A DNA stretch of 64,000 nt from Photorhabdus luminescens subsp. luminescens (lineage in GTDB: Bacteria > Pseudomonadota > Gammaproteobacteria > Enterobacterales > Enterobacteriaceae): positions 1 to 64,000 of the forward strand of contig NZ_JXSK01000004.1 of the NCBI RefSeq assembly GCF_001083805.1. The letters run 5' to 3'. The translations under genes and the position numbers were made by a program. Below are positions 1-64,000 of the stretch, one piece after another. Below the pieces are notes generated by a model that was not told the DNA's origin, searched no databases, and worked only from the letters and a program-made list of their open reading frames with translations. Position 1 is the first letter of the stretch. Every line of letters begins with the position of its first letter.

Positions 1-359
1 TACTGCCTATACGTTCCAATGCTTAAGGCCTCTTTCTTACCCACACTCTATTAATAAGAATATCCTGCATAAATAATTCCCATTGGAACAGATTGTTAAT
101 TTTTCCATTCCAACGACACGAAATAAATATCAATATTATTTTTTGATTAGAGTGATGCCTTTGATTATTATAACCATTTAGGGGAAATATATTATTAGCA
201 ACATTTCAACAGCATCAATAATTATATAACACAGATAAACTTTTAATATGGATTACAATTACCAATTATCTTATATTTCTTCGGCAGGCAAATTACTGCT
301 CTGCACACTTTGGTAAAAAATTCTATTTTTCAATTACATTAAATTAAAAGGTTAACACG

Positions 360-698
360 ATGAACTATGTAAGTCCTACTTCTAATGAAGTGGTAACAGA
401 AAATAAACCTGACCAAACTTCTCCAACTCCTAATTATTATTTCGCTGTTGGTACAGTAACTTCAGTTCAGGCTGCTCCCGATCAAAACCAATTGCAAGTG
501 ACTGTAACCATGCAATTCCCTAACGGCAAATTTAACTATCTGTTATGGTGGAATGCACAGGACTACAGAGGCGCAGCACTGTATCATCTTCTTCTGAACG
601 CTTGTAGTAATAACAAACGTGTAAATATAACTTCTTCATCAGCGGTTTCTCCTGGTGGTTACAATTATATCTACAACGCAACTCTGTTGGCTTCTTAA
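360..698 (+). CDS. Hypothetical protein, 112 aa
   Basis: I do not recognise this protein. It is 112 residues, rich in Asn, Tyr, Ser and Thr, with no signal peptide or membrane segment. The N-terminal 25 residues are polar and probably disordered. The rest alternates hydrophobic and polar residues (FAVGTVTSVQA, LQVTVTMQF), suggesting a small beta-sandwich. The start is supported by AAAGG upstream of ATG. The gene stands alone in AT-rich sequence, followed by two stem-loops, so it is probably monocistronic. A small secreted or inclusion-forming accessory protein is possible but not shown. Confidence 0.7.
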   Translation: MNYVSPTSNEVVTENKPDQTSPTPNYYFAVGTVTSVQAAPDQNQLQVTVTMQFPNGKFNYLLWWNAQDYRGAALYHLLLNACSNNKRVNITSSSAVSPGGYNYIYNATLLAS

Positions 699-770
699 TA
701 TAAAGTCATAAATTGCTAAATAGCTGCACCTAATTCCTTATTGTTGCAATAGAAATTAAGTGTAGTATTT

Positions 771-867
771 CTCTGGTAGAACGAAGCTGATATTGGGTAA
801 AAGCCAAAAGTATTTTCTACCAGAGATTCCCATATCCAGGCAGAATCTTAATCTCAAGGTTCTGCCT
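771..867 (+). terminator. Two consecutive stem-loops after the 112-aa gene
   Basis: An 11-bp perfect stem (771-781 with 815-825) is followed by an 8-bp stem (838-845 with 860-867). Neither has a strong U-tract, so these may be weak terminators or 3' mRNA stabilising structures. From 868 to the ERIC at 1235 the sequence is very AT-rich and I see no gene. Confidence 0.4.
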
Positions 868-1234
868 GTTCTAATAACACCACTTTAAATTCACGATAAT
901 TAATAAATAGTATCTTATTTCAATAATGCTATTTTAATGTCATTAATCTATATAAAATTAATTTAAAAATCATTTAAAATAGAAAACAAAAACCTACAAG
1001 AGTAATAAAAAGACAATAATAGAACTAAAATTAATCCTAATAAATCCATTGATCATACATTTAATACACCCAATAAAAACATATTAAAACAATTGTATTA
1101 AATCTATTTCTAAATGTTTATATTTTAATTTTTTAGAATTAATTCCCTACCTAATATTACCTATAAAATAGTAAAAACCCATTTTCTTGACAAATATCAA
1201 TAACACTTACTACTATTTTTAATACTTGAATATC

Positions 1235-1361
1235 TATACCCTATGGATTTCAAGATGCATCGCGACGGCAAGGGAGCGAATCCCCGGGAGCATAGATAAC
1301 TATGTGACCGGGGTGAGTGAGTGCAGCCAACAAAGAGGCAACTTGAAAGATAACGGGTATA
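1235..1361 (+). repeat. ERIC element, copy 1 (127 bp)
   Basis: Begins TATACCCTATGG and ends ACGGGTATA. It carries the ERIC core with the palindromic GTGACCGGGGTGAGTGAG segment. It is near-identical to copies at 13087, 13667, 41857 and 59918 (inverted). It lies 38 bp upstream of the ATG of the next gene, so any transcript from further upstream would carry the ERIC hairpin in its 5' UTR. Confidence 0.95.
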
Positions 1362-1399
1362 TTTTTCTCTCACTCATTTCTCTTCTAATAGGTGATCAA

Positions 1400-2257
1400 A
1401 TGTCAGAAGAAAGCCAACGTATTAAAAAGCCATCCTCAGGTTATGCAACAGATCATTTCTACGATGGAGCATGGCATAGAGCCGTCAAATTTGTTGAGGG
1501 CAGTGTTGAATTTTTTGATGTTTACGATGTTATTTTTGAGGGGATTACTTACCAATCTCCACCAATCTTAGTTTCTGAGAACCTCATTATCGTTCCTATA
1601 GCAAAAGATGAAGTTGCCTGGAACAGTAAAATAGAAATATATGGTGCTATTGGCAGTGGAGAAAGTGAAAAGATTTTTTCTGACGGTGATGCTACCCGAC
1701 CTTTTGCCGGTGAACTTGATGTTTCAAATCCTCAGGAACCTCTTGTTATTTTCGGCGGAGGCAACGTTAGTCGTTTTTCCAACTACACAGCCAGTGTCAA
1801 TGGAGTTGAATATGGTGGTTTGATTACAGATCCAGAAAGGAATTCAATATCCTTATTACGCCCCATTGAAGATGGAAAGCTGATGGTATTTGGTAAAACT
1901 GAAACTGGCAAAAATGTCATTGTTTTTGAAATAGAAACTGAAGGTGAAAATAAACCGCTTAATGGATGGGTAGAATTTCATGACGTAGCAACCTGTATTC
2001 TATTCAGAAGTGGCGATTTAACAGGATTCGCTAATAGCTATGAACTTCGATATGAAGGAACGTCAACCCGCAGTTATCGAGGTTTATCACCTACACACAT
2101 TCGTTACGAAAATATTGGGCATCATATTAGAACTGAGGTCGAATTATGGGCTTACTGGCAAGATAAACCTGATGGTGTCTTGTTATTCAAAGGCCGGTAT
2201 AACGGATCTGCGGTAAAAAAAAGTAGCAAACGTTGCTCTCTAGATGGAAAAAAATAA
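1400..2257 (+). CDS. Hypothetical protein, 285 aa
   Basis: The frame stays open through the ERIC from 1226, but the ATG at 1400 is the likely start. It has AGGTG at proper spacing and begins MSEESQRIKK, whereas the upstream extension is ERIC sequence. The product is soluble and acidic, with repeated short beta-type stretches (VEFFDVYDVIFEG, LIIVPIAKDE, KLMVFGKTE, VELWAYWQ). I see no signal peptide, membrane segment or recognisable catalytic motif. The basic C-terminus (VKKSSKRCSLDGKK) is unusual. It is convergent with dacC. Function unknown; a beta-rich accessory or effector-like protein is a guess. Confidence 0.7.
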   Translation: MSEESQRIKKPSSGYATDHFYDGAWHRAVKFVEGSVEFFDVYDVIFEGITYQSPPILVSENLIIVPIAKDEVAWNSKIEIYGAIGSGESEKIFSDGDATRPFAGELDVSNPQEPLVIFGGGNVSRFSNYTASVNGVEYGGLITDPERNSISLLRPIEDGKLMVFGKTETGKNVIVFEIETEGENKPLNGWVEFHDVATCILFRSGDLTGFANSYELRYEGTSTRSYRGLSPTHIRYENIGHHIRTEVELWAYWQDKPDGVLLFKGRYNGSAVKKSSKRCSLDGKK

Positions 2258-2268
2258 GTGTAAAACGT

Positions 2269-2287
2269 GCGCGGCAAAATGCCGCGC
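2269..2287 (+). terminator. GC-rich hairpin between convergent genes
   Basis: GCGCGGC, loop AAAAT, GCCGCGC: a perfect 7-bp stem 12 bp after the stop of the 285-aa gene. There is no U-run downstream. It may act on the plus transcript or stabilise its 3' end. Confidence 0.45.
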
Positions 2288-2349
2288 CCTAGATTAGGGA
2301 GAATATAATCCCACCTAATCTTCCACACAAAGCACATGTTAACGTCAAA

Positions 2350-3558
2350 TCAACCAAAAATCGCCTTAAACCAACCACCCACTTTCATCACAATCAAATC
2401 CCACATACGACTGAAAAAGCCACCTTCCTCCACCGCCTCTTTAACCACCAAAGGACGTTGTTCAACCACCTTGTCCCCCAATTGGAAATTAATCACACCG
2501 ACAACCTGATTTTTCGCCAAAGGCGCTGTCAATGGCATCTGATTTAACGTGTAACTGGCTTTCAAATTTTTGAGCTGCCCACGAGGAATGGTGATCGCCG
2601 CATCTTTTTCCACGCCAAGAGCAACATCTGAACGATCGCCATACCAAACCTTTTCTGAAACAAACGGTTCGCTAGCTTTAATGGGCGTCACTGTTTCATA
2701 AAAACGGAGTCCCCATGCAAGTAATTTTTCACTTTCGGCGAAACGAACCCGATCACTTGGCGCGCCTAACACAACAGAAATCAGCCGCATAGGTCCCTCT
2801 GTCGCTGAAGCAACCAGGTTATAACCGGCGCCGCTGGTATATCCTGTTTTCACACCATCAACATTCATATTCTTATTCCACAACAATCGATTACGGTTAG
2901 GCTGTTGGATTCTATTAAAAGTGAATGTTTTCTCTTTATGCAGGGCATACTCATCAGGAACATCACGGATCATGGCCTGACTCAATATCGCCATATCACG
3001 AGCAGTACTGAACTGGCCTTCAGCATCCAATCCATGAACCGTGCGAAAATGGGTGTTAGTCAACCCAAGCGCTTTTGCATAATTATTCATCAAACTAACA
3101 AATACATCCTGACCACCCGCCACATAATCAGCTAAAGCAATGCTGGCATCATTGCCAGACTGAATAACAACGCCACGATTCAAATCGATCACTTTTACCC
3201 TGTCGCCGGGTTTAAGAAACATGAGAGAAGAACCTTTCAGTATGGGATTACCCGTCGCCCAGGCATCCTTTCCCACTGTAACCATATCTTCCGACGTGAT
3301 TTTTCCCGCTTTTATCGCCTGACCAACAACATAGCTGGTCATAATTTTTGTCAGACTGGCGGGATCAAGCCGCTCATCGGGATTACCCGCCGCCAGAATT
3401 TTACCGCTATCATAATCCATTAACACATAAGCTCTAGCATCCACGGGTGGAACGATAGGTTCATCCGATGCATAAACACGAGTACTTACCATTGATGCCG
3501 CTGTCAGCACCGCAATAACACATTTCATCGTCATCGCCAGACTTTTCTTCATCATCAT
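2350..3558 (-). CDS. dacC: D-alanyl-D-alanine carboxypeptidase (PBP6-type)
   Basis: Removes the terminal D-Ala from peptidoglycan pentapeptides in the periplasm. The 402-aa product has an N-terminal signal peptide ending near VYA-SDEP. The peptidase S11 motifs are the SxxK nucleophile in [12 protein letters not shown] in [12 protein letters not shown], and KTG in [17 protein letters not shown]-terminal beta-domain follows, then an amphipathic tail ([22 protein letters not shown]) typical of membrane-anchored PBP5/6. By eye it is closer to E. coli DacC than DacD, and the adjacent gstB-like gene matches the E. coli gstB-dacC neighbourhood. Three consecutive ATG codons begin the frame after GGGGAACG. 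Confidence 0.93.
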
Positions 3559-3740
3559 CGTTCCCCTTTATTTAATAAGAAAAAATGTCAAATTCTTATT
3601 AATATAAAATGTTGTACGACAAGAAACCAACGTAAACAGTGTAAAGATTGTGCTGATCATTGGTTCTCATTTAATCTGATAGAGCATTATTGGTAGCAAG
3701 TAAAAAACTTTCTTACTTATCCCGATTCAAGGAGAAGCCC

Positions 3741-4361
3741 ATGCTGACCATTTGGGGCCGTAAAAACTCTTCCAATGTAAAAAAAGTGCTCTGGTGTCTG
3801 AAAGAGCTTAATGTGCCGTATAATCAAGTAGATATTGGCGGTAAATTTGGCAAACTGGATGACCCACAATATCTGAAAATGAATCCGAATGGAAAAATCC
3901 CTTGTTTACAGGAGGGCGATTTTATTTTGTGGGAATCTAACGCCATTGTTCGTTATCTTGCCGCAAAATTTGGTAAAAATGGACTTTATCCACAAGATCT
4001 ACAAGAAAGAGCAAATGCAGATAAATGGATGGATTGGGTTGGTTCACATCTGTTTCCCCATATCAGACAACTCATGATCGGTTTCATTCGCACACCGGAA
4101 GCAGAACGGGATCAAAAACAAATAGAGCAAACCCTGACTGAAATCGAAAAACTAATGAAAGTGCTCGATAATATCCTGGCAGAACAGAAATATCTTTCTG
4201 GCGATAAATTCGGCATGGCTGATATTGTCTTAGGGCCCATGATTTATCCCTGGCTTAATATTCCAATCAAACGTCCATTTCTGCCAAATATTGAACGCTG
4301 GTATCAGTTAATGGCAGAAAGACCAGCGTTCAAAGAAATTGTCATGATTGAGTTAAGTTGA
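3741..4361 (+). CDS. gstB: Glutathione S-transferase, GstB-like
   Basis: Cytosolic GST of 206 aa. The thioredoxin-like N-terminal domain starts MLTIWGRKNSSNVKK, with the glutathione-site motifs NPNGKIPCL and WESNAIVRYLAAKFG. An all-helical C-terminal domain follows (WMDWVGSHLFPHIRQ, FGMADIVLGP). The ATG at 3741 follows AAGGAGAAGCCC. A longer in-frame start at 3690 lacks a ribosome site and extends beyond the family N-terminus. Closest by eye to E. coli GstB, whose gene also neighbours dacC. Substrate not predictable. It ends 6 bp from the convergent yeeZ. Confidence 0.88.
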   Translation: MLTIWGRKNSSNVKKVLWCLKELNVPYNQVDIGGKFGKLDDPQYLKMNPNGKIPCLQEGDFILWESNAIVRYLAAKFGKNGLYPQDLQERANADKWMDWVGSHLFPHIRQLMIGFIRTPEAERDQKQIEQTLTEIEKLMKVLDNILAEQKYLSGDKFGMADIVLGPMIYPWLNIPIKRPFLPNIERWYQLMAERPAFKEIVMIELS

Positions 4362-4367
4362 AAAAAA

Positions 4368-5195
4368 TCAGCTCATTGGCATCCATCCAGGATCGGGATA
4401 TTGATATTTAAATCCTAACTCCTGGCAAATACGGCTACCATCAACAATTCTGCTTCCCACCTGAGTTTCCTCTCTGGAAAACTCAGGTGGAACTAAATCA
4501 AGCTGATTACTGGCCTTAGGATAAAATTCAGCTTTGGTTGGATGAACAGGCGCGCATAAATTATAAACATGCCCACCTTTAGTCCGCTGAATTAACAAAT
4601 TAATGGCTGAAATAACATCATCCTGATGAACTAAATTGACCGGCTGATTACCCCCTTTAACTTCCTTTTTTCCCGCCAGAAAACGCCCGGCATGACGACC
4701 ACTGCCTACCAAACCAGCTAAACGTAATATATCAACGGAAATATTGGGCAGTTTGTGCAACCAATTCTCTAATTCAACCAACGCCTGAGCGGAAGATGTT
4801 TCAGGGCAAAAAGGCGCATCTTCATTGAGATTGCCAGCCACAAAACCATAAACAGAAGTAGAACTGGTGAAAATAATCCTTGGCACAGAGTATGAAAGCG
4901 CAGTATCGACAATTAACTGAACTGCCCTAACATAGTTATAACCGCCACCCGCAGTGTAGCTTGCCGGTAAAGTGATGACCATCACATCGGCTACCATCAG
5001 TTGCTCTAAATCATCAAGCGCGCAATTGATCTGAGGCTCCAGTTGTAACAAATAACATTCGATACCAGACATACGCGCTGCCTCTACACCATCCGGCGTC
5101 GTTTTACTGCCAACAACCTGCATACCACTACGACTCAACGCCTTAGCTAATGGCATCCCCAACCAACCCAGACCGATAATGGAAACTTTTTTCAT
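4368..5195 (-). CDS. yeeZ: NAD(P)-dependent epimerase/dehydratase-like protein YeeZ
   Basis: A 275-aa Rossmann-fold protein. The dinucleotide-binding motif GLGWLGMPLAKAL is at the N-terminus; extended-SDR features follow (FTSSTSVYG, LRLAGLVG, LVHQDDVISAI). The start is the ATG at 5195 preceded by AAGGAGTGGTG, rather than the ATG two codons upstream. Position beside the his operon matches E. coli, where yeeZ lies upstream of hisL. Substrate unknown in the family. Confidence 0.87.
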   Translation of the reverse strand: MKKVSIIGLGWLGMPLAKALSRSGMQVVGSKTTPDGVEAARMSGIECYLLQLEPQINCALDDLEQLMVADVMVITLPASYTAGGGYNYVRAVQLIVDTALSYSVPRIIFTSSTSVYGFVAGNLNEDAPFCPETSSAQALVELENWLHKLPNISVDILRLAGLVGSGRHAGRFLAGKKEVKGGNQPVNLVHQDDVISAINLLIQRTKGGHVYNLCAPVHPTKAEFYPKASNQLDLVPPEFSREETQVGSRIVDGSRICQELGFKYQYPDPGWMPMS

Positions 5196-5351
5196 CACCA
5201 CTCCTTCTATGCCTGATATTATTTTGATTATGCAAACAATTTGAACATTAAGCCACTGTTATTATTGGTACTGTATTTCTCCCATAAAAAACAATTTTTC
5301 AAGTAAAAACAAAACATTATTACAATATAAATTTATTGTTAAAAAAATAGA

Positions 5352-5381
5352 TTGCTTTTAGAGCATCAAATCGTATAGGTT
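5352..5381 (+). promoter_or_regulatory. his operon promoter
   Basis: TTGCTT (5352-5357) and TAGGTT (5376-5381) separated by 18 bp, the same hexamers and spacing as the known enterobacterial his promoter. About 100 bp upstream of the leader peptide ATG. Confidence 0.75.
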
Positions 5382-5477
5382 GAATAGCGAGCAAAAAATT
5401 TAATCTCTGCTGGTTAGTGAGTAAAAAACCGGCAGCAAACAGTCACCAATAGCAACAATAAATAAAGAGAAACCATT

Positions 5478-5525
5478 ATGATCCGCATTCAATTTAGCCA
5501 TTACCACCATCATCATCCTGATTAG
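5478..5525 (+). CDS. hisL: his operon leader peptide, 15 aa
   Basis: Reads MIRIQFSHYHHHHPD: five His codons, four of them consecutive, interrupted only once by Tyr, then Pro-Asp and TAG. Ribosome stalling at His codons under charged tRNA-His shortage would favour the antiterminator, as in E. coli and Salmonella. The run has fewer His codons than the E. coli leader (seven consecutive). AAGAGA lies upstream of the ATG. Confidence 0.95.
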   Translation: MIRIQFSHYHHHHPD

Positions 5526-5589
5526 TCTTTCAGGCGGTTGTGTGCTGGAAGACGTTTAGCGGGTCTTCCGGTGGCATGAATGCGATAAA

Positions 5590-5622
5590 AACCCTCGGAA
5601 GAATCCTTCCGAGGGTTTTTTT
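5590..5622 (+). terminator. his attenuator terminator
   Basis: A strong hairpin, AACCCTCGGAAG paired with CTTCCGAGGGTT, followed by a T-run. It lies between the leader peptide and hisG and is the intrinsic terminator of the attenuation system. Confidence 0.93.
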
Positions 5623-5650
5623 ATGTTTCCGATTTTAAGTGGGGATAAAA

Positions 5651-6550
5651 ATGTTAGATAAATCACGTTTACGTATCGCAATGCAGAAGTCAGGCCGATT
5701 AAGCGAAGATTCACGAGAATTACTGGCTCGCTGTGGTATCAAAATCAATCTGCAACAACAACGCCTAATTGCATTCGCAGAAAATATGCCCATTGATATC
5801 TTGCGGGTACGTGATGACGATATTCCAGGGTTGGTTATGGATGGCGTCGTCGATCTGGGTATTATCGGTGAAAACGTGCTGGAAGAAGAGCTATTAAGCC
5901 GTCGCGCTCAAGGAGAAGATCCACGTTATTTCACCTTACGCCGTCTTGATTTCGGCACCTGCCGCCTTTCACTGGCCGCGCCTCTAGACTACAACTATAC
6001 CGGCGTCGAATGTTTACAAAATGCCCGTATCGCAACCTCTTACCCTCACCTGTTAAAACGTTATCTCGATCAGAAAAAAATCCACTTTAAATCCTGTCTG
6101 CTAAATGGCTCGGTTGAAGTTGCCCCCCGCGCCGGGTTGGCCGATGCCATCTGCGATCTGGTTTCAACTGGCGCAACACTGGAAGCGAATGGTCTGCGGG
6201 AAGTAGAAATTATCTATCGTTCCAAGGCCTGTCTTATTCAACGTGATGGTGAAATGCCCGCCGATAAACAGCAACTGATTGAAAAACTGTTGACCCGCAT
6301 TCAAGGGGTGATTCAGGCCCGTGAATCCAAATACATCATGTTGCACGCACCCAGTGCAAAACTCGAAGAAGTGATTGCTCTGCTGCCCGGGGCAGAACGT
6401 CCAACGATTCTACCGCTGGCGGGGGATCAAAACCGCGTTGCCATGCATATGGTAAGCAGCGAAACACTGTTTTGGGAAACGATGGAGAAACTTAAATCCC
6501 TTGGCGCCAGCTCCATTTTAGTGTTGCCGATTGAAAAGATGATGGAGTAA
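5651..6550 (+). CDS. hisG: ATP phosphoribosyltransferase
   Basis: First committed step of histidine synthesis: condensation of ATP and PRPP, feedback-inhibited by histidine. It is a 299-aa long-form HisG with the conserved start [12 protein letters not shown], the PRPP loop region ([14 protein letters not shown]), and a C-terminal regulatory ACT-like domain ending LPIEKMME. The ATG at 5651 gives the family length. A GTG 12 bp upstream in frame is less likely. First gene of the operon after the attenuator; hisD follows after 6 bp. Confidence 0.97.
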
Positions 6551-6556
6551 ACGAAA

Positions 6557-7873
6557 ATGACTCACCGTTTCGATACCTTGATCTATTGGCAGGGATGCCA
6601 TGATGAACAACAAAACGCTTTACTGACACGTCCTGCTATTTCGGCTTCCGAAGAAATCTCCCGTACCGTGGAGCAAATTCTGCATGCGGTAAAAGAGTAT
6701 GGCGATCACACTCTGCGTGAATTCAGCCGCCGTTTCGACAAAACGGTTATTAAAAATATCCGTATTTCGCCGGAAGAGATCGCCGCTGCGGAAAACAGCC
6801 TGAATGACGACATTAAACAGGCAATGCAACAAGCAATGAATAATATCCGCGTTTTCCACGAAGCGCAGAAGCCTATGAAGATCGAAGTAGAAACCCAACC
6901 GGGAGTCCATTGCCAACAAGTAACACGGCCTATTGATTCTGTCGGACTCTATATCCCCGGCGGTTCCGCACCATTACTTTCTACCGTTTTGATGCTCGGA
7001 ACACCTGCTCAAATAGCGGGTTGTCATAAAGTTGTACTTTGCTCCCCACCGCCGATTGCCAATGAAATTCTCTATGCAGCCACCCTGTGTGGAATTACGG
7101 AAATATTCCAGATTGGCGGCGCTCAAGCCATTGCCGCTATGGCATTCGGAACAGAATCCGTACCCAAAGTAGATAAGATTTTTGGCCCAGGCAACGCTTA
7201 TGTTACCGAAGCCAAAAGACAAGTTAGTCAGCGCGTAGATGGTGCCGCCATTGATATGCCTGCCGGCCCATCGGAACTGCTTATTATCGCCGATGCGGAG
7301 GCAAACCCCGTCTTTACGGCTGCCGATTTACTTTCACAAGCAGAACATGGCCCTGACTCACAAGTGATATTAGTTACACCTGATGAAGTATTGGCCAAAA
7401 AAGTGATAGCGGAAATCGAAAAACAGCTTATCCGGCTTCCCCGTAATCAAATTGCCGCCAAAGCATTAGCACACAGCCGGATTATTGTGACAACAAGCCT
7501 GCAACAGTGTGTGGAAATCAGCAACCGCTATGGCCCAGAGCACCTGATTATCCAAACCCGTCAGCCAGAACAATTGGTTGAAAAAATCACCAGCGCTGGT
7601 TCGGTTTTCCTCGGCGACTGGTCGCCGGAATCTGCGGGAGATTACGCCTCAGGAACCAATCACGTATTACCCACTTATGGCTACACTTCAACCTATTCCA
7701 GCCTTGGTCTGGCAGATTTCCTAAAACGTATGACGATTCAGCAACTGACGCCGCAAGGGCTACTGAACTTATCTCAGACCATTGAAACACTGGCGCAAGC
7801 AGAACAACTGATCGCTCATCAAAACGCTGTCGCTTTACGTGTGGCTGCATTGAACACTGCCGGTAAGGAGTAA
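6557..7873 (+). CDS. hisD: Histidinol dehydrogenase
   Basis: Zn-dependent, NAD-linked four-electron oxidation of histidinol to histidine, the last step of the pathway. The product is 438 aa with the family signature region ([17 protein letters not shown]), the zinc-site Gln/His and catalytic GPEHL, and the glycine-rich motif LYIPGGSAP. Spaced 6 bp after hisG and 3 bp before hisC. Confidence 0.97.
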
Positions 7874-8991
<1,118 letters not shown>

Positions 8992-8992
<1 letters not shown>

Positions 8993-10058
8993 TGAACCAG
9001 AAACTCCTTTTTATTGATCGGGATGGTACGCTGATCACTGAACCGCCAACAGATTTTCAGGTTGATCGTCTGGATAAACTGGCACTGGAAACCGAGGTTA
9101 TTCCTGCTCTGCTTGCCCTGCAAAAATCGGGGTTCAAGCTGATTATGATCACCAATCAGGATGGCCTTGGCACAGAGAGTTTTCCATTAGAACAGTTTGA
9201 ACCGCCGCATAACCTGATGATGCAGATTTTCAATTCTCAAGGCATCCGTTTTGATGAAGTTTTAATCTGCCCTCACAAACCAGAAGAGAACTGTCATTGC
9301 CGTAAGCCAAACATAAAACTGGTGGAAAAATATCTGGCAGAAAGCATGATGGATACCGCTAACAGCTATGTGATTGGTGACCGGGAAACCGATCTGCAAC
9401 TGGCAAAAAATATGGGCATTCAGGGGTTACGTTATCATCCGAAAAACCTTGGCTGGTCCACCATCAGCGAACGACTAACCCGTCAAGACCGTCACGCTCA
9501 TGTTCAACGTATCACTAAAGAGACATCCATCAATATTGACGTTTGGCTCGATCATGAAGGCGACAGCGATATCAATACCGGTGTCGGGTTTTTTGACCAT
9601 ATGTTGGATCAGATTGCTACTCACGGCGGCTTCCGCATGCATGTTCAGGTTAAAGGCGATCTCTGTATTGATGATCATCACACTGTTGAGGATACCGGTC
9701 TGGCACTGGGGGAAGCATTGAAACTGGCTTTGGGAGATAAACGGGGCATCTGTCGCTTTGGTTTTGTGTTGCCAATGGATGAATGCCTTGCCCGCTGTGC
9801 TCTCGATATATCCGGTCGCCCTCATCTGGAATATAAAGCTGAATTCAAACACCAGCGGGTGGGTGATTTAAGTACTGAAATGATTGAGCACTTCTTTCGA
9901 TCACTCTCTTATGCAATGGCCTGTACACTTCATCTGAAAACGAAAGGCAGCAACGATCATCACAGAGCGGAGAGCCTGTTTAAAGCCTTTGGCCGAACAC
10001 TACGTCAGGCGATTCGGGTAGAAGGCAATACATTGCCTAGTTCCAAAGGGGTTTTGTG

Positions 10059-10059
<1 letters not shown>
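8992..10059 (+). CDS. hisB: Bifunctional histidinol-phosphatase / imidazoleglycerol-phosphate dehydratase
   Basis: Fusion protein of 355 aa. The N-terminal HAD phosphatase (residues 1-165) carries FIDRDGTLI, the zinc-binding [14 protein letters not shown] and GDRETD. The C-terminal IGP dehydratase carries [13 protein letters not shown] and [14 protein letters not shown], whose His/Asp/Glu residues bind Mn. It performs the seventh and ninth steps of the pathway. The stop overlaps the hisH start by one base. Confidence 0.97.
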
Positions 10060-12158
<2,099 letters not shown>

Positions 12159-12165
<7 letters not shown>

Positions 12166-12764
12166 CCGCACAACAAATCGAAAAACTGGATTGGGAAAAA
12201 GTCGCTTATATGATGCCGGTTATTGTGCAACATGCTATATCCGGTGATGTTCTCATGATGGGCTATATGAATAAAGAAGCACTGGATGTCACTATCAGTT
12301 CAGGCAAAATTACTTTCTTTTCCCGCAGTAAACAACGTCTGTGGACCAAGGGTGAAAGCTCCGGCCATTTTCTTAATTTGGTCAACATCTATCCTGATTG
12401 TGACAATGACGTTCTGTTAGCACTCGCTGACCCAATCGGCCCTACCTGCCATTTTGGTACACACAGTTGCTTTGCTTCGGCACAAACTGAATGGGGATTT
12501 CTCTATCAGCTTGAACAATTGCTGGCAAGTCGCAAAACAGCCGACCCCGACAACTCATACACCGCAAAGTTATATGCCAGCGGTACTAAACGAATCGCTC
12601 AGAAAGTAGGTGAAGAAGGGTTGGAAACTGCTTTAGCCGCAGCAGTTAATAATAGAGAAGAGCTAACGAATGAAGCAGCAGACCTGATGTATCATTTGAT
12701 GGTTTTACTACAGGATCAAGAGCTGGATCTTAGCTGTGTTATTCGTCGATTACGGGAAAGATGA
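12159..12764 (+). CDS. hisI: Bifunctional phosphoribosyl-AMP cyclohydrolase / phosphoribosyl-ATP pyrophosphatase
   Basis: HisIE fusion, 201 aa. The cyclohydrolase half carries zinc-binding Cys in [10 protein letters not shown] and [12 protein letters not shown]. The pyrophosphatase half carries the [24 protein letters not shown] and [10 protein letters not shown] helices. The start is TTG at 12159, overlapping the hisF stop by 7 bp; the sequence from TTG-CTG-ACC reproduces the family N-terminus MLT. No strong terminator follows. Confidence 0.95.
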
Positions 12765-13086
12765 GGCAGATGTCAGATGTCAGATTAATTTCAGATCCTT
12801 ATCTCATCAACACGGTTGATTTTCCATTTACACCAGCGTCACCATTGAAAAACAACTTCGTCTGAAAATAGTTGATTTGAAAATCAGCTATCTTCAGATG
12901 CAACCCATTATAGGTTTGTAGGGAGGTAATCGATTCTGCATTAAATTAAAAAGATAGGAATTTGAACGAAAAGCCTTGATACGGATTAGCGTATAGGGTT
13001 GAGAGGCGATTTTGTATTACCCAGTGGAATTGATAATTTCTATTATATTATGCGTTTGATTTGGGTAAATTAACGGATACTTGGAG
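12765..13086. other. Intergenic stretch after hisI, no gene seen
   Basis: About 320 bp with only a weak imperfect hairpin (around 12867-12900) and no convincing coding frame or U-tract terminator. Ends at the second ERIC. Confidence 0.5.
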
Positions 13087-13213
13087 TATACCCTATGGAT
13101 TTCAAGATGCATCGCGACGGCAAGGGAGCGAATCCCCGGGAGCATAGATAACTATGTGACCGGGGTGAGTGAGTGCAGCCAACAAAGAGGCAACTTGAAA
13201 GATGACGGGTATA
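13087..13213 (+). repeat. ERIC element, copy 2 (127 bp)
   Basis: Full-length copy in the same orientation as copies 1, 3 and 4, near-identical in sequence, ending GATGACGGGTATA. Only 453 bp separate it from copy 3. Confidence 0.95.
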
Positions 13214-13364
13214 AATATAAATAGTTTAGTCGTATTGATATTACAATAGTTCATCCTAATTTTTCTATTTTTAATCATAGTTACTCCCTATAAATCTAAT
13301 CAATTATCATTTAAATTGAATTCTGGTAATTAATCTTAACTTTGAACTCTGAATAAAAAATTGA

Positions 13365-13613
13365 ACTAAACACTTGTTCCAATATAAAAACTTTCGACCA
13401 AGAAAAACCAATTTTATTTGGAAAACATATTTGTACGATATTAGTATAAAATGGCACTGGGATAACATCAAAAGTGATATATATGCAAATTACTACCTAC
13501 ATGATGGAAATACAAATACCTTTAATTATAAAAAATAAACTTACACTATTGATTTAGGTAAACGTTTTGCCATTTCCAAGTACAATAATCTGCGTCTGTT
13601 CAAATCAGATTAA
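13365..13613 (+). pseudogene. Decayed coding remnant between two ERICs
   Basis: The frame read from 13365 gives a plausible beta-rich segment (KTYLYDISIKWHWDNIKSD, then YANYYLHDGNTNTFNYKK). A TAA follows, and then the same frame continues TYTIDLGKRFAISKYNNLRLFKSD to a second stop. No start codon or ribosome site precedes it. The pattern resembles the C-terminal part of a protein with one nonsense mutation; the alternating aromatics recall an outer-membrane beta-barrel, but I cannot name the family. Confidence 0.35.
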
Positions 13614-13666
13614 TCGTGATGAGGATTACATTTGTTACAGCAAATAATTAGATGTGATTGACTGTC

Positions 13667-13793
13667 TATACCCTATGGATTTCAAGATGCATCGCGACGG
13701 CAAGGGAGCGAATCCCCGGGAGCATAGATAACTATGTGACCGGGGTGAGTGAGCGCAGCCAACAAAGAGACAACTTGAAAGATAACGGGTATA
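13667..13793 (+). repeat. ERIC element, copy 3 (127 bp)
   Basis: Full-length copy with small differences (GAGCGCAGCC and AAAGAGACAAC). It ends 31 bp before the 5'-nucleotidase ATG, so the ERIC is in the promoter/5' UTR position of that gene. Confidence 0.95.
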
Positions 13794-13824
13794 AAACGTG
13801 AACTCAACACCAAGAGATAATAAG

Positions 13825-15462
13825 ATGAATAATAAATACAAATTAATTTTTTTGGCGATTAGTAGTGCCCTGTTAGCCGGATGTGTCGTTAAACCCGGTC
13901 ATGATAAAGCAGATACTATTGATGTTCGTATCTTAGCGATGAATGATTTTCACGGTGCGCTGAAAACACCAAATCCCAACAAACCCGGCGGCATTGAACA
14001 TATGTCCACGCTAATCAAGGAACTAAAGAAAGAGAAACCTAACAATATTGTCGTTGGCGCTGGTGATATGATCGGCGCAAGCCCATTACTCTCTTCAATG
14101 TTCCATGACGAGCCAACGATTGAAACGCTATCCAAAGTAGGTTTGGAAGCAACTGCTGTTGGCAATCATGAGTTTGATAAAGGTAAGGATGAACTGCTGC
14201 GTAAACAGAATGGCGGCTGTCATCCTGTGACTGGCTGTCAGGGGCCAAAGCCATTTCCGGGGGCGAAATTTCAGTATCTGGCAGCAAATGTCACCGTCAA
14301 TCAAACGGGTAAGACACTATTTCCTGCATATATCATTAAAAAATTTGAAGGCATTCCGATGGCTTTCATTGGCCTGACTCTGGAAAATACTCCAGAGATC
14401 GTGACGCCAAGCGGAACCGAAGGTTTGAGCTTCGCTAACGAAGTTAAAACCATTAATACTTTAGTACCTGAGCTACAAAAACAAGGTGTTAAAGCAATAG
14501 GCATTCTGATTCATGAAGGTGCTGAACAAAAAAGTGATGGCAAACCGATTGATGTGAATGCCTGCAATACTTTAACCGGTGAAGTGTTGGATATTGTTAA
14601 TCAATTGGATAAGGAGATTGATTTCGTTATTACTGGTCACACGCATCAGGCATATAACTGTGTGATTAATGGTAAGCCAGTCACCTCTGCACAGGCTAAT
14701 GGCGCGTTAATAACTAACCTGGATCTAAAACTGAACAAATCCACTAAGGATATTATGGATTTTAAAGCGGAAAATATTTGGGTTGATAACCGTAAATATG
14801 AAAAAGATCCAGAAGTGACTAAGATGCTGGATATATATGAGAAAATAGCCGCTCCATTGGCAAACCAGGTCATTGGTAAGTTAGATAGCAATCTGAATAG
14901 GAAAACTAATCGTGCTGGTGAATCTTCACTGGGTAAAGTAATTGCAGATGCACATTTGTATACTGCTGCTCCTAAAGAAAGTGGCGGCGCCCAAATTGCA
15001 TTTATAAACAGCGGCGGTATTCGTGCTGACATGACCAATGGTAAAGTAACTTACAATGCTATCTACGCTGTTCAGCCATTCTCTAATGTATTATTAACCA
15101 AGACACTAACGGGTGAACAAATTAAACGTCTGCTGGAACAGCAATGGGATCGTTCACGTTCGCAAATCTTGGCGGTTTCTCATAGTTTTGAATATCAGTG
15201 GGATAGCGCCAAACCTGTAGGTAATCGTGTTATTACCCGCTCAATGAAAATCAACGGTGAACCTATTGAATTAAATGGAACATACCGTGTGGTTGCTAAC
15301 GAATTTTTAGCGACAGGGGGAGATAACTTCTCTGTATTTAACGAGGGTATTGATCCCGTATATAGCGTGCCAGATGTTGACGCTGTAATGAAATATTTCG
15401 CTGAAAAATCTCCTATTGCTTATCCTAAACAAGATCGCATCATTAATGTGAACGAAGAATAA
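13825..15462 (+). CDS. Lipoprotein 5'-nucleotidase / UDP-sugar hydrolase family metallophosphatase
   Basis: UshA-like two-domain enzyme, 545 aa from the ATG at 13825 (MNNKYKLIFLAISSALLAGC). That start gives a clean lipoprotein signal peptide with lipobox LLAGC; a GTG at 13798 would add a polar extension. The N-terminal calcineurin-like domain has AMNDFHGAL, GAGDMIG, GNHEFDKG and GHTHQAYNC. The C-terminal nucleotide-specificity domain has NSGGIRADM and ATGGDNFSVF. It probably hydrolyses extracellular or periplasmic nucleotides for salvage, anchored in a membrane by its lipidated Cys. The last 70 bp are duplicated at 19445. Confidence 0.92.
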   Translation: MNNKYKLIFLAISSALLAGCVVKPGHDKADTIDVRILAMNDFHGALKTPNPNKPGGIEHMSTLIKELKKEKPNNIVVGAGDMIGASPLLSSMFHDEPTIETLSKVGLEATAVGNHEFDKGKDELLRKQNGGCHPVTGCQGPKPFPGAKFQYLAANVTVNQTGKTLFPAYIIKKFEGIPMAFIGLTLENTPEIVTPSGTEGLSFANEVKTINTLVPELQKQGVKAIGILIHEGAEQKSDGKPIDVNACNTLTGEVLDIVNQLDKEIDFVITGHTHQAYNCVINGKPVTSAQANGALITNLDLKLNKSTKDIMDFKAENIWVDNRKYEKDPEVTKMLDIYEKIAAPLANQVIGKLDSNLNRKTNRAGESSLGKVIADAHLYTAAPKESGGAQIAFINSGGIRADMTNGKVTYNAIYAVQPFSNVLLTKTLTGEQIKRLLEQQWDRSRSQILAVSHSFEYQWDSAKPVGNRVITRSMKINGEPIELNGTYRVVANEFLATGGDNFSVFNEGIDPVYSVPDVDAVMKYFAEKSPIAYPKQDRIINVNEE

Positions 15463-15466
15463 TTAA
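15395..15466 (+). repeat. Direct repeat, left copy (3' end of nucleotidase gene)
   Basis: 72 bp spanning the last 22 codons, the stop and 4 bp beyond. It matches 19445-19516 with two transitions (15414 and 15453). Together they bracket the desaturase cassette. Confidence 0.9.
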
Positions 15467-15841
15467 CAACCTATTTCGTTGGGTTATTTTATTAATCACG
15501 CCCGACGAAATAGGTACAAATACATACGGTTTTGTCTATTTTGTCTCTCCTGCAATCACGATCCACAGCCCTTTTCCAGTAAATGACAGTCAAGATAATA
15601 AGCAGGTTGCATCTACGGTAATGTTTTATAAGTAAATAATAATGTAGCTAGCAATAACATGTGCTCTATTTCACAGTGCTTAAACCTAATGCCTTTACAA
15701 ATTTAAAGGTCTATATATTATTATTGTAGGCAGGTAAATTTATAGCGTCAGTTTAGGTTTATAAAAGCATTGTGTAATTATAATATTATTGCAGTAATTT
15801 AATATTTCACAATGAAAAAATAAAACTTTTAACTGTATTTA
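15467..15841. other. AT-rich stretch, no gene seen
   Basis: 375 bp between the nucleotidase stop and the first residue with amidinotransferase homology. I find no N-terminal amidinotransferase coding in any frame here, and in-frame stops close the reading frame at 15830. Confidence 0.5.
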
Positions 15842-16252
15842 GGTGATGATTATCGTATTCACATTTTTAAATTTAATGATGATAATCCTATGCACATTGA
15901 TGCCACATTTGTTCCTATGTCGCCTGGGAAACTATTAATTAACCCGAAAAAGGTGTTAAAAGTTCCTGAGCTGTTTAAAGGATGGGATGTGCTGCATGCG
16001 CCTGAACCGGTTATTCCTGACAACCATCCTCTGTATATGACCAGTAAATGGATCAACATGAATATTTTAATGCTGGATGAGAAGCGGGTGATTGTTGAAA
16101 AGCAGGATGAACCTATGATCGCTGCAATGAAACGTTGGGGCTTTACTCCGATCCCATGTAATTTCAGGAACTTTAACTCTTTCGGCGGCTCCTTCCATTG
16201 TGCAACAGTGAATGTAAGGCGGCGCGGAAGTTTACAATCTTATCTTGACTAG
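15842..16252 (+). pseudogene. 5'-truncated L-arginine:glycine amidinotransferase-type gene
   Basis: Homology to the C-terminal third of the AGAT family begins at 15842 (DDYRIHIFKFND, then NPMHIDATF with the catalytic His). It continues through SSKW-like MTSKWINMNILMLDEKRV to the active-site Cys in SFGGSFHCAT and the family-typical ending VRRRGSLQSYLD. An ATG at 15890 leaves a 120-aa open frame, but roughly the first two thirds of the enzyme, including the catalytic Asp region, is absent and stops lie just upstream. The family transfers an amidino group from arginine to an amine. A free-standing 120-aa fragment is unlikely to be active. The desaturase ATG follows 7 bp after the stop, so they were probably one operon. 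Confidence 0.85.
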
Positions 16253-16259
16253 GAGAATA

Positions 16260-17207
16260 ATGATGGCTATCTGGAAATATTCCGCTTGGGATGCAGTCAT
16301 GTTTATATTAAGTATTTCGCATACGGTAGCCACGGTTACACTGGTCATGTATTGGGATCATTTCACTATTATGGGGTGGTTAGTCAACATTGTGCTTCTT
16401 ACACTGATGACAACTTACAATATAATAGTGATATCGCATTTTTTCACCCATACTCCCTGGTTCGTTTCTCGTGTAATGAATATGTTTGTGTCGATATTGA
16501 ATTCAATGAATATTGGGCAGTCTGTACAGTCTTATCACCTGTCCCATGTCCGTAATCACCACAAATATAATAATGATCGGGGAGTAGGTGAAAACGGACC
16601 TTTGGATACCTCTTCTACCTTTATAAATGGCGAGCATAGTACTCTTTGGTACTATTCTGTCCTTGGAGCAGCATCTACCTTTTATAATAGTTTTGTGCGT
16701 ATGTGCTGGTCTCTATTTATCTGGCATAAACCACTTAGTAAAGCTGATAAAGGGTATGAAAAACTTCTTTCTAATGCCAGAACCAGTAAAATTAAAGAAT
16801 TATGGCAATTGAGGTTAGATAGATTGTTCCAGGCGGGGTGGATTATTATCTTATTCACTCTGTCTTGGGAATGGGCTTTATTTTGTTATTTACCCTCTCT
16901 CTATTTTGCCTTTGTCCTGGTTAATATTCAAAACTACTACGAACATTATGGCGCACAGCCGGAGAACAGATTTGCAAACTCAGTGAGCTATTATGGACGT
17001 ATCTATAATTTATTCATGTTTAATGATGGCTATCATCAAGAGCATCATATCTCAGGCGGCACCCATTGGAAGCTGTTACCTGATTTACGCAGGAAATATT
17101 CAACCCAGCTCGCTGCTCAGAAGAGGATTATTAGTCCGGTACCTGCGATATTAGGTTTTTTACATAGGCGTAGATCTCTGCTGCACAGAGCTATAAGGCA
17201 AAAATAA
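16260..17207 (+). CDS. Membrane fatty acid desaturase/hydroxylase family protein
   Basis: 315-aa integral membrane di-iron enzyme. Histidine boxes are visible in SHFFTHTPW, SHVRNHHKYNND and DGYHQEHHISGGTHW. Hydrophobic segments lie at about residues 10-70 and 180-215. The start is the ATG at 16260 (or the next codon) after AGGAGAATA. Family members introduce double bonds or hydroxyls into lipid chains or pathway intermediates. Adjacent amidinotransferase and 2OG-oxygenase genes suggest a specialised metabolite rather than bulk membrane lipid, but this is inference. Confidence 0.85.
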   Translation: MMAIWKYSAWDAVMFILSISHTVATVTLVMYWDHFTIMGWLVNIVLLTLMTTYNIIVISHFFTHTPWFVSRVMNMFVSILNSMNIGQSVQSYHLSHVRNHHKYNNDRGVGENGPLDTSSTFINGEHSTLWYYSVLGAASTFYNSFVRMCWSLFIWHKPLSKADKGYEKLLSNARTSKIKELWQLRLDRLFQAGWIIILFTLSWEWALFCYLPSLYFAFVLVNIQNYYEHYGAQPENRFANSVSYYGRIYNLFMFNDGYHQEHHISGGTHWKLLPDLRRKYSTQLAAQKRIISPVPAILGFLHRRRSLLHRAIRQK

Positions 17208-17269
17208 TCCTAGTTAATCAGAACAGGTTTAATAGATAGCCCGATCAATTTACTATTGGGGAATCTGTT

Positions 17270-18136
17270 ATGATACAAGAAGAATCCAGTATTAAAGGAA
17301 CAAAGCTGGCAGAATCAGAATTTATTGTATACGAAACGTCGAACGATATATCAATGGATGCGGTTTATGACCTTTTGGATGGTCACCTTGCGGCTTGTCG
17401 GGTTCGTCATTTTCTTCCACCAGAACAAAGAAAGAGAATAATTGAGAATTTTTGGCGTTCTCCAGCTCGCATTCCCCGTTATGGTGGAGGTATTGATGGT
17501 GTTGAGGGGTATTTTATTGGGGCATCTCATATTGAAAAAGACACCCGTCAATATATAGAAGAAGCAGAAAATTTTCGTTCAGCAATTGATGAGATGTTTC
17601 AGGATACAATCAATCCAATGGATCATTTCATTAAACAAATAACTCATTTTAGTGGTAATAACTCACAGGCAATTCGTCCTGCCATGTATCATGGTGTTGC
17701 TGCGGGAAATGCAAAAATTTTGTATTGGAATAACTTCGGTGAATTTCTTTTATTACCTCATGATGATCTTGCACAACTGAGTGATCCACGCCAGAGTGAT
17801 TTTGAGATCCAACAAATTAATCATGTCATGGCGGTAAATTTTTACGCTGACGTTCCCCAAAATGGGGGACAGTTAAAAGTATGGAATATTCAGCCTGATG
17901 ATCAATCACGTAGTGCCCTTGGTTTAACTTACAGCGGTTTTCCATATCCATCTGAATTATTGGGAGATCATGCAAGTATGGTGATTAATATTGATGCGGG
18001 GGATTTGGTATTGCTGAATGGGAATTTAATCCATGCGGTACTGAATGGTAATGCTATCTTTTCACCGGAACGGCGTTTACTCGTGAGCTGTTTTATAGGA
18101 TTACAGCAAAATGGTGATCTTATTTGGTGGACATAG
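17270..18136 (+). CDS. 2-oxoglutarate-Fe(II)-dependent oxygenase-like protein
   Basis: 288 aa. The iron facial triad fits H164-x-D166 in LLLPHDDLAQ and H255 in NLIHAVLNG, with the 2-oxoglutarate-binding Arg in PERRLLVS. GGQLKVWNIQP is the typical strand of the double-stranded beta-helix. Asp rather than Gly/Ala in HxD argues for hydroxylase or desaturase rather than halogenase chemistry. GGGGA precedes the ATG. It lies 62 bp downstream of the desaturase in the same direction. Confidence 0.82.
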   Translation: MIQEESSIKGTKLAESEFIVYETSNDISMDAVYDLLDGHLAACRVRHFLPPEQRKRIIENFWRSPARIPRYGGGIDGVEGYFIGASHIEKDTRQYIEEAENFRSAIDEMFQDTINPMDHFIKQITHFSGNNSQAIRPAMYHGVAAGNAKILYWNNFGEFLLLPHDDLAQLSDPRQSDFEIQQINHVMAVNFYADVPQNGGQLKVWNIQPDDQSRSALGLTYSGFPYPSELLGDHASMVINIDAGDLVLLNGNLIHAVLNGNAIFSPERRLLVSCFIGLQQNGDLIWWT

Positions 18137-18247
18137 ACGTGTGCATGATATTGAAAATTGCTCACAAATATTTGACCATAGCGGAATATACATCTACATT
18201 TAAAAATGATTAATGTAAATGTTAAAGATACAGATTATGCCATTACT

Positions 18248-18307
18248 CGCATGCACACTGATTACGCTTACCTGGCTGGTATTAGCCAAAGCAAATGTGT
18301 GCATGCG
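18248..18307 (+). promoter_or_regulatory. Long inverted repeat upstream of the EamA exporter gene
   Basis: CGCATGCACAC (18248-18258) pairs perfectly with GTGTGCATGCG (18297-18307). Inside is a smaller TGGCT/AGCCA hairpin. Located about 160 bp before the EamA start. It may be a structured leader, a cruciform operator or a terminator of the preceding gene; no U-tract follows. The rest of 18137-18464 shows no gene. Confidence 0.4.
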
Positions 18308-18464
18308 TTTTGCTTTCGTTTCTCCTGTTGCTGCTCCACCTCCTTTATTATCCATAACCATGTAATATGTCGTCTCTGAGGGATGGTTAACATTCAACGT
18401 GTTGCCAGATTTAGCTGGCTGCGTTGGCTTGGGTACGTTAAATGTAAAACAGGTATGAATTCCT

Positions 18465-19346
18465 ATGATTTCTAAAACTCAATGGATCTCTTATAGCTCG
18501 ACCTTGCTTTTTGTCTTATTGTGGAGCAGTGGTGCGATTTTTTCTCGATGGGGACTTGATCACAGTACCGCATTTGCCATTCTCACGATGCGTTTTGCTA
18601 TTGCGCTTATTTTTTTGATATTTCTGGGATTATTATTCAGGCGTAATGCTCATTGTCTGCCTGTACATGGGACACGCAAACAGATAGCTGGTACCGGTGT
18701 TTTATTAATTGGCGGCTATTCTATCTGTTATTTTTTTGCTTTGGATAACGGGATCACACCTGGCGTTCTGGCTACCGTGATGGGAATTCAACCGATTATC
18801 ACACTGCTGGTGATTGAACGCCGTTTTTCGATTGTACGTTTAGCGGGTTTATTATTAGCGTTATTGGGCTTGATATTAGTGGTGTATCAAAGCCTTGTGT
18901 TGTCCCGGTTTTCCTTTGCGGGTATTACTTTTGCCTTAGCAGCATTAGCTTGTATGAGTTCTGGCGCGATTTTACAGAAACGAATTCATCAAGCTCCTTC
19001 TGCGGTTTTACCTCTGCAATATAGTGTCAGTTTACTGCTTTGTTTGTTGTTTGTTCCTTTCCAGCCTTTTGAATTTCAACTGGCGCCTGGCTTTATTATT
19101 TCATTATTATGGCTTGGGTTAGTGATTTCAGTTGTCGCTCAACTATTACTTTACCGGCTTATTCAAGGTGGTAATTTGGTGAATGTAACAAGTCTATTTT
19201 ATCTCGTTCCTGGTGTTACCGCCGTAATGGATTATTTATTTTTGGGAAATGCATTACCGGCTCTCAGTCTGCTCGGTATGGTAGCTATCTTGTCAGGACT
19301 TGTATTAGTCTTTCGTACAAAGAAAATAGTTCTTTCCATTAAATAA
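18465..19346 (+). CDS. EamA/DMT-family transporter
   Basis: 293 aa with about ten hydrophobic helices in two EamA repeats (first repeat includes VLLWSSGAIFSRWGLDHSTAF and ATVMGIQPIITLL; second LVPGVTAVMDYLFLG). Drug/metabolite exporter family in the inner membrane. As the last gene of the cassette bracketed by the 72-bp repeat, it could export the cassette's product. Substrate unknown. Confidence 0.88.
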   Translation: MISKTQWISYSSTLLFVLLWSSGAIFSRWGLDHSTAFAILTMRFAIALIFLIFLGLLFRRNAHCLPVHGTRKQIAGTGVLLIGGYSICYFFALDNGITPGVLATVMGIQPIITLLVIERRFSIVRLAGLLLALLGLILVVYQSLVLSRFSFAGITFALAALACMSSGAILQKRIHQAPSAVLPLQYSVSLLLCLLFVPFQPFEFQLAPGFIISLLWLGLVISVVAQLLLYRLIQGGNLVNVTSLFYLVPGVTAVMDYLFLGNALPALSLLGMVAILSGLVLVFRTKKIVLSIK

Positions 19347-19444
19347 AGTTGTGTTGCCGGGTATAAATTATCCCGGTAACAGCCATATCCTTTATTCCGT
19401 TATCAGTTATAAAATAATTTTCGGCATGAATTTATTAATCTGGA

Positions 19445-19516
19445 ATTTCGCTGAAAAATCTCCCATTGCTTATCCTAAACAAGATCGCATCATTAATGTG
19501 AATGAAGAATAATTAA
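19445..19516 (+). repeat. Direct repeat, right copy (duplicated nucleotidase 3' end)
   Basis: 70 of 72 bases match 15395-15466, including the stop codon, but no coding sequence precedes it. It marks the right edge of the 3.98-kb segment lying between the copies. Confidence 0.9.
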
Positions 19517-19580
19517 TAGCTTATTCAAATCGATCTGGTAACCGGATGGTACTTCTTAAGTGCAGTTCACGTGCTACGAG

Positions 19581-19652
19581 GTCGCCTGACAATATAAACA
19601 TTCTGTACGAAAAACGACTATCAGGCGACGCAGACATCCACGTCGCCTTTTA
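19581..19652 (+). ncRNA. Candidate attenuator-like RNA with two exclusive stems
   Basis: GTCGCCTGA (19581-19589) can pair with TCAGGCGAC (19621-19629). The overlapping AGGCGACG (19623-19630) can instead pair with CGTCGCCT (19641-19648), followed by TTTT. The two stems share seven bases, so only one can form; the second is terminator-like. No plus-strand gene follows (the next gene is convergent). It may therefore end a small RNA or the cassette transcript, or be a relic of a controlled gene. Confidence 0.4.
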
Positions 19653-19713
19653 ATGACTGCTCCTCGCCCAATTAGGCATAGGTATTTACATGAATAAAAT
19701 GAGAGCTAACAAA

Positions 19714-20862
19714 TCACATGGCCGCTTTAAAGATTGCAACAATTTCTTCATGGGTAGCCTCAACGGGATTAGTCAAACAACATATATCTTTCAAAGCATT
19801 AGTTGCCAACATGGGTAAATCTTCCAGTTTGACATTCAATTCCGCTAAACCCGACGGAATACCAATATCTTTTAATAAGTTACGAATTTCAGCAACACAT
19901 GCCGCAGCTCCTTGCTGATCATTCATAGCGCTGACATCTATCCCCATCGCCGCGGCAATATCTTTCAAACGACCCGCAACCGCTTTGGCATTGAACTCTT
20001 GAACGTGTGGCAACAAAATGGCATTACATACCCCATGCGGCAAATTATAAGTACCACCCAATTGGTGAGACATGGCATGAACATATCCCAGTAATGCATT
20101 ATTAAACGCCATACCCGCCAAGAATTGTGCATAGGCCATGTTTTCACGTGCTTCTATATTGTTCCCATCTGCGACTGCCTGGCGTAAAGAATGACTAATC
20201 ATCGTGATCGCTTTCAGTGCGCAAGCATCGGTTATTGGATTGGACATTTTAGAGAGGTAAGCTTCAACCGCATGCGTCATTGCATCCATTCCAGTCGCTG
20301 CGGTTAAACTTTTCGGCATGCCCACCATTAATTCTGGATCATTCACAGACAAAACAGGTGTTATTTTCTTATCAGCAATGGCCATTTTAATGTGACATTC
20401 TGTATCAGTAATGACGCAGAAACGTGACATTTCTGACGCAGTACCCGCAGTCGTATTGATAGAGATTAATGGCAAATGCGGTTTAGATGAACAACCAATA
20501 CCTACATAATCCCGGATATCTCCCCCATTAGCCGCGACCAATACGATGGCTTTTGCACAATCATGCGGCGAACCGCCACCTAAGGAAATAACACAATCGC
20601 TATTATGCTGATGCAGCATATCCAAACCTTCTTCAACATTAACTGTCGTCGGATTCGGATTAGTACCATCATAAACTGTACTCTCAATATCAACATCAGA
20701 TAATAAAGATTGAACTTTCGCTACTGTTCCAATTTCATTTAAAACACGATCAGTCACAATCAGTGCCCGCTTGTAACCATCACTTTTCATTGCATTTACT
20801 GCTTCAACCAGACAGCCCACACCAAGCATATTTACTGACGGCATAAAAAAATTTGTAGTCAT
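19714..20862 (-). CDS. yiaY: Iron-containing alcohol dehydrogenase, YiaY-like
   Basis: 382 aa, the exact length of E. coli YiaY. NAD site [12 protein letters not shown]; metal-binding residues in [26 protein letters not shown] and [15 protein letters not shown]. Oxidoreductase interconverting alcohols and aldehydes in the cytosol. AAGGAACT lies upstream of the start. Monocistronic, convergent with the cassette side. Confidence 0.9.
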
Positions 20863-21162
20863 TATTGATAGTTCCTTAATATTAAAATAGTTTTATAATG
20901 AAAATATATAAAAATTAAAATTTAAAAATCACCTAATGGAACTACAGATCATTCTATTGCAACAAATATACATAATAGTTCTATTTAAACCACATAATTC
21001 AAAAAATATAAATATATACATCGGTAGAGTTATATGATGCTTATTAAAATAGATATTTGATAATTTTCCCTATTGGTAATATATGCAATTGGCAATATAA
21101 TAAATACAATAATCGAGAAGATTAATATATCAATTCACCAAATTTTTACTTAGGAGTTTATT

Positions 21163-21654
21163 TTGTCCTCTAACGAAATATTTAACCGCCTGACCGCATT
21201 ACTGGATAATCATCATGCCAGCTATCGGATAATGGAACATCCAACCGCCGGACGTTCTGAAGAGGTTGCAAAAATTCGTGGTACACAACTTGGACAAGGA
21301 GCAAAAGGATTAATTTGCCATGTTAAGGGAGAAGGATTTCGCCAATATGTACTCGCTGTACTGCCAGCGGATCAACAAGCAGACCTCTCTTTACTGGCAA
21401 AACAGATCGGCGGCAGCCGCGCCTCACTAGCAAGCCCCAAAGAAGTTTTTGAGCTGACTCAATGTGTGTTTGGCGCTATTCCACCTTTCAGTTTCCATCC
21501 AGCCCTGAAACTGGTTGCAGACCCTCTATTGTTTGAACGTTTTGATGAATTGGCGTTCAATGCCGGCAGCCTTGAACGCTCAGTGATTCTTAACACTCAA
21601 GATTATTTCCGAATTGCACAACCTGAATTAGTAATTTTTCGTCGGATAGAATAA
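21163..21654 (+). CDS. yeaK: YbaK/aaRS-associated domain protein YeaK
   Basis: 163 aa, a trans-editing aminoacyl-tRNA deacylase family protein resembling E. coli YeaK, which hydrolyses mischarged tRNAs. Conserved segments: IRGTQLGQGAKGLICHVKG, GGSRASLASPKEV and CVFGAIPPFSFHP. The start is TTG at 21163, chosen because TAGGAG lies 8 bp upstream and it restores the family N-terminus. Confidence 0.9.
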   Translation: MSSNEIFNRLTALLDNHHASYRIMEHPTAGRSEEVAKIRGTQLGQGAKGLICHVKGEGFRQYVLAVLPADQQADLSLLAKQIGGSRASLASPKEVFELTQCVFGAIPPFSFHPALKLVADPLLFERFDELAFNAGSLERSVILNTQDYFRIAQPELVIFRRIE

Positions 21655-21682
21655 ATATCATTGCGAAAAATGATCTTTGTCA

Positions 21683-21708
21683 AAATAGCCTATAAAAGTA
21701 GGCTATTT
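21683..21708 (+). terminator. Inverted repeat after yeaK
   Basis: AAATAGCCTA, loop of 6, TAGGCTATTT, 28 bp after the yeaK stop. A 10-bp stem with A/T ends, probably an intrinsic terminator. Confidence 0.6.
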
Positions 21709-22229
21709 CAGACTACTGAACTGTTTTTTTCCCATTTCCCTTCTAATCCTAAAAGTTCGTTTCACTATCGATAAGAATTTACGGGAATAATTCTGCATTA
21801 TTATTAAACATATTCATTTAAGGTGGTAACTATCCCGCCTCCATAAATTTATATCACTAGATAAAATTATTATTGCTACATCATGTAAACATTAAATAGA
21901 GAGGTATAATTATCAAATACCATGAATATCTAATTATTCACTATTGAGTCATATACAAGAAATTATCAATTACATTAGGGGATAATTCCCTACCCCAATA
22001 AAGGTGTTTGTTGATAGGAATTTTCAATTATTTTTAATTTCAGAATCTTTATTTCAAATATCAGCATAAAATGACATGTCAATTATATTAATGTTATATT
22101 TGCAACAATTTAATATGCCTATTCATTATATTTTATTAAATACAAGACTCCACACTCACTGTATTCTCATATCGCTTTCAAAAAGAAAGATGACGTTTTT
22201 TCAAAATAAAGTTTAAGGAATAGAGAAAT
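21709..22229. other. AT-rich promoter region, no gene seen
   Basis: About 520 bp without a supported coding frame; presumably carries the promoter of the first betagamma-crystallin-like gene. Confidence 0.5.
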
Positions 22230-22850
22230 ATGACTGATAAGTTAATTACAGGTGCAACTTTTTTCGATAGAAAATACTTTCTGGGTGAAGCGCACCATTA
22301 TCCAGAAAATGATATTATTATTCCATTGCCTTATGATCTTAACGATAGATTCCGCTCAGTAAGAATTGGAACATTATCAAAAGTTTATGCATGGCGTCAT
22401 CAGACCGATTGTGAACCCGGTCAACGCTATCGTGAATGGGAATATGATCATCCAGATATTGATAGAGAAATTAGAGGATTATCTAAGTTTAAAGTGGCGC
22501 CAAAAGATACCTGCCTGGTTGCATTAAGACTTATTGATGATACTTATTCAGGTATTAAATTCTCAATGTTCACGAATACACATTGCGTGGGTCCAGTTGA
22601 AACAACAACTGATGATGATTATGCGCTAGTTGGTATACTGCCATTTGAGACAGAGTTAGTCACTGCCATTGCAATAAGAAATACCAGTACTGGAGTATAT
22701 ATTAATAACGGATCATTCTATTTCTATCGTGATGCAAATGGTATTGTTACTATTGATGAGAAAGCTAACTTCCCTAAAAATCTCAGAATAGTTAATGTAG
22801 GTGGCAATCGTTTTGATATTCATATTATCAGTACCGAATTTTCTAACTAA
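22230..22850 (+). CDS. Betagamma-crystallin-like protein, paralogue 1
   Basis: 206 aa, no signal peptide. The N-terminal 50 residues carry a Greek-key-like pattern (TFFDRKYFLGEAHHYPE, then FRSVRIG) resembling the betagamma-crystallin motif, in which aromatic-x4-aromatic-x-Gly and Ser residues often bind calcium. The C-terminal half (about 95-206) is a second beta-rich domain I cannot name, with GSFYFYRDANG and PKNLRIVNVGGNRFDIHI. Start ATG after AAGGAATAGAGAAAT. About 60% identical by eye to the next gene over the first 57 residues. Function unknown. Confidence 0.72.
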   Translation: MTDKLITGATFFDRKYFLGEAHHYPENDIIIPLPYDLNDRFRSVRIGTLSKVYAWRHQTDCEPGQRYREWEYDHPDIDREIRGLSKFKVAPKDTCLVALRLIDDTYSGIKFSMFTNTHCVGPVETTTDDDYALVGILPFETELVTAIAIRNTSTGVYINNGSFYFYRDANGIVTIDEKANFPKNLRIVNVGGNRFDIHIISTEFSN

Positions 22851-22882
22851 TCCGGTCATAATGTAACGATAATTAACCGTCG

Positions 22883-22953
22883 TTTTCAGACAGGCTACGT
22901 TCTGAAAATTTAAGCAGCACCGTTGCGGAATATCATTAGAAACCGCAACGGTG
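22883..22953 (+). terminator. Two hairpins after paralogue 1
   Basis: TTTTCAGA (22883-22890) with TCTGAAAA (22901-22908), then an 11-bp perfect stem CACCGTTGCGG (22918-22928) with CCGCAACGGTG (22943-22953). The second hairpin has a close relative after paralogue 2. Confidence 0.6.
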
Positions 22954-23587
22954 TATTCATTTCTACCAAGACAATAATTTTTTAACAATTAATTAGCCAT
23001 TCACTATTATGAATCTTTTTTTCATAAAATTTATAACTAAAAAATCAAACAGTTTTTTAATTTAAAAAAATATTAAATTGAGATCCACTAGCAATAATGG
23101 TCACAAGCTATTTACTTTGAGATAAACACTTCCCTAACGATTAATCCTAAAAATTATATAAAACACAACAACTATATTATTACACATCCTATTCTAGATA
23201 TTTTCATAATATTATTAATAAAAATCAATCTTATAACACCTATTAAAAATACTAAACATGAAAAATATTCACAATTAAATTGAATACTAAGCTTAATATA
23301 CAATACTCACTAAAAGTATCAAATTTTCATATTTCAAGCAGTTAGTTTGGCTATATTTATATAATTATAAGGATATTATTCGGTACTTTTTAAACAGCTT
23401 TACTTTACGCATTTTTATGCTAATTTTAATATTAACCTATCGAATATTATTCCTTTTTTGACTGGATATATCGCATTAATACAACCAGGCATACTTCCAG
23501 CAAAGCATTACATAGGAGTTTATTAACAGAAACATTTTTTCTTGGCAACCTATATATTTACTTACATTAACTTTAAGGAGTAAAAAA
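22954..23587. other. Very AT-rich spacer, no gene seen
   Basis: More than 600 bp separating the two paralogues with no convincing coding frame. The second gene must have its own promoter here. Confidence 0.5.
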
Positions 23588-24217
23588 ATGATAAAAGAAT
23601 TAATTACAGGCGTCACGTTTTTTGAAGAGAAAAACTATCAGGGTAAATCACATGATTACCCAGAGCTCGATAAAATTATCTCTCTCCCTTCCAACCTTAA
23701 CGATAAATTCCGTTCAGTAAAAATCGGTAAATTATCAAAAGTCCATGCGTGGCGCCATTATAACGATCCAGAAAGCAAATATTATGAATGGGTAGTCGAT
23801 AATCCAGATATCGATAGAGAAATTAGAGGGTTATCTAAATTCAGAATTATGCAGAAAGATACAAAACTGGTTGCACTAAGAGTTATCGATGATACTCATT
23901 CAGATACAAAATTCTCCATGACCGTTAAGATATTTAATGGAGAAGAACAAGAAACAATCGACGTTAACGCCACAACAGATGATAACTATATTGTCGTTAA
24001 TGAACTATTGGTACAGAAAGAGATAGTCACTTCAATTTATGTAAGAAACGTCAACACCGGAGAATATATTGGTAACGGGTCATTCTATTTTTCTTATGAT
24101 GCTATTGGCATTGCAACTATTGATGAAGGACTCAATTTCCCTAAGAACTTGAAATTGGTCCATGTAGGAAATAATCGTTTTGATTTTCACATTACCAGTA
24201 CTGATCCTATTGCTTAA
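23588..24217 (+). CDS. Betagamma-crystallin-like protein, paralogue 2
   Basis: 209 aa, same two-domain layout as paralogue 1: TFFEEKNYQGKSHDYPE and FRSVKIGKLSK in the Greek-key-like N-terminal domain, the shared core NPDIDREIRGLSKF, and a C-terminal GSFYFSYDAIG / NRFDFHI domain. An excellent ribosome site AAGGAG lies 8 bp before the ATG. The pair looks like a tandem duplication that included the downstream hairpin. No signal peptide. Confidence 0.72.
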   Translation: MIKELITGVTFFEEKNYQGKSHDYPELDKIISLPSNLNDKFRSVKIGKLSKVHAWRHYNDPESKYYEWVVDNPDIDREIRGLSKFRIMQKDTKLVALRVIDDTHSDTKFSMTVKIFNGEEQETIDVNATTDDNYIVVNELLVQKEIVTSIYVRNVNTGEYIGNGSFYFSYDAIGIATIDEGLNFPKNLKLVHVGNNRFDFHITSTDPIA

Positions 24218-24274
24218 TCCGGGATTAATGTGACAATCATCACTCTCAGATAAATCATATTCTGAAATTTAAGC

Positions 24275-24316
24275 TACGCCGTTGCGGTATATTTGTTAAA
24301 AAACCGCAACAGCGTA
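24275..24316 (+). terminator. Hairpin after paralogue 2
   Basis: TACGCCGTTGCGGT (24275-24288) with ACCGCAACAGCGTA (24303-24316), one mismatch. The GTTGCGG / CCGCAAC core is the same as in the hairpin after paralogue 1. Confidence 0.6.
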
Positions 24317-24398
24317 TCCCAGACGATCACGGAAACTGAGACCGCATTACATCTAATATGGCCTCTCCACGCTCCTGGTCAATCGATAATAATCGGGC

Positions 24399-25805
24399 TT
24401 ACTCCATCCATTCAGTATGGAAAATACCTTCTTTATCAGTACGCTTATAGGTATGAGCGCCAAAATAATCACGTTGAGCCTGAATTAAATTAGCGGGCAA
24501 TACAGCAGAACGATAACTATCGTAGTAAGAAATAGCAGCAGAGAACGTGGGGGTTGGGATACCATTCTGCACCCCATACGACACGACATCACGCAGCGCT
24601 TGCTGATATTCATCAGCAATTTTCTTAAAGTAAGGCGCTAGCAGTAGGTTAGCAATATCCGCATTTTCGTTATATGCGTCAGTAATTTTTTGCAGGAATT
24701 GAGCGCGAATAATACAACCCGCGCGGAAAATCCCAGCAATCTCACCGTAATTGAGATCCCATTGGTACTCATCAGACGCCGCTTTCAATTGCTGAAAACC
24801 CTGAGCATAAGAGACAATTTTACCCAAATAAAGCGCACGGCGAACTTTCTCAATAAATTCAGCCTTATCACCTTTAAATGGCTGTGCTTCCGGCCCGCTC
24901 AACACTTTAGCCGCAGCAACTCGTTGATCTTTTAGAGAAGAAATATAACGTGCAAATACCGATTCTGTGATCAACGTCACTGGAATACCTAAATCCAGAG
25001 AGCTCTGGCTGGTCCACTTACCCGTACCTTTATTTGCTGCTTCATCCAAAATCACATCAACCAAATATTGGCCTGTTTCATCTTTCTTACGGAAAATATC
25101 AGCCGTGATTTCAATCAAATAGCTGCTCAACTCGCCATTATTCCAGTCAGTGAAAATTTCAGACAATTCTTCATTGCTCAGATTTAGGGCATTCTTCAAT
25201 AAAGAATAGGCTTCAGCAATGAGCTGCATATCACCGTATTCAATGCCATTGTGAACCATTTTCACATAATGGCCGGCGCCATCCGGTCCAATATAGGCCA
25301 CACAAGGTTCACCTTCCGCTTTAGCCGCAATCTCTTGCAGAATTGGCGCAACCAATTCATATGCCTCTTTCTGGCCGCCAGGCATAATAGATGGTCCTTT
25401 CAATGCCCCTTCTTCACCACCGGAAACCCCGGTGCCAATAAAATTAAAACCCTGGGCAGAAAGCTCTCGATTACGACGGATAGTATCCTGAAAATAGGTA
25501 TTACCCCCATCAATCAAAATATCACCTTTATCCAGATGTGGAGCCAGTGAAGCAATAGTTTTATCAGTTGCTTCGCCAGCCTTAACCATTAGCAGAATGC
25601 GACGCGGTTTTTCCAGTGAATCGACAAATTCTTCGATAGTGTAACTTGGAACTAATTTCTTCCCCGGATTTTCGGCGATCACTTCGTCAGTTTTATCACT
25701 TGAACGGTTAAATATAGATACGGAATAACCACGGCTCTCAATATTTAATGCCAGGTTACGCCCCATCACCGCCATACCGACAACACCAATCTGCTGCTTG
25801 GACAT
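24399..25805 (-). CDS. gnd: 6-phosphogluconate dehydrogenase, decarboxylating
   Basis: 468 aa, oxidative pentose phosphate pathway, producing ribulose 5-phosphate and NADPH. N-terminal NADP fold [18 protein letters not shown]; substrate site [21 protein letters not shown] as segments; catalytic Lys region in [16 protein letters not shown]. The ATG at 25805 after AGGAG gives [14 protein letters not shown]; the upstream ATG adds 12 non-homologous residues. Confidence 0.96.
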
Positions 25806-25861
25806 GAATAACTCCTGTCTGATGATAATTTTGCTCACCATTAATAATTAGTGCGCAATTT

Positions 25862-25883
25862 GTTAATGTGATCACATGTTAAC
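25862..25883. promoter_or_regulatory. Palindrome in the gnd/yegH divergent spacer
   Basis: A near-palindromic GTTAATGTGATCACATGTTAAC with perfect core TGTGATCACA, about 60 bp upstream of the gnd start. It looks like an operator for a dimeric regulator, but the regulator is not identifiable. Confidence 0.35.
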
Positions 25884-26050
25884 TCAGGATGAGTCCTATT
25901 GGATAGTTATTGGCGCCATCGATACTGCTACACCTCATTTTTTGGAAAAAACTTCCTCATATGAAAAATCAACTATTGAAATTTGATGAGTCAATGCCCA
26001 TTATTCATTATTCGGCATGAGCCGTCATATTAAAAGGTAAAAAAAACTGT

Positions 26051-27622
26051 ATGGAATGGATCGCTGATCCGACGATATGGGCAGGACTGGTTACTCTTAT
26101 CGTTCTAGAAATTGTCCTCGGAATCGACAACTTGGTCTTTATTGCCATTCTGGCAGATAAACTTCCTGAAAAACAAAGAGACAAAGCAAGAATTACAGGT
26201 CTAAGTTGTGCGTTACTGATGCGTATCGTACTGCTTTTTAGTCTTTCCTGGCTGATAACGCTAACTCATCCATTAATTACGCTTTGGGAACATCCATTTA
26301 GCGCCCGCGACCTGATTATGCTGTTAGGCGGTCTTTTCTTACTGTTTAAAGCGACAATGGAGCTCAATGAACGGCTGGAAGGTAAAGATATCCATTCAGG
26401 ACAACAACGTAAAACATCTAAATTTTGGACAGTTGTCGTTCAGATAATTGTCCTTGACGCTGTATTCTCACTAGATTCGGTGGTTACTGCTGTTGGTATG
26501 GTAGACAACATCGGTATCATGATCGCGGCAGTCACCATTGCGATGTTCCTGATGATACTGGCAAGTAAACCGTTGACCACTTTCGTTAATGCTCACCCGA
26601 CTATCGTTATTCTCTGTTTGAGCTTCTTGTTGATGATCGGTTTCAGTCTGGTAGCCGAAGGTTTTGGTTATCACATCCCCAAAGGTTACTTGTACGCCGC
26701 TATCGGCTTCTCCATTATGATTGAATCCTTAAACCAATTTGCTCAGTTTAACCGCCGCAGATTTCTTACTGCTTCCCGTTCACTACGTGAAAGAACAGCG
26801 GAAGCCGTTTTACGTATCCTTAGTGGTAAGCATGAAAAGGCAGAATTGGACAATCATACATCCAATCTGATTTCTGATAATCAGGAAGTGTTTGATCCAC
26901 AAGAACGTCAAATGATTGCCAGAGTTCTGGGCATGGCGCAGCGTAACGTTAACAGTATCATGACTTCCCGTCACGACGTGGAATACCTTGATATTCATGC
27001 GCCAACCGAAAATCTGACGCAAATACTGAGTAAAAGTCCTCATACACGCATTGTGGTAACAGACGAAAATATCAGTGACGAACCATTAGGTGTTGTTCAT
27101 GTTATTGATTTATTGAATCAACAACTCAACCAACAGCCTTTTGATTTACACTCGCTGATAAAACAACCGCTGATTTTCCCTGAACAGCTTTCACTACTCC
27201 AAGCATTGGAGCAGTTCCGCCAAGCACAAACTCACTTCGCATTTGTTGTCGACGAATTTGGTTCTGTGGAAGGTGTGGTGACTTTGACCGACGTAATGGA
27301 AACTATCGCCGGTAATTTGCCGGTAGACGGCGAAGAAACTGATGCCCGCCATGATATTCAAGCGACTGAAAATGGCGGCTGGATTGCCAATGGTTATATG
27401 CCGCTGGATGATTTGATCCTTTATGTCCCTTTGCAATTGGACGAAAAGCGTGAATATCAAACCTTGGCAGGTTTGTTGATGGAACATTCACAACATATTC
27501 CACAACAAGGTGAACAATTACAGATTGATAATTATCTGTTTGAACCGCTGGAAGTGACCAGTCACCGAATTAATAAGGTAAAAATTACTCCTCTGGCGTC
27601 AGAGGAAGAAAATAAAGAATAA
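26051..27622 (+). CDS. yegH: TerC-CBS-CorC domain inner-membrane protein YegH
   Basis: 523 aa. N-terminal TerC-type membrane domain (about residues 1-235, seven or so helices, [12 protein letters not shown] and [12 protein letters not shown] with conserved acidic residues). A CBS pair follows (about 305-430, [20 protein letters not shown]), then a C-terminal CorC/HlyC transporter-associated domain. Close to E. coli YegH by eye. The family is linked to metal ion homeostasis, but the substrate is unproven. Confidence 0.92.
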
Positions 27623-27682
27623 CTCTGTGTTATTGATCACTAATCGTATTTGCCATCACTGAGTTTTTCCTCTGAAACAAAA

Positions 27683-27720
27683 AAAAGCCCGGTCAGTTTA
27701 AACTGTACCGGGATTTTTTA
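27683..27720 (+). terminator. Terminator after yegH
   Basis: CCCGGT-C-AGTTTAAACT-GT-ACCGGG hairpin followed by ATTTTTT and preceded by an A-run, so it could act on both strands. Confidence 0.85.
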
Positions 27721-27855
27721 AATGAATTAAAAGAAATAGAAATCTGTTATAAGTCAAGCAATGCTGTGGCAAGAAACTTTTACGCCAGTTTTGGCTTTGT
27801 TGAAGTCGGCATAAGTGAAGAAAATGAAGAGATGTTAGCAATTATTAAAATTTAA
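27721..27855 (+). pseudogene. C-terminal relic of a GNAT acetyltransferase
   Basis: 45 codons ending in TAA read as the last part of a GNAT domain: SSNAVARNFYASFGFVEVG with the typical N-x-x-A-x-x-F-Y-x-x-x-G-F signature, then NEEMLAIIKI. There is no start codon or N-terminal acetyl-CoA-binding half; the yegH terminator abuts it. A fragment left by deletion. 27856-28002 shows nothing further. Confidence 0.75.
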
Positions 27856-28002
27856 CTCACAATCGCAAACCCACCTTTGTACTGAAATTGACTGCTCAGG
27901 CAACTATGCTTAGACAACTATAAGCATTCATTTAAACATTTGATTAAGCATAATAATCAACTGTCAGAATTGAGCGGTCAAATCAGGCATGAGTTAATAC
28001 AG

Positions 28003-29835
28003 CTAATTACTGCTACGTTCAACCCAATCGTTAATAACTTGTTTTACCTTGCCCTCTAACTCATTACGTAGCAGTTGCTCAATATCCAAGTTGTATTGCA
28101 GATTACTCCAATTACCGTAAACCCGCAGCGGTACTTTCATTTTTCGCAGACGACTAACCAATTCATTATCCTTGCCCCATCCTTGTGTTATCTGTACTTT
28201 TAAAGCGACATCAACATTTTGTTTAAGTAGATTAGCCTTACCTTGTCCATCAATATTTAGCAGATCGGATACCGCATGAAGTCGGCTGATTTTTATATCA
28301 CCTCGATTCAGTACCGCTTTAACATCAAGCTTTTTGGCACGGGTAAAGTCATCCATATTATCAGGGATATTCACTTTATCCGTTGCACGAGCAACGGATT
28401 GCTGGATTAATTGGGGGATATTTAATCCATACATTTTGGCATTAACTAAACTGAAATTAAGATCACCCTGCCAAATATGCGAAATAGCATAACCATCATA
28501 TCCTTTACCAGAAAGATCCCCATTCAGATTGAATTTACCACTAAATGCCGGTGGTAAAGAAAACGCTTTGAGTACCGGCTCCAGCTCTATATTCCTCAGT
28601 AAAGGTTTTGCGTGTAACTTAAGTTGATTACCCGTTGCATCTAAAAAAATCGGAATAGAGAAATCACCACCAAATAATTTGCCATTCAGCGTAGAAATTT
28701 CAGCGATACCACTATTACTTGTCGCTTTCAATATCAGATTATCGATCTCCATTCCTCGATAAACAAATTTATCCGCATTAATAGTCACATTAGCATTAAA
28801 ATCATTTAGAAATGCAGCGTTATAATCAGGCTGAGCAGGGCTTGAAACGGCGATCACAGGTTTAGCTGAACTATTCTCCATCCGGTAATAACGCTTAACC
28901 TCTGAGCCTTCTTTAGAAAGCAAGTCCCATCCCATCAGATTATCTAAATTCAGTTTTTGGGAAGATAAATCTATTTGATAATCCGCGTGAGCCCCCAACA
29001 TTGCTTTTATACTGCCGTGCAGTTCACTCTCATTAGCCGTGAAACTTAGCGTCTGTAAAGAAATTATTTGCGGTCCATCTGCCGTCTCTTTTTGATAAAC
29101 AGCATGTACTTTTCCTGAACCACTAATTCCTCCCGTAGGTATACCTGCGCCCTGGAGTTGATAATCAAAAGAGTCAATATTGCCAGCAACACGATAGGGA
29201 TAATCAGTAATATCGACATCAGCGCTAAGATTAAAAGCCAAGTCTTGCTGATTCTTACTGACTTTGCTACTTAACTCCACGCTGATATGGTTTTGGTTAT
29301 CCCGCGCCATAAGCAGATTAATATCGCGGACATTTAACTGATCATGCTCACCACGCTGCCAAATGAGCAAACTATCTGCGACTTTAATTCTGGCGATATC
29401 AAGCTTCCAACCCTCATCCTTCGCAACAGGATTGGCTGTACTCCCTGTTGGCGCAATAGGAGTATTCTCTTTTTTCTGAGGCTGACTCTCCGGGGTGACT
29501 CTCAATATCGCCCCTTTCAACATCACCTCTTTAACGGCAAGCTGATGAGAAAGAAGCGGCCACAACTCCACATCAAGACGCATATTTTCCGCCGTCACTG
29601 TTGGCTGCGCCGCTCCTGGCGCCGTTAATGACATACGCCCGGAAATGATGCTCAGTTTTGGCCAGACATGCCAGCGCATACCATCTTGCAGGACGAGTTG
29701 GTAGCCGCTCTTCTTTTGCACCTGCTTGACCATATAAGCACGAAAGTCATTCGGATTTACTAACATGACTAATGCTGCCAGACCGGTAATAATTACAACC
29801 AGCAAAATAATCAGTGTCGTCAGTAATCTCTTCAT
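28003..29835 (-). CDS. asmA: AsmA-family outer membrane assembly protein
   Basis: 610 aa, one N-terminal membrane helix (LLTTLIILLVVIITGLAAL) then a long periplasmic region. AsmA family members are bridge-like proteins affecting outer membrane lipid and protein assembly. The N-terminal motif LVNPNDFRAYMVKQV is strongly conserved. The ATG at 29835 follows GAGGAAGTC and matches the family start; the upstream ATG adds 8 residues. Gene order asmA-dcd-udk is as in E. coli. Confidence 0.93.
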   Translation of the reverse strand: MKRLLTTLIILLVVIITGLAALVMLVNPNDFRAYMVKQVQKKSGYQLVLQDGMRWHVWPKLSIISGRMSLTAPGAAQPTVTAENMRLDVELWPLLSHQLAVKEVMLKGAILRVTPESQPQKKENTPIAPTGSTANPVAKDEGWKLDIARIKVADSLLIWQRGEHDQLNVRDINLLMARDNQNHISVELSSKVSKNQQDLAFNLSADVDITDYPYRVAGNIDSFDYQLQGAGIPTGGISGSGKVHAVYQKETADGPQIISLQTLSFTANESELHGSIKAMLGAHADYQIDLSSQKLNLDNLMGWDLLSKEGSEVKRYYRMENSSAKPVIAVSSPAQPDYNAAFLNDFNANVTINADKFVYRGMEIDNLILKATSNSGIAEISTLNGKLFGGDFSIPIFLDATGNQLKLHAKPLLRNIELEPVLKAFSLPPAFSGKFNLNGDLSGKGYDGYAISHIWQGDLNFSLVNAKMYGLNIPQLIQQSVARATDKVNIPDNMDDFTRAKKLDVKAVLNRGDIKISRLHAVSDLLNIDGQGKANLLKQNVDVALKVQITQGWGKDNELVSRLRKMKVPLRVYGNWSNLQYNLDIEQLLRNELEGKVKQVINDWVERSSN

Positions 29836-29894
29836 GACTTCCTCAGCTTTTTTTGTCAAAAACAGTCAATGCAACTCAACAACCGATAAAAATA

Positions 29895-30476
29895 TTAATC
29901 TTCATCAATACGGCTACCCACCGCACCTTGTTGGTTTTTATATTTCGCATCTTGACGACGGTTATATGGACGGTCAGCGGAACCAGACAATGGCTCAAAA
30001 CTCAAAGCCCCAATGACCATACCCGGACGTAACGCCAGAGGCAATTTACCGGAGTTATAGAATTCGAGAACAATCTGACCATGCCAGCCCGGATCAATCC
30101 GGTGTGCTGTCACATGCACCATCAGCCCAAGGCGAGCAAGAGAAGAACGGCCATCAAGCCAGCCCACCAAATCGTCTGGCAATGTGACGGATTCCAGCGT
30201 AACAGCCAGTGCCAACTCGCCAGGATGGAGGAAAAAAACCTCATCGTCAGACAGGATAATTTCATCACTCATCACGCGATCAAGCGCAGCGCTGACCTCA
30301 TCTTTCGGACCACTCAAATCAATATATGCCGCAGTATGACCACAGAAAACACGAAACTGATTCCCAAGGCGCACATCAGCAGTTGCCCCGTTAATGCGTT
30401 CAATCGGCGGACGTGGAGCAATGACCAATTTACCTTCATCAAGCCATTTAATAATGTCGCGGTCACAGAGTCGCAT
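29895..30476 (-). CDS. dcd: dCTP deaminase
   Basis: 193 aa. Deaminates dCTP to dUTP, feeding dTMP synthesis. Conserved MRLCDRDI start, [10 protein letters not shown] (active-site region), and [23 protein letters not shown] with the catalytic Glu. Lies 59 bp upstream of asmA and 53 bp downstream of udk on the same strand, so they may be co-transcribed. Confidence 0.97.
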
Positions 30477-30529
30477 TATTTCCTCTCAAATACGATGATG
30501 CTTATCAATGTCTGACAAGCAAAGTTTTA

Positions 30530-31171
30530 TTATTCGCAGAACTGACCAATTTTGGCTTTCAATATATCAATCGCTACTCGGTTTTTACCTCCGCGCGGTA
30601 CAATAATATCTGCATATTGCTTTGATGGTTCAATAAATTGCAGAAACATTGGGCGCACAGTTTTATGATATTGCTCAATAACCGAATCCAGAGAGCGTCC
30701 CCGTTCATGTACATCCCGTTTAATACGACGCATAAGGCAAATATCCAGCGGCGTATCAACAAAAATAGAGAAATCCATCTCCTGACGCAAGCGCTTATCA
30801 GTCAATAACAGAATACCCTCCAGAATAATAACCCTTTTCGGTGCAAAATGAATCGCTTCTGGTTTACGAGTATGAGCAACATAATCGTATTGCGGTAATT
30901 CAATTGATTCACCCATTTTCAGCGCTTGCAGGTGAGAAAACAGCAGATTGTGATCCATTGAGCTTGGATGGTCATAATTAGTCTTATAACGCTCTTCCAT
31001 TGATAGATTGCTCTGATCTTTATAATAGCAATCCTCTGGTATAATACCGATATTGTGATCACCAACCTGAGCGCGTAATTCACGATAAAGTGTATTAGCA
31101 ATGAGACTTTTACCTGAGGCAGATGCACCGGAAATTCCTACAATTGTGCACTGATATGCTTCGTCAGCCAT
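30530..31171 (-). CDS. udk: Uridine kinase
   Basis: 213 aa pyrimidine ribonucleoside kinase. P-loop [11 protein letters not shown], followed by DCYYKDQS and YDHPSSMDH (substrate binding) and the lid region [13 protein letters not shown]. Phosphorylates uridine/cytidine with GTP in salvage, in keeping with cdd and the nucleotidase elsewhere in the window. The 31172-31457 spacer shows no gene. Confidence 0.97.
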
Positions 31172-31457
31172 AATAGCGATAACCTGATTCTAGAAAAAAA
31201 TGGGAACAAAGCACTTATGAGCGCTAAGTTTGGCGAGATTATAGGGAGTTAATGGTATCTGTTCCAGTGTAAACGAGATAAGTCTCATTTTTTTCGAGGC
31301 GTTTCGCATAAAAACCATGTAACGAAGGAAATCCTAACAAGAGAAATCGGGCAAGCATACTTCTCGCCATGCAAAATTTCTCCATACAAAATCTCCCCAT
31401 ATAAAAAGCGGGCAATGAAAGCATCCACCACCCGTTATCATCAATCAACTACCCGCA

Positions 31458-32570
31458 TTAAACAGCACGGAACGAAATTTCTGTTGGTATCTTCTCACCT
31501 TGCCAATACATCTGAGCTGAAATATTTGCTGCAATTTCGCGATAAATATCGGTAAATTCACTATCAGGATTACTGATAACCGTTGGCTGACCACGATCAA
31601 GATCTTCACGCAGTGAAATATGCAGAGGGATTTGTCCCAATAATTTACAGTGATATTTAGCAGCTAATGTTTCTGCTCCACCCGTACCAAAAATAGGTTC
31701 CAAATGACCACAATTGCCGCAAATATGTACACTCATATTTTCAACAATACCCAGTACCGGTACCTTCACTTTCTGGAACATGACAATACCTTTCATTGCA
31801 TCAATTAAGGCAATATCCTGAGGCGTTGTTACCACCAGCGCCCCCGTTACCGGGATGTTCTGTGACAAAGTGAGCTGAATATCACCGGTTCCTGGCGGCA
31901 TATCGATAACCAGATAATCAAGATCCGGCCATAATGTATCCTGTAACATCTGCATCAATGCTTTGCTAGCCATCGGACCACGCCACACCATTGCATTATC
32001 ATCCGTTACTAAATAACCAATAGAGTTAGTGGCAAGACCATGCGTCATAATCGGCGCCATATGCTGTCCGTCCGGGGAAGTCGGCCGCTCTTTGGAAGTT
32101 CCCAACATACTCGGAACAGAAGGGCCGTAGATATCGGCATCCAGAATACCAACTTTTGCCCCCTCCTGAGCTAACGCCAACGCTAGGTTTACGGCAGTGC
32201 TGGATTTACCCACCCCGCCTTTACCCGAGCTGACAGCCAAAATATTACGGACGCCATTAATTCCCGGCAGATCATTAGCGCGACGTAATGTGCTGATATC
32301 ATGGATCAATTTCCACGCCACCGATTTTGCGCCGGTTACCGCCCGTAATGTTTCCGTTGTCGCTTCTTTCAATGCTTCAAACCCACGCTTCCAGACAAAC
32401 GGCATGAGCAACTCAATATGCAAGACGCCATCAAGCATCGTACAGTGATGTAAAGCCTTCAACGTTATCAAATCACGTTCTAGCGTCGGATGGGTAAAAG
32501 CAGCAAGTATTTTTGTTACCTGAGATTTCAGCAGGTCAGGATTGGTCTGCTCGGGGGATTGTGAGTTCAT
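31458..32570 (-). CDS. apbC: Iron-sulfur cluster carrier protein ApbC/Mrp
   Basis: 370-aa P-loop ATPase of the Mrp/NBP35 family delivering Fe-S clusters. An N-terminal MIP18/DUF59-like domain is followed by the deviant Walker A SSGKGGVGKSST, YGPSVPSMLG, and the cluster-binding CGNCGH motif near residue 280. The ATG at 32570 after AAAGGAGCCGGG matches the family start. Divergent from metG, as in E. coli. Confidence 0.95.
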   Translation of the reverse strand: MNSQSPEQTNPDLLKSQVTKILAAFTHPTLERDLITLKALHHCTMLDGVLHIELLMPFVWKRGFEALKEATTETLRAVTGAKSVAWKLIHDISTLRRANDLPGINGVRNILAVSSGKGGVGKSSTAVNLALALAQEGAKVGILDADIYGPSVPSMLGTSKERPTSPDGQHMAPIMTHGLATNSIGYLVTDDNAMVWRGPMASKALMQMLQDTLWPDLDYLVIDMPPGTGDIQLTLSQNIPVTGALVVTTPQDIALIDAMKGIVMFQKVKVPVLGIVENMSVHICGNCGHLEPIFGTGGAETLAAKYHCKLLGQIPLHISLREDLDRGQPTVISNPDSEFTDIYREIAANISAQMYWQGEKIPTEISFRAV

Positions 32571-32792
32571 CCCGGCTCCTTTGATGATTATCAATTAGCG
32601 AAAAACCATCTTGCCATAATAACAGAACCCAATGCGTTCGGATAAGATTAGCGACAAAAACCCGCTTCCCGTTCACCGATTCAGTTTTTATCCAACAAAA
32701 CTCACTAAGATGAAGTCTTACCCTAGCGACAATTTTTTTGATCGGTTAACATCAAACTCCCTTTTTCACTTATTGGAAGTCAGATCCTTATT

Positions 32793-34820
32793 ATGTCTCA
32801 AGTCGCAAAAAAATTATTGGTGACGTGCGCGTTGCCATATGCTAACGGTCCAATCCATCTCGGTCACATGCTGGAACATATCCAGGCAGATATTTGGGTC
32901 CGTTTTCAGCGAATGCGCGGCAAAGAGGTTCACTTTATCTGTGCCGATGACGCTCATGGAACTCCAATCATGCTGAAAGCTCAGCAAATGGGGGTTGCTC
33001 CTGAAGAGATGATCGCAACGGTGAACCAAGAGCATCATCAGGATTTTACTGGCTTTTCAGTTAGCTATGATAACTATCACTCTACGCATAGCGAAGAAAA
33101 CCAAGCGTTCTCAACTAAAATCTACTTCGAACTGAAGAAAAACGGCCATATTAAGAGTCGTACTATTTCTCAGTTATACGATCCTGAGAAAAATATGTTT
33201 CTGCCGGATCGCTTTGTGAAAGGTAGCTGCCCGAAATGTAAGTCAGAAGACCAGTATGGCGATAACTGTGAAGTTTGCGGTTCAACCTATAGCCCAACTG
33301 AACTGATCAACCCACGTTCAGCTGTCTCCGGCGCGACGCCAGAAATGCGTGAAACAGAACACTTCTTCTTCGATCTACCCGCATTCAGCAACATGTTGCA
33401 AGCCTGGACCCGCTCCGGCGCATTACAGGAACAAGTTGCTAACAAAATGCAGGAATGGTTTGAATCCGGTTTACAACAGTGGGATATCACCCGTGATGCC
33501 CCCTATTTCGGTTTTGAAATTCCTGATGCGCCGGGCAAATATTTTTATGTCTGGCTGGATGCTCCCATTGGCTATATGGGTTCTTTCCAAAACCTGTGTG
33601 ACAAACGCGGAAATCTGAGCTTTGATGAATTCTGGGCAAAAGATTCCGCCGCCGATCTGTATCACTTTATCGGTAAAGACATTGTTTATTTCCACAGCCT
33701 GTTCTGGCCGGCTATGTTGGAAGGCAGCGGTTACCGTAAGCCAACCAACGTGTTTGTTCACGGTTATGTCACCGTCAACGGTGCGAAGATGTCCAAATCC
33801 CGTGGTACTTTTATTAAAGCCAGCACTTACTTGGATCATCTGGATGCAGACTGTTTGCGTTATTACTATGCAGCCAAACTCTCTGCTCGCATTGATGATA
33901 TCGATCTGAATCTGGAAGATTTTGTTCAGCGTGTTAACAGCGATATCGTTAATAAAGTTGTTAACCTGGCCTCCCGTAATGCAGGCTTCATTAATAAACG
34001 CTTTAACGGCAAGCTGGCGGATAAGCTGGCTGATCCGGCGCTTTACCAACAGTTTATTGATGGGGCAAAGGTGATTGCGGAAGAGTTTAATAACCGCGAA
34101 TTCAGTAAAGCCATCCGTGAAGTCATGGCGCTGGCTGATTTGGCAAACCGTTATGTGGATGAGCAAGCGCCGTGGGTGGTGGCAAAAGAAGAAGGCCGTG
34201 ATGCAGATCTTCAAGCTATCTGTTCAATGGGCATCAACCTGTTCCGCGTTTTGATGACTTTCCTGAAACCCGTTTTGCCAAGTCTGGCAGAACGCGCAGA
34301 AGCTTTCTTAAATACAGAACTTACCTGGCATGGTATTGAACAACCGCTGTTGGATCATCAAATTTCTGCCTTTAAGGCCCTGTTCAATCGCATTGATATG
34401 GATAAAGTGGACGCGATGGTTACGGCATCTAAAGAGAGCATCAACACACCACAGAAAGTCAGCGGTCCACTGGCGGAAGATCCGATTCAGGACACTATCA
34501 CCTTCGATGATTTCGCCAAAGTTGATATGCGCGTTGCCCTGATTAAACAGGCGGATTTTGTCGAAGGCTCAGATAAGTTGCTGAAACTAATGTTGGATCT
34601 TGGCGGCGAAACCCGCCAGGTATTTTCTGGTATCCGCTCCAGTTATCCTGATCCAAAAGCGCTGGAAGGCCGTTTAACTATTATGGTCGCTAACCTGGCG
34701 CCACGCAAAATGCGCTTTGGTATTTCGGAAGGGATGGTTATGGCAGCCGGACCCGGTGGAAAAGATATCTTCTTACTCAGCCCAGACAGCGGCGCACAAC
34801 CCGGTATGCAAGTGAAATAA
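32793..34820 (+). CDS. metG: Methionyl-tRNA synthetase
   Basis: 675 aa. HIGH-type motif PIHLGHML, zinc-binding knuckle [24 protein letters not shown] in [11 protein letters not shown], and a C-terminal tRNA-binding (Trbp111-like) domain from about residue 575 ([11 protein letters not shown] to the end) that mediates dimerisation. Full length and intact. Confidence 0.98.
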
Positions 34821-34851
34821 TAGCCAATTTATTTCATTAATATCTTTACCT

Positions 34852-34882
34852 ACGGGGATCAGCAATGATCCCCGCTTTTTTT
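34852..34882 (+). terminator. metG terminator
   Basis: CGGGGATC, loop AGCAAT, GATCCCCG then CTTTTTTT: a classic intrinsic terminator 32 bp after the metG stop. Confidence 0.92.
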
Positions 34883-35380
34883 AATGTGAGCTTTGACATC
34901 CTTGTATCTTGGATTTACCCAGAGCTTCACTTTCAACATGCCAGCAAGCAAGGAGTGAAAGCTGCCAGTAAATTAGAGTCTTCATTTCAAAATACTTGCT
35001 GCTTATCAGTAGGGACTATTACTGAGGCGACGGGTATCCTGCTTGTGCCTTAAGAATCGATTTTCTGGGCAAACTTTTTCGTTAATCGTCGAACAAGGGC
35101 CGATAGAAGATAGACCTGCACTTGGATTTTTTAGCTGTTTTGTGTTGAACAAATCAACTACCGTACCTTAGTTTCGATCCTCTTTTATTGGTTAATTATA
35201 TGTGACATGGAAAATTTCCATCTCCAGTATCCACTTTGGATTTTCTTCAATAGAAAGTAAAGTTCAAAGTAGTTAATGAAATTATCACTAGTTATAGCGA
35301 GATAATTCAGTTAAATTATCATCGAATTTAGAATGGAATTGAAGTAAATCAATGTGTAGGAAAATTATTAGGAGGTTAGT
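34883..35380. other. Non-coding stretch before hcp
   Basis: About 500 bp of lower GC. Several short frames exist but none has a ribosome site or recognisable content. It probably marks the left edge of the inserted hcp islet and holds the hcp promoter. Confidence 0.5.
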
Positions 35381-35863
35381 ATGGCCATACCGGCATATAT
35401 ATGGTTGCAAGATGATGGTGGTGCAGATATTAAGGGATCTGTCGATGTACAAAATCGCGAGGGTAGCATTGAAATCCTGAGTTTTAACCATAGTCTATAT
35501 ATTCCCACTGATAGTAGTACAGGAAAACTAACAGGTACCCGCGTACATGGTTCAATGAGTTTCGAAAAAGAATTTGATCGGGCATCTCCATACCTTTATA
35601 AAGCTGTTGCCACTGGACAGACGTTAAAATCTGCTAATATCAAGTGGTACAGAATAAACAACACAGGTCAGGAAGAGGAATATTTCCATATCCTTATGAG
35701 CGGAGTGAAAATTGTTTCAATTTCTCCAGTAATGCACAATATAAAAGACCCGTCTTATCAACACCTTAATCATCTGGAATCCGTTGAAATTAGATACGAG
35801 AAAATTACGTGGAAATACCTTGATGGTAATATTATTTACTCTGATTCATGGAAAGAGCGCTAA
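35381..35863 (+). CDS. hcp: Hcp family type VI secretion tube protein
   Basis: 160 aa, the usual Hcp length. Family signatures: MAIPAYIWLQDDGGADIKGSVDV, IEILSFNHSLYIP, GTRVHGSMSFEKEFDRASP, and the conserved late segment HLESVEIRYEKITWKYLDG. Hcp forms hexameric rings of the T6SS tube and carries small effectors. AGGAGG lies upstream of the ATG. No other T6SS structural genes are in the window, so this is an orphan hcp, apparently paired with the effector remnant on the opposite strand. Confidence 0.93.
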   Translation: MAIPAYIWLQDDGGADIKGSVDVQNREGSIEILSFNHSLYIPTDSSTGKLTGTRVHGSMSFEKEFDRASPYLYKAVATGQTLKSANIKWYRINNTGQEEEYFHILMSGVKIVSISPVMHNIKDPSYQHLNHLESVEIRYEKITWKYLDGNIIYSDSWKER

Positions 35864-35889
35864 GAAATAACGCCGGAATATCCGGCATT

Positions 35890-36183
35890 TTATCGAAGTC
35901 TATTAAAAATCCGACTGGCGATTTTGTGTATAATTAGAGCTATTATTAAAAGTACAAAGATGTCTATAAAAAATTCAACCCAGCTATCCTCGTAATTGCC
36001 TCCTAACCAACCCAAATTTATACTGTTCAGGAAACGTTCTACCATGCGGTACACCTGATAAACAGCCAAGTTTAATGGAGTAATGAACCGGAACGCTAGC
36101 AGTGCGATCAACAGGCATAGTAAATAACCCAATAAGCTAAGAAACTTTACACGCACCAAAATTTGTATTCCCCATAACATCAA
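35890..36183 (-). CDS. Small membrane protein, candidate immunity protein
   Basis: 97 aa with hydrophobic segments at about residues 3-33 (VRVKFLSLLGYLLCLLIALLA) and 65-87 (FFIDIFVLLIIALIIHKIA), a basic C-terminus, and an acidic loop between (LGGNYEDSWVE). It overlaps the 3' end of the Tlde1-like gene by 47 bp in another frame on the same strand, the place where an immunity gene would be expected for an effector acting in the periplasm. I do not recognise its sequence family; immunity is inferred from position and topology. Start choice is uncertain (two adjacent ATGs). Confidence 0.5.
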   Translation of the reverse strand: MMLWGIQILVRVKFLSLLGYLLCLLIALLAFRFITPLNLAVYQVYRMVERFLNSINLGWLGGNYEDSWVEFFIDIFVLLIIALIIHKIASRIFNRLR

Positions 36184-36661
36184 CTCTACCGTATGCCATC
36201 AATGAGCTGCCGGGTACTTTAAACTTATGGGTACGGAGCAGAGCGTTTCGCACGATATTAAAGTCAGAAACACGATAAAAGGTGATACATCCCCAAGACT
36301 CGCCGCTACCATTCGGACGCAATGGATGAAGACGAAATGCACCGCGTCGAACACCGTTCACGAATATATAATCATTCATTGTCTGAAAACTATATAACCC
36401 AAACTATTGAGAATGATTAGTACCATGAATCATATCAAGAGCTGTGCCTCTGACTTGGTTCGCTATGCTACCAACCGGACGATCAACAATCCAATACTGA
36501 CCTGGAGGAATTGCTGATTTCTCAATGTAAGAACATTCAGACTTGTTGACTTATGGATCTTGACCAGAGAAAACGTCAAATATACCAACGCCATAACAAT
36601 GAAATTTAGCCTTTCGTCCATTATCGGACAGGTCGTTATAATTCATCCTACAAATTTGCAT
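36137..36661 (-). pseudogene. Tlde1-like (DUF2778) T6SS L,D-transpeptidase effector, broken by two stops
   Basis: One reading frame from the ATG at 36661 to the stop at 36137 is continuous in sequence similarity but carries an in-frame TAA (36551-36553) and TAG (36404-36406). N-terminal part: FHCYGVGIFDVFSGQD and IPPGQYWIVDRPVG. Middle: RGTALDMIHGTN. C-terminal catalytic part: FRLHPLRPNGSGESWGCITF, with the His-x12-Cys pair of the family, then YGRVDVMG. Tlde1-type effectors cleave or exchange D-amino acids on peptidoglycan stems. The last 80 codons remain open from the ATG at 36379. Confidence 0.8.
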
Positions 36662-36877
36662 GGTTATTCCCATATAATATATCTGCGAGTTGTATTCCAA
36701 CCTGCAATTGATTAAATTACTATTTTTTCCATAGCGTATGTTTTCGTATGGTTGGACTTCAACGCTACCATAAAGTTCACTTTTTTCTAGAAAACCTCAT
36801 ATTAAATCAAACCACACATTACCAATCTTGCTAATCATTTTATCGGGGCTGTAATCCAGAACCGCCGAAATTTCTGT

Positions 36878-36899
36878 CATCCTTTCGAAGGAAAGGATG
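36878..36899 (+). promoter_or_regulatory. Perfect hairpin upstream of yohJ
   Basis: CATCCTTTC, loop GAAG, GAAAGGATG, about 58 bp before the yohJ start. Could be part of the yohJ leader or an operator. Confidence 0.35.
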
Positions 36900-36956
36900 G
36901 CACATTCCCAAAGTTAATTGTATGATGAATACTTCACCGGAATTAGGAATTTTGTT

Positions 36957-37385
36957 ATGTCGTTTCGTGAAGTACTGATTATTGGTTGGCAGTACCTGCG
37001 AGCATTTGTTCTGATTTATTTGTGTTTGCTGACAGGTAATGCCATTTCTTCCCTATTACCCATCGTTATTCCCGGCAGTATTATCGGCATGTTGATCTTG
37101 TTCGTTTTATTATCTTTCCAGCTCATTCCTGTTCATTGGGCAAAACCAGGTTGTAGTTTTTTACTAAAAAATATGACTTTATTGTTTCTGCCTATCGGTG
37201 TGGGTGTGATGAATTATTACGATCAACTCAGCCAACAGATAATTCCAATTGTTTTTTCATGCCTGATCAGTACCGTAGTTGTTATGATTATCGTTGCTTA
37301 CAGTTCCCACTATGTTCATCGTGAACGTCCAATTATGGGTTCCGCCTCAGAAATTAAGAGTGAACAACAGAAACAAGAGAAATAA
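36957..37385 (+). CDS. yohJ: LrgA/CidA-family inner membrane protein YohJ
   Basis: 142 aa with four hydrophobic helices ([64 protein letters not shown]). Holin-like partner of YohK. The ATG at 36957 after TTAGGAATTTT matches the E. coli start; the longer frame from 36918 lacks homology. Two bases from yohK. Confidence 0.92.
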
Positions 37386-37387
37386 AA

Positions 37388-38083
37388 ATGTTAAGTCATA
37401 TTTGGTGGTCGCTGCCATTAACATTGATTGTATTCTACACCGCAAGAAAACTTTCATTACGATTCAAAATTCCCGTACTGAACCCCTTATTGGTTTCTAT
37501 CGCCATCATTATTCCAATATTGTTAATAACCCACACTTCTTATGAACACTATTTTGCCGGCAGCCGAATTCTAAATGATCTACTTCAACCCGCCGTGGTT
37601 GCGCTAGCATTTCCTTTATATGAGCAGCTACATCAGATCCGAGCCCAATGGAAGTCCATTATCAGCATCTGTTTTATCGGCAGTATTGTCGCTATGGTGA
37701 CAGGCACCGCCATTGCCTTATGGATGGGCGCAACGCCTGAAATGGCCGCTTCGATACTGCCTAAATCCGTCACAACACCAATAGCAATGGCAGTAGCAGA
37801 TGCCATTGGCGGTATTCCTGCAATCAGTGCTGCTTGCGTCATTTTTGTCGGCATTTTCGGAGCAATATTTGGTCACAACCTGTTCGATCTGTTACAGGTA
37901 AAAACTAAAGCATCCCGCGGCCTGGCAATGGGAACGGCATCACATGCTTTAGGTACTGCCCGCTGTGCAGAGGTCAATTTTGTTGAAGGCGCATACAGCT
38001 CATTGGCATTGATGACCTGCGGTATCATTACTTCACTAACAGCCCCCTTTGTATTCCCGGTGCTGCTATACCTATTTAGCTAG
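37388..38083 (+). CDS. yohK: LrgB/CidB-family inner membrane protein YohK
   Basis: 231 aa LrgB-like protein with about seven helices, including the family signature region LPKSVTTPIAMAVADAIGGIPAISA and GTASHALGTARCAE. With YohJ forms the LrgAB/CidAB-type pair tied to murein hydrolase control or small-acid transport in other bacteria. Lies just upstream of cdd as in E. coli. Confidence 0.93.
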   Translation: MLSHIWWSLPLTLIVFYTARKLSLRFKIPVLNPLLVSIAIIIPILLITHTSYEHYFAGSRILNDLLQPAVVALAFPLYEQLHQIRAQWKSIISICFIGSIVAMVTGTAIALWMGATPEMAASILPKSVTTPIAMAVADAIGGIPAISAACVIFVGIFGAIFGHNLFDLLQVKTKASRGLAMGTASHALGTARCAEVNFVEGAYSSLALMTCGIITSLTAPFVFPVLLYLFS

Positions 38084-38152
38084 TTTATCTTTAGGAAATT
38101 TGATATTAATCGCTTAATTACCAACTTCAATTGCATAAGTCTCCCCCATCTA

Positions 38153-38168
38153 TATGACATTAATCACA
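38153..38168 (+). promoter_or_regulatory. Candidate CRP site upstream of cdd
   Basis: TATGA-N6-TCACA, one base from the half-site consensus TGTGA/TCACA, 57 bp before the cdd ATG. E. coli cdd is known to be CRP/CytR controlled, which makes the site plausible. Confidence 0.5.
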
Positions 38169-38224
38169 TTACAAATCTAATCAGACAACTTAGAATGATC
38201 TTAAGTTAATTCGGAGATCACACT

Positions 38225-39109
38225 ATGCAAGCTCGTTTTCACCCTATCTGGGTACAATTACCCGCTAAATTACAGGATGCTCTTTTACCTTACGCAGGGA
38301 ACAATGACTTTCCTGCTATGCTTACTGCTGAGCAAGCTGAATCTATTAAGAACTCCTGCGGTTTTGATGATAACACCCTGGCTGTTGCCCTGTTGCCACT
38401 CGCAGCGGCATGTTCCCTAACACCAATATCCCATTTTAATGTTGGCGCCATTGCCCGCGGTGAAAGCGGAAACCTCTATTTTGGCGCGAATATGGAGTTT
38501 GCTGGCGTGCCACTACAGCAAACGATCCATGCAGAACAATGTGCGATTACTCACGCCTGGTTATTGGGCGAGAAAAAACTGGCGTCTGTTACTGTGAACT
38601 ACTCTCCGTGCGGCCACTGTCGTCAATTTATGAATGAACTTAATAGTGGCGCCCAATTAGAGATTCACCTGCCAAAGCAGGTACATTCAACATTAGGTCA
38701 TTATCTGCCAGATTCTTTTGGCCCAAACGATCTGGGCATTAAGACTTTGTTGATGGACCCGGTCAATCATGGTTATAAACTAGAAACCACGGATAAATTA
38801 GTACTGACTGCACTAGATGCAGCAAACCAGAGCTATGCTCCATACAGTAATTCCTACAGTGGTACCGCGCTTTTAGGAAAAGATGGAAAAATTTATCCTG
38901 GGCGTTATGCAGAAAATGCCGCATTTAACCCAAGCTTACCGCCATTACAAGCAGCGCTGATTCTGATGAACATTTCTGGCGGTGATTGCCTGGCTATCGA
39001 CAGAGCCGTGTTGGTTGAGGGAAAACACTGCGATTTATCCCAACGGAGTGCGACTCAATCCATACTTGCTGCGCTCGGTTGCAGCAAATTTGATTACTAC
39101 ACTTTCTGA
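38225..39109 (+). CDS. cdd: Cytidine deaminase
   Basis: 294 aa dimeric-type enzyme with two deaminase-fold halves. Catalytic zinc site HAEQ in [15 protein letters not shown] and PCGHC in [12 protein letters not shown]. Converts cytidine/deoxycytidine to uridine forms. GGAG precedes the ATG. Degenerate second half ([18 protein letters not shown]) as in E. coli. Confidence 0.97.
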
Positions 39110-39114
39110 ATTTA

Positions 39115-39150
39115 GCGGAAAACCCTCTATGCAGATAGAGGGTTTTCCGC
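39115..39150 (+). terminator. Long perfect hairpin after cdd
   Basis: 16-bp perfect stem (39115-39130 with 39135-39150) with loop GCAG; GGGTTTTCC in the 3' arm supplies the U-rich segment. Begins 6 bp after the cdd stop. Confidence 0.75.
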
Positions 39151-39314
39151 TATAAAAAACAATTACCGTAACATTTTATTAGCCAAATCTGGATGTTATC
39201 TCTCATTTTAGCTCATAATACCTCTAATTAAGTAACATTTACTGTACATATTTTTCCTATCTCTTAGGATCTGTACTAAACCTTATTATCCATTTAGTTC
39301 AAAGAGTAAGATTC

Positions 39315-41012
39315 ATGGAACTGGAACACGAAAGTAAACGTCCACTATATATTCCCTATGCCGGCCCAATTCTGTTGGAATTCCCCCTGCTGAATAAAGG
39401 CAGCGCTTTTACTGAAGAAGAACGCAGCAACTTTAATCTTCACGGTTTATTACCGGAAGCGGTCGAAACCATCGAAGAACAAGCTGAACGTGCTTATCGA
39501 CAGTATCTTGACTTTAAAAATGACGCAGATAAGCACATTTATCTGCGAAATATTCAGGACACTAACGAAACCCTGTTCTACCGCCTGCTGGATGCACATT
39601 TGAACGAAATGATGCCAATCATCTACACACCAACCGTTGGTGAAGCTTGTGAGCACTTTTCCGATATTTACCGCCGTGCCCGCGGCCTGTTCATCTCATA
39701 TCCAAACAAAGCCCATATTGATGACATGCTGCAAAACGCGACCAAACAAAATGTCAAAGTCATTGTGGTTACCGACGGTGAACGTATCCTTGGTTTGGGC
39801 GACCAAGGCATTGGCGGTATGGGTATCCCTATCGGTAAGCTCTCCTTGTATACCGCCTGCGGTGGTATCAGCCCGGCTTATACGCTGCCAGTCGTCCTGG
39901 ATGTCGGCACCAATAACCCACAGCGCCTGAATGATCCGTTATATATGGGCTGGCGTCACCCGCGTATCACCGGTGAAGAGTATGACGAATTCGTAGATGA
40001 ATTTATTCAAGCCGTTAAGCGCCGCTGGCCAAATGTGCTGCTGCAATTTGAAGACTTTGCCCAAAAAAATGCCATGCCTCTACTTAACCGCTATCGCCAC
40101 GAGACTTGTTGCTTTAATGATGATATTCAGGGAACCGCCGCCGTTACGTTAGGTAGCTTAATTGCCGCTAGCCGCGCGGCTGGCCGTCAATTGAAAGATC
40201 AAACAGTTACCTTCCTTGGCGCGGGTTCCGCCGGTTGCGGCATTGCAGAACAGATCGTCGCCCAGATGAAATCAGAAGGTTTAAGTGAAGAACAGGCTCG
40301 CGCCCGTATTTTCATGGTTGACCGTTTCGGTTTATTGACAGACAAATTGCCAAATCTATTGGACTTCCAGAATAAGCTGGTACAGAAAAGCGACTCATTA
40401 ACTAAATGGGATGTAAACAGCGATGCCATCTCGCTGCTCGATGTTGTCCGTAATGCTAAACCGACAGTATTGATTGGTGTTTCAGGTCAGTCAGGCTTGT
40501 TTACAGAGGAGATCATCCGTGAGATGCATAAACACTGTGAACGTCCAATCGTCATGCCGTTATCGAATCCAACTTCTCGCGTTGAAGCCCGTCCAGAAGA
40601 TATCATCAACTGGACAGATGGCGCCGCTCTGGTGGCGACAGGTAGCCCATTTAATCCGGTAAAACACAAAGATCAAGAATATCCGATCGCTCAATGTAAC
40701 AACGCCTATATCTTCCCTGGGATTGGTCTGGGTGCCATTGCGTCAGGGGCCAAACTGGTTACTGACGGTATGTTGATGGCAGCAAGTCGAACACTGGCGG
40801 ATTGTTCACCCTTAGCCCAACAGGGACAAGGCCCGTTACTGCCGCTTATTGATGATATTCAGGACGTATCACGCAAAATTGCGAAACAAGTCGCCAAAGA
40901 GGCACAAATACAGGGCGTTGCCACAGTTACCTCAGATGGCGCACTGGATGAAGCGATTGAACGCAACTTCTGGAAACCTGAATATCGCATGTATAAACGT
41001 ACTTCATTCTGA
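39315..41012 (+). CDS. maeA: NAD-dependent malic enzyme
   Basis: 565 aa, the exact E. coli MaeA length. Decarboxylates malate to pyruvate with NAD. Motifs: [38 protein letters not shown], metal-binding FEDFAQKNA and [14 protein letters not shown], Rossmann motif [13 protein letters not shown]. Intact. Confidence 0.97.
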
Positions 41013-41033
41013 TTTGTATCGCTAAAAATACCT

Positions 41034-41071
41034 AAAAAGCTTGTTAGTTTACTTTTACTAACAAGCTTTTT
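41034..41071 (+). terminator. maeA terminator
   Basis: AAAAAGCTTGTTAGT paired with ACTAACAAGCTTTTT, 15 bp perfect, loop of 8, ending in T-run. Confidence 0.9.
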
Positions 41072-41143
41072 CTCAGAGAGAAAACTTGCTTAGAAATTTC
41101 AGGTAAAGTAGCCTTTAACAAATTCAGTCATTAATGTGTATAA

Positions 41144-41983
<840 letters not shown>

Positions 41984-41992
41984 AAACCCCGT

Positions 41993-43141
41993 TTAAGCGG
42001 ACCGGGTCAATACCGCAGTAATTTTACGCCATTGCTGTTCTACCGGCCCTTGCGGGTAACGGCGCAACCACCAGCATGAAAAAAGAATATTCACCGCCCA
42101 AATGGGAAGGATAAATGCAAGTAATTCCAAACGGTCAAATTGGCCAAAAAAACCAAGATGATAAAACAGCAGGGTGCAGATTAAGGTTTGCAGCAAGTAA
42201 TTACTCATCGCCATTCGTCCAACCTGACTGAGCCAGTAATTAATTCGCCAGTATGAAATGACCGGCCAGAAACCATATATCAGAGCGATATAACCCAGTG
42301 CCTGAAATGGCGTTACCAACTCGGCAAGGATATAACCGACAATACCTGACCAAAAGTAATCCCAATTATGGACAGATTGGAACACGACAGAGAATGTCTG
42401 AACAGCCACACTGAGTGGTATCAGCAATAGCGCCGCATTTCGATAATGGTTCGCTGAAAACTCACCTTTTAGCCAACCATTACGGATTAATCCCGCGCCA
42501 CATAACATAATACCGATAAGCTGCCAGCCATATTGAACAAATAGCATGACCATCATCAATATGACCTGATTAAAACGCTCTTTTACTGCTAACCATCCAC
42601 CAGACGTTTTCCAATATGTTTCGTATAACGTATGGAATTCCGTCGTCTGCCAAGAAACATCATTAGATTCGCCGCGGGAAAGAAAGCCAAGAATAAACAA
42701 TAGCGCTAATCCGATCAGATAAAAAATAGCGCCTTGCATAAATAACTTGCTGCTGGCGCTATTTTGGCTAATCAATTGAAAGCTGAAAAAACCAGCCAAA
42801 CTATAAGAGAGCAAAATATCCCCATCCCAGAATAGGATGCCATGTCCCACTCCAATAAGAGCAAGTATCGTTAATCGTGGATAATTCCAGATTTTGCCCC
42901 TTGGTAATAGTAATTCCAAGGTCGCGCCAAATAAGAGGGCCAAAATACACAGGAACTTCCCCTGAACAAAAACGCTAAGTACAGACCAGACAATCAAATC
43001 AGTTAAAGAAACAGAACCATTATACGCCGGATTCAAATAAGCGGCGGATGGCAAAGCAAAACCGGAGATATTGAGTAACAATATCCCCAGTATTGCCAGA
43101 CCACGAATACTATCCAGTGAGTCAATTCTCTGGCAGGCCAT
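41993..43141 (-). CDS. yeiB: DUF418 inner membrane protein YeiB
   Basis: 382 aa, about ten hydrophobic segments, N-terminal IDSLDSIRGLAILGILLLNISGFALP typical of YeiB/DUF418. C-terminal DUF418 region includes YRINYWLSQVGRMAMSNYLLQTL. Function unproven in the family. Spaced 21 bp downstream of folE on the same strand, the E. coli folE-yeiB arrangement, so likely one operon. Confidence 0.92.
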   Translation of the reverse strand: MACQRIDSLDSIRGLAILGILLLNISGFALPSAAYLNPAYNGSVSLTDLIVWSVLSVFVQGKFLCILALLFGATLELLLPRGKIWNYPRLTILALIGVGHGILFWDGDILLSYSLAGFFSFQLISQNSASSKLFMQGAIFYLIGLALLFILGFLSRGESNDVSWQTTEFHTLYETYWKTSGGWLAVKERFNQVILMMVMLFVQYGWQLIGIMLCGAGLIRNGWLKGEFSANHYRNAALLLIPLSVAVQTFSVVFQSVHNWDYFWSGIVGYILAELVTPFQALGYIALIYGFWPVISYWRINYWLSQVGRMAMSNYLLQTLICTLLFYHLGFFGQFDRLELLAFILPIWAVNILFSCWWLRRYPQGPVEQQWRKITAVLTRSA

Positions 43142-43162
43142 TCTTATATCCCGATGTAAAAA

Positions 43163-43822
43163 TTACACATGGCGAGTCGTGCGTAAAAACTCTTGGCGGG
43201 TATTTTGACTAGATTTAAATAATCCACCCAAGGAAGTTGTCGTCGTGGTGCTGGTTGCATCACGGATGCCCCGCGCTTTCACGCAGTAATGGACCGCATC
43301 AATTGATACAGCAACATTATTGGTGCCAAGCAGTGTCTGTAATGCAATCAGGATCTGCTGAGTCAAGCGCTCCTGAACCTGTGGACGCTGCGAAAAAAAT
43401 TGCACAATACGGTTAATCTTAGACAACCCAATGACTTTATCTTTTGGGATATAGGCAACCGTCGCCTTGCCATCAATGGTGACAAAATGGTGTTCGCAGG
43501 TGCTGGTTAGTGTGATATCACGCACTGTCACCATTTCATCCACTCTCATTTTATTTTCTATTAGTGTTATTTTTGGGAAATTACTGTAGTCCAACCCGGA
43601 AAAAATCTCATCGACGTACATTTTCGCAATACGACTGGGGGTTTCTGCCAAACTGTCATCACGCAAATCGAGATTCAACAGTTTCATAATTTCCGTCATA
43701 TGCTCTTCAATACGCGCTTTGCGCACTTCCGGCACCAACGCCTGACCACGCAAAGGCGTTTCAAGACCACGAGCTTCCAGCGCCGAATGCACAAGTTCAG
43801 CTTCTTTACTTAAGGATGACAT
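43163..43822 (-). CDS. folE: GTP cyclohydrolase I
   Basis: 219 aa. First step of tetrahydrofolate synthesis: GTP to dihydroneopterin triphosphate. Zinc ligands in TSTCEHHF and [29 protein letters not shown] and the C-terminal [14 protein letters not shown] segment. Start set at 43822 ([15 protein letters not shown]) after TTGGAGAAAATA, matching E. coli; the upstream ATG adds six residues. Confidence 0.96.
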
Positions 43823-43993
43823 TATTTTCTCCAAAGACATTACTTTTCATCATCTGGCGGGTAGTAAAATAGATATTCGAGTCATGAAGACCATAACTGA
43901 AACAACTCACTACTAACAGGCAACTATTGCACACACTGTAAATGAGCACGTGGTGATTATCCAGTGATAGCTTTTCATAATGATATGAATTTT

Positions 43994-45181
43994 TTACATA
44001 CGTACTGCACTGGTCGGTTTATTCCTATTACAAACCAATAACCCGGCAATGACCAAGGTAATCAATGCGACATATAACGCCGGCTCCAATCTCCCGGTTA
44101 TTGCGGTAGAAATCGCTGACAACATCGGCCCAATTAGTTGTCCGATAGCATATCCGGTGGTTAATAACCCAGCCATATAACGGCTATGTTCTGGTGCTAA
44201 TTCACGCCCATACTGAAAAGCCATTTGCACTACACACATAAAACCACCTCCAACCAACACAGAGCTTAATGCTAGACCACCTATTCCCGGAATGATCTCA
44301 GCAACAAGAATGCCCACCGCCTGAACCCATAAAGTGATTGCCAGCCGGATTTGCGTTGTCAACATATGACGGGTCAAAATAGCAATACCAATACCGATGA
44401 CTGCGGCGCCACCAAATACCGGCCAGACAAACTGTGCAAACAAGCTGCCGGGGAAACGATCGCTTGCCATCTGCGAAAGAAAAGTCGCAGGTAAAATATA
44501 ACCAAACCCCGCTAAACTGTAACTCCATACCAGCCGCTTAATTACAGGCGTCAAAGTCAGTTTCTTCACCTCAGCTTGTGAACGATGTAACTCACCATTA
44601 CGGGGCAAATGCCGACTAATATAGATACTACAAATCAGCGCCAAAATGCCATATAACAACCACGCTTCGGAAGCGCTCACTTGCCATGCTTGAATACCGA
44701 TAGCCAAGATACCCGTAATGAATATCCCGACTCCCGGTCCCGCAAATATGGCAGCACTCAACGCAGGACGATTCAATCTAGCCAACTGTTCATTGGCCCA
44801 TGACGCTACTAATACCAATGTCCAACCACTCGCCCAACCAATAAAAAAACGGGCGATACTGTGCAATATCGCTCCATACAGTAGCGCAGAGAGCAGCGTG
44901 ATAATCACCGCTCCCCATAATCCGGCCCAAAGCCGATATTCAATCAAACGGCGCGCCCGCATTGCATCATAGGAGCCAGCCAGATATCCCAGATAGTTAA
45001 AAGCCGCAACGATACCGGCCCCCGTCAGACTAAACTGGAATTCTGCGATCATTAAAGGCACTTGAGGAGTAAAGGCAGTACGCCCAATTCCCATAGCGAC
45101 GACCAGCGCTAAGAATCCACTCATTGCAATATGAAAAGCTAGGTAACGGTGACTTTGTTGCGGGGAAGTTGAATTGTTCAT
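43994..45181 (-). CDS. MFS transporter, YbfB/YjiJ family
   Basis: About 395 aa with 12 hydrophobic segments. N-terminal FHIAMSGFLALVVAMGIGRTAFTPQVPLM is characteristic of the YbfB/YjiJ family; YDAMRARRLIEYRL is the cytoplasmic loop. Starts at 45181 or two codons earlier (45187). Substrate unknown. Monocistronic. Confidence 0.85.
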   Translation of the reverse strand: MNNSTSPQQSHRYLAFHIAMSGFLALVVAMGIGRTAFTPQVPLMIAEFQFSLTGAGIVAAFNYLGYLAGSYDAMRARRLIEYRLWAGLWGAVIITLLSALLYGAILHSIARFFIGWASGWTLVLVASWANEQLARLNRPALSAAIFAGPGVGIFITGILAIGIQAWQVSASEAWLLYGILALICSIYISRHLPRNGELHRSQAEVKKLTLTPVIKRLVWSYSLAGFGYILPATFLSQMASDRFPGSLFAQFVWPVFGGAAVIGIGIAILTRHMLTTQIRLAITLWVQAVGILVAEIIPGIGGLALSSVLVGGGFMCVVQMAFQYGRELAPEHSRYMAGLLTTGYAIGQLIGPMLSAISTAITGRLEPALYVALITLVIAGLLVCNRNKPTSAVRM

Positions 45182-45518
45182 AGTCATAAAATATTATTTT
45201 TTTAATTTATTTCTCATAAGCTGTAACAGAAATCAAATACAGAACACACTTTTAATTAACAAAATTCCCAGAAAAACGTAAATTATTTCTGCCCATAAAT
45301 AAAAAATCAGTAAGCAATTAATTACAGTATCTGGGATAACAGAATATATATCTCTTCTGGCTCAGCTCTAATTTATTCTCCTTAACTAAGACTAAAGGCA
45401 CAACATTAGCTGAATTATCCAGGTTTCCGCACAATAACGCCAAAATGGTACTAACAAGCCTGTTCATAAGAGATATCATTTGCCATGTTACGTACAAATA
45501 TGAGTGAGGAGCATTTTT

Positions 45519-46265
45519 ATGTATCAAGCATTTCAAGGTAAAACAGCCATTGTTACCGGTGGTGGAACCGGTATAGGACGAGCTATCAGTATTATGCTGG
45601 CGAAACAAGGCGCCGCTGTCGCCGTGATCTATTCACAAAGTGAACTTGAAGCTCTGGAAACAACAGAAACCATTATCAAGGATGGAGGGCAAGCTATCAC
45701 AATAAAAGCGGATGTTGCCGACGAATCGGCTGTGCAGGCAATGATAAACACCGTCGTGGAAAAATTTGGCGGGATCGACTATCTGGTAAATAACGCGGCG
45801 ACAACCAGACAACTTCAATTTGAAGATCTTGATGCCATATCTAGCGATATTTGGGATACCATTATTGATGTTAATGTGAAAGGCACATTTCATTGTTGCC
45901 GGTATGCCGCACCTTATCTTAAAGCAAGAACGGGGAGTGCTATCGTGAATGTCGGTAGTATCGCCGGCGAAACGGGACTGGGTTCTTGTATCCCCTATGC
46001 CGCGTCCAAATCAGCGGTTCACGGGCTGACAAAATCCTTAGCTCGGGCGCTGGCTCCATCGGTCAGGGTTAACTGCGTAGCGCCGGGTGCCGTTGAAACA
46101 AGATGGTGGAAAGGGAGAGAAGAGAAAATGCATACGCTTTGCACTTATTTGCCCTTAGAAAGAATTTCAACGCCAGAAGATGTTGCAGAAATAACCTTAA
46201 TGTTGTTAAACGCAGAATCAATGACAGGACAAATCATAACCGTTGACAGTGGTCAAACCTTATAA
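45519..46265 (+). CDS. Short-chain dehydrogenase/reductase, FabG-like
   Basis: 248 aa classical SDR. Cofactor motif TGGGTGIG, NNAA, catalytic Ser in GSIAGETG and YxxxK in PYAASKSAVHGLTKSLA. C-terminus ends MTGQIITVDSGQTL, the usual FabG-like tail. The ATG at 45519 follows GAGGAGCATTTTT. Substrate cannot be predicted; FabG itself is not implied, as no fatty-acid genes surround it. Confidence 0.9.
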   Translation: MYQAFQGKTAIVTGGGTGIGRAISIMLAKQGAAVAVIYSQSELEALETTETIIKDGGQAITIKADVADESAVQAMINTVVEKFGGIDYLVNNAATTRQLQFEDLDAISSDIWDTIIDVNVKGTFHCCRYAAPYLKARTGSAIVNVGSIAGETGLGSCIPYAASKSAVHGLTKSLARALAPSVRVNCVAPGAVETRWWKGREEKMHTLCTYLPLERISTPEDVAEITLMLLNAESMTGQIITVDSGQTL

Positions 46266-46491
46266 GCAATTACTCGCTTTCTAACCTGGCTATCACAACA
46301 GCAAATTCTCCGACGCCAGGTTAACCGTAATGCTCTACATGCTTATCAATGTCGCGGCGTTTTGGACAATCGATACCAATATCGCCGCATTTATGGAATA
46401 TACGATACTCATTAAAGTCAAATATCACTCACACATATGTTGATCTCTGCCATAATGCCATTAACAAAAAACGTTATCTGGGAGCATCATT

Positions 46492-47733
46492 ATGGATCAC
46501 TGTCATACCTCTGGATTGATCTCTTTGCAGCAGGCGTTGGAAAAACTTCTGACTCAAGTTACACCTCTGACTGATACAGAAGCCGTCAGCCTCCTGCAAA
46601 CATCAGGGCGCATCACGGCAACAAATATTATCTCTCCCATCAATGTGCCCCCTTTTGCTAACTCAGCAATGGATGGTTATGCCGTGCGCTACGCCGACTT
46701 AAATGACAATAAACCTCTGCCTCTGGCAGGAAAAGCGCTGGCAGGCACGCCTTTTCAAGGAGAATGGCCGGTTGCAACTTGTATCCGCATTATGACTGGC
46801 GCACCCATTCCCACAGATGCTGACACAGTTATTATGCAGGAATACGCAGAAATTACTGATGACGGCATCGTTTTCACTCAACCAGCCAAACAAGGTCAGA
46901 ATATCCGTCTGGCTGGCGAAGATATGACTAAAGGTGCGGTGGTACTACCGGCAGGTAACAAATTATCCACTGCTCAATTACCCCTGATTGCATCTTTAGG
47001 CATCGCCGAAGTTGAAGTGGTTCGCAAATTGAAAGTCGCTATTTTTTCGACAGGTGATGAGTTGCAAGCTATCGGTCACCCACTTAAGGAAGGGCAAATT
47101 TATGATACCAACCGTTTTGCCGTTCGACTGATGCTGGAGAAACTGGATTGCGACGTTATTGATTTAGGCGTTATTGCAGACAATCCCCAAGCTTTACGTC
47201 ATGTTTTCGCACAAGCAGATCAACAAGCTGATTTAGTCATCAGCAGTGGCGGTGTTTCTGTGGGTGAAGCAGACTACACCAAGCAGATACTGGATGAATT
47301 AGGCGAAATCTGTTTCTGGAAACTGGCAATTAAACCGGGTAAACCTTTCGCGTTTGGCAAACTAAAAAACGTCTGGTTCTGTGGTCTGCCGGGTAATCCA
47401 GTTTCAGCCGTCCTCACTTTCTATCAATTAGTTCAACCTTTAATCGCTCGCCTATCCGGTTTTACGGCATGGCAACCCCCTATGCGTATGCGCGCCAAGG
47501 TCATCACGCCATTGAAAAAGACACCGGGAAGAATGGATTTTCAACGGGGTATTGCTTCGGTGAATGAACAAGGTGAACTAGAAGTTTGTACGACGGGGCA
47601 TCAAGGCTCTCATATATTTAGTTCATTCAGTCAGGGGAACTGCTTCATTGTTCTGGAACGTGAACGTGGGCGGGTAGAAGTTGGTGAAAATGTTGAAATC
47701 GAACTGTTCAATCACTTACTGAAAAATGAATAA
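46492..47733 (+). CDS. moeA: Molybdopterin molybdenumtransferase
   Basis: 413 aa. Inserts molybdate into adenylylated molybdopterin. Conserved segments: [51 protein letters not shown], and [14 protein letters not shown]. Stop overlaps the moeB start by one base (TAATG). Confidence 0.96.
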
Positions 47734-48485
47734 TGACCATTGAACTCACAGACGCAGAAATCCTACGCTACAACCGTCAGATTGTTCTACGCGGGTTTGA
47801 TTTTGACGGTCAGGAAAAATTGAAATCTTCGATGATTCTGATAGTCGGCGCAGGTGGTTTAGGTTGCGCAGCATCCCAATATTTGACCGCAGCAGGTGTG
47901 GGAACAATAACACTACTGGATTTTGATACCGTTTCTCTCTCGAACCTACAACGGCAGATCCTGCATCGGGACGAACGTATCGGCATGGCTAAGGTGCATT
48001 CAGCCCAATTGACGCTCCGGGCAATAAATCCACATGTCACGATTAAAACCGTTGACGGATTACTGGAAGATCAGGCGCTAAATGAACTTATCAGCCAGAA
48101 TGATATTGTCTTAGATTGTACGGATAATGTGGCGATCCGCGAACAACTGAACCGCCTGTGTCTGGTAAGGAAAACGCCTCTGGTTTCCGGCGCAGCTATT
48201 CGTATGGAAGGACAACTAACGACATTTACTTATCAGCCAGATGCCCCCTGCTACCGTTGCCTGAGCAGACTGTTTGGTGAAAACCATCTAACATGTGTAG
48301 AAACGGGGGTTATGGCGCCATTGGTCGGCACCATCGGTACATTGCAAGCAATGGAAACCATCAAACTCCTTACCGGATACGGTCAAGTTAACAGCGGAAA
48401 GGTTTTACTGTTTGATGCAATGACAATGCAATTTCGTGATATTAAATTACTTAAAGATCCTAATTGCGAAGTATGCAACAGTTAA
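47733..48485 (+). CDS. moeB: Molybdopterin-synthase adenylyltransferase
   Basis: 250 aa E1-like enzyme activating MoaD. ATP motif VGAGGLGCAASQYL, then SNLQRQILH, DCTDN, and zinc Cys pairs CYRC and NCEVC at the C-terminus. Translationally coupled to moeA. Confidence 0.96.
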   Translation: MTIELTDAEILRYNRQIVLRGFDFDGQEKLKSSMILIVGAGGLGCAASQYLTAAGVGTITLLDFDTVSLSNLQRQILHRDERIGMAKVHSAQLTLRAINPHVTIKTVDGLLEDQALNELISQNDIVLDCTDNVAIREQLNRLCLVRKTPLVSGAAIRMEGQLTTFTYQPDAPCYRCLSRLFGENHLTCVETGVMAPLVGTIGTLQAMETIKLLTGYGQVNSGKVLLFDAMTMQFRDIKLLKDPNCEVCNS

Positions 48486-48509
48486 TTTTATCCGCTGATA
48501 GAAATAATA

Positions 48510-48541
48510 CGCCCCGGTTATTTCAACCAGGGCGATTTTAT
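48510..48541 (+). terminator. Terminator between moeB and ybiT
   Basis: CGCCC-C-GGTT, loop ATTTC, AACC-A-GGGCG, then ATTTTAT; serves convergent moeB and perhaps ybiT. Confidence 0.75.
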
Positions 48542-48553
48542 CTCATAAGATTA

Positions 48554-50149
48554 TTACTCAACAATTCCCTGACTTCTCAGATACTCATCATAAGTACCTT
48601 TGAAATCAATAACCTTATCAGATTTAATTTCCATAACTCGACTTGCCAAGGAACTCACAAATTCCCGATCATGAGAAACAAATATCAAAGTACCTTTATA
48701 CAATTCAAGCGCAAGGTTCAGGGATTCAATGGACTCCATATCCAAGTGGTTTGTTGGTTCATCCATTATTAGGATATTTGGCTGTTGCATCATCAACTTA
48801 CCAAATAGCATCCGCCCTTTTTCACCACCCGATAATACTTTGACTTTTTTCTTAATGTCATCCTGGCTGAACAACAAACGTCCTAATACGCTCCGAACAG
48901 CTTGTTCATCATCCCCTTCTCTCTTCCATTGACTCATCCAGTCAAAAACCGTCAGATCGCAGTCAAAATCATGGGCATGATCCTGAGCATAGTAACCAAT
49001 GCTGCTATTTTCAGACCATTTAACTGTGCCGCTATTTGGCTCTGCCTCGCCAACCAATGTTTTCAGGAAGGTCGTTTTACCGATACCATTAGCGCCGATA
49101 ACGGCTATTTTCTCGCCAACTTCCAGCAATAGGTTGAGATTTTTAAACAGAGGGCCATTGTCATAGCCTTTAGTCAAACCTTCCAGCTCCAGAGCATTAC
49201 GGAATAATTTCTTATCTTGCTCAAAGCGGATATAAGGATTTTGGCGGCTGGATGCTTTAACTTCTTCCAACTGGATTTTATCAATTTGACGAGCACGGGA
49301 AGTCGCCTGTTTTGATTTAGAAGCATTAGCGCTAAAACGGCTGACAAAAGATTGTAATTCCGCAATCTGTGCTTTCTTCTTCGCATTATCAGCTAGCAGA
49401 CGCTCACGGGCTTGAGTGGCGGCAACCATATATTCATCATAATTACCGGGGAACAGACGCAGCTCACCGTAATCAAGATCGGCCATATGAGTACAAACTG
49501 TATTCAGGAAATGACGATCATGGGAAATAATGATCATGGTGCTATTTCGTTCATTCAGTATTTGCTCTAACCAACGAATCGTATCAATATCCAGGTTGTT
49601 CGTCGGTTCATCCAATAACAGAATATCAGGATTAGAAAACAGTGCTTGAGCCAGCAATACACGCAATTTCCAACCGGGCGCCACTTCGCTCATCAAACCG
49701 TAATGCTGTTCTACTGGAATACCAACACCCAGCAACAACTCTCCGGCTCGCGCTTCGGCACTATAACCATCCATCTCGCCATAAGCGACTTCCAGATCCG
49801 CAACGCGATAGCCATCCTCTTCACTCATTTCCGCCATCGCATAGATGCGGTCACGCTCCTGCTTTACCTGCCACAGTTCCGTGTGCCCCATAATCACGGT
49901 ATCCAATACCGTGTACTCTTCAAAAGCAAACTGATCCTGACGCAGTTTACCAATGCGCTCATTGGGATCGATGCTGACATTACCGGCAGTAGGCGTCAGA
50001 TCGCCACCCAAGATTTTCATAAAAGTGGATTTACCAGAACCATTAGCGCCAATCAGACCATAACGGTTACCGTTGCCAAACTTGACAGAAATGTTTTCAA
50101 ACAGGGGCTTACTGCCAAATTGCATAGTGATGTTGTTTGTACTTAACAC
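48554..50149 (-). CDS. ybiT: ABC-F family ATPase YbiT
   Basis: 531 aa with two ABC ATPase domains: Walker [10 protein letters not shown] and GANGIGKTT, signature LSGGEKGRM and [15 protein letters not shown] (degenerate first signature), Walker [13 protein letters not shown] and [13 protein letters not shown] linker of charged helix joins them. ABC-F proteins act on ribosomes, not membranes. The start is taken as GTG at 50149 ([12 protein letters not shown]), which gives the E. coli length; the frame extends upstream without homology. Confidence 0.94.
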
Positions 50150-50390
50150 TGCATTCGCTCTTACATTTAGAAACAAAAGGGAAATCGGAAAAATCGATAG
50201 CGGCGTATTATGCCACAATAGTGTTAAGAGATCGCTGGAAGTTTTGGGTATTCTTTAAGCTAATGGAGATGCAATATATAGTTATATTGTAGTATGAAAC
50301 ACATAATATAGATCCTGAAAAATAAGTCCCATTCATAGTCAAACGTCCTCAAATTAATATATTGAGTAAATTTCTACTAAGCGGTAATTC

Positions 50391-51587
50391 TTATACTATT
50401 TTATAATTTCTAATAAAATAGATAGCAGAGATTAGCCCTAAACCTCCTGCACCAATAAAAGTAAATGATACGCTGAAATAATGGGCAAACCAAGAACCAA
50501 CAACTGGGCCAGTTACTAATGCTGTAAGTTGCAGGCTCCGGACACTTGAAGAAATAACTCCTAACATATCTGTTGGAGCTTCTCGTTGGAGGAGAATAGA
50601 ATATGACATTATTATACAGGAATAACAAAATCCGTTAACAAACCAAATTATGCAAAAAATCACAAGTGAAACCTTTGTGAATAGAATACTTAATATTCCT
50701 GCCGTTATTACCGTCACGCTGAAACCTACCAATCCCAGTAACATTAAAGAAACGTTACTGAAGCTACTATTTATTTTCTTATAAATGCTACCACAAAATA
50801 TTGCACCTATAGCTGTGAAACTTACAATTATGCCAAAAGCACTGGACAAAAGCCCCTTCTCTCTTAGTAAAATAGTTAATATTGAATCATATAGACCAAG
50901 GGTCAAAGAAGATATTAATACGACAGAAAAAGCAGAAAAAAACTGTTGGTTTTTCCTAATAATCTTATAAAGGAACTTAAAATCTGGCAATAAGCTACGG
51001 TTAGCATTGGGATTACTTTGCCAACCTATTACAGTTGCCAGCCTTAAACATAAAGTTGCTGACATTAACGCAAGTATTGCTGTGAAATAGAAACCATTTT
51101 GCGACGAATCAATAATAGCCAATGATGAACCAATAAGTGGAGAAATTATCTTGGTGCATTGATCAACAATAGTGGTTAAAGCAGTAGTATGCACAATTTG
51201 CTCATCACTGAGAATTTTTCTAATTATAATTTGCTCAGATGGAATCATTCCTAAATTACTTATACCCTTAAGAAAAACTGCAAGTAAAAAAACATCAGGG
51301 TTAGTAGCAGTAGCGAGAATCAAAGATGTAATAAACCGGAAAAAAGAACTTAATAGCAAAATTAATGCCGGAGAATTTCTATCAGCTAGCTGACCTATTA
51401 AAGGACCAAGTAATAGGCCAGGGAAACCATATAAAGCTGCTGCTAAACCTAGATCACGGACAGATAAGTTAAACGAAAAACTCAAAACAGTAAAAATAAG
51501 AATAAAATCAACCCATGTAGCAACTGAGTTAAAGAAGCGCGAAGTGAAAAATGGTGGATACCCCCTAACTCTAAATAAATTCAACAT
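50391..51587 (-). CDS. MFS transporter of the peptide/carbamoyltransferase cluster
   Basis: 398 aa with about 12 hydrophobic segments, related to the multidrug/macrolide-efflux type MFS proteins (LGLAAALYGFPGLLLGPLIGQLADRNSP carries the loop 2-3 motif GxLADRxS). Last gene of the minus-strand cluster, 17 bp after the carbamoyltransferase stop. AT-rich like the rest of the cluster and unlike the flanking ybiT. Probable exporter or self-protection pump for the cluster's product; this is inferred from position. Confidence 0.85.
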   Translation of the reverse strand: MLNLFRVRGYPPFFTSRFFNSVATWVDFILIFTVLSFSFNLSVRDLGLAAALYGFPGLLLGPLIGQLADRNSPALILLLSSFFRFITSLILATATNPDVFLLAVFLKGISNLGMIPSEQIIIRKILSDEQIVHTTALTTIVDQCTKIISPLIGSSLAIIDSSQNGFYFTAILALMSATLCLRLATVIGWQSNPNANRSLLPDFKFLYKIIRKNQQFFSAFSVVLISSLTLGLYDSILTILLREKGLLSSAFGIIVSFTAIGAIFCGSIYKKINSSFSNVSLMLLGLVGFSVTVITAGILSILFTKVSLVIFCIIWFVNGFCYSCIIMSYSILLQREAPTDMLGVISSSVRSLQLTALVTGPVVGSWFAHYFSVSFTFIGAGGLGLISAIYFIRNYKIV

Positions 51588-51604
51588 TCAATATATCCCT
51601 TTAT

Positions 51605-53158
51605 TTACTTTTTCATATAAAAACGATCATTTACCACAAAGCCATCAAGATCATTCTCTTTAGCATATTTGTAAACATCACTCGTTCTATTAATAAAACC
51701 TGTCCCATTAAAGTTTAATGAAGTATTACATAAAACACCGTAGCCTGACACCTCTTTGAAAGAGGATAATAGTTCATGTATATCCTTATTTTGTAATTTA
51801 TTAACAGTTTGAGGTCTAGATGAACCATCTACGTGCGTTATAGCTTGTAATCTTCCATCTAGAACCATTGAAAAGAAAAGCATATAAGGACTGGGTTTAT
51901 TTAGATTAAAGTATAATTTAAAATCTTCTTCCAGACATATAGGCGCTATAGGCCTAAATGATTCACGTTTCTTAATTAAATTAAGCCGTTTAAGCGTTTC
52001 TTTTAAAAATGGAGCAGCAAGAATAGAGCGATTACCCAATGCCCTAGGACCTATTTCTGCTTTACCTTTAGCCCAAGCAATTATTTTACCTTCAAAAAGA
52101 CGACATGCCACTTCATTAAAATTCAGCTTCCTGATAATGAAACCATCTACTCCATCTAAATCATCAATAAATTCTTGACCACTATATACATCCCAATGAA
52201 TTTTCGCAATTTTAGTAAAGTGGTATTGAGCATCAATTGCAGTTCCGATTGCTGAGCCCACGTCGTTAGTACACGGAGGCACAAACACATCGCTAAAAAT
52301 TCCACAATTCAACCACTTACTATTCCAGTCACAGTTTAAACCACAACCTCCACTTATCAAAAGTGGAATATGTTCTCTTACAAAGGGTTTTATGGAGTTA
52401 TAGAAAAACTCAAAAATTTTATCAGAAAAATGACCAGCAAATTGTTTAAAAGCTACACTTTCAACGCCAACATTATAGTATGGAGAGTTTTTAAAGTTAT
52501 CTTTATAAAGGCTATCTATAGCTGATTCTGGTTTAAGTAATTCATCAATGAGAATTTCATCTTCAATACTTTTTATATTACGATCACTGTAGGCAGCTAA
52601 AGCCATCATTTTTCCTGCATCTCCTAACCTAATTTTCCCTTTAGCAAAGTTGAACTTTGGATCAGCAAGTCCATACGCAAAAGCATAACGGATTCCAGGA
52701 TCTAGAAGCACATTAGCAAGCTTTGTTATTATAATATCCTTATCTATATAATAAAATGAACCGATATGGCCTTCCCATAAAAGAGCGTAACAAGGCTGCC
52801 CCTGCTGAAATGGAGACATTCCATAGGCTCCAAGTAAATGAGATCTTTCATGTGAGGAAGTGAAATAATACAAATCAGTACCCAAGAAGCTTATTATATT
52901 GGGTTTTGGATATTCTAAACCTAAGTATCCAGCACCAATATTACGACCACGTGGGTCTACTCCAACGGACCACCCACTTAGAGCTATAACATCAGGCTTT
53001 TCATTGATACAGGATAATGTTTCAATAAAAAGCTCGGCTGTAACAGGAGAATATCTAAGCCCTGAATCTTTCTCTGCCTCATAAGAGAATGCAAGTGTAC
53101 TATCTTTCAGATACGAGATATGACCATCATGACCAGGTTTGAACGATATAATCTTCAT
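51605..53158 (-). CDS. NodU/TobZ-type O-carbamoyltransferase
   Basis: 517 aa. N-terminal Kae1-like domain: KPGHDGHISY, metal-site HERSHLLGAYGMSPF, GGCGLNCDWNSKW, and PPCTNDVGSAIGTA. C-terminal YrdC-like carbamoyl-AMP domain: EIGPRALGNRSILA, RESFRPIAP, HVDGSSRPQTV, and NTSLNFNGTGFI. All main family motifs are present, so it should be active; it is somewhat shorter than the family's common 550-600 aa. Such enzymes transfer carbamoyl from carbamoyl phosphate to a hydroxyl (or amine) of an antibiotic or Nod factor. Its start overlaps the upstream dehydrogenase stop by 4 bp (ATGA), showing translational coupling. Confidence 0.9.
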   Translation of the reverse strand: MKIISFKPGHDGHISYLKDSTLAFSYEAEKDSGLRYSPVTAELFIETLSCINEKPDVIALSGWSVGVDPRGRNIGAGYLGLEYPKPNIISFLGTDLYYFTSSHERSHLLGAYGMSPFQQGQPCYALLWEGHIGSFYYIDKDIIITKLANVLLDPGIRYAFAYGLADPKFNFAKGKIRLGDAGKMMALAAYSDRNIKSIEDEILIDELLKPESAIDSLYKDNFKNSPYYNVGVESVAFKQFAGHFSDKIFEFFYNSIKPFVREHIPLLISGGCGLNCDWNSKWLNCGIFSDVFVPPCTNDVGSAIGTAIDAQYHFTKIAKIHWDVYSGQEFIDDLDGVDGFIIRKLNFNEVACRLFEGKIIAWAKGKAEIGPRALGNRSILAAPFLKETLKRLNLIKKRESFRPIAPICLEEDFKLYFNLNKPSPYMLFFSMVLDGRLQAITHVDGSSRPQTVNKLQNKDIHELLSSFKEVSGYGVLCNTSLNFNGTGFINRTSDVYKYAKENDLDGFVVNDRFYMKK

Positions 53159-54249
53159 GATTGAGCCCCCTTATTTATAGTCTTTCTCTTCGCTGTTTCT
53201 ATAAGATTCAATGCGAAAGGAGATCCTGAACTGGGGCCTGCACCTAAAAAGAATAATACTGATTCTTCAATTTCATCTATCTTCAATAACTTATTTATTT
53301 CACGATCCAAGAAATATCCTGTCGGCCATGATCCTAACTGCATCCCTGTTGTAACAAGCTGGAAAGTCTGTGTGAGGCAACCTATATCTAATAAAGCAAC
53401 TCTATATGCCCTAGAATGAGGATATTTCCACCACATCTTACTAAAACGTGATGTTACAAATACACCAAAGGCGAGGTCCTTGGCAAACATCTGTGCACAA
53501 AGTAAACCACCAAGTTTTTCTCCATTTATATCTTCAGTTACCAATGTAAGCTCATGAGTATGAGAACGATAGTGATAAACACCCGGTAATAACCCGTCTA
53601 CATTTAAAGCAACCAAGTAAGCTTCACTTGCTTGAAGAGAACCGCCAGAAGGAGATGTTCGACAGTAACCTACCGGCAGTAGACCTGCGTTTTCCATATC
53701 CTGTCTTTTTGATCCATGAATTGCTCCAAATGTCCAATATAAGGTATTAGAAACTTCAATAAGTGAAACCTTTTCTTCTTTAAACTCTCTACTAGTTTTA
53801 CGGTTCAGCAAGGCATCAGCCAAAGTAATTTTAGTTAAAAAATCCTTACTTGCTTGCGGTAAAGGCGTTACCTCGCCATCTCGTTTATATTCCATTTCAG
53901 GAATGTTTTTTACTATTGATGAACAATAGTCTATATAGCCTTCATAGCTATCATCTTTAGAAAGATCCATGCCGTCTTCTAATACAATTTGTGTTCCTAT
54001 GTGGAATATCTGAGATAAACAATCCCATCCCCACTTTTTAAAGTCTCTATCATCACTACTAAGGATTCCACTTTCATGTATTTCTTGATCTATCTCTGAA
54101 TCTGTTAGTTGTTCACCATTAACAATTTCTTTTATTCTTTTTATATGTTTTTCATCTATCTCATATTGAATATGTCTACGGTAATCCCAAAGAATCGTTT
54201 TTCCTTCAATAAAGCGTATGAAAAATAAAGGATCATGTTTGTTATTCAT
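53155..54249 (-). CDS. SagB-type nitroreductase/dehydrogenase
   Basis: 364 aa. An N-terminal region of about 150 residues precedes a flavin nitroreductase domain: RKTSREFKEEKVSLIEVSN, SPSGGSLQASEAYLVALNVDGLLPGVYHY, and the late GMQLGSWPTGYFLD / FFLGAGPSSG. The order and motifs fit SagB-family FMN dehydrogenases, best known as azoline oxidases in RiPP pathways. The start at 54249 (MNNKHDPLFF) follows GAGGATAAT; the longer frame to 54297 lacks a ribosome site. No YcaO cyclodehydratase or E1-like partner is nearby, so azole formation cannot be assumed. 88 bp downstream of the peptide gene. Confidence 0.85.
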   Translation of the reverse strand: MNNKHDPLFFIRFIEGKTILWDYRRHIQYEIDEKHIKRIKEIVNGEQLTDSEIDQEIHESGILSSDDRDFKKWGWDCLSQIFHIGTQIVLEDGMDLSKDDSYEGYIDYCSSIVKNIPEMEYKRDGEVTPLPQASKDFLTKITLADALLNRKTSREFKEEKVSLIEVSNTLYWTFGAIHGSKRQDMENAGLLPVGYCRTSPSGGSLQASEAYLVALNVDGLLPGVYHYRSHTHELTLVTEDINGEKLGGLLCAQMFAKDLAFGVFVTSRFSKMWWKYPHSRAYRVALLDIGCLTQTFQLVTTGMQLGSWPTGYFLDREINKLLKIDEIEESVLFFLGAGPSSGSPFALNLIETAKRKTINKGAQS

Positions 54250-54337
54250 ATTATCCTCTTCAAATAAATGGGCAATTAGAATTTGATAATTGCCCATTAT
54301 ATTAATATAAATTAAATATTTTCAGTCCTGACGTATA

Positions 54338-54418
54338 TTAATCAGCTTTTCCTACAGTTAGGATATATGCGTCATTTGACTGATAAGATAAAGTTGGTTC
54401 AATAGCGATTTTCTTCAT
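54338..54418 (-). CDS. 26-aa peptide, candidate precursor or scaffold of the cluster
   Basis: Previously overlooked short frame: begins MKKIAIEPTLSYQ, contains SNDAYIL, and ends VGKAD-stop. The ribosome site AGGAG, 8 bp before the ATG, is among the best in the window. It has two Tyr, three Ser/Thr-rich positions and no Cys. It lies directly upstream of the SagB-type gene with no terminator between, so it should be co-transcribed. Ser/Thr/Tyr hydroxyls or the Lys could accept a carbamoyl group. Alternatives: a regulatory leader peptide (but no run of one codon type and no attenuator hairpin), or a small toxin. Confidence 0.7.
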   Translation of the reverse strand: MKKIAIEPTLSYQSNDAYILTVGKAD

Positions 54419-54485
54419 TGCTAGTTTCTCCTGATTTTAGGATAAGACTAATTATTAAAGAATAAGCATTAATTGGTACAAACTA

Positions 54486-54500
54486 ATGCTTTAAAAGCAT
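54486..54500. promoter_or_regulatory. Palindrome upstream of the peptide operon
   Basis: ATGCTTT-A-AAAGCAT, about 70 bp before the peptide ATG, in the region where its promoter must lie. Possible operator; no regulator gene adjoins. The rest of 54419-54700 is non-coding AT-rich DNA. Confidence 0.3.
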
Positions 54501-54701
54501 AGATGCTCAAATAAGAATTTACAAATAATTAAATCAAAAAAAATTACAAGCACAATATATCAAAATGTTATTTATTATATTAAATTGAATTTATTAAATA
54601 ATTTCACAAAATAGCCTATTACATACAAAAAAATGGCTACCCTAGATAATGACTATATTTTACCTTTAACTATTTGTTTTAGAATATAAAATTAGCTTTT
54701 T

Positions 54702-55086
54702 ACACCCGGTGTATTACATCTCCACTCACATTCCTTGAGAAAGAGCTCAAAATATTCCTTTAATATGGCATTAGATCTACGCATATGATGTTTGGCCTAG
54801 TTCCAAAAATTTTCTATCCCATTGATATGGTTTTGACGATTTTTAGCATCTACAAACTCCATATTATAGTTGTTTTCCTCTGAAATAGCTTTCGTCTATC
54901 TTGACCTTCAAACATAGAATTTTCATCGATATAATCAGCACTAAGGACTATTAGGCGATGAAAATAGTAAGCAAAAGTCGTCTTGTTGACACCAATTAAC
55001 TCTGCCACAGTGCGAACTGTAGCCCCCGCCGCAAAGAGCTCCTGAAAACGTTTTTGCTTGTATTGGCTAATCCGACTTTTTCTCAT
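54702..55086 (-). pseudogene. IS1595-family (IS1016-like) transposase remnant
   Basis: The N-terminal part is open from 55086: MRKSRISQYKQKRFQELFAAG and VNKTTFAYYFHRLIVL, typical of the IS1016 group. The DDE core is missing or scrambled. The C-terminal part reappears at 54702-54850: QNHINGIENFWN, then TAG (54797-54799), then AKHHMRRSNAILKEYFELFLKECEWR in sequence. It is therefore an internally deleted, non-functional insertion sequence at the upstream edge of the peptide cluster. Confidence 0.82.
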
Positions 55087-55270
55087 TTAGATGTCCTAGA
55101 TTAAATGACTTATCTAGGACAACCCCTTTAATTACATAAAAATAGTTAAAAATATCATTATAGAAAATTAACTTTAATATACTTCTCAATAAATTAAAAA
55201 ATCCATAAAAAATATTTCAAATCACTCATTAACTGATTTAATAGAAACTCCCCTTTCTCTTCATTTATTC

Positions 55271-55780
55271 CTATTCAATTAACTTCTTAAAAAAAACCAC
55301 CCTTTCTGTCTCAACAAACCCAAGAGACAAATGAAGAGCCAGTGATTCTTCATTATTTATATCAGCATCTGATGCCATTTCAGTACATCCATGATCCTTA
55401 GCCCAATTTTTAATATGCGCTATAAGTCGGGTTGCTAAACCCTTTCTTCTGAATTCCGGGGAAATATAGATCCCTTCAAGGTAAGCTACCGGAGAGGAAT
55501 TGCACCCATTGACATATTCAAAACGCAATGAAGCTTCTGCAAAACCGCAAAAATCACCTAAATCCGATTGGATCATAAAAGCAATCTGGTTATCAGAATG
55601 CAAAATCGAGGTCATTTCTTCGCAGTGCTCTTCTTTTGATGCCGTGGGCCATAATGAACTCCGCAAATACAACCATTCATCAAAATTATGGCTGTTATTC
55701 ACGACAATTTGATAGAGATTATTTTCCAACTGAATATACGATGCTTGCTGATATTGATTATCCATTTTTGACTCAGACAT
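55271..55780 (-). CDS. GNAT acetyltransferase, aminoglycoside 6'-N-acetyltransferase-like
   Basis: 169 aa. Beyond a generic GNAT fold (ISPEFRRKGLATRLIAHIKNW as the acetyl-CoA loop), it has features of AAC(6')-I enzymes: SSLWP, CGFAEASLRFEYVNGC, SSPVAYLEGIYISPEFRR, CTEMASDADINNEES, and LGFVETERVVFFKK at the C-terminus. It may acetylate an aminoglycoside or a similar amine. The N-terminal 25 residues before VVNNSHNFDEW are extra relative to those enzymes; the start could be the second Met (55765). Confidence 0.82.
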   Translation of the reverse strand: MSESKMDNQYQQASYIQLENNLYQIVVNNSHNFDEWLYLRSSLWPTASKEEHCEEMTSILHSDNQIAFMIQSDLGDFCGFAEASLRFEYVNGCNSSPVAYLEGIYISPEFRRKGLATRLIAHIKNWAKDHGCTEMASDADINNEESLALHLSLGFVETERVVFFKKLIE

Positions 55781-55897
55781 TTTTTCTTATTTAACTTATA
55801 TCATACTGCAAATTTATTCACTAAAACAGACTCAAAACTTTAGGAGCAACCCTAATACCCTGGGCGCTCCTCCAACTCAAAGGCTTGCTTGTAGCAC

Positions 55898-56935
55898 TTA
55901 ATTATCAGGGCCGACGCGGACGACCAACTTGCCGAAATTGTGACCTTGTAACAGGCCAATAAACGCTTCTGGAGCATTTTCCAAACCTGATACCACCTCT
56001 TCGCGATATTTTATCCTGCCTTCATCCAGCCATGTGGACATATCATGTAAAAACTCGCCAAAACGCCGAGCATAATGATCCAAAATAATGAATCCCTCTA
56101 TCCGAATTCGTTTCCGCAGTAATTGATCCATCAACAAAAACAAACGATCTGGCCCTTCCGGGAGGCTAGTGGCGTTGTAGTGAGACACCATCCCGCAAAG
56201 TGGAATGCGAGCAAAATCATTCAATAACGGTAAAACAGCGTCAAATATCTTGCCGCCCACATTTTCAAAATAAATATCGATCCCCTTCGGGCAAACCTTG
56301 GACAACTGATCCGCAAAGTCTGGAGCATGGTGGTCAAGACAAACATCGAATCCCAATACATCAACAGCATGACGGCACTTTTCCGTACCACCTGCTACGC
56401 CAACAACATAACAACCTTTGAGCTTGCCGATCTGACCAACCGTCGCGCCAACCGGCCCCGTTGCCGCAGCGACAACCAACGTTTCACCGGCCTTAGGTTG
56501 GCCGATATCCAACAATCCCAGATAGGCTGTAAAACCGGGCATCCCCAATACGCCTAATCTATAGGATGGGTGAACCGGTGATTGTCCTAAGTTCATCAAG
56601 CCACGACCATCGGAAATGGCATAATCCTGCCAACCACTATATGCAAGTACCCAATCACCAACTTGATATCTCGAATGATTTGAAGACACTACCCGACTCA
56701 CTGTTGCGCCAACCATAACGCTATCAAGCTCCACCGGCGGCTCATAAGATGGTTTATCACTCATTCGTCCACGCATGTAAGGATCTAGCGAAAGAAAAAC
56801 GCTGCGTAACAGTAGCTCTTTCTCCTTTATTTCAGGGATAGGTTGCTGTTCCAGACGAAAATCGGTCAATGTCGGGGAACCATGCGGACGTGAAGCCAGG
56901 ACGATCCGGCGATTTGTTTGTTGTGTTTGAAACAT
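55898..56935 (-). CDS. curA: NADPH-dependent curcumin/alkenal reductase-type oxidoreductase
   Basis: 345 aa, the same length as E. coli CurA. Zinc-independent MDR family: VFLSLDPYMRGRMSD, GVLGMPGFTAYLGLLDIGQP, AATGPVGATVGQIGKLKGCYVVGVAGG (as adjacent segments), and ENVGGKIFDAVLPLL. Reduces alpha,beta-unsaturated carbonyls. A 15-bp palindrome identical to one at the repressor gene sits 51 bp upstream of the start, indicating control by the neighbouring NemR-like repressor. Confidence 0.93.
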   Translation of the reverse strand: MFQTQQTNRRIVLASRPHGSPTLTDFRLEQQPIPEIKEKELLLRSVFLSLDPYMRGRMSDKPSYEPPVELDSVMVGATVSRVVSSNHSRYQVGDWVLAYSGWQDYAISDGRGLMNLGQSPVHPSYRLGVLGMPGFTAYLGLLDIGQPKAGETLVVAAATGPVGATVGQIGKLKGCYVVGVAGGTEKCRHAVDVLGFDVCLDHHAPDFADQLSKVCPKGIDIYFENVGGKIFDAVLPLLNDFARIPLCGMVSHYNATSLPEGPDRLFLLMDQLLRKRIRIEGFIILDHYARRFGEFLHDMSTWLDEGRIKYREEVVSGLENAPEAFIGLLQGHNFGKLVVRVGPDN

Positions 56936-56985
56936 TCATCTTCTCCTTCAACATTAAAGTCAGTGTCATTGGGATACCTAAAAAG

Positions 56986-57000
56986 TAGACCAGTCGTCTA
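56986..57000. promoter_or_regulatory. Operator copy 1 (curA side)
   Basis: TAGACCAGTCGTCTA, inverted repeat TAGAC-N5-GTCTA, 51 bp upstream of the curA ATG. Identical to 57681-57695. Similar half-sites to the NemR box of E. coli (TAGACC...GGTCTA). Confidence 0.8.
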
Positions 57001-57057
57001 ACCATTAGATATAAAAAAACACTGATGAATAGTGACTTCCAACAGTGTTTTTATTCG

Positions 57058-57660
57058 CTATGCATTCAATAATCGCTTGGTGGTAGCCATAGCACTTTGT
57101 AACGGTGCGCTATTCTGGGTGATCTTCGCCACCAGACTCGCTCCTAACCAAATCTGATATAGCGCCTCAGCCAGCGGGAAAGCTTCCTCAACAGCACAAT
57201 CCAATCCACCCTCATGGACAATGTTTTCCACTACAGAGGCAAGACGCATAATGATATTCTTTGTCCCATCCTCCAACACCAGACGCATCGCTACGGATAG
57301 ATCACTCACCTCAGCACCGAGCTTAACTACCAAACACTTTTGCCCACCGACAGTGCCGTCTTCTCCCAACGGCTCCAACCAGCCTTGCCAGTACTGCATT
57401 AAGTTCTCTTTCGCTGTCCATTCCTTACGCGCCATAATGTTATCCATCCTTTCAAGATGGTGGGTAAAGTAATCTTCAAGCATAGCGGCGCCAAATGCAT
57501 CTTTCGACGCAAAATAGTGGTAAAACGAGCCTTTCGGCACTTCTGCCGCTTTTAAAATTTCATTAAGTCCGACGGCTGAAAAGCCTTTACATCCAATAAC
57601 TTGTTGAGCAATATCAAGGATGTGCTGACGGATATCTTGGGGATTTTTATTCGTTTGCAT
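57058..57660 (-). CDS. TetR-family repressor, NemR-like
   Basis: 200 aa. N-terminal helix-turn-helix: AVGLNEILKAAEVPKGSFYHYFASKDAFGAAML, close to NemR. GQKCLVVKLGAEVSDLS corresponds to the NemR segment carrying redox-active Cys106, and the Cys is kept. Probably senses reactive electrophiles or bleach-type oxidants and derepresses itself and curA. Same strand as curA, 122 bp upstream; both have the same operator in front. Confidence 0.88.
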   Translation of the reverse strand: MQTNKNPQDIRQHILDIAQQVIGCKGFSAVGLNEILKAAEVPKGSFYHYFASKDAFGAAMLEDYFTHHLERMDNIMARKEWTAKENLMQYWQGWLEPLGEDGTVGGQKCLVVKLGAEVSDLSVAMRLVLEDGTKNIIMRLASVVENIVHEGGLDCAVEEAFPLAEALYQIWLGASLVAKITQNSAPLQSAMATTKRLLNA

Positions 57661-57680
57661 AGATACAACTTATACCAAAT

Positions 57681-57695
57681 TAGACCAGTCGTCTA
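57681..57695. promoter_or_regulatory. Operator copy 2 (repressor side)
   Basis: Exact copy of the 15-bp TAGAC-N5-GTCTA palindrome, 20 bp upstream of the repressor start codon, a position suited to autorepression. Confidence 0.8.
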
Positions 57696-58696
57696 CAATT
57701 TAAAATAAAAGTTTTCAGCCGGCAATAAGGGTTAGGAAATTCTCCGCTAATACCATTTGCTACCCGTTTCCTACTGATTTATAGCGTTGTTCTGAAGCAC
57801 AGATTAATTTGATGCAGAGTGTGCCCTCAAATCAAACACGAAGAAAAAAATTAAGAAAAATCAATAATGCCACACCGCAAATAAACATATTAACAACCAA
57901 TGACATTACGTTGATAACAGTTTTATTTTTCTATGATATTTTCACCAAGGATGTAATAGTCCCTATAGTGAATATAATATTAGCTCATTATCAAAATATC
58001 TGTTAATCAATAAATCAGTAAACTTCTTAGCAATAAGAAAGACTTATCAAATTAGTACGTTTATAGCTATTCAAGATAAATACAATCTGTTACTCAGTTA
58101 TACTCATTCAATATTACAATACATTAACATTTCATGAATATAATGATGAATTAATGTTCAAAATAATAAAATTATTATTAAATCGTCATAGACCTAGTGG
58201 TCTATTTTTATTTGCCATTATAGTTGTTTTATATATTATTTATTAAAAACATAGACATATTTTATCATTTACATCTACGTTTTTAAGTACAAAAATATAA
58301 TTAACCGGTTGTTATTTTATAATAAAACACAAAGAGTAAAAAAATTGACTTTTATCTGAGAGAAAAGGTATCTTAAAAAACATCGAGACAAAATAAAGCT
58401 TTTTATCTACACCATTTAATAGATAGTTTGTTTTTAATTCTAATCTTTTAGAAGGATAAAATTATTAAAAACGATAATAAAATGGTGACAGTAATAAGTA
58501 AAAAGACTCAGATATAAAAATTTAATTTCAGGAAACATGAAGAAAGGGAATTCTAATAAGAAGTAAAAATAAGCTATCAAATATAGCTAAGAAAGTTGGT
58601 TCCATCCCAAGTTATTTTATATAACCATAACAGGTTGAATTAAAATCTTGGAATTTATTCATTATACTTTTAAAATCAATTATAAGAGGTAATATT
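57696..58696. other. 1-kb AT-rich stretch, no gene seen
   Basis: Very low GC with poly-A/T tracts. Short frames exist (for example 57809-58006, 65 codons) but none has a ribosome site and recognisable composition. The promoter of the aegerolysin-like gene must lie near its right end. Confidence 0.5.
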
Positions 58697-59107
58697 ATGT
58701 CAGAGATCGAAGCAATTTCTTTAAAAGCGCCAATTAGCGTTATTGCAAAAGTAACTAACAAATCAATATATAAACTTAAACTTATTCAGGATTCTATCCG
58801 TCTGGATCAAGGTGAGTGGACCACTCTTCCTCCTCAAGTAATTAATAGAAGCAATGATAACACGCCTGGAAAAGCGATTTGGAGAAGTGATTCAAACAGC
58901 CTGTTAGGTGGTGTTTCAGGACGTTGTACCTATGTATTTGTAGATAACAAAGGCGAAATTTATAGTATCTATATTACATGGAACAATCCTTTGATTGGCA
59001 GCAGCAGCTACTCAATCTCAACCGATTATTTAGGTGATGATTTACACTTGTCCTATACAGCAGATGGCGGTAACAACCCAATAGTAGAATACATGATTGT
59101 AAGCTAA
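58697..59107 (+). CDS. Aegerolysin-like protein, 136 aa
   Basis: 136 aa, no signal peptide, the typical size for aegerolysins. Pattern match: VIAKVTNKSIYKLKLIQDSI (strand with Asn-rich turn), WTTLPPQVI, GGVSGRCTYVFVDNKG, and TWNNPLIGSSSYSIST, which resembles the W-D-N-P-W-G-S-N-x-Y segment of the family. Aegerolysins bind specific membrane sphingolipids or phospholipids and can pair with a MACPF partner; Bacillus thuringiensis and Photorhabdus members have been linked to insect activity. No MACPF partner is in the window. AAGAGG precedes the ATG. Family assignment is by pattern only. Confidence 0.65.
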   Translation: MSEIEAISLKAPISVIAKVTNKSIYKLKLIQDSIRLDQGEWTTLPPQVINRSNDNTPGKAIWRSDSNSLLGGVSGRCTYVFVDNKGEIYSIYITWNNPLIGSSSYSISTDYLGDDLHLSYTADGGNNPIVEYMIVS

Positions 59108-59127
59108 TATTTAACCATTAATATTAA

Positions 59128-59185
59128 CAACCATTCCTGTAGTAAAATATTTAAATAAATATTTATGCGACAGGAATGGTTTATT
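59128..59185 (+). terminator. Terminator after the aegerolysin-like gene
   Basis: AACCATTCCTGT (59128-59139) pairs perfectly with ACAGGAATGGTT (59169-59180), then TATTTAT. The loop contains its own A/T-rich inverted repeat. Confidence 0.8.
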
Positions 59186-59278
59186 TATAGAGAGACAATC
59201 TCTTTCCGATCTTAATCAATTATGAATTCTTACTTATTCTTATCATAATAACACCCTTTTTTTATTATAAGTCTACTT

Positions 59279-59842
59279 TTAATATGTTTTTACCGACGGC
59301 GCCCGATAAGTATCAAAACGATCGAGTAAGATGGCAGGATCTTGCTCAATTATTGCCATATGACGATATTTTTCATGCAAGAATTGTTCATCAGCCATTT
59401 TATTAATCATAGCAATTAGCGGATCATAAAAGTTATTAATATTAAGAATACCGCAAGGTTTCGTATGTAACCCAATCTGACTCCAGGTAAATACCTCGCT
59501 AAACTCTTCCAACGTGCCAAAACCGCCAGGTAAAGCAACAAAACCATCAGCTAATTCAATCATCTTATTTTTACGCTGATGCATCGTTTCAACAACGTAT
59601 AATTCAGTCAGATTTTTATGTGATATTTCCCGTGCTTCCAATAATGTTGGAATAACACCAATCACTCTCCCGCCCTCTGCCAAAACCGTATTAGCAACAG
59701 TTCCCATAATACCCACACTGGCGCCGCCATAAATAAGCGTAAGATTACGTTTAACCAATTCTTTTGCGAAGATAATGACACTTTCTTTATAGATTTCAGA
59801 TATACCCAGACTTGAACCACAATAAACAGCAATACTTTTCAT
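59279..59842 (-). CDS. LOG-family protein (TIGR00730 type)
   Basis: 187 aa from the ATG at 59842 (MKSIAVYCGSSLGIS). Lonely-guy fold: LIYGGASVGIMG, and the signature ELADGFVALPGGFGTLEEFSEVFTW containing PGGxGTxxE. Family enzymes cleave nucleotide 5'-monophosphates between base and ribose, including cytokinin ribotides. Six codons exist upstream in frame but GAGATGA precedes this ATG. Confidence 0.9.
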   Translation of the reverse strand: MKSIAVYCGSSLGISEIYKESVIIFAKELVKRNLTLIYGGASVGIMGTVANTVLAEGGRVIGVIPTLLEAREISHKNLTELYVVETMHQRKNKMIELADGFVALPGGFGTLEEFSEVFTWSQIGLHTKPCGILNINNFYDPLIAMINKMADEQFLHEKYRHMAIIEQDPAILLDRFDTYRAPSVKTY

Positions 59843-59917
59843 TATCTCATCTCCTGCCACTTTATCTTCACATGAAAACTAGAATTATACGTTAGTATCA
59901 CCATCATACAACTCACT

Positions 59918-60044
59918 TATACCCGTTACCTTTCAAGTTGCCTCTTTGTTGGCTGCACTCACTCACCCCGGTCACATAGTTTTCTATGCTCCCGGGGATT
60001 CGCTCCCTTGCCGTCGCGATGCATCTTGAAATCCATAGGGTATA
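59918..60044 (-). repeat. ERIC element, copy 5 (inverted)
   Basis: 127 bp in the opposite orientation to the other four, from TATACCCGTTACC to CATAGGGTATA. It has TTTCTATG where others have TATCTATG in the central hairpin. Lies between the LOG-family gene and rhtA. Confidence 0.95.
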
Positions 60045-60398
60045 TAAAGCTGATATCAAGAAAAACAAAATCAGAATGGTTTTTTCATATTCAATATATT
60101 AGCATTAATCATAACTTATACTTAATTATTATGATATAAAATCAAGTATTAACCAGATTGTATTAAATTCCTTCATCACTTATAATCCCTAAATTATCAA
60201 CATATTAAAATATAATGTAAATTTATATTAGAATTATATTCCAATAATGAAGTTTAATTTTATTATAACCATATAATATGGTCTGATAAATGAAAAATAT
60301 TTCGCTAAAATTATATTCTCTAAACCTATTGAGTTATCTACGTTTCACTGCGAAAATTATCAGTCACATCACTTGATTTTAATTGAGGTTTTGCCCGG
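60045..60398. other. AT-rich spacer before rhtA, no gene seen
   Basis: About 350 bp of low GC without coding signals. Confidence 0.5.
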
Positions 60399-61292
60399 AT
60401 GTCTTCTTCCAAGCTCCAAAAGAGTACCTTTCCATTAATACCTGTAATACTGTTACTGCTTGCCATGACATCAATTCAGAGCGGCGCTTCTCTTGCCAAA
60501 ACACTATTTCCGGTCATCGGCGCACCGGGCGTTACCGCACTGCGCCTGGGTATTGGAACTATCATTCTGTTTATTATTTTTAAACCCTGGCGCCTGCGTT
60601 TTAGCCGAAAATCAATCATGCCGCTGCTTACATATGGTATTGCTCTTGGCGCAATGAATTACACATTTTACATGGCGCTGACAACTATTCCTTTAGGCAT
60701 TGCCGTGGCTCTTGAATTCACTGGTCCACTGGCTGTAGCTATGTTCTCATCGCGCCGGCCAATAGATTTTCTTTGGGTGGCATTGGTTATCGCCGGCTTA
60801 GCTTTCCTGCTACCCATTGGCAATAATAATATTGATAGTTTAGATCCCATAGGGATTATTTACGCACTTAGCGCGGGTGTTTGCTGGGCACTGTATATTA
60901 TTTTCGGCCAACGCGCTGGTGCAGGTTATGGAGCAGCAACTGTATCTATTGGTTCATTTATCGCTGCTATGATATTTTTCCCTGTCGGTTTGATACAAAC
61001 AGGGCCGGAACTATTATTTGATATATCTATTCTCCCTCTGGCGCTGGCAATTGCCATTCTGTCTACTGCATTCCCATATACACTGGAAATGATCGCTCTG
61101 ACTCGTTTACCGGCACAAACATTTGGTACTCTGATGAGCCTTGAACCCGCACTAGGTGCGCTATCCGGTATTGTGTTTCTGAATGAACATTTAACTATGA
61201 CTCAATGGCTAGCGCTGTTCTGTATTATTTTCGCCTCTATCGGTTCTACATCAACGATAAAAGGAAAACCTAAAATCACCTCAGTCGATTAA
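60399..61292 (+). CDS. rhtA: Threonine/homoserine exporter
   Basis: 297 aa, ten hydrophobic helices, EamA/DMT type. Nearly colinear with E. coli RhtA: QSGASLAKTLFPVIGAPGVTALRLGIG, IPLGIAVALEFTGPLAVAMFSSRRP, and LEMIALTRLPAQTFGTLMSLEPALGAL (in overlapping segments). Neighbouring dps matches the E. coli rhtA-dps order. Confidence 0.94.
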   Translation: MSSSKLQKSTFPLIPVILLLLAMTSIQSGASLAKTLFPVIGAPGVTALRLGIGTIILFIIFKPWRLRFSRKSIMPLLTYGIALGAMNYTFYMALTTIPLGIAVALEFTGPLAVAMFSSRRPIDFLWVALVIAGLAFLLPIGNNNIDSLDPIGIIYALSAGVCWALYIIFGQRAGAGYGAATVSIGSFIAAMIFFPVGLIQTGPELLFDISILPLALAIAILSTAFPYTLEMIALTRLPAQTFGTLMSLEPALGALSGIVFLNEHLTMTQWLALFCIIFASIGSTSTIKGKPKITSVD

Positions 61293-61320
61293 TCATTTCA
61301 TTTAATCGAGATAAAAAGAA

Positions 61321-61354
61321 AACCGGAGTAATAAAATTATTCTCCGGTTTTTTA
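61321..61354 (+). terminator. rhtA terminator
   Basis: AAACCGGAG with CTCCGGTTT followed by a T-run, 28 bp after the rhtA stop. Confidence 0.88.
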
Positions 61355-61582
61355 TCAATAAAAAATCATCATTCATGATTAAATGCCTTACATAAATCCA
61401 CCTAATAAATTATTATATTTTTCAATATTATCCTAAAAATTTCATGGTAAATATTTTCCTATAAAAATGAACTATTGATTTAATAGGGATAAGCTATATG
61501 ATTTAAATCTGATATCGAGTTACATTCATCTCATCAATAAAAAATCTATTATTCACACCTTCAACACCAAGAGAAAATTATT

Positions 61583-62089
61583 ATGGAAACAGCTAAATTA
61601 GTCAAATCAGGGATATCCACACTACTTTATACGCGTAATGATATCGATGATGATATTAAACAGGAAACAATTGAAATTCTGAACCATATGGTGATCCAAT
61701 TTATTGATCTTTCGCTACTTACCAAACAAGCACATTGGAACATGCGCGGCAGAAATTTCATTTCCATCCATGAAATGCTGGATACCTTTCGCGCCACAAT
61801 TACTGAACATACAGATACTTTTGCCGAAAGAGTCGTACAACTTGGAGGAATAGCTCTCGGCATCGTACAAGAAGTTAATAGACACACTGTACTGAAAAGC
61901 TACCCAACAAATATCCATGACGTGCAGGATCATCTAAAAGCATTAGCCGACCGTTATGCTGTTGTCGCTAATGATATTCGTAAAGCGATGGATGAAGTTG
62001 AGGATGAAAACACCGCAGATATGTTAACCGCCGCCTCCCGTGATCTCGACAAATTCTTATGGTTTATTGAAGCAAGCGTTGAGCAGTAA
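61583..62089 (+). CDS. dps: DNA-binding ferritin-like protein Dps
   Basis: 168 aa. Dodecameric iron-storage and DNA-protection protein of stationary phase and oxidative stress. Ferroxidase residues in [22 protein letters not shown] (His, His, Asp) and [14 protein letters not shown] (Asp, Glu). Lys-containing N-terminus ([10 protein letters not shown]) for DNA contact, shorter in positive charge than E. coli. Confidence 0.96.
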
Positions 62090-62126
62090 AATATAAAGAG
62101 CCGTCATATTAAGAGCTCTAAGACTT

Positions 62127-62158
62127 ACAGGCTCCTGTTAACAACGGGGGCCTGTTTA
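62127..62158 (+). terminator. dps terminator
   Basis: ACAGGCTCC paired with GGGGCCTGT-type arm (one G-T pair), then TTTATA. Confidence 0.75.
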
Positions 62159-62307
62159 TATTGGCCTTTCATTATCCAATACTCCAATGCGGCAAAACAT
62201 CATAAAAAACCCTCTACATGGACAAATTCCACTATATTCTTTAAAAATCAGCACAAATTGTCTATAATCCACACTTATTTTCAGAAATAACTTGAGGAAA
62301 TAATAAA

Positions 62308-62529
62308 ATGGATAACGAAGTAAAAGACAGTAATGGCACCGTACTTAATGATGGCGATTCTGTACAGGTCATCAAAGATTTAAAAGTAAAAGGCACATCA
62401 GCAACGTTAAAGCGCGGCACTTTGATTAAAAATATCCGTCTTACTCATCGTGAAGATGAAGTCGAATGTAACACAGATAAAATCAGAGGATTAGTATTGA
62501 AAACCTGTTTTCTGAAAAAAGTAGGATAA
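62308..62529 (+). CDS. PhnA/YjdM C-terminal domain protein lacking the zinc ribbon
   Basis: 73 aa corresponding to the SH3-like C-terminal PhnA domain: KDSNGTVLNDGDSVQVIKDLKVKG, GTLIKNIRL, and GLVLKTCFLKKVG. E. coli YjdM (about 111 aa) has an N-terminal CxxC...CxxC ribbon that is absent here. GAGGAAATAATAAA-type ribosome site precedes the ATG, and a terminator follows, so the short form appears to be the real gene. Function unknown. Confidence 0.87.
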   Translation: MDNEVKDSNGTVLNDGDSVQVIKDLKVKGTSATLKRGTLIKNIRLTHREDEVECNTDKIRGLVLKTCFLKKVG

Positions 62530-62563
62530 ATCGCCTTTTTTATTAATTATATTTACCAAATTA

Positions 62564-62594
62564 GCCGCCCCTATAAAGAGGGTGGCATTTTTTG
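62564..62594 (+). terminator. Terminator after the PhnA-domain gene
   Basis: GCCGCCC with GGGTGGC (one G-T pair), loop CTATAAAGA, then ATTTTTT. Confidence 0.8.
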
Positions 62595-62703
62595 CTAAGA
62601 GTGAAAATAAATTCCGATTTTGGGTAGATTTATTCTTGGGTTCTGTCAATTATTACCTTCATAGCCTAGTTATCATAAACCATACAGAATCGCCTTGCTT
62701 CCG

Positions 62704-64000
62704 CTAGATGTGAGTTTCAGTTATCTTTTTTATATTGCCAATTTCCGCCTCTGAAATAACCTCCGGCTGTTCAATAGGAAAAACGGGCAGCGCCTGCAAT
62801 AATCTTGGGCCATACCTTTTGCTCAGTAAACGCCTGTCATAAATCACCACATCACCATAACATTCATGACTACGGATAAGTCTTCCTACTTGCTGAATAA
62901 GGCTAAAAGAAGCACTTGGTAAACTCTGCACTTCAAACGGATAACGCTTAAGTGATTTCAACCACTCGCTTTCAGTAATAATGACTGGATTATTCACTGG
63001 CGGAAATGAGATTTTTTGAATGTGAACTTGGGACAGATAATCCCCCTTTAAATCCAACCCTTCCGCAAAAGATTGCAATCCGACCAATACGCTACACTGC
63101 CCTTCATTAATACGCTGACAATGAGTTTCCACTAACCGATAACGTGGCTGATCCCCCTGCACCAGTAACATCAGGCGTAAATCTGTCACATAAGAGAGAA
63201 AGATATCCATTGCCCTCTGGCTGCTGAACAAAATCAACATACCTTTATGTTGCTGCCTCAGCAATTGAGCCCTGAAATAACACGCCATCTCTTGCAAATG
63301 AGCGGCTTCATTGTGAAGTGTCGGTTCCAACGACATTTTGGGAATAATCAGTTTGCCCTGTCGCATATGATCAAAAGGCGATGACAATGTAACGAAACGA
63401 TCGCCTGCTTTTTCAGTTAACCCAGTCAACTCCTGAATACGGGAAAAACTATTCAAGGAACGCAGTGTTGCCGATGTCACGACTACATGAGGAATACTAC
63501 GCCAAAGCAGTTGATTAAGCTGTTCGCTGACTCTGATACCGGAACAATGGAAGTAGAGATGCGATTGATTTTTCTCATAACGGCGCTTAAACCATTTTGA
63601 TACCGGCGCCCCAGATGACTGTTCCAGCGCTGCTAAACGCCACAACTTAGCCATATTTTCAAAATATCCCAGTGTGCGACTGGTCTGCAAAATAGACCGA
63701 TGCAATCTGACAATATCCTGTTTAGCCGTTCGCTCAGTCAAATCATTCAGTATCGCTTCTGCCAACCCCCGTAAACCGTCGGTCAGTTTAAATAGCTGCT
63801 GGCAGCAAAGTAGCAAGTTATCCGGTAACTTACCCATCTCGAACAGATACTCATCTACTTCATTCTTTTCAGGTAACAGCGCCTGAGTAATAATAGCGAG
63901 TTCTTTAAAGCACTCCCGTAACTTTTCACTGTGTTCATTCAGGCGACTGGCATTAGCTAAGCGTGGTGGCTTTGCCGGATGGAATTGCACCAGATATTGC
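62704..64000 (-). CDS. dinG: ATP-dependent DNA helicase DinG, C-terminal part (5' end outside window)
   Basis: About 430 C-terminal residues of an XPD-like SF2 helicase; the start lies beyond base 64000, so Walker A and the Fe-S cysteines are not visible. Seen here: VVVTSATLRSLN (motif III/IV region), GMLILFSSQRAM, LQSFAEGLDLKGD (motif V) and QQVGRLIRSHECYGDVVIYDRRL (motif VI). The ending ALPVFPIEQPEV matches DinG. Role in resolving R-loops and stalled forks is known for the family. Confidence 0.93.
   Translation of the reverse strand, partial: QYLVQFHPAKPPRLANASRLNEHSEKLRECFKELAIITQALLPEKNEVDEYLFEMGKLPDNLLLCCQQLFKLTDGLRGLAEAILNDLTERTAKQDIVRLHRSILQTSRTLGYFENMAKLWRLAALEQSSGAPVSKWFKRRYEKNQSHLYFHCSGIRVSEQLNQLLWRSIPHVVVTSATLRSLNSFSRIQELTGLTEKAGDRFVTLSSPFDHMRQGKLIIPKMSLEPTLHNEAAHLQEMACYFRAQLLRQQHKGMLILFSSQRAMDIFLSYVTDLRLMLLVQGDQPRYRLVETHCQRINEGQCSVLVGLQSFAEGLDLKGDYLSQVHIQKISFPPVNNPVIITESEWLKSLKRYPFEVQSLPSASFSLIQQVGRLIRSHECYGDVVIYDRRLLSKRYGPRLLQALPVFPIEQPEVISEAEIGNIKKITETHI

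Follow-up and report, generated by a model that had tools for sequence, protein, structure and literature searches.

What might an operon make in which a SagB-type dehydrogenase stands beside a tiny precursor-like frame, with no azoline-forming enzyme among its genes? In genome mining, SagB serves as a marker for RiPPs, chiefly azole peptides. The operon considered here lies in a 64,000-nt stretch of Photorhabdus luminescens DNA (the window; Table 1), and since the same gene set occurs in other bacteria, it likely encodes an undescribed pathway that modifies a peptide and exports it. Specifically, we consider it probable that it represents an undescribed, YcaO-free RiPP operon family, with leader-guided desaturation by SagB, carbamoylation by a carbamoyltransferase (CT) and export of the trimmed product by an MFS protein. 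The RiPP-like pathway put forward by the sequence-only reading is well supported because leader and core are conserved, SagB has a predicted RRE-like domain and the core changes with the tailoring enzyme; the lysine target and the peptide scaffold that were also put forward fared worse.

Table 1. Features of the operon and its surroundings (positions in the window)
Feature	Position	Strand	Basis
26-aa putative precursor peptide gene MKKIAIEPTLSYQSNDAYILTVGKAD	54338..54418	(-)	ATG at 54418, TAA ends at 54338
Leader segment M1-E7 (MKKIAIE)	54398..54418	(-)	position 4/7 conservation, 55 distinct peptides
Core QSNDAY, codons 13-18	54365..54382	(-)	SN[DN]AY in 24/24 CT clusters
Ribosome site AGGAG	54428..54432	(-)	sequence
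Stem-loop, precursor/SagB interval	54267..54298	(-)	folding; recurs among 58 loci
SagB-type FMN dehydrogenase, 364 aa, predicted N-terminal RRE-like domain	53155..54249	(-)	profile + model
Predicted RRE-like domain, SagB residues 7-65	54055..54231	(-)	
Lys275-Tyr276 of SagB	53422..53427	(-)	invariant in 45 relatives; aligns with KY of ThcOx
NodU/TobZ-family CT, 517 aa	51605..53158	(-)	profile + structural relatives
MFS exporter, 398 aa	50391..51587	(-)	PF07690
Putative inserted segment	50311..55262	.	ends from sister locus L184, flanks there 84 nt apart

The layout agreed with the first description: a 26-codon frame without Cys behind a good ribosome site, four genes on one strand, a 4-bp overlap of SagB and CT (53155-53158) and a 17-bp gap between CT and MFS (51588-51604). 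The absence of YcaO and E1-like proteins, also claimed there, holds within the operon, where the gene list and a Pfam scan gave no YcaO. Elsewhere in the window, a gene that by eye resembles moeB, of the E1 type, is found at 47733-48485 on the opposite strand, beside a moeA-like gene.

The assignment to the SagB family was confirmed by TIGR03605 (E 3.4e-35; 121.1 bits, above the cut-off of 78.4). The best NCBIfam model by E-value (1.2e-39) was TIGR04511 (SagB_rel_DH_2, 'putative peptide maturation dehydrogenase'), yet the score remains under its cut-off (136.5 vs 240 bits). Translation of SagB almost surely starts at the ATG at 54249, since the longer frame of 380 aa from 54297 opens inside the stem-loop and the best-matched relatives (P0002-P0008) have 363-365 aa. 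The closest solved whole-length fold is that of ThcOx, and the FMN domain is predicted to be ThcOx-like with a Lys-Tyr pair that was unchanged across 45 SagB relatives; the role of the aligned pair in ThcOx is known from azoline dehydrogenase work. For the N-terminal domain an RRE-like fold is predicted, its match to RRE structures being modest and compatible with other small folds too.

The CT, named as NodU/TobZ-like from the start, matched PF16861 (E 3.9e-53) and PF02543 (E 6.3e-21) above their cut-offs and scored below that of the NodU equivalog NF041651 (235 bits, cut-off 1000). Among solved structures NovN, GdmN and TobZ come closest to it, all three of which carbamoylate hydroxyls. Among 19 CT relatives 111 columns are invariant, including H103-x3-H107 and N298-D299, which TobZ work points to as metal ligands. 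The MFS assignment likewise stood (PF07690, E 2.4e-31); the best NCBIfam model, TIGR00900, was below cut-off, and the weak profile matches include small-molecule exporters such as EntS. CT relatives seem much commoner than SagB relatives, with at least 3,788 at 1e-60 among 8,000 candidates scored and 181 SagB relatives at 1e-3. Plasmids gave 25 CT matches; the five neighbourhoods inspected had glycosyltransferase/capsule, sugar or mobile genes alongside and no SagB within 5 kb in their gene tables, which are incomplete. A phage collection gave one CT relative, in an unannotated record. The CT was probably recruited.

Whether the short frame is a gene at all could be judged from its conservation. 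An ORF with a leader of the type M-K-x-[I/V]-x-[L/I]-E preceded the SagB relative at 91 of 94 loci, these being four sets in which some places are counted twice. Ninety were found by pattern (on the same strand as SagB and no more than 340 bp ahead of it); the peptide of L023, which escaped the scan because its SagB is cut short, was read separately. On the opposite strand, over a somewhat longer stretch, such an ORF was seen in 10/94. No precursor was found at the alphaproteobacterial loci L015 and L017, including in a dedicated second look, or at L094, where SagB is broken. Homologous clusters that lack the frame, or hold it unconserved, had been named as the evidence that would speak against the pathway, and both ORF and leader were kept in the 91. 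A chance ORF is excluded by the difference between 91/94 and 10/94 and by near-saturated synonymous change with a held leader. The small ORF is real, far beyond chance.

With one genome per species, SagB relatives marked 23 loci, and sampled genomes added more at the E-values used. The branch is frequent in Pseudomonas (89/298 sampled genomes, 92 places), where a precursor was present at all 49 places inspected (30 returned loci and 28 wider regions, overlaps merged). Other carriers are Burkholderiaceae and Yersinia: SagB relatives occurred in 23/398 sampled genomes of the family around a Cupriavidus, in 4/399 of its order (three weaker matches besides the centre genome) and in 5/25 Yersinia genomes, three of them in pieces. 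They were found in 8/394 genomes of the Enterobacterales sample (six weak), in 57/369 at class level (mostly far weaker matches) and in one of 12 Photorhabdus genomes, the one studied. Should the peptides be the substrates, a widespread RiPP family has gone unnoticed, possibly because gene finders pass over precursors this short.

The peptide itself divides into a leader, a core and a tail. Across 55 distinct peptides, I (44) or V (11) stands at position 4 and E (52) or Q (3) at position 7, while 53 have L, I or M at position 6. For 22 QSNDAY sequences, leader codons 1-7 had a mean pS of 0.92 and pN of 0.23 (pN/pS 0.25), and the tail a pS of 0.74 and pN of 0.58 (pN/pS 0.78); since the pattern that picked these sequences fixes both QSNDAY and parts of the leader, the core pN of 0.000 arises by construction and the leader value was helped by it. 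The remaining two of the 24 loci of this type have LSNDAY and LSNNAY. Across codons 1-18 of six enteric sequences, pS was 0.53 and pN 0.05. By these substitution patterns, it is the amino-acid sequence of the peptide that is held, not its codons. Conservation of the C-terminal half, proposed earlier as a check, was thus found in part: codons 13-18 are held, and the tail drifts. The QSNDAY DNA pattern occurs once in its own genome. Elsewhere the cores fall into further classes, namely AN[LWFM] (for example KIANLAFLVAPK in Pseudomonas and KMANWTQIGAP in Burkholderiaceae), HHAMLG, LAAFSLIGMP and odd endosymbiont cores, and in two precursors (L003, L075/L145) the whole leader-core unit is doubled. 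As far as sequence can tell, there is thus a dedicated precursor gene beside a modifying enzyme, with a conserved leader and a separate core.

In a comparison of wider regions, the position between SagB and MFS proved to be an exchangeable slot. We used those 58 loci that have a precursor and 3.5 kb or more of downstream sequence; of 63 tabulated, five were dropped, because the contigs of L008 and L162 stop too early downstream, L015 and L017 lack a precursor, and at L173 an insertion breaks SagB and a precursor was not found. With CT and AurF scored by tblastn, broken copies counted, and with core motifs defined after the peptides were seen, an SN[DN]AY core went with a CT in 24/24 loci and an AN[LWFM] core with an AurF-like di-iron oxygenase in 24/25, the exception (L143) having an AurF stump by eye, while the other cores had neither (9/9). 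The exporter varied too: MFS type W in 24/24 SN loci, type P in 24/25 AN loci and in 8/9 of the rest. The AurF assignment rests on PF11583 in two proteins (4e-18 and 3.6e-21), with PDB relatives 3chh and 5hyg. At L169 and L170, an extra large gene with tetratricopeptide-like and methyltransferase-like stretches (by eye) lies between SagB and CT.

When 48 intact SagB proteins were placed in a tree, which omits ten loci with broken or short frames, all 20 CT loci fell into one starred clade of 21. Its 21st member, L146, is from an endosymbiont and has lost the CT as well as the SN[DN]AY core; it sits inside a starred set of seven (support at the nearest fork 80/47). The AurF loci and those without a third enzyme make up the other clade, and four changes on the tree explain the three states of the slot. 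Since the states are distributed along the tree, the independent events are few, and an independent-pairs test was not significant, with 2 of 3 pairs concordant (the third showing no difference) and both of 2 pairs concordant. What is new here, within the well-supported RiPP reading, is SagB as the probable core enzyme with an exchangeable third slot; the natural swap of CT and AurF-like enzymes with matching cores offers a ready system for the co-evolution of tailoring enzymes and cores.

The same comparison bears on the site of carbamoylation. The residue before Asn is Ser in every CT locus and Ala in every AurF locus, and Ser14 is therefore our best guess for the residue carrying the carbamate. 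It is less likely, though a serious contender, that the same RiPP is carbamoylated on the new N-terminus exposed by leader removal, for which the available account of crocagin provides a precedent, or on Tyr18, which is present at every CT locus as well; against this stand the nearest solved relatives TobZ, GdmN and NovN, which act on hydroxyls, and in AurF loci the Tyr place is merely variable where Ser has uniformly become Ala. Lysine, among the targets first proposed, is unlikely: carbamoylation as by StdF was rejected since the core has no Lys and, among 23 distinct SN-class peptides, 9 also lack Lys beyond the core.

With Ser14 as the favoured site, the pathway would run as follows. The leader (K-I-x-I-E) would be held on the predicted RRE domain of SagB, whose flavoenzyme part would desaturate the core. 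The example of AlbA and other nitroreductase-fold oxidases suggests that this may be a C-alpha/C-beta or similar two-electron oxidation. AlbAB is a cyclodipeptide oxidase that acts on free cyclodipeptides as a filament and is not known to involve a leader or an RRE. The CT would then carbamoylate the SNDAY core, a housekeeping protease would cleave off the leader (no protease gene was found within the four-gene operon), and export of the trimmed product would fall to the MFS protein. The peptide is the presumed substrate of SagB and CT; desaturation and O-carbamoylation are suggested by enzyme relatives. A bolder proposal, held tentatively and with rather less than even confidence, is that SagB enzymes constitute a separate RiPP class: stand-alone leader-guided desaturases that do not require an azoline, act on precursors of 20-58 residues and have a swappable third slot (CT for SN[DN]AY, AurF-type for AN[LWFM], or nothing). 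The operon described here would then make an O-carbamoylated didehydro-hexapeptide, whereas from the AurF branch the first N-oxygenated Asn peptides might be expected. That branch was common among the Pseudomonas loci read.

Directly behind the precursor lies a stem-loop, which could give the short ORF a different meaning. In the 70 nt 3' of the precursor, the mean folding z was -3.14 over 58 loci, with 49/58 below -2, compared to -0.30 and 5/58 in a control of 70 nt upstream. The stem-loops vary in sequence and hardly in position (median start 9 nt past the stop, median 12 pairs). An order of short ORF, hairpin and enzyme genes is what one would expect of a regulatory leader peptide acting through the stem-loop by attenuation or arrest, with the enzymes using a small molecule. 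We regard this as quite improbable. At just 4/58 loci did the 8 nt following the stem include at least five T (the P. luminescens tail, outside the scripted stretch, has 4 T by eye), and a terminator scan did not include the P. luminescens stem-loop among terminator-like elements. The hairpin was retained in 55/58 when folded together with the ORF, so no antiterminator is seen, and a classical attenuator was rejected on these two counts. Precursors with two units fused in one frame, the predicted RRE-like domain and the holding of amino acids instead of codons also argue against regulation. For the RiPP pathway, the stem-loop is likely a processing or stability element, which would give more precursor than enzyme from one transcript.

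A linear azole peptide, with YcaO supplied from elsewhere in the genome, is very improbable, even though SagB is a known azoline dehydrogenase family, Ser14 is present in all CT cores and the genome has one YcaO match. This match, one 590-aa frame, lies on a different contig (C10) and looks like the housekeeping type of E. coli; the operon offers no E1-like partner, and the SagB-precursor pair also occurs with a core lacking Cys, Ser and Thr (KIANLAFLVAPKAR, L154). Equally hard to credit is a pearlin-like scaffold, to which residues are added, tailored by SagB and CT and then released by cleavage as a small product: the precursor is very small and EntS is among the weak MFS matches, but such scaffolds are extended at the C-terminus, which here is unconserved while an internal core is conserved, and no LanB-like peptide-aminoacyl-tRNA ligase gene was found in the four-gene operon.

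The sequence-only reading knew of no described pathway with this gene set, and a literature search, with most subscription journals outside its coverage, agreed: it returned neither SagB with a NodU-type CT or AurF as a precursor-guided set nor a relevant paper for the core strings. Azole RiPPs (streptolysin S, microcin B17, cyanobactins) have the SagB/McbC/ThcOx family of FMN dehydrogenases in common with the present operon, which differs in having no YcaO or E1-like protein, a 26-aa precursor without Cys and a CT as third enzyme. ThcOx, in the available part of its description, carries clamp domains (PMC5108345). Crocagin (CgnA-I, L), as far as the accessible text goes, likewise combines a very short core with a carbamoyltransferase, CgnI, but relies on CgnB, CgnC and CgnE and 2-oxoglutarate chemistry without a SagB (PMC10070186); Pfam gave no genes of the CgnB, CgnC or CgnE type in the four-gene operon. 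The std cluster (StdA-I) of Streptomyces thermodiastaticus shares a short conserved motif, a NodU-like CT domain and an MFS protein, yet its preprint, in the portion available, describes YcaO-TfuA and MNIO chemistry and a CT that is fused to a peptidase and acts on Lys, with no SagB, and calls crocagin the sole earlier well-characterised RiPP pathway with a carbamoyltransferase (PMC13174530).

A 2025 RRE survey takes PF00881 (SagB) as a marker of RiPPs and, with no detail, mentions RRE fusions of carbamoyltransferases (PF02543) (PMC12710340); a graspetide survey reports SagB-like nitroreductases adjoining ATP-grasp genes (PMC8939145); and a Nocardia study links SagB to oxazole formation in siderophores (PMC7413640). 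In the excerpted Synechococcus survey, SagB is paired with YcaO, and the enzymes listed near prochlorosin genes include SagB-type dehydrogenases as well as aspartate/ornithine carbamoyltransferases, the latter a different family from the NodU/TobZ CT (PMC10783134).

A plasmid-borne system was rejected, with one distant SagB match from plasmids, as was a defence function, for which the PADLOC library gave no match. As to how the operon reached this genome, matches to sister genomes run through the ABC-F gene on one side up to 50220-50310 and resume on the other, in an acetyltransferase stretch, from 55255-55263. Four of eleven sister loci had no acetyltransferase stretch beside the ABC-F gene, and L183 had a 104-nt piece from next to it. 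Shorter pieces were present at L187 (68 nt past ABC-F) and L186 (206 nt past), and at four loci (L181, L182, L184 and L188) a stretch of 540-636 nt followed 84-455 nt past ABC-F. The upstream AAC(6')-like acetyltransferase is a native flank in several sister genomes and was dismissed as a cluster member. Because the flanks adjoin in sister genomes, about 4.95 kb including the operon is, on this comparison of sequences, an insertion here.

The third slot, the exchangeable gene place between the SagB-type dehydrogenase and the MFS exporter, was occupied by an AurF-like di-iron oxygenase at loci L135, L136, L139-L142, L144, L151-L161, L163-L166, L171 and L172 of other genomes, the hosts of such clusters being Pseudomonas and Burkholderiaceae. 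The clusters with an ANWTQ-type precursor core at L141, L142 and L144 have in common an extra gene behind the MFS gene, which in L141 encodes an acetyltransferase. At L169 and L170, an additional gene of ∼600 codons lies between SagB and the carbamoyltransferase (CT), and its product by eye has repeat and methyltransferase-like parts. CT relatives were also found on plasmids (L175-L179) and in MT837218, an unannotated phage-collection record, in both cases with no SagB context listed.

In the Yersinia operon copies L011, L012 and L013, the SagB frame is broken while the precursor ORF is intact, and in L011 and L012 the CT is broken as well. This is cluster decay in part of the genus.

The inserted segment that carries the operon has at its upstream edge a putative insertion sequence remnant, which contains a 78-aa ORF with a helix-turn-helix look (by eye) and no NCBIfam match. 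The window acetyltransferase is outside the operon, and locus comparison showed that the stretch containing it is native flank in several sister genomes.

Features of the window outside the operon genes
Feature	Position	Strand	Remark
Protein, 206 aa	22230-22850	+	consecutive with and similar to the 209-aa protein
Protein, 209 aa	23588-24217	+
Putative insertion sequence remnant	54720-55110	-	by eye
Acetyltransferase, AAC(6') group E	55271-55780	-	above cut-off (180 vs 140 bits)

Elsewhere in the window, the 206-aa and 209-aa proteins both carry LITG[AV]TFF near their start.
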